The notes under the pieces are model-generated. The model saw only the letters and a program-made list of their open reading frames with translations. It ran no database searches and was not told the DNA's origin. Shown here piece after piece: positions 1-64,000 of a stretch of 64,000 bases of DNA. The first letter of the stretch is position 1. Every line of letters starts with the position of its first letter. The stretch is from Mesaphorura yosii (taxonomy: Eukaryota; Arthropoda; Collembola; Poduromorpha; Tullbergiidae): contig WIXG01000027.1 in assembly GCA_009869945.1 (NCBI GenBank), positions 248,001 to 312,000 of the forward strand, in the 5' to 3' direction. A program made the position numbers and the translations under genes.

Positions 1-1580
1 AGCCATGGCTATGGCCAGTGCTTATGATCCACTGATCACTTACCACTGGACTCTCGATTCAAAGAAGGGATCAGTTTGTATGTCTACAGCCTGCACATCT
101 AGCATGCAGTAGGTTCTGACACATTTTATGAATGTTTCAATGAGGCTGAGGGTTGGTTGTTGAATTTTGGGCTCCTACGACACACTCATGCACAATACAC
201 AGGCACAAATGCAATGTACGTGCGCACAGGACATAGGATCCGAGAAAGAAGAGAGAAAAGAGAAATTAGTCACCCGAATAAAACTCTGGCAATGTAAAGC
301 TAAGCAAGCACACTGCATATCACATAGGCAGAGCGTAGTTTACACTTTACAGCGGTGCACATTACCGACTAGTTCTCTTTCCATGCCAACATCGTTCCCA
401 CTCTGCGCAGAGCGGAGTGCGCGGAAGAAAGCAGTAGAGTGTGTGAGAGAGGAGAAGACTGCGAGCAAGCAGGAAGGAGCAGGAGGGAAAGAAAAACCAT
501 TGTGCAAAGTGTAAGTGTATTGTTGTGCGTGTCTTGGCTTGTGAACAAGGCCCGAATCGCCCAAAGTGCGGCGTAGCTGCCACTTCGGCCGTCGCCACTT
601 CTTTCTCCACCACACACTTTCACGTCGCCCACCGCGCTCGCACGCACAGGCTGCGACAGCCGAGTCGCCGTCCGCCGAAGCGCACCATACAGGCAGGGAA
701 AGGAAAGTGAAAGAGAAGACGGCGATAGGCAAGCTCAGGAAGGCAGCAGCGTAGACGAAGGGAACGATGCAAACATGGGCGAAGACGATGACGAAGACAG
801 ACTCTTATAACGCGAGTGCATAGTGATCGTATAACGCAGAGAAAGCAGGAAAAAGAAATCTTGAACGAGTCTAGCCAGCTATACCACGGAATAATATCGC
901 AACCCTTTGCATTGTGATATTTCCATTCTTTTATCTCCTTATTACTATTCCAAAACTAAAAATACTGAAAGGCAGCAGCAACAGCAGTAGCAGAAGACAA
1001 CAGAAAGCAAAACTAAAGTCAATTTGTTCAACTTCTTTTGACTATATTCAATGTTAGCGACATTGTTTGTGTGCGTTCGAGCAATTTCAGCCTGCTGTGA
1101 CCTAAACTGTGTATTTGTTTTGTACTGAAATTAAATTAACAGCTCCTCAATGCTCTCCGTCAAGACTCAAGACTCAAATTAACAGTAATACTCTTGTGCG
1201 TGTGCTCTCCTGCTCTGCTCGGTGTGGATTAATCTGAGCATTTTGCATCTTCACATCTTCGAAAATACTGCCAGTGAGACTGTACACAACCAACATTCAT
1301 TTATGACGAGTTTTAATTTATGAACTGAAGTGCTGATGGCAACGAATAAGCTCAGGAAATAATTGCGAGGCTTTAAACTTTAAAGTGGAACTCTTGGCCA
1401 GCCTGTGAGTGAACAGAGTAAAGATGTGAGATCAGAGACTGAAAACTCAACTCCTTGAGAAGTGAAGAAAATGGCTTGACCCAAGCGCATCGTCTGTGAC
1501 ATTCCGTAGTGTAAACTATTTATATTAAGCAACTCTTCACATTTCAAGTGCATACATTTGGCACCAGAAGTTATACTCAT
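1..1580 (+). promoter_or_regulatory. Putative promoter and 5' leader of onecut
   Basis: This is the region upstream of the onecut start codon. Positions about 380-780 are GC-richer than the rest and rich in CpG; 1-380 and 830-1580 are AT-richer. CAG/AGC-type repeats occur near 970-1015 and a short CTCAAGA repeat near 1163-1178. No convincing TATA box or coding exon is visible. An in-frame stop (TAA at 1512-1514) lies upstream of the onecut ATG, so the coding frame does not simply continue upstream. Whether the transcript begins here or an upstream non-coding exon is spliced in cannot be decided by eye. The promoter assignment is inferred from position only. Confidence 0.5.
775..810 (+). other. 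Possible upstream ORF in the onecut leader (11 codons)
   Basis: A short ATG-to-TAA frame encodes an acidic 11-residue peptide (MGEDDDEDRLL). Its start context (AAC before ATG, G after) is better than that of the main ATG at 1581. If the leader transcript includes this segment, it could lower translation of onecut. Transcription of the segment is inferred. Confidence 0.25.
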
Positions 1581-4500
1581 ATGCCACAGAAAGGAAAAGG
1601 CAAAGGCAAAGGAAAGTGTCGAAGTGAAAGCAAGCAAACTGAGCAGGCAATAACGGGGGCAGAGGTCAAGAAGGAGGAGCTCAAGATGGAGGCTGTGGAG
1701 CTGAGTGAGGAGCAGGTCGAGGAAGAGATTCTGACAACGGGAGTGGACGATTTCGACAATAACGGAAATGCGATCCCAGAAGGTGAGCATCATGTTGTGA
1801 TTGTGAGTGGGGACGAGATTGCGACGGCGCTCGATCACGAGCAACTGATCTACGCGACGCATCATCTGGCACACCACCCTCGTCGTCACCAGCATCTGGT
1901 TGAGCAGGACGGGAACTGTGTACTTGAGGACTGTGATGGGGATTGCGAGGGCATCGACCAGGATATTATCGACGATGACCAGGAAACGGTGTCAGGGTCA
2001 CCTCCCTCGACAATGCTGGTAAGCACACGAGAGCTGGACGACGAGGACGACGGACTCGGTCAGAGCGGGAGCCGTCACGTAATGGTGACTGAGGACGGTA
2101 CGGTGGTAGAGGAAGGGCTTATCGTGCTGGAAGATGTTGAAGAGGAAGGCTGTTGCGATGATGAGCAATTGCATCATGAGCTTGATTCCCCTTCGTTGAG
2201 TGCGACGACGCAAGGCGGAGTAGGTGGCGATGGAAGCAGTGGCAACGACTTGGGCACTGCGGCCGAAGTCGTCGTGATTTCTACTGACGATGATCAGTAC
2301 GATTCCTCGCATGATCACCAGCACCACGCAGATCAGCTCCACCAGCAACATCTTCAGCATGGTCAGCAACTCACGACCAGCCAGCATGTGAGCAGCGGAA
2401 TTATAACGACTACTTCGGGAACTACCACAAGCCTTCTACACGCTCATGCGGGTGAATTGTTTTGCTCAGCCACGAGCACGAGCGGTGTCAGTGCAATTCC
2501 AACCGGCGGAGCAACAGCAACGATCCTCACCTCTCGTCCTTCGCTGAGTCGCGTCGTTCTGGTCACTTCACATGGGGCAGGCACTGCTCTGAGTGCAACC
2601 CCTCATTTGTCTACCATCAACAATAACCACACACTCACACTCCACAGAATACAACTCAAGCAGCAGCAACCATTGTTGCAGATCCAACACCACCGAGCAG
2701 AGGCAGACCCAGAAGACGAGGAACTCCAGACTGCGGCCGAAGACTTGTCTCTGTCCTCGTGTCCAGAGTCGCCGCCGGCGCTCACTCATCATCAGCAACC
2801 GCAATATCATCAAACAATAAGATTTCACTCAACAGCGCCCGCGGGCTCGTCCGACGAGCACCACACTCAAGTCCACCACCACGCACCGCAGCACCAGCAG
2901 GTCCTTCTCCTGCGGTCTCACTCCCACCATCACCTGCTCCTGACTGAGCCCGCCAAGACACACGCCAGCAGCCTTGTGAGTGACGGTGAGGGTGGAACTC
3001 TGCTGACAGTGATCGTGCCACCGACTTCGTCCACCGCGGGAGCGTCTCATGTGCTTTTGAGTGAGCACCACCACCATCAGGAGCCGGGCGTCGACGACCA
3101 GGCAGAAGAAGCACACAGTCCGTCGCCGCTCCTGGACTCGGGTGGTGAGACATCTCTCCTGTCACCTTCTGCCGGTGAACTGTCTGTAAGTGTAGCAAGT
3201 ATGATTGATGCCTCGGAGTTCCATCGCGGAGTTCTTCAATCTGAACATGGCGGTGGCAGTGGCGGATATCATGAAGGTCTGAATGGCAGACTTTCTCCGG
3301 GCTACAGTCCAGGTACTTCAAACTCACAATATGCAACGCTGACGCCGCTCCAGCCGCTTCCGCCAATCTCGACAATGTCTGACAAATTTGCCTACGGACA
3401 CGGCGGTGGTGTCGTCGGCGGGTCCTTCACCGTCATGCATAACAATGGACTCGTGGGCAATCTCGGACTCAATTCGCCGTGTTACTCATCCTATGAGAAA
3501 GTCTCCTCCATGAGCATGTCCCCGCCACACCATTACTCCTCTCCCACCAACGGAATGGGCAACCTCGGGCACCACCAACCCTCTCCTTCATCATCCTCCA
3601 TGTCGCCTCCTCCCTCCTCTTCCCATCACCAGCACCACCACTACGTGCAGAATGGACTTGGATCGCCTCTCTCGAAACCCCTGTCCCCGAACAACAATGG
3701 GTACGAGTACTCGAGCAGTGGCAACGGAGGACCACGAGATTTACGATCCTCACTCCACCATCCTCCGCATAGCCCTTCGCTGAGCCCGCCAATTCATCAG
3801 CATCACCACCACCATCACGGGCTATTTGGCGTCAACACCACGACCGGAGTATCTCTGCTGACAACATCCTCACTCCCGACAATTGTGAACGGTCTCACGA
3901 GCATGAGCCCGCACTCGTCGTCGTCGCCTCTGCACAATTCACCTCCGCTAACCGGAGCGACTGCTGTCGTGGTGGCTCACGCCTCGTCTCACAACTGTGG
4001 AGGCAACGACAACTCCTCGTCGTCGTCCTCACCACAGACTTCCAGTCCAATGTGCATGACAACAATGCCGCTTTCTGGGTCACCTTTGGTAATCACGACC
4101 AGCTTGCCGATTGGTGCCAGTCTTTCGAACCAGCAGCAGCAACAGGCTTTGATCACGGTTGCGCACTCTCAGCAGCAGCAACTCGTCCACTCGCACTCTC
4201 ATCCTCACATAATTAGCAGCCACAGTCATAATCAGTCATCTGCCTCGGTGACGACCACCGCCATCGGACTCACCCACAGCGCCAACTCAGTCTCGCTGAA
4301 GACCGCCGGAAGTAATAATAGCAACAATAATAACGGTAGTGTCGTAGGACCATCGAATCTTACAGCTACCCCTGCTGGATCAGGAAACAGCGGAGCCTCC
4401 TCCTCGGGCGGGTCGGGTGGTGGCGAGCTCGAGGAGATCAACACCAAGGAACTGGCGGCGCGCATCAGCGCAGAACTCAAGCGATACAGCATTCCACAAG

Positions 4501-4668
4501 CCATCTTTGCGCAAAGGGTCCTCTGCAGATCGCAAGGAACACTCTCCGATCTTCTCAGGAATCCAAAGCCATGGTCGAAACTCAAGTCGGGCCGCGAAAC
4601 GTTCCGCAGAATGTGGAAATGGTTGCAGGAACCTGAATTTCAAAGAATGTCAGCACTTCGACTTGCAG
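1581..4668 (+). CDS. onecut: onecut coding exon 1 (N-terminal region and most of the Cut domain)
   Basis: One open frame of 1029 codons plus one base. It ends at CTT GCA G followed by the donor GTATTA at 4669. Joining at this point restores the family-invariant LRLAACKRK across the junction, which fixes the splice site. Reading on past 4668 gives residues without ONECUT similarity and a stop at 4746-4748, so an unspliced transcript would lack the homeodomain. Codons for His, Gln, Ser and Gly form many short runs (for example six consecutive His near 3802-3819). Confidence 0.96.
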
Positions 4669-7600
4669 GTATTAATTTTTATTGCAATGCGCCTTCTTCT
4701 TTAACGAAGCAGAAACCAAACCAAAATACCAGAAAGGTCACGTTTTAATGCGTACAAGTAGAGACCAGGTCATGTCATCGCAGCCACTCTCTTTCTCTTT
4801 TCGAGCACTTTCACTATTCACCGTGTTGTCTCAGCTTTCCCATCCATTGTTTAGAAATTGCGACCGCCAGTTTGTCCAAATTGTTGAAATGAACTCAATG
4901 CATAAAAAATTTGATTTTGGCATCCTGCGCTCGGAACTCTTTGGCTGCATACATTCTCTGAATAATTCCGATCCTAAGGCAAGATACGACGCAGACGCTA
5001 AACTGGACTCCATGATTTTAGAACATAATTCCAGGCACGCTTAAACCCGCACTCTGCGTCTGATCCACACGCGCACATAAAGCAGTACGGCGGAATTAGA
5101 CGGAAGTGTTTGCTCCGTCCGCCTTCATTTATCATAGTCAGAGCCGACTGAATGATACGAGACAATTCTTGCACATGCCTTTTAAATTGAGTGCACACAT
5201 GCCCGTGTGAGGTAATTCATTTCGGCCTTAAACTCTTTTCATTATCTTGCTGCTGGCTGACGGCCAGGTGTCCGGAAATCAGCTTTACATTATTCAACGA
5301 AAGAATCCTGCTCGGTTGCAACGCATTGTTATTGTGCTTCGCAAACAACGAATGCACAATGCAGTGGAGTGCGAGTACGTGGGCAGCAGGCAGCAGGTTG
5401 TGCGTTTATCTCTTCAACAATGAAGCTGAACTTGAATTCCCGTCAAGGGTCAAATCTGAGTTTAAGCGACTGCAACCTGAAAAATGTGAAATTTGATGTT
5501 TCGGAGATTAAAATATTTGAAATTTTGAATATTTGGACTACGCTGCTGTCAGTGTCTGTCACATCTTATGTGGAATAGACAGGAACACGGACATGGCCGA
5601 GTAAAGCGCATTGAGCCATGAAAGTCATTTCTGCTGATCATCGGATATGAAACGGCGAAAGAAAGAAAGGGAGAGTTTGGTTCCCGGTACCAGCTGGTGC
5701 TGAGTCGAACTGAAATAATAATGATTATGATAACTTTGTAACATACACTTGCAAGATACGTGGCACAGGCTGGAATGAGTAACAGCAACTCATCTAAGGA
5801 GTGGAGGAAGCGAAGAAAGAGTTGTTGTTGGCTGGGAAAATAATGCCAGCGTACTGTAAACTCTCACCGAGCCCGTCCCAGCACCGAACCATTCTCTACG
5901 CCGCGTCGTGCATTACGCGGAGAGGAAACGCAATACAAGCGCCGACTGACCCTTTCACTTTCCCTCAATTTAAATGAGAAGGAAAACACGGACCGTCGCC
6001 AGTGCAGAGTAACTGTTTAGTCATAAAGTTGATGTCGACGGTGACCCTCGACAGAAATAAAAATAATGTTGAATTTATTCTCGGCAAATAAAACGGGCAC
6101 TTAAAATAAAATCCACCCTCGATTTAGAATGAAAAGTGCGCGTTCATTGCTTTGGCTACCCTACATCGGAAACCCAACAACAATGCAGCTATTGTGACAA
6201 GAGCGAAGCTCACCGAACCGCAAAAGTATCACAACAATTATGACAAACCTTTCCATCCATTCTAATCCTTGCACATGTACGCGCAAGCGAAGTTCAAGAT
6301 TTGGAACTCGTGCGACGAAGGCGAACGATGAGGCGTTCGTGATCAATTTCATTTGCACTCTTCCACATGGTGTATGACTGACTGACTCCATTTCTCTGAT
6401 TTGAATATGTTTTGAATAATGACGTGAACGGAACGAGAATATTCCAAACTCACATTTTCATTAAAGTCATCACATTGTATTTGGCACACATAAATAAGTG
6501 TTGCATTGGAGCGGGTTAAGTAATCGCAGGCCATGCATTTTGGATGAAGGTGTGTGCAATTTCAGGTGCACATTGTGCGCTGTGATGATGGTTTAATGGT
6601 TCCTCGGTAGTGGTGACGGCCCTGACTAGACTATAACGTGCTCTCCGTGTCTGAATATTCATTGGCACCATTTCTTCATTTTCAGGCGACACGGGTTTGG
6701 ATTTGCCTCACTGAGTCTCGCCTTGTGTTTCTGTCATTTGAGCAAGCGAAACTGGAATTTGTCTCTCGTCTCAAATGCCAATTAAAGCTTGAGACTTCTT
6801 CGGTGTTTAGGTTTCATAATTTTCGGCATTCTGAGTAATCTCATTCTATGGTCATCCTATAATAATATTTTGTCCGTAAACTCGAGTCCAACACTCGCAG
6901 GACAGGCGCGGTTCCTAAGAAACTTTAGTAGCGAACGGAATTCGAGCAGCAGAATGCCAAGACATCTTTTGAAGAGGTTCTTGAATATCCTTCATGCCAT
7001 TTGATTTTGACCTATGCGAAGGCGCTGCCAAGACGAAGGAAGTCGGAAAAAGTTAATGGACTTGTTTCTCTCCGGAATATTTTCGTGCTCAGAAATGATA
7101 GAGCCGTCCTTCATCCCGCAGCTTTCACGCTGCTGTCCGCTGCTCTAGTGAGGCTGCTTTTGCATGGCCATTGTGATTCAGCCAGTCAACCTTTGTCGGA
7201 AGAAAAGGTCAATTTAATTCGTTGTCGGACAATGCGATTATGCATAAGCACACGCTATGTGGTATACATTACATTAACAAAACGGATTCGGTTTCAAGCA
7301 ATAGCCACCACGATTCATGCAACTTGATGATATTGCGAGTTTTAATACGGTCAGAGTTCACTTGTCCACGCAAGGGTCGGAGAAACATATTAATTGGCCC
7401 TTAGTTCCCTCAAAGTCGAACCCTACTGCTCTTGTTTAAGGTTGTATTCCATGCTTCTGAAATTTAAGAGAATCCAAAACTTGCACGAAGGCAAAAACGG
7501 TTGACCGTTCTCTATGATGAACTCATTACTGCTCGATACAGGGGTAGGTTTCATTTTTGTGGTCATCCAAAGCAAGTTTTGATCAAGACCCGTGGCGCTT

Positions 7601-10600
7601 TTGTTTCATTGGAAATGTGAACCTAATGAAGATAGTCATTAGCGATCAACTTCCTCCTTGAACGGATGAAATTTAAGGAAGTGAGGCTAATAAATGCGGA
7701 TTGTGACACAATTTATTGTTAAATGTCCAACTTTCAGCATGACGTTAATGCAAAATTTGGCTATCAGTATTTCCTTTCTCCAATTTGCTCGGATATCTTG
7801 CTTCATGCTTTAATTGGTTCGTCCGCCGAGCTACACGGCAATATGACGATGTGCCGCTCTGGATTGCGTTAATTCGTATTTAATGGCCATCTTAAATCTG
7901 GCAAGGAGTCAACGATTTTCTTTTCCTATGCTGGGCCACAATTTGTGGAGCCAGGCAGTGCAGGTAGAGTGGGAACTGGTCAGCTCATGATTTAGTTCAG
8001 ATAATACCGGAATTTTGCAGCAAATGAAAGAAAGTGAACAGGATGTGCTTTACCTTCTGCCGTCGGAGCCGGCGAAGCTACGTGGTCGTCCTCGGAAAGC
8101 AAAGCGAAAGCGGTAATATGATTTCATTTATAAGATAAAGTTATTTCCGAATTACTGGAGTACTGTGTTCCAAGGTGTTCGAGGATATTACGAGTTATCA
8201 TTGCAAAATGCAGCAAGGTGAAGGAAACAACGATTTGTGCTTTCATTCCATGATCAATGTTAACAGCACAGAAACATGTATACACTCTTTTTGCTGCTTT
8301 CGTGCACCGTCGTCGTATGCTGATTCGGTCATTCATGCAAACCGTACAGTGAAGCATGGGAAGGCATGCCATGAGAGTCTTAGGCGTAAACTTTTTTCTT
8401 TTAGTGCATGAGGGAAGGCAAAGGATGGCCGCCGAAAGAGAGAGAAAAATGATGCGCAGTAATCAATCATAATCGAATATATTTTATATTTTGTATAGGT
8501 AATATTTTACAACAAAAATCGTGCACAATGTGCACTATACATACAGAGAAAATTACTACGACTAGGACTAAAAGGCTTCTTTCTCGACATACAGTTCGTA
8601 TTTTTTAGGTTTTAGACAGACAATAGGAAATTATTACACAAGGTAAAGAAAGTGAACGGCGAACGAATCACGAGGCACGAGGAGTGAGGCTCCCCAAAAC
8701 AACGTGTGGAATGATTCATTCTGGAAACAATTCCTCCGTCGAGAGAAAAAAGCACTGGAGAGAGAAAATGAGAAAGAAAACAAAAAAATATGGGCAAAAA
8801 GTAGTTGAGGGCACGAAACACGGGCGGGCACGGGCTATAATGTTCTTGTCGCAGTTCTCTGCTGCACAGGCAGAGAATCGAGAAAGGGATAAAAATTCAT
8901 TATATTATCGTTGCAAGAGTGAAATTTCACTTTTAGTCACTACTTCAGGATATTCCGAACGGGGAATAAAAACTATTTTTAAGAGTATTCAATTTTTGGT
9001 GCTTCAAGCTAAAACTGGAAAGCAACGCAGACCAAGGCGCAGTGGGTTAAGCAACAAAACGCACGGGATGCAGACCTGATAGTAAATGGATTTAAATCGG
9101 CCAATTTTCTATAAATGTCTTTGCGAGCACGCATCAGAGTGAATCGAATAAGGAGTACAGCACAACGAATATGACATCGAGTATCCCTTGGCTTGGCCTA
9201 AGAAACCATACTACGACATATTTATTGAATGGATTATGCAATAATCGTACCGAGTGCATAGCCCACGCGGCAACGCACGAAACGAGGAAACTCTCGAAGA
9301 GGTCAAAATAGTCATTTTAGGCACACGAAATATGGAATTGCTCTGAAACTGGAATGGACAATGAGGCAAATGTGCACTGGGACTCATTGCATATTGCCAG
9401 TGCTCCCGTTTTGCATTTTATTAATATGCATGCTTCATGCGGAAGGTCTGTTGCTGTGGCGCTCACGAGTCACCACCACTCACTGGCGCTTTTAAGTTGG
9501 TGAGCTTGAGACACCCTGACGAGTGAAATACACGTAAAGTACAGGTACATAAAATGAATCAGAAAGCATAAAGGAAAAATAAATATTGCATTTGGCAGGC
9601 AATGCCTTTTTCTCATGGGCCCTTAATGATAATAAATTACAAGCAGTGTGTTGTCCAGGTGTGTTGCAACATGCTTTTGCCCGTGACGGATGACTAGTGA
9701 CTTTTGAACGTGGTCGAAAATTACACATCACATATGCGGAGGAGGTTACAAGAAATTAACTCCGAAAATTCTGACCGAAGACAGTTCATGACGCGCACTG
9801 CGCTCGTTTTTTACGGTGCGGCTTGCTCTTTCTCTGGCGTTCGCTAGGTCCGGGTATCAGATCATGAGCGAGAAGTGAGAAATGGGAACGAAATCAGGAA
9901 ACAATGTGCCCACGTCCGTTGTGTTTATATCAGCTTATTATTTACGAAACCACGCTGTCGGTAAACTCAAAAGGTGAGCCAGGTTTTCTGTGATGAAGAA
10001 AAAGTACGCAACCGGTGATGGTGATTATTATATTATTGCTACCTTCTGCTTGCTGGGAGAGGGAGAACCTAAATTGCTATTATTTTAGGGGTTCGGTGCA
10101 CACAATGATACAACACAACCAACTGCGGCACTCCGGAAGGTAGCAGCCAGGCACACGCACACGTGCGGTAATTTCAGTGCATGTCCCAGTACTCACTGAA
10201 ATTGTACTCTACACATTATACTTGATTAAATTACCTTTACTTTCTCGGTCATTACTATCGTCATTAAAAACTGCGATACAAATAAGTACAAAAAGTCAGT
10301 ATGTAAAAACTATTGGATAGCACGAACCTACTCGCAGCTGGCCAAATTGATGAGGGAACAACTCAAGCTGAATTGAGGCGAACACCACTGCGAGCTGACT
10401 CGCGTCTAAGATTTTGAATTCTGATATAAAATTGTTGAACTTTGCTTTCTCTAGATTGAACGCTGATGAAGAATGCAAAGCCTTAATATCATTGAAGTAT
10501 TTGAGCCCGAAGGTAAAATTTCTTATCCGAAATACGATCAAGAGGCATCGAAAGGCGAAATAGGAGGGGCTGACAAAGACAGCGCACAGCGACGGACTGC

Positions 10601-13600
10601 GAGTAGCAAAAAATAAAAATTAGAATTTTTGTTCTGTCATCGTAATAAATACACAATCTCGTAGTGCCTGAATCACGTACTTGTCTCTCGATTCACTTCC
10701 GAGGCCCGTACTCTTTGAAAGGATGAGAAATATTCAATAACTTTAATGGAATGATGGAGTGATCTATCCAGTTCGGGCACTGAAATCCTTTCACATCAAC
10801 CCCCTTGTTCGTAGAGCGCGTAGATGACAGAAAATTCCAAAAAATTTAAATTCAAGTATCAAAGAATCTTGTCACTTGACAATATTTTCTTTCGGGTCGG
10901 GAAAGGAATGCAAAAGGTGAAACTTTGCATAGCATGCGGTGGAGCAAAAATCCACTCATTAATTCCTTCACCATAAACGCTTGGTTTCTATTAGTTTCAT
11001 GGTCTCCCAAGTTCCAGAGTTGGGCTTTTAGGAAGATTAATTTTTTCGGAAGCACAGCAAGAACAACACAAGACACAGATTCCACAGTTCCTTTCATTTG
11101 TTAAAACCTATGGAGCAGGTGAATTAATATTTCGGCGAAGGAAACGAGTTCAAAGCGGAATTCACGAATAATATGCGCATTCCGCTCATATTTCATTTAG
11201 ATAGGCGATTGAAGTAAATTCGTAGGGTCTCAAATGAATATGAAGGTTTTACTGCGCCATTCTCAACGAAGAAAGCTAGACAATTTTAAGGTACGGTATT
11301 AACGAGATGGATTTTGACAAGTTATTTGTTGGAAATTTCCTCGAAGTATTCCTAATTAAATCTGTCATCAGTACGCGCTTCGATGCGTTGTTCACAAATT
11401 CCATCGTGATAAAAATCAAAGCACCTGCACGGTACTGAGGAATGGTATTGCGAGTCGTTAACACGGCGCACGAAAAATTCACATCGACAATGTACTTGGC
11501 CACTTCCTACCCGTATTGATTCAGCCCAACTTGACACTACTCCCGAAATGGATTAGAGTGTTAAGGTTAGTTTCGCGTTCCGTGTCGTAACAAAGGTCAG
11601 AAATGTGTTACTCATAATCCATATGCTGATTATTGAAATTCAATTTTATTGACCAAGTTTACAACGAATGCATGCGTGAAGTCAATCCAATTTCTCACAC
11701 GCTGAGTTGAGCTTATGTCGGAGGTGTCCCGTTGGACCCGCCTCGCTACACGCGAATTAGGTGCAAAATAGAAGGATTTTAAACTGCAGTGGGCTTTAAA
11801 GAATTCGCCTGTGTTGCGATCACATTAAGAATTTAAGACGATTTGTACGCTATGCCGTGCATTCGCCAGTAATTTGTACCGTTCCTCCTGCTCGCAGTCG
11901 CCGTCGATAAATAATTCTCGAAGTGAGTGTTTTCGAGGGCGAGGTGTATTGATAAAACTAAAAGACATCAATACTCATCGTAGTCGTAATGATATTGTAG
12001 TTTCTTCGCAAGAAATTGATTTGTGATATTCATTCATAAAAATTTCGTTCGTTGACATGCTGCACTGAAATTAGAGTGTTCGGTTCAATTCTACGCAAAT
12101 TGTGCATCGTCTCGTAAGAAGTGCGTTGTATACCATTAACGGAAGGAATAGCACGACACGGTAAACTTTATCGGCTTGAGAATTGGAAAGTCGGGAAGAG
12201 ACACGACAAGTCAACTCACTGCTTGGTGAACCTGAGTGGAAGGGCACTTCTGAATTTCCAAAGCCTGTTTCGAAATGAATTATCATGGGACGTGACATTC
12301 CGTGTTGCCAATGAATAAATGTTGTTCATTTTCTTAAACGCACGATAAATGCAATGGATTCGTTTCCTATGCGGGACCCCAGTCCAAGGATAACTTTAAG
12401 AAACTCGACCGGGGCATGGTGCTTCTGCTCATTTCGTAAGTGCATACTAAATACGACACATTTCCTTGTGAGTGTGCATGCTCACATTTGGCGCAACGGC
12501 AAGAGAGCGGAATAAAATGATAGTAATTTTTCATCGGGCTGGAATTTGACATGGTGCAATATCACCCAGGTTGACTTTCCAACAACCGAGGTAGTATTTC
12601 AAAGTCCGACACTTGTTTACGAGTGGCGCATGTCCTCGAGCTGCAGCGTGAAAATTGAGCAAAATATTTTATTATGGCCGACCTACAAATGTCCGGCTAT
12701 ATTTCTGGCATTCCCCATTCTCAATTGCTCCTTGTGTCCGCTCTCCAATGTGTTCTCTTTCGCGTGCCCATTAGACAACTTGAAGGACGGGGAAAACGGC
12801 CGCACACACTGCAATACAACTACAAGCCATCCGTCTAAAAATTATGCAGTGTTTGAGACAAGCGATTGCGAGAAATCGTAGTGCGTGCAAGACGGTCCGA
12901 ATTGGAGTAAAGTAATGCCAGACAAGTGCAAAAGCAAATACGGTTGACCTCAGCATCATATGCTTTAAGTCGTTATAAACTTCAAAGTTTAATCCTTCTT
13001 GGTCATGAACTGGCTTTTGTTGTATCGGACCATTTAGTAATAATGAATACGACTTTCTCTACGCCAAAGTGGCACCCAGTGCATTCTGCATCACCACTTC
13101 GAGTGCTATTCCCAAAGAAGAGAAATACTTCAGGTTCCTCTGCATGCTTCGAAGTGCATTCGTTGTGCTATCTCCAAAGTCCACGCTATCAAATTGGCTT
13201 GTTTTGCAACCCAGCTTTTCAGAATGCATTACGTGTTCATCCTTGCCCGTTCTGGTAAGATGGAAAGAGGCGATTAATTACAACATCTCAGTAAAAATTT
13301 AATTTCTTGCCACTTTTCCTTTCCCGTTACACTTTCTTGGTATTCAACACTCAAAGCTATGCTACGGTTTCGGGTTCTGAACTTGCTTTGTCCGTACACG
13401 TATAATAAGCTGGTCAATCCTATAATTATGAGCAATGCTAGAGCCCCCACAACAGTGCCACGGTTGCAATTAACGGTGCACAAGCCAAAGCCAGGTTAGC
13501 ATGACCGGCCGACAAAGTAATCGCGAGGAATAAAAGGACTCTTTCGGTCGCGAAATGGCCGGCTGGACCTTCGCATAATATTAGCATGAGCGTTATATTA

Positions 13601-16600
13601 CGCGTTTGGTGGTAATGGAAACGCGTACATTTGGCATTTCTCAATAATGCATTATATTATTACTCCAAATGTTTACCTAGGCAAAGCGAAGCTACCAGCA
13701 CGCAGAAGTCAACATTTTTATAGGCCAAGCAAACACCAACCACAGCACAAACAGGCGTGCGGTGGACGTAATGGCCTCCGTGTGACGATGATGAAACTGA
13801 AACTTATGAAAATTCAGAGAATAAATATAATTATAAGAACCTAATCTAATGCTGCGGCTCAGAAATGTGAACCGAAATGAACTTTCCGATTGTGCCTTGC
13901 CTTCTTTCTTAAGTGAGTATGTTTTATTCACTGAGATCTCACAGTGAAGATTCTTATTGCCAAATGAGTTTTTGACACTTTTAAGTGCTAAAAACGTGTG
14001 CTGCTGCTTACTTTGTATTTCGGTCGAGGGAAGTTGGCGTGGTGCAATAATGTGGATTACGGCACTTGTTCAACATGCTGTTCCCTCCACCAGCGCTTGT
14101 GTAATTAAACTTTGTTTTACTTTCTCCGCTAGTTTCTGGCCCAGTGCGATTTTTATACACTCGTCTTCAATCTTTTGTGCTCTTAAGATTAAAAATAAGT
14201 TTTTACACTCTACCGTTCCCTCGTGTGCGCGTCTATGCCGTACACTTCTTAATAACGCAATATGCATCATGTAAAGCAACTTGTGTTTTGTAAACCAAAA
14301 CACACGCTGCCACATAGTATTTTGCTATTGTTTTTGTGTGTCCTACTCTCATTATGTATCAACTCGCCCGACTTTCTCCGCAAAAGAACAACAGCGGTAA
14401 GCACGGGAACAGAAGGTTCATTCTTTGCCTGGAGTTTATTCAGCCCATGGTTTATGACGCCGTTTACAACACTTGTAATTTTCGTATTTTTCCTGGCGCA
14501 CGCAGCGCAGAGACAAACTTTCTTCCTTACAAATAATAATCATCGTAAGCAATCGCGTTACTCGTTTGCATCTTTTCCATGCCAACATTCAAGCTGCCAA
14601 ACACCACATCCAAAGCCAGGCCGAGGCAGGCAGGCTAGACAACCTAAAATCACTTTCCTAATTAAATTACGCCGAAATCCCCTCCGTTCATTCTTCGTTG
14701 GCGTTTGTCGCTGTTCGTGTCTTGCGTTCTTTTCGTGCATGCATCATTTTGTTTCCAAGAAACATGAACTGACTGACTGACGGAGCACATCATGCAAGTA
14801 TCATGCTGACTACGCATGGAGAAAAGGTTCACAAAGGCCATTCTCTACGGCAAAAGGAAAAGGAAGGGCGGAAGCCGAGCAGAAGGGTAGCTTTGCTGGT
14901 TCCTTATTTGAGGTTGAATATTTAGCAGCCTTCTTATTTGAACACACGATTTTGATGATACAATTCAAACTAAAATTTCTTTCTTTGAAGATTTCCGACC
15001 TTCGGAGCAAACCTCAAAATATCTTTCAGAAGATCAAAACTTTCACCCCTAAAATTTAATGTATGTAAATTTATTTCTAATGTGAGTTCGTTTGTCGCCA
15101 TGTATATTCCTTAGGCACCGCGCCTTTCTCCAGGCGTTTTGTATTCGGTTGATTATACAATTAATGCCTGCTACAAGGGTTGAGATCTAATGAGCCATTT
15201 CTCCGTCCGTCGGGGCTGAATTTCGCCGGTGAGAAGGTTAGCTATTCTCAACAAGAAAGGCTGTATAATTGTTGGTAGTATTTTGCAAGATTTGGTCTCG
15301 CTCTAGCATTGGACGGCGAATCGAGCGCCATTCTACGAGAACGTCGAGGACGGGGAATATCGCAGACAGGGCGATACGTAGCACGCGTAGTAAGGAAGTA
15401 GTGTTTCGGGATAAGACATGATGGGAAGAAGCAGAGCTAATAATAATACCGAAATTATACATGTAAAATTTGGTTGATAGTCCAGGGCACGGGCACGGGA
15501 CGGGAAATGTTTTCCCACACGTTTCCATGACTTCCAACAACAAAAAGACGAAAAACTGATTCACGCTCCCATCGCATCGAAGCGAGACGGCTTTTACTTT
15601 TTTGTGTGTCCACAGACAAATGATGCCCGATCGTCATTCTCGTCGCAAATACTGTGTATATCATTATTGTGCTGTTACAAGCTGCAATTCGGAGCACAAA
15701 AGTCCACAAACACTTCCACACTTCGTCGTACGCCTTTCCAGTGATGAACTCTTGCTTCACTTTACTCATTACCTTATTAAGCGTCTATGAGACGGAGACT
15801 TGCACTCATTAACTTTCTTCTATAGCAATCCACAGCACACGGACTATTCCGAAAGTCCATGAATTAGAGTCGAAATTCTGCCTGGTGCTAATAAGTAGGG
15901 ATTAATCCTTCAAATAACCTTCGCAGTCACATTTCTCGAGTCATCCTGTCCTGTGTTGTCGTCATAATCATTACGGCCACAATTGCGAGGGCTGGGTTTG
16001 TCAATCAGAAATTTCTTTAAAGACATTAATAACTGCTAATCATTCTCAATCAGTCCATCGTTCCTTATTCCTAGACGGTAGACGATAATTACAAACATTC
16101 ATTGCAACACGTCCTACTTCATGAGCGCCTCACAACTCTGTCCTGTTTCGTAAGTTGATGGCAATCTCACGCGGCTGTGCATTCGACGGTGGAAAGTCTT
16201 TCTTTTCTCGTAGAAATGCGACTCGGATGAAAGAGCTCTTTTCTCACTCACCTGTCAAAACTTTTCCACTGGCATGTTTCTGCTTCTACTTCTGCCGTGT
16301 GTCGTGACGCCGCATTGAAGTAGCGCAGCACAGCAGCTACCATTTCACCTGAACAGAGTCAGTGTTTGCAGGCCCATTACCCGTACCTCCTCGCTTGCTC
16401 TCATATTTTATGCTTCACGTCGTGTCTTCACTCTTCTCGCTTCGGGCTAAGTAAACCAAGTCCTCCCATAATAATACATCGTTCACATGCATACACACCT
16501 GAGAAGAAGTGTTGAGTAGTCTTTAGCCAGTATCTATAGGTACACCTTCGGGTGAAAGCCATGAAAGTAGTGCCACGTCATGCCATGCATGCGATGCAGT

Positions 16601-19600
16601 GCATTACAGACTCGATCCGAAATTCATTATAAAATGTTTCAACACTTCACGGCAACGCCACAGCACAGTGTGGCGGGCCTTCAAATTACACATTCAAAGT
16701 GGGAGAAACTACGTGCATGTTATTACAAGACCGAAGCGATAGTTATTGTTATTAGAGCATGCAATCGTCTTCATCGCCGAGCCATCGCAGTGCGCGTACG
16801 TGTACCTGGCAGCATTAAGCACTGACTACAGCGAGCAGTCCACGGTGCATGATATGACGTACATTAGGATTGCTAAGCTGAATCAAACTATATACTAGAG
16901 ACCCTGGTTTTATTATTTTCTCCAGAACTTGGCTTGGCTATAGCCACTCAATCTCTTTTCATCCATCCTAGTCAATTCAAAGGCTTCTGAATCTCAATTT
17001 TTAAAGTCTCTCGTCTTCGCCTTGCTTACCTGCTCAGCCTTCGATGAATTCGCGGGCCTGTGAGATACAGAGACAGAAGAGTAAGTTATTTAGTAATGGC
17101 GAAATGTGGGCTTAAAAGCCTCGTCATTTTCTAATGAAAATCAAAGCAGGCGTGCACTTGCCAGGCTTATAATCATTGCATGGCATTTGCTTATTTCGGT
17201 CGTACTTCATTAAATGTCAAGTGTGCAAAGTTTGAGTTGTGATGCTGAATGCCCACAAGCAAGGTATGTGAAAATCATTGCAGAAATAGTTTGCTAGTCA
17301 TATTCTGGAATCTGGAAAAGTTGTACGTGGACATTTGACTGTGAACGCTCTAATTATAAGATACTCATTATTTAGTTTAGAGTTAAATTGCACAAAATTT
17401 ATGTACACGAGGCTCAATAAACGTCAACGCTCGCCACTACCACTAAAATTATGGCCGCTCCATTATGTTGTTTACTCTGAATCTTCACCCATCTCGCGTG
17501 TGCTGTCGACGAAATTCGCAATACAATCCTGGTTGACCTTTGCTCCTTTTCCTGTCCTGCTTCTCACTACACCGCGTCCTTCTTTGGCTGATATTTTAAT
17601 TTATGCATGTTGATCGAGTTTATTTCGTGTGACCTAGAAGATGGAATGCAGACAGTGCTGACGAACGCTTTAATTTAATTGAGATGATGTGAATGGTGTA
17701 ATGTCATGAAGATGTTTGGTTTCGACCGATTTGAGTTGTTTGGTATGCGTAGCGGGTTCATTTATAGTTACTTAATTTTGTTTTCTCTTTTGCCCTCTCC
17801 CGCCCGTTTTAGGTAAGCCGACCATGCATTCCTCCTCTTGTATGCAAGTCAACGTAGGATTCAATTGTGGAACTGACGACGCACCGATTCCTGGCATCGG
17901 TAAGATTTAGAATTCATAATATCGTAACTATTCTTAACTTATTCTTCCCAAGCGGAGCAAATCCATTGAAATACTCGTGGGGTTGTAATCGTCGACTATG
18001 AGTCCCAAGGAAAATTCCCAGCGGACTAAATTAGAGTTCCCATTCTATCCCCATTATTATTGCTGTGGGCACGTCTTAATAAGCAGCCTTAACTGAAGGG
18101 TTTCATCATGACAAAGACTGTCTTCACGAGAATTCGGCGTTGCGAATTTAAACTGATTGGTTCGCATTTGTTTTTCGCATTTTGTTCCCGGAGATGATTG
18201 CGTAATCGTGGAATCGTTTGGAAGCGTTTGCTTTGCTGGAATCAGGCCAAGGAGAGGCTGTTTTCTTATTCTCGTAAACCTTCATAATTCCTCACAGACT
18301 TCGTAAAGTTCGGTCCATTAAAGTGTCAAACGAAATTCCTCATTTTTAATGGTTGATGATATGACAGTCCTAAAAGGAATCACAACGAAACTAAAAGCCG
18401 ACAAAAGCGAGAGCGAAAGCGTGGAGTAAACAGTAACGAACGAACACAATAAAGTCGGGTCCCCTCAAAAATAAAAATCGTGCATGTCATTTAAATACTG
18501 ACTATAATTTTCAGTTGAAATGGTTTCCCGTTCTTTCTTATCACCTTTCATACATCATTGCATTACCTACGACGTCATTCATTACATTACTACATTATTA
18601 CGTCTGCATTTATGCATAGTCTGGGGAGAACTCCATCATAATCGAAAACACACAATTTTACGTGCATTTTTACTGCTTTTCTGTTTTTTGATCTGTAGAG
18701 TGAGAAATTCACGTTTATATGCGCGCCACCATTTCATTCGTCGTATTTTATTTCGCATTTTGCTCTGGAGTTTCCGTTTCTAACCGTAAAGATATCTTTT
18801 ATTGCTTGTACATTTTTGTTTAAACTGGAAATCGCTCAATAAGTTCACGACCGGCGGGAGACAAATCAGTTCCAGTGAATAATTTCCCGTGTTTATGCAA
18901 AACAACAATCAATATTAAGTCGGATAAAATAGGTTGAATAATATGGCGGGGACTTAAAATAGAATGACGGATTCGGCAGAAAACAGAGCGACAATGATGC
19001 GAAGAATATTTCGATACGTTAACCGTGCTTATTACGAAGGCATTTAAAGAGTGAACAATTGAATAATAACAGTTTCATTATTAGTAATTACAACGCCCTC
19101 CATTTAGAAGATTTGCGCCTAAAAACCGAAATCTGCATTTACCGGGCATGTGTACATGGAGCCGACGATGACTAGCTTGATCGTAGAGTTCAGAGTATAT
19201 TTTCATATTTTGCTCTTTCTCCGCGGCAGTCTGCATACGCTGTGGGCATTCTGGGGACAGTGCTCTCCCTTGCCTTGTCACGCTGTAGCTGTTTAAAGGG
19301 ATTTTGATGAACATTTCCCCATGACGAGCTTTCTCGCTATGGCTGAGCGCATAGAGAGGACGGTGTCATTAATCATCGCATTCAAAAGGCATAGAGTTTT
19401 GTAGTTGACAGCAATATTGCTGTTTTAAAAGCCTTCATCATCACACAAAAAGTAGGTATGTGGAGCTACATACTACGCTACATGCATGCTACAGCAGTTG
19501 TTGTCTCGCAACACTCGCATATGATACGAAGAAAAGAAAGCAAGGCGAAAAGCTTGTACACGTCTTCGTCATCGCCATCTAAGTCGTGCGTGCGTAGATG

Positions 19601-22600
19601 AGACCAATGTCTCTGCACAATTATCGCCCATAAAAGAATCTCACGAAGCTGGCAGACTTCCATTCTAATCTGATAAGAAATAAGAAACTTGGGGCGGGCA
19701 AGGCCGGGTTGAAGCGAGAAGAAAAAGAAAACAGAAACGAGAAGGCGATTTCATGTACATTTTTGGGTTAGCACTCTGTTCATTCCGCTTCGCCTTCTGC
19801 ATTACGCGATGCATGACAAGAGGACGAAAAAGTCGTCGACAAAGGAACCAGGAGAGAAGATGCAACTCAGTGCTCACACTTTTCTCTCACAAACAAGCGT
19901 ACTCATACGTGAAAATGCGTACTATAATTGCGAAAAGTAAACTCTGCGTTTGAGGAAGCTCTGCCGCAAAGGCAGATGAGAATGAGTGAGTATTGGGAAG
20001 AAATGATAAAACGAGGGATTTTGTCCCAATATCAGAATCTGCACACTTGCATGATTACTAAGGCCGCAGAAGGAAAAAAAATTGCTCTTATCCTGCGGCA
20101 TTTTTAATGTTTAATTTTCCCATTCGTAGCACTGACTTGAGGTGTTGTGAGCATTGTAAAGTATGTCCGATCAATCATAGTACTGAGCTCAGATAGAATA
20201 AAATTCAGATTTGATTTTTGAAAAGAATGTCTTATTTTTGACAAGCAACAAGTTTTTGCTTTCGTGCAATTAATGTCGATGGCGTTTCTTTGCAAGCATC
20301 AAAATTGTCAGCCAACTTAGGTCTAATGGCATTTACCCTTAAAAGTACGGAAAAATGTATGCGAAATCTTCTATTTCTTAGGATCTATTTTGCGCGCATG
20401 TGGCTAGAAATTATCATGCAAAATCCTGAGACTCTCGCTACATAAATGAACGTGTTAAACTATCAATGAACCTTATTACCAACAGTTCCATATTAAAACG
20501 AGAGTCACAAATGTAGAATGGCAACCGTTCCGGGCTAGAACGATGTCCGATGGCGGAGGCCTCGTATCTCGCCGAGTGTGCATTTAAACCGGGGGTATGT
20601 GACAAAGAAAGATGGGAATCTAACTCAAGTCACATGCGAGCACGAACGCGAATGCGGCCAGAAAAATATCCAGAGCGTATATTTACATTTCTATGATCAA
20701 ATACTTACCCGCACCTGTATGCTTCTATTTCTTGGTTCACTGTCGTCATACGCACTTTTTCGTATTGTACAATTATTTGCAACTTGTTCGCCGATTCGGA
20801 CGTATTGATTTAAAAAATTCAGACTGTCGTTCACTCTCCACTATTATTACAAAACACTGCGGTGGCCTGACCGATGAAAGTTCCTGCAACTGTGTCGCAT
20901 TCGGACTGGAAGTTCATCATTATGAGAATTTTATGTTTGCGTTTGTACTTGTACACACTTATTATAATTACTATTACAAGTCCGTTATTTACACGTTGTT
21001 ATCACGAGAGTCTTGTGCGGCGTGCTTCGTGAAACTCTCCATCGTTCTCTGAAAACGTGCATGCAGCCATCGTTATTACACTTTCATTTTTGACTTACGA
21101 TTTCAACAACTTCGAAACTATCCATTTGCGCTTCCTTCTCTTTTGGTGTTATTATCTTGCATAGTCTTCCTACTTCGTTACAATTCAAGTGCAGGAGCAA
21201 TATGAAATGGAATAATATTTAGTACGCAAGTTCAGCACAATCATTATTTCAGCCAGCTTTTAAGGTGTTGATTTTCGGTTTCTTTCTTCTACTCTTTTAT
21301 TTTGTTCCGAATGAATGATTCCTGCGAGTCGACAGCTCAAGTAAATATATTAGCATGCAGGAATCATACCGCAGTCAGGTGCGTGAAACAATTGCATCAA
21401 GTTCCCGTACTGCTACCAAGCGGCACGGTCTGTCTTTATTCGCTTTCACTGACATTAATTGGTAGTGGTTCAAGCTAATAGAATTGATTTGTGCGAATTA
21501 TAATAATGAGGCAGGGCATCTCGTCGTTCTAATGCTCGTCTGTCTGAATAACAAGCCCATGCCCTTGTGATACGACTTCATTTGTAAAATTTATGGCCCC
21601 TCTGAATTTTGCACAGCCCATTGGTCTCGACTTCAGGCTGGGGCTGAAGAAATTTACACTCCCAACTCTCCCGCCTGTTATCAGTGAAACGAGTTATGGG
21701 CACGATCGGCATCGTAAACATGTCGTAAAATTCAGGGAACTAAGAGCGAATGCTAATCATCACCTGCATACTAGGTAAGCGTGAGAAAGTGATATTTCCA
21801 GCCATTAGTAGCCGGAATCATAAATTGAAATTCCAGCTTCATAAGTGAAAATTCGCCTGCAAGTTCATTAAGCCTAAGTTACAATGTCTGCAAGTAACCA
21901 CGCATCATGCTCATGCATCTGCAAAAGCCGCGCTGGTAAAATCTGGATTGTAGAGGCAGTTCGAAGAAGCAAAGAACAAGCGGCGGTTGGAAAAGGCTCA
22001 CACATTCTGGAGAAAGAAAGTCGAAGTGAAAGTTGAGGTTTAGGAAGATTTTCTTGTTGGTTGATTTTGATCTATGAAGTTTCGTCTGCTGCTGCAAGCA
22101 GCAAGAGTCGAGCCATGAATGTGATCTCTGCTCTGGTTTGTATGCATTCTCTCATTCCCCTATTTTTCATTTGTTTAGTCGTGCGAAGCAGAACACAACA
22201 ACAGTCACCGCGCCAATGCTTTTCTCCTTACGGTGTGCTGCGGCAAATAATTCTGAGGTTGATGAGTTAAAAATCTTGTTTGCGTACTTGGTCGCAAAGA
22301 AAGACAAATACTCACATACGCATCTGGCGTGCGCATGGCGCGTACGGGGCTTATTAGCACCGAGGAAGAATGCACAATGCAAGCCATTCCTCCCGCAGTG
22401 GCAAAGGGTAAGAAAACTTGCCCATTAATGAATGAGTCAGAAAAGAAAGTAGCAGCAACAAATATTTACCACATTCACGATACAAGTTGCTGAATGCTGT
22501 GGTTCACGCATGTGATAATAATATGCTGCAGTTAGTTAGCTGGGCTGTGCCTGTACCCTGAACATGAACGCGTTCACGGGATAGACAGATAAGAAAGAAA

Positions 22601-25600
22601 ACAGAAAGTGAAAAGAATAATACAAGACGAGAAAAATATGAAACCTCGGATAACGACGATGATATACCCGAGACGAAAGAGGCGAGAAGAGAAACGAAAC
22701 TTGAAAAATAGAAATGAAAATTTTCTCACAACCTCTTCTGCCTTCCATCCATCTTCATAATATTCTATTTTTCATTATTTCATGCATACACAATTCACGG
22801 CAGAAGTATATGGCAATCCAACGCCCGGGCCATGTGTGCATGCAATATTTCCCATAGAAAATTAAACACGGAAAACGAAGATTGTATTTTGTGCTCCAAG
22901 ACCAAAATCTTGAACTTTCTCATCTCCTTTGCTTTGCTGTTCCGCGCCAAACCATACAGAACAATGTATTTCATTCCCAGCGTACGGGAAATTTAATGAG
23001 TTCAGTCGGAGTAACAAAACTTGGACAACGAGCAATGAGCATCGAATTAATGAGAATTTCTTCGGAAAGTCTGAGATAATTAGCAAAAAGTTGTAACTGG
23101 ACATGCAATGCAATCAGCACAATTACGCACAAAAATCAATATTACTCCTACAAATTGCTCAGGTCGTAATTTAAATCCTAACCAATAAGTGTAATTTAGT
23201 CAGAACATACGACTTTCTTCGTTGAGTAAACGCAAAAGCCTGAGGCTTGTGAATTATCAAGGTATGTGGGCTTGTGTGAATGCATGGCTCCTAACTGTTC
23301 TCAGGAGGTCAGTTCCAGGACCACGTCCGCTACAATCTCCAGTTGAAATATTTGCCGTCGACGGCGGTGGACCTACTTTTCCAGTGCGTCTTTGTAGCCT
23401 TTCCCATTTCTTTCTCGACAAAACCTAGAGTGCATTTGAGGAGGCAGACTAAGGAAAGGAGATACGAAAAGACATATTCGTTGCAAACGGACACAAGGTC
23501 TGGAGACAACTTGAGCAAATATTTATCTTAAAATTATTTGTTGAAAGATGAAAACTGATGTTGGGTGGGAGATTCTGTTAGTGGTCTAGGGAAAAAGAAC
23601 AGAATAACAAACTGTAGGTAAATATTAAATGCTGTGCTGTCGATAGACTCAAGACTCAACAATTGTCGTCTTCATCGAGACGCCTCTGACTTTCTACCAG
23701 CGCTCCTCCCTGTCACAACCATGCTGTATGCGGTGAAAGCTGTTAATTAATGACTTTGTAAGAAATATAACGACTATAACATTCGAATAATAATAAAGAA
23801 GCTGAAGTTTACCTCGATTAGGACTATCATACTTTGTACATGATATTTGAAAAGGCTGCCACACAAAAATTTGCTGTTGAAATTAGCTTACTTTGGACAC
23901 TATCATGTTATTATTACTTCATTCTTACTTTTTATTCTGCCTAATGGACTTCTCTGTGCCGAGTAATACGGGGAGAGTTGAGCGAAACGACAGTAGGAAA
24001 CTATCACGTCTTTCATTCTTCACTGGTATTTGTCGATTGTACTTTTGCTGTTTGACAGTTTAAAACGTTTAAGTGATGTGAAAGGAGAAAGAGGGAAATG
24101 GGGAAGAGAGGCGTAATAACATTCTTCACCGTACATGCGATTTCGGTGGGAAAGAATTGAAGTGGCGGAGAAAGGGAAAGTTAGTTGTCAAGCCGAGAGT
24201 GTAATGCAAAGCAAGTGAAGGCTACAATGAAAAATGCCTGTCCATCTAATTCGGAAGAAATGATGAACTGAATTTATACTCAGAGCGTTGCATTGCGTAG
24301 GTTGTTCGTTCCCCATCGCAGCAGTTCTTTTTCTTCTCTGTTCCTTCAATTCTTATCTTGCGTGCCTTCATTCTGCGTTATTCGAATCCCCAAATTGACA
24401 ACAACGAGGAAGAAATGTACATTGAGCGACCGAAAGGGTGATGTGACATTAGATTCTGCCTTTTGGCTTTGCTGGACTTACCGTCCGTTTTCTAGAGACT
24501 GCTCCTATTTGACAGTCTGAGAATACGAAAGAGCGCCAGCCGGCAGTCAGTCGTTCATTCATTGAGCATGAGAGTCGGGAAAATGATTGAGAATACTTAT
24601 ACATTTAAATGTTATGCCATCTTGTAATGCGACTTGCATTGTAAAGAATGCATACGATGGTTGACATGTCCATTCAAGAGCAAATTGCGTCACAGTTCAA
24701 TGAGCGCATTTATAAAGCAAGTTCGGGACAGGGCTCGCCGCACTTTGAGACCCGGGTTGTGTAAGAATATGCTCATTCCAAGCGGGTGGAAGGAGAGAAA
24801 GACTGCCTCCTTCTTAAAAATTCAAATCGTACGTATGAAATTCATTCATACAAAGTACGACGATGCACATGAAGCAAAAGTATGGCGAGTCGAACACGCA
24901 TAGCGAGCCGAGAAAGGAATTTTTGACAGGAGAAACTAAGAAAATACAAGCGAGGCAGGAAATAATCTGCATATTTGAAAGAGTGTGACAATTCGAGTGT
25001 AAATGAAAAGTAAAAAAGACGAACAGAAAGACGGCCGTTTGGTTCACAGCGCTGTGTTGGTGTCCTGACGCCGACTAAGAATGTCTGAATGCAGTGGAAG
25101 GAGAAAGAAGACAAGATTAAGTTGAGAAGGAGGTTTACTGAGCGGAGGGTAAAACAGACTTACGCAGCGTCAGAGAGATTTGGAGACGAAAAATTTCACT
25201 GTGCTGTGCTGCAGCAAGAGAAAAGAATAAAGTCCTGTGATACTTTTATGGAGAGAAAAGACTCGAGAGAGACAGTGGACGACGCGGACGCTCGGACTTT
25301 TGTTCTCATTTTAAAGACAGACAGTGCAATTTCACTCGATTCCATCGCCATCATATTCTCCCAAATGATTTGTATACGTTCTTGTTAAACTTTGCATTTG
25401 GCAGTGGCATTTGTGCGATTGCTGAGATGCAACACAAAGACGGCTTGAGATCGGACGAAAGTGGGCAGACGATTCCTTCCTATTATTACCATCTTATTTA
25501 CCCACTTGAGAAATGCCCACAATACGAGTTTAGATTAAGCCAACCAACAATGGCCGGCCGTCCGTGTGTCCGCCTGGCTGTTATTGTGTGACAAATTGAA

Positions 25601-28600
25601 TGTAAGTACTTTGAAACCGAAATTCGGGAACTTGTAAACATCTCGATATACGAGAACGAGAATCCGAACTCGAGTACAAATTCGAAATCAGACGGCCGAG
25701 CAAACTATAAATGAAACTAAAATGCAAAACCCGAAACATTTCATCAATCAAAATATTTCTTAACTTTTCTTTACCCTGAAATCATGTTGTTATTCCAATC
25801 TTGATATATGAGCACTTTATCAGTGCGGGATGAAAGATACTTATGTCGAAACGTTATTTGCATAATGTATTCGTAATTCAGTTAACTTTTCCTACGCGAA
25901 AGGATGCAATGAAATACTCGAACTTTGATCCGAGCGTAATGGCAATTTGACAAGAACATGACAACAAATACCCTAATTTACTCGCGACACATGAAATATG
26001 CTGTCTTCTTTGGCAAGATGATGCGAGAGTGGAAGCCGAGAGCGATGGTATAGCAATTCATGCGTCAGAGGACGAAGATGGGAGCATGTATCATCCCTTC
26101 CAACATCATTATTCTCACATTACTCCGTGCTGCTCCTATTGATCAATCACTGTGAAGCTTATGAGTTCAATCGCGACCGCGAGCCGCCCTGATCTCTTAA
26201 TTGAATTGCCGAAAAATTAACCACGTCCGAGCAAACATTTGGCTCACATTACAAAATGAAGCGGTCAATAAACCAATATAAAGATGTGCATGCAAATGAG
26301 ACATGGTTTGAGGTAGTTGTTGCCAATATGAAATGGAAATCGAAAGATGACGGTGACGCGTTCCCAACATGAAAGTACAATTCAGATTCTGACTAGTTCT
26401 CTCCTCCTCTGTGATATTGCAGAGTACCAGGTGCATAGTGCCACAACCACTCCTAATGTGAATGTGAATCAGAGAGCAGTGATTTGTAAAAGACGGAGGC
26501 CATCACCTTCGTGTTCCTCTCCTCCGTGTTACTAGTGAGTTCCATTTTCTTTAAAACACAAATCTTACACACAATGCAAGCAACCCCGCCGTAGTCACCC
26601 CTCAACCGTCGGTGTTTCATGTTTGTGTCCGTGACCTGGCTGACCATGGACGGTAGTGCTTAGGTCTAGAAATTAGAACTCGTGTACTGATTGGCTCTTC
26701 CGTGTGTAGGAATTAGTAGTCGAGATCTTTGTCGTGTCGTGTCGGCAAGAAAAGAAAGCTGACGTTTCCTTATAGCGTAGGGTCGCCCCGTGCTGTGACG
26801 TTCTTTCTCCTGTAGATTAAATATGTATCTGGCTTGGCAGTAGCGCTGTTCCTCTCCTTGTGTCATGAAAGACTTCCCTTCGTATTGTCCGTAATGGCAT
26901 CGCGTAGTACTTGTAGAAACGTGTGCTGTAAAATTGTAATATGGCAATAAAAATGTCTTGTCAATCTTATTTGTTTTAAAATCCCTTCTGCTGTCTTCCT
27001 AATGTTGGCATCCGCGTGCAATGCTCGGGCAAGTAGTAATATTTTATTGTGTTGCAGACATTTTCGTGAATGGTGACTTTGTCATACTGAACGGGCCTTA
27101 CTATGGGTTATGTTATGGCCGTTTGTAGTCCATTTGTATTTATTGCTTCAGAAGTAGTTTCGCGTTTTTCAGAGAAGCCAAAGATGCTTGTTTTGTGGCT
27201 TGCTTCATGTCATTGATTCTTTGACTCTTGCTGCTGTCTCGCTAATGTGTGCCTTAATGAATTCATCCCCTAGCCACAAATCTTTTATTAGGTTAGAAGC
27301 TGCCGTGCGTTCTGCTTAAATATTTGAAATGATGCACTGAAGTTTGAGGTATACCAGAATAAACAACGGCTAAAATCCGTCGTACCGTCGTAGAAGAATT
27401 TCTTCACATGTTTGTCTTGCCACCGCATTCGCATGTGTTTGTCCATTCGCTTACATTTTCACGTAATATTTTCTTTCGCTGCTTGCTGTCTTCATATTAT
27501 GCAGACTCAATAAATGTAAACCGACTACAAACAATGCTAATTGTATTTGTATTTCTGTATTTCGTGACTAAATACATTTCCTTCAAGTCATTTGTCTCTG
27601 TTGTGCTGGCAGGTCGGCAGTAGAGTTGAGTTTGTCTTACTTGCGCTGCCGCATGCACTGCCAGCAAATGTGGAGACTTCAATTTATGAATAATTTTGTT
27701 TGGATTGTCGTCTCACGGCCGTGTTGGCGGTAAGACGCGGCAGCGGTGACAACTACCGTTGAGGTACAGCGTACAAATACAATTGAGTGTTTTCCATGCA
27801 TAATTTCTTATTTTTATGTTGAGTTGATAACTCAAATTCTTCGCTTCGTCTTCGTTGTGTGCACGCGGCTCGGCCTGACTTTCAGAGTGTGCTGAGGTTG
27901 CAATTGCGTGTTGGCTTTCTCCCTCTGTTTCGACTGCTTGTTGCTTGAATATGCAAACATTCGCTGTCCCATGCAGTTTCTTGCTTCCGAATCACCTTGA
28001 AGCACACACAGAAAACACATTATTAGATTATTGTAGCGTACTAAAATAGTAGAGGTAGTCTGTTGATGTAATTATGCTTCTTTGGTCGTTCAAGATTTGG
28101 CGAGCAGAAGCATGGATTTCAGAAATATAAATAAAATAGTGTGACAGGATTCGTGAACTTTCCCCTTACGCGCGTCCTTTTCGCACTCACTTGGTGGCAA
28201 GCAGCAGGCGAAAGCCACAACAGAAAATGCGCTGCGATGCTGTCGTCCCGACCCTCGCTTGCGTTGCCGCGTCCATGTCCCGTACGCCCTTCGCGGCTGT
28301 CTTGTTCCTCTCCGAATCAGTCAAACTGCTGAATTTGACTGGTGGTTGTCTCCTGAAGAAGTTTACCGTAAAATAGAGATAGAAATCCTGTCATGCTGTT
28401 TACTTTTATTCCTGAAATCCTGTGTAGAGTACAACACGTACAACATCAGAATACTTGCTTTCTTACGCTTCGATTTTTGAAATTCGTCACTTGCATCATG
28501 AAACTCTGTCTGAATGAAAGTAGTATTGATCTGTGCGCTATTTGTGTTGTTCTTTTTACATTTTCCCCACACAGTCATTATGTACTTGGAATTTTTCTCG

Positions 28601-31600
28601 TAATGTCACAGGGCAGAAAGAAAAAGTCAATGATAAGCACATGAGAAGCTAACGAGTAAATCGATGGGAACAATTGACCAACATAACAATTGATTTTACG
28701 TAAGATACAGCGACACACGAAACTAGTCTCATAATGCATGCAAATTACCGTGGAGACAAGTGCCAACCCATAAACAATCTAATGTGGCGACATGCGAAAA
28801 AGATATTTCATCCAGATTCGTGTCATCCTTTTGTGTAGTGTTATCATTGCTAGGATCAAAAGCAGTTTAGAGTCATCATGACCAAGATCACATTAATTAT
28901 TCCATTATTCATCTGGAAAACGATTCGTCAGCAATCTCGAATTGTCCGTAAAATTTGAGGTATCGTCCTTAGTTTATAATACGTGTTTTTCTGTTGGACG
29001 CGTGCACAGGAGAAGCGAAACCGAGAGTCCAGTCTATCGAAGTATGAAATTGCGTCGGTTTTTACAAGAGTCAGTACTTTTCCACACGATTCGCAATCGC
29101 AAACACATAAATCAAGAATGTAAATACCGTTTCTATATAATTTTATATTATCTTCGGACTGCTAGCGAAATTATTGCGGACCACAATCCACGAAGACTCG
29201 GTGAAATGATTCCCGTGCTTCCCTTCGGCGTTCGTACCCTGTAATTAACGGAACTCTCAATTGAAAATTTCCAGTATTGGATTTTAATAAAATGAAATTA
29301 TCTGATTGGGACTCGTGATAGAGCCGGTCCAGAATCTATAAACCGGTTGCCAGATGCGGAAAATTGACTCGAACCGTATTATTATGAACGAGTAATTAAT
29401 TTAAATAACAGACTTCGGCGAAATTTAATTGAACTCTTTTGTACTTGGGAATTCGGGTTGGCTGATTGCAATTACTTTCTGTCTGCATATGTCGAGTCTC
29501 CAGTGTGTAGCTATTTCTTATCGCCGTTGTGGATCAGCAACTCACCTCTTTAAGTTGACCCGATTTAAAAATCAACAAAGGCATCACATTCGCAAAGTAG
29601 CCGCTATTACTAAACGTATTGATTTGGAGTGTTTATTTTTAAGTCTCCAGTTCGATAATTCCAACTAGCTTAATCATGCCGTTCCTTGACGTGTGAATTT
29701 TGAATTTCACAATGCTTAGCAAGCAGCGAAAAGTGTAGCGCGGTGGATAGAAACTTAAGGACGGAGTGTGGCATGAGAGTAGTGAACCGGCTTATTTATC
29801 TCAATTAAAAAGAATTATTTGGCGTGCCCATACAACATTTATGTCCTTGGTCATTGCCATAACTTGGAGCTATAGAGCTAATAGACTTCTTTGCCAGTGC
29901 TAGCACAGTCAAAGAGAAAAGTAAAGTAATTCGGGAATCAAAAAGAAATAAAATAAACAGCCACGGTCTTTGAGTTAGTCTTCCTTTGTGAGATTCTTTA
30001 TTGTACTTTTTCGAAGCGTTCGAATTTACTACGAGCAGGAAAGTAAGGCATTTGTCTTACGTGTACATGGCAAATACTAATTACAACCGCTAAACAATGC
30101 GAGCAATAACAACAGTTGCTTTTATTCTTTCTTGTTTGGGGCCAGGGCAAAGCCTCAGGTTGAGACGATCGCCTTTGTTGTAAATCTTTGTGCTTTCGAT
30201 TTGAGCTAAAATTTATACTTTGTGCCGAAAAGTTCCTGAATGCTAGAAGGTCCAAACAAACCACAACCTGGGGTTCTCTCCGCGGCAATCTGCACGCCTG
30301 CAGTGTAATTCAAGGCAGGCCAAATTAAGGAGAGATCAGTCACAAGAAGAAGAATGGCACGCATTTATTTATTGCTGGAAAAGAGTACCAATGCATATCA
30401 GGTGAATGGAGGACGTGCGCAAGAGTATTAAATATGTGCACCCTTGATGCTAGTACAATTGACTGGACCATCACTGAACCACCGATGGTGTTCGTAGCAA
30501 AAGTGGCAATGTGTCGCTCTTGAGAAAGTAACGAGTCTCTTGTATCGCCTCTCACTTAAACGAGTCGCGACAATTAATTCACTCCCTGAGAAAGTTCTCC
30601 ATCACTTTCTCCGTGCCTTGTACGCTTAATCGTCGTCTGAGACCTTTTTCCCTTCGCATTTCATTTCTTTAACTACTCCACTGACGGAAAGAAAAATCTC
30701 TTCATCTTCATCAATAGCAGCAGCACCATTAAACAACGTGCTTGGTCACTACAATGAGCAGGCAGCCACTTCTTCTCGGACTGTAGGTTTGCCGCATGTG
30801 TGCCATTAAGAGAGTCCACAGAATGAAAAACTGTAGCAAATACGGGCGTTGAAGAAGAGTTCGAATTCCACGTAATTCCGAAACATCATAAAGTCGCATT
30901 TTGCATAATGCGCACTGCAAACAAGTTTCTTCAATGTAGCGGTGGCACACATATCATTCATTTCAGTCATAACATGCGTGCTCCTGAATAACTTGTTGTC
31001 ATAAAAGTTTACATGATGAGACTTGGAAGACTTGACATGCGAATAATCGTGCGCCTGCCTTCTCCTCTGAAATAGAACAAAAATATCGAAGAAATGATTA
31101 GTGAGGGTTCAAGGCAGAGAACGGGAATACGACGACTGAAAGATCAAGTCACACCACATATTTGGTAGCGTAATGACAGTGTATTCATGCACAATATGTT
31201 ACAAATATTTCTAATGCTAAATATGTATCGGCATAATAATACGTATGCCGCAATGGTGGGATAGAGCTGACTACTACACGTACAGAAAAGTGCTTTTCTT
31301 CTTGCCGTCATGTGTGTTTTAACAAGATTCATTCCACTGTCGGAGCAAAACACAAAATAAGTGTGCGATGCTTAGCTTCGTACGTGAAATTGGCTTATAG
31401 ATTAAGGAATGCCAAATGGCGGGAAGATTTCCAGCAAGTCGGATAAAGAAGCGACTTGTTTTCTCTGTCTCTCTTCCGAGCGCCACTTCTATTTTCTTAG
31501 GCAGCTTCTTTGGCGTGCACTAGATTTTGGGAAAACACGACTTCACTTTTATAGAATCAGCAAAAGATTTTCTCATGGATACAGGAACGGCTACACGGAC

Positions 31601-33228
31601 TGAGTTGATGGCAAAAAATGGACACACTTGTTGTGTAACGATCAAATGATCATCGTGCGATGGACTTAAAAAGACAAAAGTCAGAATGGAATCCCGCACC
31701 ACCATCGTGCGATAGAGAGCCGTTCTAAGGCACGGCAGGCGTGCGATGAGGGAAGAATTTATGGTGTTGGCCATTCAAGCAGGGCGCTGTGAAAGTGAAA
31801 GATGCTATATTATAGAAAATAAGAAATAAATAGACGGCAGGCACATTGGGTCTCGGTTTTTGGAGAAAATTCCTTTTCTCGCACTTCCTTCTCCGCATTT
31901 CTTATTTTTGTCGAGATTCTCTTGCACATGTGCTGAGAGTTTAGTATACGAGCATGAACACGAATCCGCTGTGCGTCTGGTACGTACGCCTACGCCATGT
32001 TCCGTCCTGTATTTATAACAATATGTTCTGAACTATCATAGCTGGGCGATTATTTATTTGTTAAGTGGATAAGAAACGCTTCACGCGTTCGTACACAGGA
32101 TAAATTCACCAGTTCACAACTTACGAGCTGGAAAAGTTTTCCTCGTCCACTCTTTATAGGCTCACGTTTTCTGCAATGTTTCTCCTTCTTTGACTTCGGA
32201 CTTTCTTTCGGATTGTCTTATTAATTTTCGTATTAAAGTCTTCTTGCCAACAAAATTAATGATCGGGCAGTAGAAATGGCCATGGCTTGCGAAGAATGAG
32301 TTTGCAGTCATCTGTTACCGAGCGGTGCAGTATTGGACGCATTTGAATGTATTTGAAAAGACCCACCCTGTTGAGAAAATCCGCACCTGGATGTTTTTGT
32401 ATCAGGAAGAGACATGAACGCAAAACATTAGCTAAACCCCTTCCATTCGTCCTGCTGGTCTTGGGGATTGATTTAAATGATACGCTTGGAAGAGTGCAGT
32501 TTTATTTTGTTTTCATTTTCGCAAATGATTCATGAACCAGTGCTAATTAACGTTGGAGAAAGTGGGAAGTTAAGATAAATATGTAGTAATACAATTAAAT
32601 TTAACTGCAATGCTGACTAGTCAATTCTTTTGTTTTTGCAGCATGCAAGCGGAAGGACGAGCCTCAGCAACAGACTACCCCGACACAACCGCAACCGCCG
32701 GCCGAACACCCGCCTACACCCAAGAAGCCGCGTTTGGTTTTTACAGATCTGCAACGCCGTACGTTGCAAGCTATTTTTAAGGTGAGATATTAGCAACATT
32801 CGAGCTTTTTAACCGTCAAGACATAGATCATGAATTAATATGGCATATACATTAATGTTCAGGAAACGAAGCGACCATCAAAAGAGATGCAAGTGACAAT
32901 CGCACGTCAATTGGGTCTCGAACCAACAACTGTAGGCAACTTTTTCATGAACGCGAGACGCCGCTCCATGGACAAGTGGAAGGAGGACAACGATCCGGGC
33001 AAACAGCCGTCTGCCTCCTCGTCCCAGCCCGGGTCAACTGGAAGTAATGGATCTAACGTGAGCTCAACCTCATCGTCAACTCAGCAGACTCTGCAGTCTC
33101 ATCTGGCGCAGGGTCAGACTGTGCACGTCGTCACTCTGCACCACTCCGGACTCCCGAGTCACCAGCACGACGACGATGACGACATTGATGATGACGATGA
33201 CCTACACTCGTCCGTAGACGAGTTGTGA
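1581..33228 (+). CDS. onecut: ONECUT family transcription factor (HNF-6 type), three exons
   Basis: Sequence-specific DNA-binding activator of the CUT-homeobox class, acting in the nucleus. Coding exons are 1581-4668, 32642-32781 and 32863-33228, giving 1197 residues. That is far longer than vertebrate ONECUT1 (about 465) and nearer the large fly protein. The N-terminal two thirds is low-complexity (His, Ser, Gln, acidic runs). A conserved ONECUT block, ATLTPLQPLPPISTMSDKF, starts at residue 585. A single Cut domain spans about 951-1036 (EEINTKE, RYSIPQAIFAQRVLCRSQGT, LSDLLRNPKPWSKLKSGRET). A divergent homeodomain spans about 1056-1115, with Phe at position 48 and Met at position 50 (NFFMNARRR), diagnostic for ONECUT. 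The tail is strongly acidic. The ATG at 1581 is the first after an in-frame stop but has a weak context; the ATG at 1686 has a better one and may be used instead. In known animals the family acts in neuronal and endodermal differentiation. Confidence 0.96.
4669..17812 (+). other. onecut intron 1, first half (about 13.1 kb)
   Basis: AT-rich non-coding DNA between the exon 1 donor and the putative recursive splice site at 17812/17813. I see no tRNA, rRNA or recognisable nested protein gene on either strand. Many short open frames occur, none with family similarity. The only stretches singled out are an AT-hook-like small frame at 8021-8116 and a membrane-helix-like frame on the minus strand at 13274-13483, both reported as weak candidates. 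Confidence 0.8.
8021..8116 (+). other. Exon-like small ORF with an AT-hook motif (weak candidate)
   Basis: A GC-richer patch follows an acceptor-like AATTTTGCAG (8011-8020). From the ATG at 8024 the frame encodes 30 residues ending in LRGRPRKAKRKR and TAA. RGRPRK matches the core of the AT-hook, a minor-groove DNA-binding motif, and the basic end resembles a nuclear localisation signal. Entered in the phase left by onecut exon 1, the segment hits a stop after five residues, so it is not a productive onecut exon. It could be the last exon of a nested gene, a microprotein, or chance. Confidence 0.2.
17813..17899 (+). CDS. onecut: Putative alternative cassette / recursive-splicing exon of onecut (87 nt, 29 codons)
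   Basis: A long pyrimidine tract (17780-17810) ends in TTTTAG at 17807-17812. The segment then begins GTAAGCC, itself donor-like, and ends ...GGCATCG before the donor GTAAGA at 17900. Entered in the phase left by onecut exon 1 (phase 1), it has no stop, encodes 29 residues starting GKPTMHSSSC and ending DDAPIPGI, and leaves in phase 1. It can therefore be included or skipped without disturbing the downstream frame. Inclusion would lengthen the linker between the Cut domain and homeodomain, where vertebrate HNF-6beta carries a 26-residue insert (established knowledge). That this segment is spliced is inference; there is no transcript evidence here. Confidence 0.55.
17900..32641 (+). other. onecut intron 1, second half (about 14.7 kb)
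   Basis: AT-rich non-coding DNA ending in the acceptor TTTTGTTTTTGCAG at 32628-32641. I recognise no nested gene, structural RNA or known mobile element on either strand. A second AG|GTAAGC junction lies at 21774/21775, but its pyrimidine tract is poor. Confidence 0.8.
32642..32781 (+). CDS. onecut: onecut coding exon 2 (linker and start of the homeodomain)
   Basis: 140 nt with acceptor ...TTTTTGCAG and donor AAG|GTGAGA at 32782. It encodes ACKRKDEP, a Pro/Gln-rich linker, and the N-terminal third of the homeodomain (KKPRLVFTDLQRRTLQAIFK). The linker is longer and more Pro/Gln-rich than in vertebrate ONECUT proteins. The exon ends in phase 0, inside helix 1 to loop of the homeodomain. Confidence 0.96.
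32782..32862 (+). other. onecut intron 2 (81 nt)
   Basis: A compact GT-AG intron (GTGAGA ... TAATGTTCAG) splitting the homeodomain between Lys1076 and Glu1077. It contrasts with the ~28 kb intron just upstream and shows the small-intron class of this genome. Confidence 0.93.
32863..33228 (+). CDS. onecut: onecut coding exon 3 (rest of the homeodomain and acidic tail)
   Basis: Begins ETKRPSKEMQ, the exact continuation of the ONECUT homeodomain, and includes the recognition helix with NFFMNARRR. After the homeodomain comes a Ser/Thr/Gln-rich region, then a His and Asp-rich acidic end (two runs of five Asp, then LHSSVDEL) and TGA at 33226-33228. The acidic tail may act in activation, but this is inference. 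Confidence 0.96.
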   Translation, partial: ETKRPSKEMQVTIARQLGLEPTTVGNFFMNARRRSMDKWKEDNDPGKQPSASSSQPGSTGSNGSNVSSTSSSTQQTLQSHLAQGQTVHVVTLHHSGLPSHQHDDDDDIDDDDDLHSSVDEL

Positions 33229-33319
33229 CATAGCAAGAGGGTCACCCGGTCCACGTCCAAGGTTCAGCGACGCACTTCTAAGAATCCCAAACCCTCATCC
33301 TCAAGTAGCCTTCTCAAAT

Positions 33320-33325
33320 AATAAA
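33320..33325 (+). promoter_or_regulatory. Candidate proximal poly(A) signal of onecut
   Basis: Canonical AATAAA about 90 nt after the onecut stop codon. Whether it is used is not known. Confidence 0.35.
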
Positions 33326-34614
33326 TCTACAATAACAATAATACAAATTATTACTAACGCTAAGACAAATACCAAAGTTTAGAACGAAACATAGTTTCTA
33401 TACACATCGTCGTCGTGTTGTACTTTACTACGTTAGATTTAAAATGTATTTTAGTCATAGAAGCAAGAGAACCTTCGTGTTTGTACTTGACTCTTTAGTA
33501 TTCGGCATGTTTTGTAAATTTTTAGAACATTATCGATATGCAAGATCACTTTGATCTCTGAGAGCAAAGTAGACCACCCTTAAACAGTTCACATTTTACT
33601 GCAATTGCTTTCATATCGATTCTTGTGACCCCACCATTCAGAGTCTTGAGACTTTACTACAATTAGTCATTCCAAGAGTCAACAGTTAACGCCTAGTCCT
33701 GAAACCCAAGTCACCCGCATTCCAGCTTGGTTCAGTTAGTTGAGTATTCCATGTTTTCAATGACACTTTCACGCCATTGACTCAACATTCTAATACGCTA
33801 CAAGCTTTAATATCAAAAGAAAAACGCGTTCAGTCCAGACCGAGCACTTTTCAGGTTGTGAGTCTGCGCTTCACAAAAGCTTTAATGTCTAGTCGCTGAG
33901 ATTTTTACTTATTATTCTTGAGGCTTTTTTTTTTATACATTTTTGGTGTGTAAATATATTCAATTACGAGTCAGCAACATTTGGCTTTAATCCATGCTTA
34001 GATTAAGCTTCTGTATTTTTTCTATGATCTCACCATCGACAACATGTATTTAATTTATTGTCATGTATTAAGAATCCCGAACCCGAAGAAATCCCTTAAG
34101 CACGAGTTTGCTCTGCGTCAATTTTCCAAGTGCTAGTTATAATTATAATACTGACAAGAAATATAAATGCAAATATCAGTCTATGCAACTTGTGGGTCAT
34201 CCAGTCGTTAGTGCCGGTTCATTCAGTACTTGGAACTTTGAATTCCCTGACAAAATGATCTCTTGTAAAAGTCATTCCTATGTTGATCCTCATTGTTTGC
34301 CAAACTTTGACCGCACGCGCGAAGGGGCGATGACATGAACAAGAATTGATCGAACCAATTTAACATGCAATAATTAGCAGCATTGAGTGATAACCTAGTC
34401 GCTAAGTACATTTCGTATGAGTTTGTGATTGCAGTGTAGATCAAAGACCAGCTTGACACCTTTGTGCATCATTCCTACTTATTTTAAGCATTCAATGCCT
34501 CCGTTGATTTGCTGGATACATATCACGTGCAGCAATTGAGCACACTTCGCGAATCTTCCCCCGAGCCTTCTTGGGTAGTCGAGCAGAGTGTAAATGCTAA
34601 ACTATTTTTCATGT

Positions 34615-34655
34615 CTAGTCCCTAGAGTTAAGCTAGCCTAACTCTAGGGACCTAG
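34615..34655 (+). repeat. Inverted repeat forming a strong hairpin downstream of onecut
   Basis: GTCCCTAGAGTTA (34618-34630) is followed, after an 8-nt spacer (34631-34638), by its exact reverse complement (34639-34651). With C34652 bulged, CTA (34615-34617) and TAG (34653-34655) extend the stem to 16 pairs. If it lies in the onecut 3' UTR it would be a stable RNA stem-loop. The stem is shorter than that of a usual microRNA precursor. Confidence 0.85.
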
Positions 34656-35386
34656 GAAATCTTGCATTGAGTTGCCTGTAACCCGTGATTATGAGTTCGT
34701 CACAAAGTCACAGTATTAGTTGGAATTTTAGTCATCTTTACACAAATTGATCTCTTAATTGAAACTCTCAGATATTTGTTTATAGAGGCAGACACGTAAT
34801 GCACTGCTAGTTGGGGCGACAGCAGCCCAGCGATTTTAGTTTGGTTCACTATGCAGCACGGTATGTAAGTCGAAGTTGAAGACGACTACTCTAAATACGG
34901 CAATACATCAATACATCCTTAATTTTTGATAAAATGTGCCCTGACTTTTCAGACAACAATTTTGTTGTGAATACTTGAACTCCTGCATTTTAAGTGCGTG
35001 AATAATAACGCAAATATGTTCGCTTAGTGAAATAGGTCAAATGTGTCTATCTATAAGGTAACGAGTTTTAATGCGTCGGAAATGTGCAGATTTTTGTAAA
35101 CTGTCGTGTCGTCGTAATTAGAATTTAGAAGTATACTTTTGCATTTTGTTGCATTTGAGACGTTGCAAGAGAAAGAAATGTATCATTCATTTGGATGAAC
35201 ACTTTCTAGAGACCCTTCGCTCCTTGCGTTCAGCATAGCGACTTGGGTAACGTACGATTAGGACGTTGGATACAATTATAGCATGTGGCGTAGGTAGAAA
35301 TAAGGAAAAAATATTTGTCATAGCAAGACTCTTTTGATGCGTAGCGACTAGTCGGCTAAGGATCTTTGTAATAAGCAATTGACCTA

Positions 35387-35392
35387 AATAAA
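35387..35392 (+). promoter_or_regulatory. Candidate poly(A) signal (middle)
   Basis: AATAAA in AT-rich DNA about 2.2 kb after the onecut stop. Use not known. Confidence 0.25.
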
Positions 35393-35835
35393 GCACCCTT
35401 TAGCCAATACAATAAGAAGTTCAGTGCAATTGTCTTAATAAGGAAATTGGATATCACAGATATTGCAGCTCGACACGAGGTACTTGCGAATTGCACACAC
35501 GTGTAGTGCAAACGCGGTAAGTTCTCTGTCTCTGTATTATGCAAACTTTAAGAACCGGTCAACGTAAATCTCTATTCTCTGACTAACTAGTCAATCGTCT
35601 TGAATACAGCTAGTCTAGTCTAAACAATAATGTAAGCAGAATGAAGCAGTCATCCGACATAGGTCAGGAAGGGAAATACTGCAAATTGCAATTGCTAGCA
35701 TTATTCTTCGTATGTAAAATTAACTCCATACTTTCTAATGTACATGAATCATTTATATAGGAGCTAGAGTAATTCATATATTATTATACTATATATAAAA
35801 ATTATCCATCTCTTCTGTGACAAAGGGTTTGAAAT

Positions 35836-35841
35836 AATAAA
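35836..35841 (+). promoter_or_regulatory. Candidate distal poly(A) signal of onecut
   Basis: AATAAA just before an abrupt rise in GC content at about 35860. If used it would give a 3' UTR of about 2.6 kb that includes the hairpin at 34615-34655. Confidence 0.3.
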
Positions 35842-35856
35842 AAATTATAACTTTAG

Positions 35857-36151
35857 TCGAACTGTCAGCTGTGGGTCTTCTCGGCTCAGGTACAAATTCG
35901 CATATTCGCGAACCCTGAGCCTGACACTGCTGAGGCTGAACAAAGGACTGGCCTGCAGGCCGAAGTTGGTGGTGGTCGAGTCGCAATGTGGTGCTTGAAG
36001 CTGCAGAATTACAGCAGTCTTTGTGTGGATTCTTTCTTTGGCCTTTGTGTGCAGACCTCATGCCCAGCTCCCATATGGGCCTGTAGTCAGCAGTGTTGTG
36101 TCGCACTTGCGGTTGCAACTACGTACTTTCATTTCCATCGCGCAAAACAAT
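35857..36151. other. GC-rich island, open on both strands, with several self-complementary segments
   Basis: A GC-rich block stands out from AT-rich flanks. The + strand is open from 35857 to a TAG at 36149-36151 (about 97 codons, no early ATG), and the - strand is open across most of the same block. Inverted repeats include GGCTCAGG/CCTGAGCC (35883-35890 and 35914-35921), the palindrome GGCCTGCAGGCC near 35951, and CCCATATGGG near 36069. No family is recognisable. It could be a structured RNA, a non-coding first exon of the RNF11 gene, a regulatory island or an old insertion. Confidence 0.35.
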
Positions 36152-36981
36152 AGCACACGACCGCTTGAACTTGAATTACGAAACTAGTATTGCATTAACA
36201 TCATTTTAATTCAGGTTCTATCATCACATCACCACACATAACAATCATATGCAGTACACCTTCATCGCAAGAACTGCAATTACGCTGCATCTTGTCACTG
36301 CAGTTGTACATTCAATGAAAGAAAAAGTTGTACGTTTATTTTAGACTCTATTTTCTGTCCTACATCAACATTGTTTTAACTGAAGCTCGGTAACAATTTT
36401 AACCCACAACCGTGCTTATCAATTTTAATCTTGATATTTCGCTGGAGGAAAGCCTGAGTTGATGGTTTCCATCACTGAGGACGAGGTTCAAGCTGAAATC
36501 TTACTGTTACTGCCCATGGTTGTGGTTGTCCAGTACGAGGAGAGCACGTTGTACGATTGGAATTGGCTAGGAGATTAAGAAGTGCTTAGTATTGGATAAG
36601 TGCTGCCACTGGAATCTTGCTCGTAAGTCAACGTTAGACCTTTAGGAACTTAAGAATTAGGCATCTTTGTTTCCAGAGAATTCCTTTCCGTAACATCAAT
36701 TATCGACAGCCTTTGTCTCAGTCTGTATAAGTTAAATGTCCATGACCCTGTTGCCGTTGCGTCACTATTAGAAATGGACGCGTTAAATGTTAAATATCAT
36801 TAATATCTATCGTCTATTTTATATTTATGCAAAGAATTCGAATTGCAAACTGATAAGTTCTCTTCATCGTTGCCTAGATCCGTGTATCACGTGTAAGCCT
36901 GTTACGGGGTGGCCATCATCTTCCTTGCCTTGTTGGTTGAAAACGAAGGAACGCTGCCTATTTTAATTTCGGGCATCAGTC
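36152..36981 (+). promoter_or_regulatory. Region upstream of the RNF11 gene (putative promoter and leader)
   Basis: Mostly AT-rich. It contains an E-box CACGTG at 36888-36893, about 90 nt before the RNF11 start codon, and a donor-like GTAAGT near 36624 that might end a non-coding leader exon. No coding sequence is recognised. Assignment is by position. Confidence 0.4.
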
Positions 36982-38313
36982 ATGGGAAACTGTCTGAAAG
37001 GACAAAACGCTGATGATGTTTCACTTCTTCGTGAAGGTGGCGGAACTCGTGAATCTTCGTCCTCAGATCAGATTCACGGAGGCGACGTTTATCAGGTACG
37101 AGCCGAGCCTTTATCAATGTCATTGTTAGAGTCATCCGATTAGGAGACAGCCATAGAATCCATTGAACTGCGCGCAGCCTATGCTAAGAAGGAGACGAGG
37201 GCTTTGTGTTATTACGTGAATACTACAGATCATGGGATCGGTAATGGCTGCGAGAGGAATTGCATATTTTATGAAAGGACTGATTTAATTAGCATCTTAT
37301 TATGCGCTCAACTATCGATGCCAGTCTGCTCATATATGTTGATTATTTCCTGCGAATGCTAATCATTTGCTAATTTTACGGGCTTAGGAGTTAATGTCTA
37401 ACGAACGTCTGATGCCTTTTGCAACAGGTTTCCGTTTATCAAAGGTGTAATGTGCTAAGGTATAGGTACTGGTTAGTTATGCTCGTCTAGTCAGGCTTAG
37501 TTGGCAATTGTCATTACTGCACTACATATCTATGACTGAAAACTTTTGAATTTTACAGGAGCCGAATGTTCCAGTTTATTACCCTTCGCCAAATGTTAGA
37601 CGTCCTGTTAATCAATTGACCGAAGAGGAGCAAGTTAAGATTGCAAAGAGAATTGGACTTATTCAGAATCTTCCAAGTGGTGTCTACGACGCCACTGCAA
37701 AATCTCGAGAGTAAGTCATTGCCAAAGCCAAAATGTGATTAAATACAAGGGAAATGGGGTTCTCCTTTTCATCAATGTGTCCTTTCTACTTTCTAGGTGT
37801 GTTATTTGCATGATCGACTTTATTCAAGGTGATAAAATCCGGTATATGCCATGCATGCATGTTTACCATGTGCAGTGCATTGACGACTGGCTTATGCGAA
37901 GCTTCACATGTCCGAGTTGTATGGAGCCTGTTGACCGTGCACTTCTAAACACTTATCAAACCGTTCCTCCACCAAATCCAACTCCACTCCTGATGATGGG
38001 CCCGCCTTCGCATGTATCGCACTCGACGTTTCTTCCTAATTTCTCCAGTCAAACTTCAATCATCATGCCGCCACCAAACCAAAATATCTTTCTGGCTACA
38101 ACAATTCCGGCTCCGACATCCACCACTACGATGATTCCTGGGAATTCAAATTCTTCGATTATTCTGACTCCTTCGCTGTCGGCTCCAATGACTAGTCCAA
38201 ACACAATCATGATGGCTCCGACTGGTATTCTATCTCAGCCTCCACTGACTCCGACGGTGACACCGATGCCTCAGTCAACAAATTCGACTCCACAATTGCC
38301 ACATCATCATTGA
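36982..38313 (+). CDS. rnf11: RNF11-type RING-H2 E3 ubiquitin ligase with a long C-terminal tail
   Basis: Exons 36982-37095, 37559-37710 and 37797-38313 give 260 residues. The start MGNCLK is the RNF11 lipid-anchor signal (Gly2 myristoylation and Cys4 palmitoylation in the vertebrate protein), pointing to endosomal membranes. The conserved core QLTEEEQVKIAKRIGLIQNL is followed by GVYD and a full RING-H2: Cys90, Cys93, Cys108, His110, His113, Cys116, Cys127, Cys130. IDDWLMRSFTCPSCMEPVD is nearly identical to RNF11. Two features differ from vertebrate RNF11 (154 aa, ending about where residue 144 lies here): the PPPPY motif before YQE is absent, and about 116 extra residues rich in Pro, Ser, Thr, Met and Asn follow. 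An in-frame TAA at 36964 supports the start. All splice sites are GT-AG. Confidence 0.95.
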
Positions 38314-41300
38314 CTCTTCCACATGTAACTCCGTTTAATTTCTACTACTCTACTCCCGTTCACCTGTTTCTGCTTGTCTGGCAATTGGGACATGTCGGCT
38401 AAATCTGAATTTACATTAGCGTTTTCTTTTTCAATTTTACAGCATGAAATAACGCTTAGTGATCTCAGTCAGTCATGAGAATTTCTTAAGACTCCAATTG
38501 TGATAAAGTACCCCAGCCTATCGAATGGCATTCGTTTGCACATTGGCAGACATCCTGAATCTCTTAAAATAAAACGTTCGAAAGCTCGAATCTTTTCACA
38601 CGCTCGGCGCGAATAACTTCCCACCTTTAATCGCCTAACCAATTATTTTTACCCTTGTCACCCATATTTTATTCGCAGCTTGTGATTTTGTACTGTTTGA
38701 TTTATGCGGTGAGAACCAGAACTTGATTCGGAATAAGGCGGTACTCGTTTAGTATGGTTAAAGGTGTACTTGGTGCCAAAGAAAATTCTGGGAAGGGAAT
38801 GAGGCGAGTCTGTCAGATTATAACCTTTGTTCGAAAGCTGAACATTTTCGTTTAACTATCGCTTTTAATACTGTGAAACTGACTACGGGACACGTACTTT
38901 GCTATTTTAAATGATGAACCTTACTATAGGAATAGAACCCAGAAACGGAAGGATCTTAAAGTGTATATACATAATTGCCTTAGTTCGCATTACACGTAGA
39001 AACCGCGGGTAATCTATTGAATACTTCTAGCATAGCAATTTTAGTATTTTGGTTGGAGCACTTCTTTGCTGAGCAAAGAGTGATCCCGGCTGAGTGTTAA
39101 GTCGTTAGTTGACTTTAGTCTTTAGAATTTGGAACTGAGGGCCTTTCATTTTTTGTATAACCACACTTACACGGCTTCGTTATCAAACAAGTTAAAATTA
39201 CACTCGCATCTGACAACTTAAAGGATCCGCACAAGCGCAAGATGATTTTAGACAAGAGCACGAGTCTGTAAGCCGACGCGAAATCGTTTCGGTTTCAAAG
39301 GTGAAAGGTTGATTCTACAACCTCATTACGTAACTGCATTTGAGTTTCAAATGCAGCAGAAACGCACAAGGCATTTAGATAAGATACAATACGTACTTGG
39401 TAAGGTAACTTTACTTTAAGAATAGATTGTTTGCTACTCGTGCAGACTCGTGCTAAACTTCCTCGTGCTGTCGTGTGTTCTAATATTCTGAAATCTTCTA
39501 TCGTAGTTCATTCCAGCTGCTCCGATTTACTTCAGTTCTTAATTTCGGTATCTCAACAGTGAGAGAGAAAACAAGAAGGGATTCTCGTATTGCATTTTAG
39601 ACGAGTAATTTTATGCTATTTAACTTTTAAGCACATCGAAGGCGACGGATAACGGGTTTCTTTTAACATAATTAATACTAGTTGAATATTCCTTCGTCTG
39701 AGGGCTTATTTTACCAAGACTAAAAGTTTCAGGATAATTTTATTATTAACGCTGTTGAGAGCAGTCATTCAAGATATAAGTTCAGGGCATTTACTGATCA
39801 GGAAGCAGAGTCGAGTCAAAGCCAGGATAGGAAAAGAACGCCAAGTGACCATTTTTCGGAATTTCTCAATTCATTGTGCCTGTCGTTCCTAGAGACTTAG
39901 AAATCGAGAAGATTGATTCTTTTGTTGCGCACTAATGAGTGAATTCGCGTCTTCATTACTTGCACCATGTTTCGAGACGATGAGACGAAATGCGCAACGC
40001 ATGATCGAGAGACATGCGCTTCCTTTCCCCGAACAATAGAAAAATTATTATTAACACAACAGGACAAAGAATCTTCCACATGACAGAAGCTGATAATGCA
40101 AAATAATGAGAAAGGTATACTTGGTCTGGCTCTTCTGTTACAAACAAAGCAAAATGGTCCACTGCATGATCACGATCGCAAAGTAGACACAAGATGAGAA
40201 ATTACTACTACGAAATTCATATCAGCTTTTCTTTGATGTCATTTTTATACCTGCCTGCCGTATCCCAATTTTATTAAAATATTACAAAGTAGAATCCAAA
40301 CGTGTAATGGAACCAAAAAGCAATATAATTTGCGATGCACAAACCCGTTAATAACATTGAACGCTTTCATGCTGCAATCTGTACTAGTTCCTATTCCTAG
40401 GTTAAGGCGCAACCACGCAATATCAGCACAGCTTTTTAATTGGCGCACAAACAAACGCTGTGTAGCCTTCTCACGTCTTTTCTATTGTGATCTGATTGGG
40501 TGTAAAATCAATTGTCATCCTGCGCTACGGGAGCCTGGAATAGCTCGAACAAGGAAAGCCGCAACAGCGAGGCGATTGGAGGCACATGGTTGAATTTTTG
40601 AGTGGCATTTTTAGCAAGCTAGCAAATTCGGGTGATGATGTTGCAACAGAAGTATTGGAAACAATGTGAATTAATTACGGATATTTTAATTACGCAATAT
40701 TTAGGGTTTGAAGACGTGCAATACAACACGCGTGGATTTTAGCAATTTATTAGTGCAACCTTTTAGTCATTCAATTTAATTCGCCAGTACCGCAGGATTC
40801 TTGTTGAGGACTTATTTACAGCCAGCTGTAGTGAATTTCTAGTTTACATATACTGAATGTGATAACATTTCGCGTTTAGACTTACGTAGCACATAGTGTA
40901 AGAGTGTAGCGCATGGAGGACAAGCAAATCCGTGAAAACATGTGTAAATTCCAGCTAGAAAACATTCATGTTTTTGAATTCCTTTTATATGGCGAATTAT
41001 AAGTTATTTATTTAGTGATTGTGAAAGCCAAATGAACACAGGATCTTTCAGTTCATCTTCGTCCCTCACGTTTTCGGAAACTTGTTCTTACACTAGGCTT
41101 CGGATAAGGCCAAGTCGTCGCAATTGCTAATGTACACTCTACAATTAGAATTTTTTAGAATTAACCAGTCTTGGAATAAAAGCATAATGGAGCTTTCTAA
41201 CACGCATACAATAAATCATCTGTCGTTAATTATTTAACTCAGTCTTTCGGATTCTTGCAAGATCATCGTTCTTGGCGGTCCAGGGCAAAGCTCAAACGCT

Positions 41301-41535
41301 GAATGATAAAATCTGGATTATGATTCGAGTACGCGTGCAAAGTCCAAACTTCAAGCACCATCCCATTGCGTCAAGGCGGCTTGGGTACATTCTATGATTG
41401 ATTGTCTTATCTCTTACGTAAGTCGACTACATAAACACACCATTTAGTTTTGGAATCGAGCGGCTATGTCAAAGTTATGCTGTCAGTTGAGTCCTGTCAA
41501 TTGTCCAGTAACCTTATCTTGCATTTTCTGGCCTG
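38314..41535. other. RNF11 3' UTR and intergenic region up to the carrier gene
   Basis: AT-rich, without a recognised gene. Open frames at 39897-40192 (-) and 40330-40593 (+) show no family similarity. The likely RNF11 3' end is near the AATAAA at 38568-38573. The last few hundred bases before 41536 presumably hold the promoter of the mitochondrial carrier gene; no clear core promoter element is visible. Confidence 0.6.
38568..38573 (+). promoter_or_regulatory. Candidate poly(A) signal of the RNF11 gene
   Basis: Canonical AATAAA about 255 nt after the stop codon, the nearest good candidate downstream of the gene. Confidence 0.45.
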
Positions 41536-42783
41536 ATGGATTGGGCCAAGGGAGGTTTGGCCGCTGTTTCAGCGGTATGCTTCACAAATCCACTGGAAGT
41601 CATTAAAATCCGAATGCAACTTCAAGGCGAGCTTTTGGCACGGGGCAATTACGCTGTCCATTACAGGTGAGCTGCCTGATTTGCTAATTAAATCTTAAAT
41701 GTCGGAGGGCGACAAGCCATGACGTGACATGCCCTTCTTGCACACAGAAATGTATTTCACGCCGCGTACACCATTGCGAAGCAAGAGGGAGCATTTGCCT
41801 TGCAGAAAGGCTTGGGACCTGCCGTTTGTTTCCAGTTCGTCATGAATGGGACGAGGCTTGGAACGTATCGCTGGGCTGACCGGCAAGGATTTACGCGGAA
41901 CCAGTCGGGTAGCGTCAGTTTAGTTCGAAGTGCGTTTGTGGGCTCCTTGTGTGGATGCCTTGGGTCCAGCTTAGCGTCTCCGCTGTACTTGGTCAAAACC
42001 CAGCTCCAGTCCCGAGCGAACTCGGCAACAATAGCCGTTGGTCACCAACATGCTCATACAAACATGGTCAAAGCCCTGGCTGCCACGTATAATCAGTACG
42101 GAGTGCTGGGACTCTTTCGTGGACTCTCCAGCACTTTTCCTAGGACGATTATTGGTTCAGCCGTGCAATTGTCAACCTTTGAGAAATGTGTTGGTGAGTC
42201 CCCCATCCTTGCACTACAATGGAAGCACGGGGCAGTGAATTCCCTTTTGTCTACAGAGTTCATCAGATCTCAGCAAATATTTTCTCACGGCAGTTGGATG
42301 AATCCTCTCGTTGCCAGCTTGATTTCTGGATTTTTCGTGTCGTTCGCAATGGCACCGGTCGATATAATCAGTACAAGATTTTACAACCAAGGAGTCGACG
42401 CAAAGGGCAAAGGTTTGTGCTTACTGTAATTGCAGTACATTGTTTTGATTTTTTTGCCCTTCCCTTTTCCTATTCCTCATGCCGAACATTCCATTCCCAT
42501 TGCTTTTGTTCCAAAATAGCATAAATGAAATTCAAATCGAACCTGACATTAATTGCTAGAAGTTCGGATCTCTACTTTTGTGTGCTTCGCAGGTTTGGTG
42601 TACAAGTCAATTGTGGACTGTGGGGCAAAGATTTACCAGAAAGAAGGTGTGTTGGGTTTCTATAAAGGCTGGAGCGCCAACTACTTTCGCATTGGCCCAC
42701 ACACTCTCCTCTGTCTTATGTTTTGGGATCGACTCAAGAATTACGACTTCAAGTCTCTGGTCGGACTGGAGCGTTCTCCGTAG
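41536..42783 (+). CDS. Mitochondrial carrier, SLC25A34/SLC25A35 type
   Basis: Exons 41536-41666, 41748-42193, 42257-42412 and 42593-42783 give 307 residues, the usual carrier length. The protein has the three-repeat, six-helix pattern of inner-membrane solute carriers. Signature motifs are [16 protein letters not shown] (repeat 1), [12 protein letters not shown] (repeat 2, Tyr in place of the acidic residue as in vertebrate SLC25A34/35) and [13 protein letters not shown] (repeat 3). Other family matches are [22 protein letters not shown] and [18 protein letters not shown]. The substrate is not well defined for this subfamily; a metabolite or anion is likely by family. An in-frame TAA at 41509 supports the start. 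The second intron is only 63 nt and could be read through in frame. Confidence 0.95.
42194..42256 (+). other. 63-nt stop-free intron in the carrier gene
   Basis: Begins GTGAGTC and ends TTGTCTACAG. Removal gives FEKCVEFIRSQ, which aligns with SLC25A35, so splicing is the expected form. It is a multiple of three and has no in-frame stop, so retention would insert 21 residues without a frameshift. Confidence 0.85.
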
Positions 42784-42818
42784 TCAAGTGCCTCAATGTC
42801 TTCGAGTAAATCACACGA

Positions 42819-42824
42819 AATAAA
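42819..42824 (+). promoter_or_regulatory. Poly(A) signal of the mitochondrial carrier gene
   Basis: AATAAA 36 nt after the stop codon at 42781-42783, implying a very short 3' UTR. Confidence 0.55.
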
Positions 42825-45800
42825 TCTACCATTGCACTTCCATGCAATTCAATTGAAATACATCCGACCCGACCAACTCTGCGTATGCATTTGCATAAGA
42901 CATATTTCATTCCATAAACCAAGCACAGGAGAGATTGAAGCAGGTTGGCTATTTTCTGGAAGAAATAAATAATGTAATGTTTGAGGCACGGTAGAGAGAA
43001 CGAGACGCATCTTGAGGCAGCTAGCCATTCATTTATCCATGTCATTTACGCACAAAAGGAGAAGGAAAAAAGTAGGAAAAGTAATTTCGATGTGTGTGGT
43101 GGGTGATTTACTAAAAATTCTTTCTCAGTTCGTGCTCCTGTGATGTATGCGTTACGGGTTGTGCGTGCGCATCGTTCAGCATGATCCGTGATTGCGATTA
43201 TTAAGTATGTAAACGTAACTAATCAATTCACCAAATGAGAATGAACCCTGGACGCACGGTGTTAAAAGTGCTTAACCGAAGCATGGCGTAGCCTGCATAC
43301 TTCTAAACGCCATACATCATTTCAGGATCAAAACCTGCTTCACGATTTCTGAAGCGTCTACCTGCTGCAGCACAATTGACTCTACTTTCCAATAGAGTAG
43401 GCGCGGCCTTTCTTTTAATGTGCTGGTGCATGTTAATTAATATGCACTGAAAACAATGCCAGATGACTTTACCAGTGGCACTTTAAGCGACCCTGAATTA
43501 TTAGTGAAAGACGCGTTCTAGAATGAAGCCGCTCGCATCTTAATCCTCTACATCGCTTGCGGCCGCTGAACGATATCTGAATGCTGGTGAAGTATATTTG
43601 TCAAATTATGAACTGGTCACCCAGTCTTCCTTCGGACAGAGTATTTTCATTATATTTTCATAGCAGAACGAAAACTAGTTGAAAGTGCAAGGCAAAAGGG
43701 AATAACAAGATTGTAAATATAATTTTGAGAAGGAAAGAAGAAACATATCCTCAAGCCAAAATAAGTTCAAAATGTTACGTCGACCATTCTTCTCCAACAA
43801 ATTGCTTCATTCCACGTGTAATTCTACGCACGATCTCCAGTCGCGTCGTGTCCATCACGCTGAACCAGCAACGACGGCGAGTAACAAGTGGCATTAAGAC
43901 CAGGTTCATTGACTTGACGTGCTGCGGGAGTAAAGTGCGACTTGCAATGAGAAGTCGAGGAGGAATAACGAAACATTTTGTAAAATGTCAACGTGGATTG
44001 GTGTTAGCCAATCTCTGCAAACCTATAGTCGCACATTTAATGCGTTTTTTCGAAATGAAGTCATACAATGGGTAATGCAAAGGTCATAATAATTACACTG
44101 AAAGATGACAATGATTTGTTATGACACTTGCTCTTCAGCATTTAAGAACCAGGATTATACATGTATAATGGCATACGATGCAAGCAGACGGTCGGCAAAA
44201 ACTTACCTCGGAACTTACTTATTTATGACTATGTCATCTTCTTTACTGTCGTATTGCATGATGGGCATCTTCACTCGGATCTCACACTACATCTGCGTTA
44301 CCTCAATTCTTGTTCATCTAGCATTTGCCTGCAACTTTTACTAGAGACACCGTAACGATGAATACAAGATTATGCCACAGTGTCACAAATCAGCGAACAA
44401 CAGAACAACTTGTCTCGTTTTATTGACTTTGCAGTTGAAAGCGCAAAGAAGTGAGGAGATCATTCAATAACATTATTGACTCTTTCAACAAATTGCATGA
44501 GAACCCCTCATTTTAATTTTTCGTGAAGCGTAGTTAATTAACAACCACGTTTGCTTTTTTGTGAATTTTGAGTGTTAGGCTTTTTCTTGTGTTCCCAGCT
44601 TTAATAAAGTTGGATTGCTCCATTTCGGGTTCCAGAGGGGGCGTTTGCATGCAACCTTCCAATTGAATCCCTTCCGAATTCCGAAGAGGCCAATACCCAG
44701 GAATTTCTGCTGAAGGAACTCTACGCACATCAGATATATGTGTCTGTTCACATGGACTATAGCAAGAAGAACATTGAAGGACATGTCGCCAGTGGCCGCA
44801 TGCTGCTGTTTGCAATTTGATCAGAAAGTCGCAAATATTTTCTCTTTGGTCTCTGTATGTCCAAAGTCCTCGACAGAATCCATAAAGCTAAGTCTCGGGA
44901 ATCACATACAAATAAACCCTATCTCATTAGTCCATTCCAGAATTCCAAAGCAGCGGGATAGAGTTGCCAAATTCGAAGGATTCAACTCTCAGCTCGCATT
45001 CTGAAAGGTGTGGGCACGCAATCACATTGAAATGTGAAATGAAGACATCAAACGCAAATCAGAGACCACATTCTCAGGTAGATCAGAATAATGCGATGCG
45101 ATGCAGGCTCAGGAAGAGGTAATGACACTGCTACTGGAAATATGTAAACCCGCAATGTCTGAAATGCAGTATGCTAGTGCCTACTTATCTCATTTCGCTC
45201 TTGCTAGTGTTCTGTCTCCATGCACGGCATAAAATTGCATTAGCATGAGTTCTATAAATAAGCTCCAAAATACTCGTCTAATCCTCTAATCTGGATTTCC
45301 ACAGCATTATACGTTGAAGCACCAATAAAAGGGCTGTAGTACTAGTAACAATCCGCGTGCTGGAGACTTTTGTCGAGAAAATGCCAGAGAAATCAGGAAT
45401 CACATCAATGATCATTGATTACCATCCTTTTGAAGATGCGGATGAAAGGAAAATGAACCTCCTTTGCAAAGCCAAGCCAGCAAGGGTCGAGATCCTATCA
45501 AAACATGTGCTTTGCTGCAATTCACGTGAAGGTGGCATGAGCCACAACACGTTTGCGCGTAGCGACAGCAGTCAGATCTACTGAATCCAATCCAAGCACA
45601 ATATGCAATACGCACAAGATGAAAAGATGAATCTTTGGATTTTTGAGAAGATTAAAACGGAGCGAAAAAACTTTTCACGCTCGGTGCTTACACAATAATA
45701 GTTCTTTTTAATAAAGTACCAAGTACCAACCCCATTTAGGCAGGCTTTCCCAAGGGGTTCCCTTCACGCATCGTGTAACTTCATCGTCGCCGGCGCAGGA

Positions 45801-48800
45801 ACACCGTAACATTGTTGTGCTTAAATTAAAAAAGAAGGAATGGTAAAATTATTCAAGAGAGACGCAAATATGTTTCAATTGAAACCTCTTGACAATATTT
45901 TTTCCCTCTTGTCTTTTTGTCCAATGCAATTCTTCATCTGTGTGTTTTCCTTTGTTGCGTTCGGTGTAGTACATGCGCCCAAACAATGTGAACAACATGC
46001 ACGAGTTACGGGCAGGCAGGCAGGCTGCTGGAATTGAATTCCCGGTCTCTGAATGGAGCTCTTAATAAATACTAAAGCCAAGCAACAATGGCATCGGGAA
46101 GCCAACAACCCGGGTGCTGCATTCGTGATACACTGCAGCGCACTGCATAAAGTGCAACAATATGATCCAAATGAACTTCTGCCGCTTGCTCTTAATTCTG
46201 GATTGAAATCTGAAGTCTGACACCGGGCTAAACACAGTTGTGGTAAATATTTCATGCATTAATTCAAATAAATGGAGAGCTCCTGTACACGAGAGAAATG
46301 TCCAGTGCCTGTGTCTGAAAGTCATACATGGGAAGAGAAGCAGGAAGCAGGGACTCAAATGCCATTGGTACTCAAAAACAATAGCAAACCTAAACCTGGT
46401 GTTAATAAGTCGCCCGCGTCCCTTACAGTCCCTAACACATAAACATTACGCGAACGATTATTATGGTAAATAAATACTGCATTTATGGCTCGCATGCTCC
46501 TCGCACTCCGGAATCGAGTTGCAGTTCCGTTTATGCGTGTAAGGCAACTCAAGCCAACCCTGACTGGACTGCACGCAGTAGCTTCAGAAATTTCAGACGC
46601 ACGACTGACAACAATTTCTCGGTGTTTTGCTTGTGGAACTGGAAACCGAGTCTTGAACTGCTTTACGAACCATGTGCATGTGTAGAACCGAAAGATCGCA
46701 CTAGGAAATAAAGCATTAAAGCAGAGGCAGATTTGGGATTATGCTTGGGCTCTGTTTTGGCTCCACTAGAAAATGAACCAACCATGCCGTACAAAAAACT
46801 TACTTTTTCTCGTCTCACATTCATTCTGTGACAGAGTTTGCTCATGAGCGCATCTACGCTGGTCTCAACACATACGCCGCTCGTACGCACGCTTCCATTT
46901 TTCACGGCGTACGGTTTTTCGTCTCATCTTGCACTGGACAACAAAATATTTTGTGGTGTAAAGTTCATCTTTACCACAGTCAGCATCTTTCAAAATTGTG
47001 CTACAAAAATTGCAAGCATCAATTGTGAATTTACTGCCACCTTAATTACCACCTACTCTGTTACAACCACTCATCGCAACAAACTGAATTGCTCACAATT
47101 TGAAGCAAGTTTCATCCACTAGTGCGGCCATAAAATTGGCGTTTATTTCGCTTCATACTGAACTTTCCGCCTTAGTGCGAGTGACGCGTCTCACTCATTT
47201 CGTAAGATTGTTGTTTTGTGTTACGAACTAAAAGCGGTCTGCTTGTCCGAGTGAATTTTAGCGTCGCGTCATGTTCATTGCTTGAATATATGCCAAGGAG
47301 AGTGAAGGAGCCAGCTCTGTAAAAATATTTTGATAAGCGTAAAATTTATGCCGGTTATAAAACGGAAGTACATTTATTACGGCATCACTCGTGCTGGACA
47401 TTCTTATGGACTGCATTTCATGTGTGTAAGCGTATGAGAATTGTGAATGAATTTCTTGCATCACAGATTAATAAAACCAATACGACATTCATCAAGTGTA
47501 AATTCCAGGACTTGACAATACTCACGTTATCAGTGAGTGAAATTGTGCTTGAGCAAATAAAGAAATAAGTGAAGGATCCAATTCGAGCATTATCTCACTT
47601 GCAAGTGCATGCAGCTGTCATAAGTGACTACGGCTGATAATAATTGAATACTTAAATGTTGTACACTCCTACAATGAAGGAAAAAGCGTCTTGTTTTTGC
47701 TGTCGCGTTGTAGCGTGAAAAAGTGAAAAAAAATTAAAGTGTGGCGTGTTCCAAGTTTTACTGAACTAAAAAAAAAGTAGGAAGAAACTCAGAAAGAAGG
47801 CAGAAACGACAGCGTGTCATTGTCATAAGTCTCAAGTGACAAATTTTGTGACATTTTAATTTATGACATCTAATACTCCACTCGCGGTAATACGTGTATA
47901 ATAATTCCACCCTTTGAAAAAGGAAGGCAACCAGCACTTTTTTACATTGAGCAAGCACTCGTTTGTGGTGTTCTGGCCCACAGTTTCTGAAATTGTAAAT
48001 AATATTTTGATATTGTGAGTAATAACAAATCCACCGTCGTTTTCTCGCCGTCTGCTTACGCGCGAGTGTGAATAATCGTTTCTTACGCACTTTCTTGGTA
48101 GTCCCTCGAGTGTTCTTGTAATTCGAGCGTCGGCTGGTGTTTTGACGGGAAAAACGTCTGAAAAAGTGAATGTGAGTGTCAGCTCGCTTCGGTCTCCTGA
48201 AACGTGAATTTTGAAGAAATAGGAAGCCTACTAGAATTGTTTCATTTTCATAATTAGAACCAAAATTCGTTCAGGAAGAAGCAGTTTCCAGTGAGAGTGA
48301 GCAATTAAAGGATCTTATCATTTCATCGCTGCATGCTGTGTCCCATTGTGCGCGCGGATCTTACCACATCGTATATCGATTCACGAAAAAGCGCAACTGT
48401 GCAAGACTCGCTGCTGAATACTCAACTGCGGATCATCCAAATTGTTTTCAGAAGCCTTACTTTCAAGACAAACCCAATTAAGCTGCCTTATGACTTTACG
48501 AGTCTGGACGATTAAGCAAGAAAGTTCGATGTAAGTCGTTACCAAGTGAGTAGTGTGCGAGCGCCAGCCTAAATTTAAACCAGAGTAGACGCTATAAAAA
48601 TGAGAGACTAAAATAGGAAAAGAACTTCAATCAGAAACCTATCAATCATCATTTTCATCGTTTTCTCCTACTTTTAAGGAAAAATTCTTTATTGGTTCGA
48701 TTTTGCTTCCTCTAGTTTCGTCCATAAAAGAGCGAGAGCATGGAACTCGTATAACGTGAATGCGTTGTACCACAGAACACCGACCGACATACTACTGCTA

Positions 48801-51800
48801 GATTGGATCTGGTATAAAAGTTTCAAAGTTTTTTCATATTTTTTAACAGATTCTTCGGGAAAGTTCATAAAAACAATTTTATGTATACATTACAAGAGTG
48901 CCCGTACGAAGTGTGGGCATGGGCCTGACCCTGGTATGGCAAGGGTCGGAGGATTGCGTGTAATAATGCGTACTAGAGTCAATATTTGTAAGCAGATATA
49001 AAAAGCTCAATATAAAATGAAATAAATAGATGCCAGCTAAATTCGAGCCGTAAATGAATTACGAAGGCAGAAATATAACGGACTGTTCATTCGCGGCGGC
49101 CTTGGTTTATCTTCCACAGAGCATAAAATGCAACTTCGACCTCTAAGTGAAGCTTCTTGACCTCACAAAATATAGAAATCTTCCTGAGATGCAGAAACGC
49201 ACTGGGCGAGAAAGATTCGAAGATTGTCTATTTGAGGAAGTCTCAGTCAGATTGCCTTTAAACAGAACTTATTACAAAGTAACTTCTGGTAATTCAGAGG
49301 GAAGGAAGATGACAAAAATAAACAATCTCTGAGCGCGAACATGGCCTGGTCTTAAAAGACTTCACTTCATATTTTTAGTTTGTTCAGGCAAACGCACAAC
49401 GCAGTGAATGCAGTATGGAAACGTGAGACGAGAAGGACTCCACATGCTCATATAATACTACAGTTAACAAATGAGGCTTTGAACTGCATTGAACCACGAC
49501 CCAATCCATAACTGCTTGCCGTTGTGCCGCTTTTAGAAGGGGTTTAAAGGAACTTCAACTGCCAAATGGAATCTGCGAATACAATCGTCAATCGCCGAGT
49601 CACATTGCTCAACCACAAGAAAGACGATGCCTCGTTTCTCAGAAACCAATAAAGCGCCGACCGAGTGGCCACCAGTTCAATATTGGCATTAACTATTTAC
49701 CCAAGACGACGAAGCAGTCTTTGCTCATCTTGAAATTCTTCACGGTATCGTCCTGCAATTGCTTGTGGAGGCAGAAAAGGTCATGCACGGCAGAAGCATA
49801 CGCAAACCACATGAATGAAATTTCACTTTTCTGAGATTCGCATTTCGCAACACCGTCACAAAAACGGACAGAATGAATTCCAACCCAGAGCAGCGTAAAG
49901 AGAATGTGCTTTGTGATGTGTGTGGAATGACCGACAAAGGCAAATTAGAGTCAAGCACTTGGACGAATGAAGCTTTGCAAAGCTAATGTGAAATTTTAAA
50001 GTCGGAATTTTGTACACGAATAAGCTCGTGTGCTTTTGCAGCATGTATAAATAAATTCCTGCATCTTTGCTGTTTCTGTTCGATTTGAATCAGGAAGATC
50101 AGAATTCGGGTGCGTTTCTGAGGTTTAGCGCAACGCAGTGTGTACGTACGCATACACGTGGGAGACTGGGCACGGAGATACTGGAGAATTCATAGAATGC
50201 AAGGATCCATGCTCTTGTTAACCCAGTTACAGTTATTACTTCTTCTCACGAATCCTGGTTCCGATCCTTCCCGCTCTGGAGTTCAGCTATCGCTAAATAA
50301 CCCGAAACTGAGTCTAGCCACTGAGTTGCGGAATCTGAGTTCATGTATCATTTTTGATGTTTATGTCCTTTAAGCATTGCAGCAAGCAGTTTCGTTGTGG
50401 CCCAGACGGCAGTGGAAAAGATCTTCTGAGGCCAGTGGCAGAATGGTCCAAATACTGCAGGAATAAAATCGATGGAATTTTCTTTATGGGATAATAAAAA
50501 TATTGCATTGTAAACAACCTGATTTTTATGCGTCATGAAAGCTCTGCGCGCTGTCGCTACTCTGATACGATTGTCTACGCGTTGTATACGGATGTGGAAT
50601 TAATATCTTGTCAACACATTATCTCTTTGTGAATTTTAGAATTTCGAGACGAAGAATCCTCAAGCAGGCAACGTAACAACGCATTATCATCATCTGCGCC
50701 TGGCTAACTTACCTGCCGGTTTATTTACGTTGTCCCGATATTGCGTCAGGTGAAAGGCGAGTCAAGCAGAATCCTTTGAAGAAGCAAAAGAAGCAGCAAC
50801 CGAGAAAGAGAAAACGAATCGAGTACGAAATTGAGAGAAATTTTTAAATGAAATGAAGTGTGAACGGCATTCTCGTCTTGCTCGCACCGCATCCAAGTTT
50901 TTTGTCGTCGTTCTTTGACTTTGAGGCTTTCTCCTTTCCTGCTCCACTCTTTTCGCTCTTGAGTTATTCTCCACCGCCACCCACAAAGGAGAAAAAGTGG
51001 AAAACGAGAACTTGAGTCATTCCTTATGTTTGCGTAACGCCTCAACTTTCTTTGTGTGCGAAAATAAGCTGAGCTTGGCTATAAATTGAAGTGTAGCAAA
51101 CGTGAACTGTGCACAGTGAATTGTGGATGAATGAATTCGATGTGTGCACTCAATGGCCTTGTTATCATTTTAAGAAACCTCACTGAAAAGGGACTCACCA
51201 ACACGATAATCTGTACATAGAAGGAAGACCTTCTCGTGCTTTAGCTGATTCCCGATGTGGTGGCCGACTAACCGCCATTGCTATACGTGCTCTAAGCCAG
51301 AGTAATGAAAACATAATTATATGAGTCTTGTACCGGTGTACGTGAAAAGAGAAACTTGAACTCAACCAACGCTACATTGAACTAGGAACGGAATAAAAAT
51401 TGCCGTAATTCGATTTTTGCACCTACCTTATATGTAGCATCGTCGTATCCGTAATTCATTCACCTTTACAATAATCCACGACACCAGATGTATACGATTT
51501 ATAGACTGAGCACTTTCCGTGTGCATGCTTTCTCCGGCTCCGTGTCATTTCCATTCTAATGGAATTTTCAATGCTCACTATTTTTGTGTATCAAAGCCAG
51601 CTCCTTTTTTGTACTCGTCGACGAGCCGTTTTCATTTTCTCTGACTGAGAAAAAGTGAATTTCGGAGCAAGAAAAAGGAGTATCATCATTAACATAAAGA
51701 ATTCGACGACGAGTTCAAACTCCGGACTCAACTACAACTCCAAAGTGACTGTACAGTGCGCGCAAAGCGAAAGCAGAAAGTACTTTCACTGACAAGAACA

Positions 51801-52287
51801 CACAAACCAAAGTTCAGTAGACTTTTAAATTATTTCCAATCGATTTATTTGTAACCTGATTGAGGTTAAGCAAGAAGAAGAGTCGCAAGCCGAAGGCAAA
51901 CTACACAGAAGCCAAGAAAAAAAGCAAGACAGAAAAATCAACGTGCATTCTTAAAGCCCATTATTACTACCATCCGCCTTGAGTTTCTGTTTGTATTTTT
52001 CCCGATCCTTCACGGACAAAAGTCAAAGAAACCACAGAAAGTAGCAAATAGAGTTTCTTTGTGCACATAAAATCTTACGCTTGTGCTTGTTTGGTGAATT
52101 GCAGTAATTTTCTAAATTAAACTTCACCCGCAATCGGTGCCGTAGAATTTATGTGAACTCGGTGTGTGATGACTGCTGCCATTAGTGTGGTTCATGTAAA
52201 TGTTTTAGTGTGAGTTCTGCGTCGATTTTTGGGAAGAAGAATTTAGTGTGGTCAAATTGAAGATTGTCAACCTAATAGTGCTCGTCA
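42825..52287. other. Intergenic or leader region without a recognised coding gene (about 9.5 kb)
   Basis: I read both strands and found no conserved protein, tRNA or rRNA. Open frames such as 43725-44075 (+, opens with TTG), 45357-45584 (+), 45875-46255 (-), 47758-48090 (-) and 50746-51045 (-) have no recognisable family and mostly lack a good start. A leader-like block at about 48105-48531 ends in a perfect GTAAGT and may be a non-coding first exon. Short GGCA repeats occur near 46011-46024. The final ~600 bases (51700-52287) are purine-rich and probably hold the promoter and 5' UTR of the ephrin-like gene. Confidence 0.6.
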
Positions 52288-52409
52288 ATGGGGCTGATGG
52301 CGTTATATTTGGGTCTCCTTTTGTTGCTTCTTTTTGTTTTTGAATCCTTTCCCCAGGAGTCGGTCTGCGTCCGTCTGCCGGATATTTATTGGAATGCCAC
52401 CAATCCAAT
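52288..52409 (+). CDS. Ephrin-like first coding exon (signal peptide and start of the receptor-binding domain), partial gene
   Basis: From the ATG at 52288, preceded by an in-frame TAG at 52273-52275, 40 codons plus two bases run to the donor GTAAGT at 52410. Residues 1-20 form a hydrophobic signal peptide (a run of Leu at 10-15). Then comes ESVCVRLPDIYWNATNP, matching the first strand of ephrins (vertebrate YWNSSNPK, fly YWHTSNPI), including an N-glycosylation sequon (NAT). To my recollection vertebrate ephrin genes also have their first intron directly after this motif, so the donor position fits. Ephrins are cell-surface ligands of Eph receptor kinases in axon guidance and boundary formation. 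The hallmark ICP-containing exons were not found downstream in the window, so the rest of the gene probably lies beyond position 64000. The call rests on a short stretch. Confidence 0.6.
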
Positions 52410-52517
52410 GTAAGTTTTTCGAGCTCATATTCTTGTATGCAATGCAAAGCAATTCAACTCAATCTCGCAAAGCTTTGATTTCATGTGACCAAAATTTACT
52501 CTCCCTGTGCGTTTTAG

Positions 52518-52629
52518 GCCATTTAATCGTAACGATCTTGAGGAGGACCAAAAATGGATAAAAGTACAAGTCGCAAACAATTCGCCGCAGTTCTCAAGCA
52601 GGCAAAGCCAGAGAGCAGAACATTTCATT
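52518..52629 (+). CDS. Possible short alternative second exon of the ephrin-like gene
   Basis: A very good acceptor (CTCTCCCTGTGCGTTTTAG, ending at 52517) lies 108 nt after the donor of the preceding exon, matching the small-intron size of this genome. Joined in phase, it continues NPMPFNRNDLEEDQKWIKVQ and ends with a TGA about 37 codons on. A poly(A) signal follows at 52713-52718. This would make a secreted protein of about 77 residues with only the very start of the ephrin domain. It could be a real short isoform, a small separate secreted-protein gene, or a decoy acceptor. Weak similarity to ephrin after NP is not enough to decide. Confidence 0.35.
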
Positions 52630-52712
52630 TGATTACTTTAAACCGCATCATGTCAATTGAAGACTGCGCTCCTCGCTTGCAGTCGAACCGACGATTTCTA
52701 AAGAAGTAGGGA

Positions 52713-52718
52713 AATAAA
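52713..52718 (+). promoter_or_regulatory. Candidate intronic poly(A) signal after the short ephrin-like exon
   Basis: AATAAA about 85 nt after the TGA of the candidate short exon. Use would end the transcript in what is otherwise ephrin intron 1. Confidence 0.3.
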
Positions 52719-53228
52719 AGTTGTGAATCACGTCTCACAAGTTTTTATTTGGTTTAACATTTACTTGCATCCTCGCATCAGGCCTCGACTGCGCAGCACT
52801 GCCTGTACATTTATTTGTCTATTCTTTCAACAAGCTCAATTTACTTCTAATGTTGTTAGAAGAATCGCAACCGACCGCCAGGCACACATTTGTGCCCATC
52901 AACGATCGTGTCTGCAGCGCGCCTCGTCTTTAGACGGGTTCAGACTGTTTAGGAAGCAAGTCCTAAAGTTCTATGGCCCATTCCATTTCAATCTGAAATC
53001 ACTTAGGCGTAAACTGGCTGTGGTTGTGCAACATCGCCTTGTGGAAGGTTACTCGCTTTATTAGCATCCGTGGTTTTAAGCTTAGTGTCAGATGTCTTTC
53101 ATTTTCTCCGGAGTTCGCAACATAGGCACAGCATTAAATTCAAACTTTGCATATTCACGCTTGTGATAGATCGTTGATTTCGCATAAATAGGCTAAGGTG
53201 AAAGAATGCAGTTGTTGGTGCTTGCTTG

Positions 53229-53249
53229 TGGCCTGCAGCTGGCAGGCCA
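53229..53249. repeat. Short GC-rich inverted repeat
   Basis: TGGCCTGC, a 5-nt spacer, then its exact reverse complement GCAGGCCA. It lies within a 19-codon ATG frame (53206-53265) whose peptide begins MQLLVLAC. Meaning unknown. Confidence 0.6.
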
Positions 53250-56200
53250 GACTAAAGGTTCGTAACACATTTTGGACACATTTGGTATTTACTTTGACAA
53301 TAATCATAAATAACTACGCTCATAAAGCTCATAATGTACTCTTGCGTTGCAGTGTGAGCTATGAAATATGTTCATGATTGCTCCATAAGCACACATATAA
53401 GTAGTCACAATCACACAGTTTAAGATAAAAGAATTTATTTCTTCCTTCCCTGCTCTTGTTTTGCCTTCTTGTCTCGTGCTTGGCAGGCCGGCAGACAGCA
53501 TCGGGCATGAACTTGCAACTTTTCACTTCTCCGCGCTGTGCTTTATCCTGCTCAAAGATTTTATAACCTTCTGACACGATTCCTTCTTTTCCTGTGAGCC
53601 ACTTCCTCGTGCTGCTCCTGCTCCCGTGCCTGTGTATTGCAAATACTTTCAATATGCACAAGTTTATGCGTGTACAGCAGTCTTAAGTCTCAGCCCGACG
53701 TGGAACTGTGCGAGGAGAAAAGAAAGGAAAGTTTGTGAAAAAAATCAAGATTAAAACCTACATTTACTTTCTCCTCTGTTACAGTTCCGATCCAACTTTT
53801 TCCTGAACCAACTCCACTTTCATGCTACTTTCTTATCCTTTATTGTCATCTTAATACTTTTTTCCTGCAAGAGTAAAAGTTTTGTGTTACCTTATTACAA
53901 GTCATCAACAGAGTATTTATTGATGATTCCGAAGAGCATAAAGAAGAGCGGGCAGTGCATTGCGACAAGGAAAAGCAGGCTCGGAAAGAGTAAAACGTTT
54001 AGTCATGGTAAAAAATAATATGTCAACATCATTGTACAATCATATATTACATCATATATCATGTTACGCTGCCACCTTCGCTGTGCCCTCTCCTTTCCCT
54101 CACAGAACTGAGTTGTGCCAGAAAATTATTACGAGCGCTGCTCATGAAAGCAAGTATTCAGATATGTTTGATATATGACCATTCATAGCTGTGTTAATGC
54201 CCACGTTTGAGTTTACCCGCTGCCGTGCTGTATGTTTGTGTAGCAGAATCAAATAATTACCTTTGCTCGAAATGTCAAGGCATAAATGTCCCACATTCCA
54301 GCTCCGTAAAAACTCACATGAACCAATCGACTCTTTTTGCGGGTTGCTGTACAAAATTTTGGAGACCGCGAATGCTACTTCATATTATGCTAGCGCTAGA
54401 AAGCGCCCAGGTTCGTACGCATCGTAGAGTTCAACTGGCGAAACCGGTCTGCTCCATTCAAACGGTTCTGTTCCTTTGCATGAATTCAGGGGGTTCTGAC
54501 ATTCTCTCACTTTGCGTGCATGCCAAGTGAAAGCGAGCACATTCCCAATTTGCTTTGACATGACACACGGCTAGATGGGTAGGCTACACGATGATGCTCT
54601 AGTTGCCATTCTAATTCCAGTGAGCAGTCGACTGTGTAATCATTTCCTTAATTCATTTTTACACATTAACCCAATTTCTCCCACATGGTACCAAATCAAA
54701 CGCATGCAAGGCAGTGCGCACAAGTCCTTCAAAATTAGCCCAGGGAAAATTAGTCTCTGTTAGAGCGAGTTTGGGCGAATACAGTTTCGTGTAATTATGT
54801 TGAGCATAACTTGTACTGGTGTCATATCGCAGAAATGCGGCCCAAAGGTTGAATCATTCCCCCATAATTTATTTAGGAACTGGAGCTTGCAATCTCGAGT
54901 AAGAATTTAGATGCAAGCTAATGTTTGCATCGAAGGCATGTATAGATTGACAATCAGGAGAAAGACTTAGCGTCGCACCGACCGCACGTGTTTGCGGGAA
55001 TAATGGCCCTAGCCAGCTCACACGCCGAATTCTGCCTGCGAGGAAGAAGTTATAACCACGATAACACCGATGACATTACAGATTACATTAAAAACTCAAG
55101 GGGAAACCATTAATGGGTCTATGTGTAATGTATTTGTTCGTGAGCTGTACTATTCCGCTGATGGTAAGAAATGCGAATTGGTAAAATAAAATAATTTCGG
55201 ACCACGACTAAAAGCCATTATTATCATGGAAATGTAATAATACACGAGGCGATCGTATTTTCGCTGTGCCTGAGAACGAGCGACTGCGACTACGACAGAA
55301 ACGTGCAGTGTCGAGAGGAACAATCGAAAGAGAAACTTAGCCTTAATATTAAATTTTGAAAACCCACAAAATAATATAATAAAAGGCCGAGGTGGAGAGC
55401 GGAATTGAATTGGCAGAGAAAGAACGTGGTCATTGTTAACATTCGTCGAGTATGTGGATGGATTGCAAATGAACCTTTTAATAAATACATTACTAACTCT
55501 TAGCGTGCAGGTCGTTGCAATAGTACCCTTGTCCGAAGGTGTTTGGCAAGCAAATTTAATGCTACGCGTGAAATGCGTATATGTGTCGAATGCCATGTCA
55601 GGTAGTCTGAGATTTTAGTCGTAGAACGCGAAATAATAATGTGCCATTCTGGAAATAATTTCTCAATGTTCTCCCTCTAGCCCTAATGCACCAAATGTTG
55701 TAATAGAATTTAAACTCTTCGCATAGTCAAGTTAAGTTATCAAACTTGAAAACTTTAGCATTCAACTCTTCGTACCGCGTGATTTTAACTTCAAGTTTGA
55801 AATTTGCTGAAAATTACTGTATTCATGAGTTTTAGCGGTGTGCATTACAAGCATGATCTCTACTGTGGTGTTTGCAACTTCTCATGTCGGAGTTTAGCCA
55901 GTAGCAATGTAATTTCAGTTCCGTGCGCGTAATAATAAGCATATCATATATTATTATACGGGGAACACTTATCATCCAGGCCATAATTGTTGGAATTATG
56001 GAAATCTGAGAATGAGAGAGGGAAAGAGGGCGGCTTATGCTCTGGAAAACGCAACCTGAGAAATACACAACGCACTCCAACCGCAATGAACGTGGAAGCA
56101 CCAAGAGCTTCAGCTGCCTTCCCTTCGGCATGGGAGTGCGGATTGAGCCATCATGCTTTGATTTTCATCCTTCCAGGGGTACTTTATGTTAATTCGGTGC

Positions 56201-59200
56201 ATACAATGTAATATACGATTACTTCAGATTATCCATGTGTTACAACAAGGCATCTGATCCCTTCCATCAAAGCTTCTCTTATCAGGGGTCCAGTTGTCTC
56301 CTTCCTTCATGCAATCCACATGAGGAGTACTAATGAGAATGGATTTCGCAGTGAAAATCGTTTCTATAGGGCAATTTTTATACTGACATACAAAGAACTT
56401 CGAACGTGGCATTTGCTCGTTCAGTCATAAGCCATGTTCGTCTTTCTTGGTCATAAATGGCAAACGAAACTAATCAATACAAACAGCCGAACATGCGCTC
56501 AATGCTATGAACTGGACGCAACTCCATTTCGTCCATTCTAATAATTCATTTTTCTCACATTCATATTTCAATTATTTGACTCAACACGAAGCACGTACGC
56601 AATTTTGTGCCCCGCTCGCGTCCGGGTTGAACGCGCTCGCATATGAGAAACTAATTTAGAAAGTCAATATTTGTACGGTGAAAGAAGTAATGGAAATACG
56701 GGGATTTCGCTCATTATAATGCTGATTGAAAATGGCGATGGACGCCGAATGACACGGTAATTTCTCAGGACATTGTTATACGACGCATTATGGCCCGGAA
56801 TGTGAACCGTATAAATATATGACGATAATAAATCGCCATTCTAACTAGTCGTTCGCACAATAACACCTGAAGTATGGAACGTGCAAAATTATCAACGGAA
56901 TAGATAGCCGACTGCTCCGTCATCATCGTAACAAGAAATACAAATGAACGAGTTCAGCTATGCATACCGAACCAACAACAATACAGTGAATCGCTTCGTA
57001 CACAGTAAAAAATTGTGAGACATTTCTGATAATTGGTTCGCTGCATGCAAATATATCACCAATGCACAGAAAAAGAACTGAATTTTGTATTTCCTTGGCT
57101 CGTTTCGGCTCTTTATTGGGGACGGGACTTTGCCCATTACCGAGCAATTCCTGCTCCGTGAATAAAACACGCGTTTGAATTATGCAGAAGAGAGGTGTAC
57201 TAACCATAGCCAATAACTAAACTCAATTTTGCACCCTTCATTGATCTGTACTGTGTGTATAAGCTCACGCATCAGAAAAACGTATAAAATATCAATTTAC
57301 AAGCAACCAATAATTTCAACACTCGGCAGTGCCTCGCAATCGCACTGCACCGTGCTCCGTGTCGATGAAATCAACACAAATTCAGGCTGCAAACCCTTTG
57401 AACTCTGCTCACATTTCTCAGAGTCGAGCAAGCACGGAACGAAAGCCAACAAATAAATTATTTCGCGTTTCGTGTGATTTCATAATAATAACAAGTCACC
57501 AGTCGCACGTCACAAACGAAATAATCCCATTGCATATTATTACAAGCAACACAACTTGTAATTCGTAATCGCAACTCAGGCCAGGACCTAAGACGCATGG
57601 TATCGTACAACAATGGCAAGCCACATGGCACATGCACATTATGGGAATGAGTATTGCGGTTTGCCACTCAGACTGAATAATAAATAGCGTGACTTTTGGT
57701 GTTTATTTACATTTTCACCACCATTTTTTGCGCTGAAACCCACTTCAATATTATTAGCATTATCGTAATGATATGATGCAAAAAATCGAGTAATGATAGT
57801 AATGTGCGGTTGCAGCAGGAGTCGGAAACGATAGAACGTGAGGCTTGTGCTATTTATGCGTGCGCCTTGTGAGTATGTAAGCGTGCTTTGATTAGGAGCA
57901 GATTTATTCGTCTCTCGTCTACTGTCACCATTAACACCGTTATAAAATTCACTTCGGAATTTCTTGCTCATTACTCAAATGGCAATAATGACTTACACAA
58001 CAAGGAAGCACATGATTTGGATCGGGAAAACTTATGATGGAATAAGCTGCAAACTTTTGCGATATGACAAAGAACAAAAGACCAGGCAACATAAATTGGA
58101 CGAGTTGATCACGTACAAAGTGATGACAATGATTGCTATTATGATGGAGACGAAAGAGCAGAAGTTGTGATTTGGGAGAAAGCAGAGAAAAACTTGTGTC
58201 GAACAAATGAACAACTTTCTCATAATCGTGCTTTATCACACAAGCTGTTTTTTTCGTGCTCAGTTGTTTGCGAAACATATGAGCAAGACAAGCAATGGGC
58301 TGTGTGCCTTTTGTGGCGATGGGATGGAAGTCATAAGTACTTGAGTCGCCGAGTCGTCGACTTGTTACAAGTTGAGTCTTCAAGTACAAGTTGGAATTAT
58401 AAAAACAAGCTACAACGACAGGTAGCAGGACAAAGTTTTCATTTCGGGAACCATCGTGAAAGTGCTGAGTTTGTCCTGGCAATAGAAGCACTTATATTAT
58501 GCTACTTGAGTGACTTGAATAGTTTGCCTGTAAACTGCAGTCTGGCTTGAAGGAAATGAAAGGAAAATGAGTTTTTAGTTGTTGTTTGGTAACTTGGTTG
58601 GGCTATTTGTACGCATAAGTTGCAGACTGAGACTAGACTGTTCGGTGTCTGTGTAAGAGAAGGACAGGATGTAATCTCTGTGTAAGTCTCTTCTGGGGAT
58701 TTCGCATTCACTTTTCACACTTCAATGACTCTACCGTCGCCATCGTCTAGTACTACACTGTAACTCAGAGCTAGAACCATCGTCAAGTCGCCATCGTGCT
58801 CGCCTGTCTACCTGTGCGTGCCATTTGCAATTGACGTTGGGTTTAAGCAGAACGGACAAAAGTTTGCTATTCATAAGCAGATTATTAACGCCATGTATTC
58901 TGAGGAGATATTTCGCTTTACCAGAAAAGCTGCAAATTTTGGCGTTTACGCTTCCGCTACAATGAACCCTAATCAGCATAGGCTAAAAATTAAAGCTAGG
59001 AGGACGTTCAGCGCTGCCAAGATTTCTGTTGCACGATGTGTTTTAACCGGATAAAATTAGGCTGTTGCACAAAATTACTTTATTACACATTTTTGAGACG
59101 TGCAGGCTCCAGCTCTTAAGATCCTTGCGTAAACAATAACAGTTTTGTGCGGTGCACTTAAAGCAAGCAAAAAAGGGTAATTTGTCATTCATTTTAGGAG

Positions 59201-61760
59201 AGAATAATTCGTCACTCGACCCTCCGTTTGAGTAAACTTAATTGTCAACCCATACCAATGCCTTGCTTGAGCTTCAGCCATGAGTCTCCAGATTTAATGC
59301 TTTTCCAAAGTAATAAACTTGTCCGTTATTTTCTCCATTTCTGGCTCTGGTTGTTTCAAAGCCAAGTTCCGTCCTGTTTATAATTTTGCTTAATGTGACT
59401 GCACTTGCACTTTAACTATGACTCTGCTCTCAAACCTTTGACAGGCGAGCCGGGAAATGTAAATATGTATTTCGAGTGAAGTACAGTAAACAAAAGCTGG
59501 GCAGAGAGCTAAGAATGAGCGTGTATTCTCTCGCAAGCATCAAATCATGCTCAAGACACAATAATATGTCAACTTAAATGTAACAACGTGCCAAGCTGTT
59601 TCTGAGAGTAATTTACTGGTTGCATGCGTTTAATGCGTGTTGTGCGTGTAGTTTTCTCTTCTGCACTGACATTGATGCCTCGATGCAGTTACAATGACTC
59701 AAGATTATAAAAAATGAACGACGCGTGATGTCTTGCAATATACGACTGCACTGCAAGAGAAGCATGAGGCGCTTATTAAAGGCGAAGGAATGCCGAGTAA
59801 GCAGAAAACGGGTACGGGAATTCGGGAACTACAATGCACTCAAAGTGAAGATACACTTCTGCAGTCTTGTGAATATGGCCCATTAAAGACAAAGTGGGAA
59901 AATGACAAAATAAAACTCTTTACAACAGCAACAAGAAGTTTAAACTTGGTTACACATTATGGCTGGAATAGGCAGTCTGACTCCCATCGCCATAAATAAA
60001 CATAGTTCGTCGCCCGTCGCCTTCTACTGCCAGTTAGCAAGCAACCACTGCTCAAGCCAAGACTCACATCATCCACTTTGTCTAATGAACTTAATTAAGA
60101 TCTGTCTTCCCAAAGTACAAGAGACCGAGAGAACGACAAAGTGAAAAAACACAAGTCGAGCTTGCTCTGTAATATGATAATGTAGCGTCAGATGATGAAT
60201 TTTCCCGCATCTTCGACTCCAATTCCTCCCGAGCCGCTCCGCCCATTCCTCCCTCTCTGCCACTTTTCCAAATCAGAGTTTAATACAAATGCGAGGCCAA
60301 TAAGAGTTCTGGAATTCTATTAAAATTGAATCCGAGAAAAATGATAATGATTAAAAAATGTGTAATGACAAACGACGATACTTTTCCTCTGCCTCTTCCT
60401 CCAACTTTTTTCTCGTCTAATTCTGACTTGATTAATATCCAACTTTCAATTCTGCTACTTGTGTCTGCGAGGCAAGAGGCAGACAAGTTATAGAAGATTA
60501 TCTCTCAGAAGTAAAGCGATTAATGGGTACACGAATGCTTCATTTTCATTCGATTCCTAGTCGTCACATTCCAGCCATCTTATCTCTTTATAAAATAGGA
60601 GTTCCTCTAAGCTTCCATCTGTCACTTCTACTGTACTAACTTTGCGATTGTTGCCTCTAAACTTTTCGGGCCTACAGTTGCGTTTGCCGGCATGATGCGT
60701 TGGTTTTATCATGCTCATTTGCTTGAGAATTTCCCTTCTGCTGCATTTTCATTATTTTCCACTGCATTTTCAGTCAAGCAGACAGACTGAATTCGGCTGC
60801 ACTATTTTCAACCGATTCTGCACTCCAGCAGAACAAGCGTACGCACGTGCTCTCACCCCTTCACGCTGAATTCAGTGCACCAACACTTTCTTCTCAATTC
60901 GCTCCTTCTTGTGAGCACGCTTTCCAAATTCGACTTGCGATACTTTTTTGCTGTGCTCAGTGCAATTTGAAGCCTCCGTCTCCTCTTACTAATAGCACGC
61001 ATGTTTTTTTTTCTGGCGGGGGCATCAGCGTCGGATTTTTGTCTATGCAACTTATACTTTCGCCGACTGCACGTATCCTTGAGGGATTTCATGCTCTTGA
61101 CAATAATAATGCAAGAACGTGGTTTAGGGTTGCTTGCAATTGCAAGTGGGAATTTGGGTGGTCACATAAGTATAGCGCATATGCAATTCCCAATTCCAAT
61201 TTTTGTACATTTTGTGCAACCGAGGAAAGCAGAACCAGAAATTGGGAGCGGGATTGATGAGTTAAGGACTTGAATGTCAGTGCCTGTCTGGCTCGACTCG
61301 AGTCATTCTATTCAGTCAATCCTGTTTCGTGGTGTTAGTCAGTCTTGGAGAAAGCATCGGAAGGAAAGGCTTGGCGAAGCAGCGTATAATATTTTATCCG
61401 AAGAGAAGAATGGTGTGCTTTCACGGAAAGCAGAGACCGCTCTCGCATTCAAGTACAAGTTCATGCATTATTAGTAAAAGCGCAGAAATATTCATTTGTG
61501 TTCGCCGTGCTTCTGTCTATGGAAGAGCAAAATGGGCGACTCAATACGCGCCACTACTTGCTCCTTCTCGTGGCATGCTGCCGGCTGGTGCTGGTGCCGA
61601 AAGAACAAAAATGTAGTTCAATTCTGCAATGCAATTTATAAAAAATGCAATTTACCTTGTTCATCGCAGCACTTTCTCTTCACTGCACCTCACCGAAATA
61701 TATTAGGATTAGATCTGCAAGGCATTGTACGGGGCTACAACCAACATATTTCTCTTCCAG

Positions 61761-61903
61761 ACGCACAGAAGCAAGCTGTACGGCATGCTCTTGCCCTGCT
61801 GATGACTGATGACAAGGAATGCTACAAAGTACTGCATCAAGTGTCTGCCTGTAGTGCACGAGTTTATTTCAAAGGAAAGCTGTCTTTCCTTTTGTCATTT
61901 ACT
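61761..61903 (+). other. Exon-like segment with strong splice sites (unassigned)
   Basis: The acceptor TATTTCTCTTCCAG (61747-61760) and the perfect donor GTAAGT (61904) bracket 143 nt that is open in one frame only (entry phase 1, exit phase 0). That frame encodes AQKQAVRHALALLMTDDKEC and onward to KGKLSFLLSFT. It does not fit the exit phase of the ephrin-like exon and shows no family I recognise. It may be an internal exon of an unrecognised gene or chance. Confidence 0.25.
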
Positions 61904-64000
61904 GTAAGTATGTAAATTCTTCTTCTGTGCTCCCGAAAGCTTCAAACAAAGAATTTCGTTTTATTTTGCAAAGTTCAAAAGTTGCTATTCAATTTCCTGT
62001 TTCGCATAACACACGGTACGATTTTATTCCACATACCTGAAAGCTCGAGTAGTCAACGGGGAAGTTAAGCAAATAACAACAAGGCAGGGTAGTAGCGCAA
62101 GAATAATCCGTACGTATTATATATGCAGCAGGCCTCAGTCTTTGCTTTCAGTGGCATAGAGTCTCGTGTGCACTTCGCGCTTTTCATCATTGCACTCGAC
62201 AACAGAAAATTGTGTGTATAATATATCACCAATTTCCTTTCCTCTTATTATTTATTCCGTATAATAGGGGAAATGTGCTCCTGCTCATAGAATACGTAAT
62301 ACGGCTGCTTTCTTCTCTGAAATTTTTCATTTTTCGTCTCTCTTCCGCTTTCGCTTCGTCTTCCAAAGTCTCAGACTCCTGAGTAGCTTCATTTCTCCCA
62401 CTTGAAAAAGCGGGACAAGGATCCGTGGCCCTTGTTACATAATTTTTACTCCGGCGTGCACACCGCTTACAAAGGCTAAGTGAGTCGACTTTTACTTTGT
62501 ATCGTGTTACTGGAGTAAACTAGGTAACGTCTTTTAACCCGCGCTGAGATTGAACAAGCAAGCGAGCGCCGCGTCTCTTGCATTTTTGTCAGACATCCAC
62601 TTCCTTCTGAATTTTCACACAAAATCCCTTCCTCCTGAATTCCAAGCATTTCAAAATGATGAGGTAACTGGAGCCTGTGGCTTGACTTCTTCCAGCGGTG
62701 GGGTAGTCGTGAAGAAATGTGGGGGGAAAGTTCTGAAAAGTTGTCAGGTTTCTGTTTTTGAATCCACTATCGAATTTCAGCCGCAAGAATTATCAAATTC
62801 TGCGGTCCACACAGTCATGACAGTTCTATCCACGGTTTCCACTAAGGCTGCTTCCTGTCACAGAATACGAAAGCCCGACCGTCCATCAGAACACCTGACC
62901 AAAGAGAAACGCATGAGGAGCAAAATGTCAGGCAGACCGTAACTGCTAAGATACCGGAGAGCAGTCAACTATCACGTACGCGGACAAAAATCAGACAATT
63001 AGTGCTAATAGCAGTGTTTTGCCGGCAATATGTTGTGAGGATAATAATATTGTCAAAGAAAGCAAAGAAAAGAAAGGCACGCTAAAGGTTACTCTCGAGT
63101 AATTTGTTTCTCCCTCGACTTTCGATTTTCTGACTCTGTCTTCCTTGAACGAGAATACTTTATTATAAAAAGAGAAAGAAGTGCAGCTCGGCACGGGAGT
63201 CGAAGTAATAATACACTACAGACGCAACATATTATTAGAGTCAGACAACAATAAATAAATTTATATTGGATTGACTGCGTGGTCGAGACTCGCTTCTCCC
63301 CCACAATGCTCAATATTTCATTCCAATAAATGAGAAATCATTGATTCTCAATTTAGATAGTTGAAGGTTATAAATACAGCACAAAATATCAGTGCACTCA
63401 TGTAAGAGAGTCGTACTTGCACCAGGCAGACCATAACAAGGTAAAAGAGCCTGTTCAAAACTGCTGTTCCATGACCTTCCACTTGCATCCATGCATTTTC
63501 ATTTAAGAAATCAGCTCATGACCGAAAGTGAACGCACTCATGCGTACAAAACTGATCGTAAATACTGTGCACTCGAGTTTGAGCAAGTTTGAATCATCAT
63601 ACCTGTTTAAAATTTATTTACAAGTTTGACGTATGCTTCAGAATAATTTATTTATAATTTGTGGCCAAGACGAAATAGAAGTACGTTTGCGACTTTAATT
63701 TCTAACGCCCATGTTCATGAAAAAGCAGCATAAATCCAAATCCCACCGTTTGAGGTAAGAAAGAACCGAGTGAATTATTTTGGCACCCATTTTAATACAC
63801 TCATCTGCAACTTACTATTTTAGTGATTATTTTATTTCACTTGTGAAGCAAATTAATCGTCTCCATAACACTTAAATTAAGAGCGCACGTAAACCTAAAC
63901 AATTTTTACTTTTATGTACTCGGCCCATATATTCTATAGAATGGTTGTGAAATGCAATGAAAAATGCACATAACAGTCTGACATAACTTTCGTGCAGGCC

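Follow-up and report, generated by a model that had tools for sequence, protein, structure and literature searches.

What does a splice acceptor fused to a splice donor do near the middle of a 28-kb intron: shorten that intron in steps, choose between two proteins, or nothing at all? The question is raised by a onecut gene of the collembolan Mesaphorura yosii, which lies within a window of 64,000 nucleotides (nt) of contig WIXG01000027.1 (positions 248,001 to 312,000) in a 93-Mb genome assembly of 1,127 contigs. We propose that the 87 nt following the fused junction are an optional coding exon of onecut, which would be kept or spliced away again by recursion and donor competition, and from the sequence we give this reading a probability of roughly 0.55. 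That the same 87 nt are a real optional coding exon, with or without recursion, we consider quite probable on the same grounds. Coordinates given below without a contig are those of the window, all on its plus strand, and a slash within a sequence marks a splice junction.

A profile match and an alignment identify the host gene as one of the ONECUT type, with one CUT domain and its homeodomain. Exon 1 ends at position 4668 in phase 1 (...CTT GCA G/) and carries the CUT domain, whose coding part (4431–4667; PF02376, 120.7 bits) is the best among four CUT matches genome-wide; a CUT-domain scan of viral contigs returned 10 pattern stretches, none of them a relative. The donor that opens the 28-kb intron, CAG/GTATTA (GTATTA at 4669–4674), is weak, scoring 0.7 in a splice matrix built from 17 inferred introns of this genome (those retained, with scores of at least 6, from 41 candidate intron pairs examined) and a generic seed. 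The intron runs for 27,973 nt up to an exon at 32642–32781, which follows an acceptor scoring 9.0, is entered in phase 1 (/CA TGC AAG...) and encodes the linker along with the first part of the homeodomain; the last coding exon (32863–33228) supplies the remaining homeodomain and the C terminus up to a TGA. When exon 1 is joined directly to the homeodomain exon, the product reads ...RLAACKRKD..., in which LA/ACKRK aligns without a gap to HNF-6 (2d5v) and ONECUT2 (8t0f), so that skipping of the 87-nt exon would yield the standard protein. Downstream of onecut, also on the plus strand, a RING finger (PF13639) is encoded in one open frame (37735–38313) and mitochondrial carrier repeats (PF00153) in another (41800–42429).

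An earlier note on this DNA had placed a candidate recursive splice site in the intron, and the letters and distances that it gave are correct. A pyrimidine-rich tract, free of A over 35 nt and containing four Gs, leads into the acceptor TTTTAG (together 17776–17812), and GTAAGCC begins immediately at 17813, so that the acceptor is fused to a donor (GTAAGC, 17813–17818) which, joined to exon 1, would read CAG/GTAAGC and score 7.5. After an intervening 87 nt (17813–17899) comes a second donor, TCG/GTAAGA (GTAAGA at 17900–17905; score 3.9), the only one to score at least 3.5 in the stretch from 20 to 300 nt beyond the fused junction. The intron is thereby split close to its centre into about 13.1 and 14.7 kb (13,144 nt on the upstream side and, counted from the end of the 87 nt at 17899, 14,742 nt on the downstream side). 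The A at 17775, 38 nt upstream of the exon, lies in TTAAT, which fits the motif YTNAY, and is a candidate branch point.

The note had also held that the pyrimidine tract stands out among the AG/GTAAG junctions of the intron, and this was borne out by scanning 1,585 intron AGs: the longest A-free tract (35 nt, with a runner-up of 32 nt) ends at 17812, and the 17812/17813 junction is among only three sense AG/GTRAG junctions in the intron. A 30-nt tract that is at least 80% pyrimidine and has no AG inside, thresholds that were picked after seeing the site, precedes one of these three sense junctions, that at 17812, and none of the three antisense ones. The remaining window contributes no such junction on either strand (0/3), nor do the other genome loci (0/63; 520,594 bases, both strands counted), and 400 dinucleotide shuffles of the intron produced one altogether. 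Across 84 AG/GTRAG sites in other loci, none matches the candidate's tract at 30 nt (0/84) or at 37 nt (0/84); at 20 nt, three do (3/84), by construction, as the set includes loci L105–L112, which had been retrieved with the ratchet pattern or with a permuted version. The site is thus exceptional by the length of its tract, not by its matrix score, because the acceptor, which has TAG instead of CAG and a tract broken by four Gs, scores −0.5, where that of the homeodomain exon has 9.0, and because higher fused scores are found elsewhere. Its fused acceptor-plus-donor score of 7.0 ranks second of 78 sense AG/GT sites in the intron, and the top scores reach 9.9 on the antisense strand and 10.3 in the remaining window.

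The 87 nt between the two donors match the reading frame of the host gene. Their length is a multiple of three, and both entry and exit are in phase 1, which is what the two flanking onecut exons demand; the proposed exon (17813–17899, phase 1-1) opens with a split glycine and continues as KPTMHSSSCMQVNVGFNCGTDDAPIPGI. The other two frames contain stops, leaving open only the frame that onecut requires. The signals, their positions, the phase and the open frame are direct observations, and the predicted insert of 29 residues would fall exactly between the CUT domain and the homeodomain. A poison exon is ruled out, as the required frame has no stop.

By itself, a phased open frame is found in about 6% of candidate acceptor–donor pairs: among pairs that are roughly as strong as this one or stronger and lie 30–300 nt apart, 3/53 in sense (the candidate included) and 2/31 in antisense are both phased and open. 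With the tract condition described above, two sense pairs and no antisense pair remain, and 17813–17899 is the only phased one. Acceptors scoring at least 3 yielded no phased open pair in the intron, either in sense (0/11) or in antisense (0/8), so that the frame match depends on a weak acceptor. Codon usage, judged against a reference of 51 of 52 loci (7,154 codons), lends the coding reading no support: the exon has a log-odds of −2.2, a value that 27% of 14,945 stop-free intron windows reach and below which 9 of 30 windows of onecut exon 1 score, and it therefore falls within both ranges. The 29-residue insert has no Pfam match at E ≤ 0.01. A search of the genome with 17700–18000, which skipped simple repeats, gave a single match, the query itself, and hence no sign of a repeat; a repeat origin of this segment was rejected for want of a second copy.

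According to the mechanism that we propose, exon 1 with its CUT domain would splice onto 17813 and in doing so would exchange its poor donor (0.7) for a strong one (7.5). The spliced product would bear two donors, the regenerated CAG/GTAAGC at the joint and TCG/GTAAGA 87 nt further on; the matrix ranks the regenerated donor (7.5) above the exon donor (3.9) and the latter above that of exon 1 (0.7). Choice of the second donor would retain the exon and add 29 residues to the linker between CUT domain and homeodomain, giving an HNF6-beta-like product, and choice of the first would re-splice the exon out together with the remaining intron, giving the standard, HNF6-alpha-like linker. With two donors competing once exon 1 has been joined, the 87 nt would be a recursive-splice exon of the expressed kind, and the ratchet would serve as a switch of the Ubx m1/m2 type. 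We infer the splicing of the exon and its removal by recursion. Features of recursive splicing that are present here are a fused AG/GT with a pyrimidine tract, albeit weak by the acceptor matrix, a downstream donor that can define the exon and an intron of 27,973 nt. Because the fused acceptor–donor and the donor downstream of it are real and unusual, the recursive-splice site advanced in the earlier note is plausible; it was framed there mainly as a ratchet point that splits the intron, whereas a frame-preserving optional coding exon, with a fitting phase and frame and an HNF6-beta-like place and size, explains more.

The alternative that survives best keeps the exon and dispenses with recursion. 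An ordinary coding exon, optional or constitutive, would start with GTAAG fortuitously, its skipping would be a direct 4668^32642 splice, and the exon junction complex would hide the regenerated donor. The features of the exon given above speak for such an account as well, and so does published work: PMC8605326 puts the expressed exons of recursive type that mammals may have at more than 6,400, and according to PMC8184009 regenerated splice sites in flies are suppressed by the exon junction complex. The fused donor is, however, the strongest of the three (7.5 against 3.9 and 0.7) and should for that reason be usable, and we regard an exon spliced without recursion as rather unlikely.

We also favour an optional coding exon over a zero-nucleotide ratchet point, at which the 87 nt would merely define the site and always be removed, and whose role would be the stepwise removal of the 28-kb intron, a view close to that of the earlier note. 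A long intron in a developmental gene and a near-central site would suit that role, as would a ratchet donor stronger than the exon donor (7.5 versus 3.9), and predicted recursive sites in flies are described as lying mostly in introns longer than 10 kb (PMC6110457). A sequence that is always discarded would nevertheless have here an open frame, a length that keeps the frame and a symmetric phase, whereas in flies, by the account in PMC8605326, cryptic ratchet exons do not as a rule keep the frame, and HNF6 is described as having an optional exon at the same place (PMC11800625). Because phase and frame match onecut, we rank a pure ratchet below the coding exon and consider it improbable.

The genome-wide survey of ratchet motifs also counts against a pure ratchet. 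Pattern counts set against permuted cores and backwards readings reveal no general excess of such motifs in this genome: Y12NYAG/GTAAG has 4 matches against 4 with a permuted core (9 and 1 when read backwards), and Y8NYAG/GTAAG has 20 against 41 and 4 with two permuted cores (48, and 8 and 7 for the permuted cores, when read backwards). These patterns require unbroken pyrimidine runs, which the onecut candidate itself does not have. The lack of a general excess tells against both readings, though less against an optional exon than against a role in shortening the intron. Two of the four strong Y12 sites have a donor scoring at least 3.5 within 300 nt (+86 at L105 and +163 at L108). The ratchet-like site at L105 (C53:255136-255156, minus strand) reads TTTCTTTTCTTTGCAG/GTAAGTAT, is followed 86 nt downstream by a donor scoring 4.5 and is nearer to the consensus than the onecut site; the one at L108 (C738:5691-5711, minus strand) reads TTTTCTCTCTTTCTAG/GTAAGTAC and is followed 163 nt downstream by a donor scoring 6.5.

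That splice-like motifs merely came together by chance in so long an intron, with nothing spliced at all, is to our mind equally improbable: the weak acceptor (−0.5), a fused score that is not an outlier, codon usage no better than that of 27% of stop-free intron windows and the post hoc choice of the site among many possible motifs all speak for it, but among 1,585 AGs the one with the longest A-free tract before it is also one of only three AG/GTRAG junctions, and a correctly phased open exon comes on top of tract and fused donor.

Should the optional exon chosen through recursion be real, onecut would provide a case outside flies in which a ratchet selects protein isoforms, beyond shortening an intron, and would tie the ratchet to a choice between two vertebrate isoforms whose DNA binding is said to differ. 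Our search of the open-access literature found no publication that brings 'onecut' together with 'recursive splicing'. For flies, fewer than 50 expressed recursive exons are reported, and recursion of expressed exons is described as having been validated for Ubx only before the reporter tests of that same study (PMC8605326).

Among the recursive exons described in flies, m1 and m2 of Drosophila Ubx resemble the proposed onecut exon in anatomy. They are 51 nt each, lie in an intron of about 73 kb, keep the frame and are retained or not according to the choice of donor, as described in PMC8605326; like them, the onecut candidate is short, keeps the frame, has a donor at its 5′ end, sits in a homeobox gene whose intron is very long and offers a choice between two donors. 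Where expressed fly recursive exons were placed in reporters, the ratchet donor is reported to have been the stronger in 7/7, with which the order of the onecut donors (7.5 > 3.9) agrees; Ubx m1 and msi, two of these seven, were mostly kept, and exon content is said to have mattered too (PMC8605326). The two cases differ in exon length (51 versus 87 nt) and in the gene and protein concerned, and recursion has been demonstrated for Ubx whereas here it is predicted from sequence signals. This genome also has six Hox-like homeodomains on one contig (C22:115800-395085, plus strand), a largely intact Hox cluster. These homeodomains look like those of abd-A, Ubx, Antp, ftz, Scr and Dfd, and the Ubx- and abd-A-like ones, which are accompanied by their downstream motifs, mark the host as an arthropod. 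A search for the mitochondrial COX1 gene found nothing.

Zero-nucleotide ratchet points of flies, such as those of kuz and Bx, share with the onecut site a pyrimidine tract ahead of AG/GTAAG, a nearby downstream donor and a long intron, as far as they are described in PMC8605326; unlike their cryptic exons, which are described as mostly out of frame and excluded, the onecut exon has a frame and phase that suit the host gene. Vertebrate recursive-splice exons are likewise exon-defined sites with a second donor in a long intron. Their inclusion, in contrast, is suggested in PMC5126111 to bring premature stops, of which the onecut exon has none in the required frame.

In its place within the gene, the onecut exon recalls an exon of vertebrate HNF6. 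The two HNF6 isoforms reportedly differ in DNA binding, to go by the title of the 1998 paper of Lannoy et al. According to a review (PMC11800625), rat HNF6 is made up of three exons separated by more than 10 kb, the first encoding the N terminus and the cut domain, the second the 26 residues of HNF6-beta and the third the homeodomain. The HNF6-beta exon and the onecut candidate belong to one gene family, both fall between the cut domain and the homeodomain, and both preserve the frame; likened by place and size as described there, the inserts would have 26 and 29 residues, and the spacing of more than 10 kb in HNF6 compares with 13.1 and 14.7 kb here. The linker of ONECUT2 on DNA is described as too disordered for modelling, and an intact covalent linker is reported to be necessary for high affinity (PMC11490551), from which we infer, by analogy, that the 29-residue insert could alter DNA binding by changing how the CUT domain and the homeodomain share their site. 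The plan shared with rat HNF6 makes the antiquity of linker exons testable across arthropod onecut introns. That the arthropod and the vertebrate HNF6-beta linker exons are one and the same, ancestral to bilaterian onecut, with inclusion in arthropods switched by recursion, is a speculative extension that we think unlikely; onecut would then join Ubx as a second homeobox gene whose ratchet determines how long the peptide ahead of the homeodomain is. As judged from its sequence, the site would be HNF6-beta-like by place and Ubx-m-like by anatomy, and both kinds are already known.
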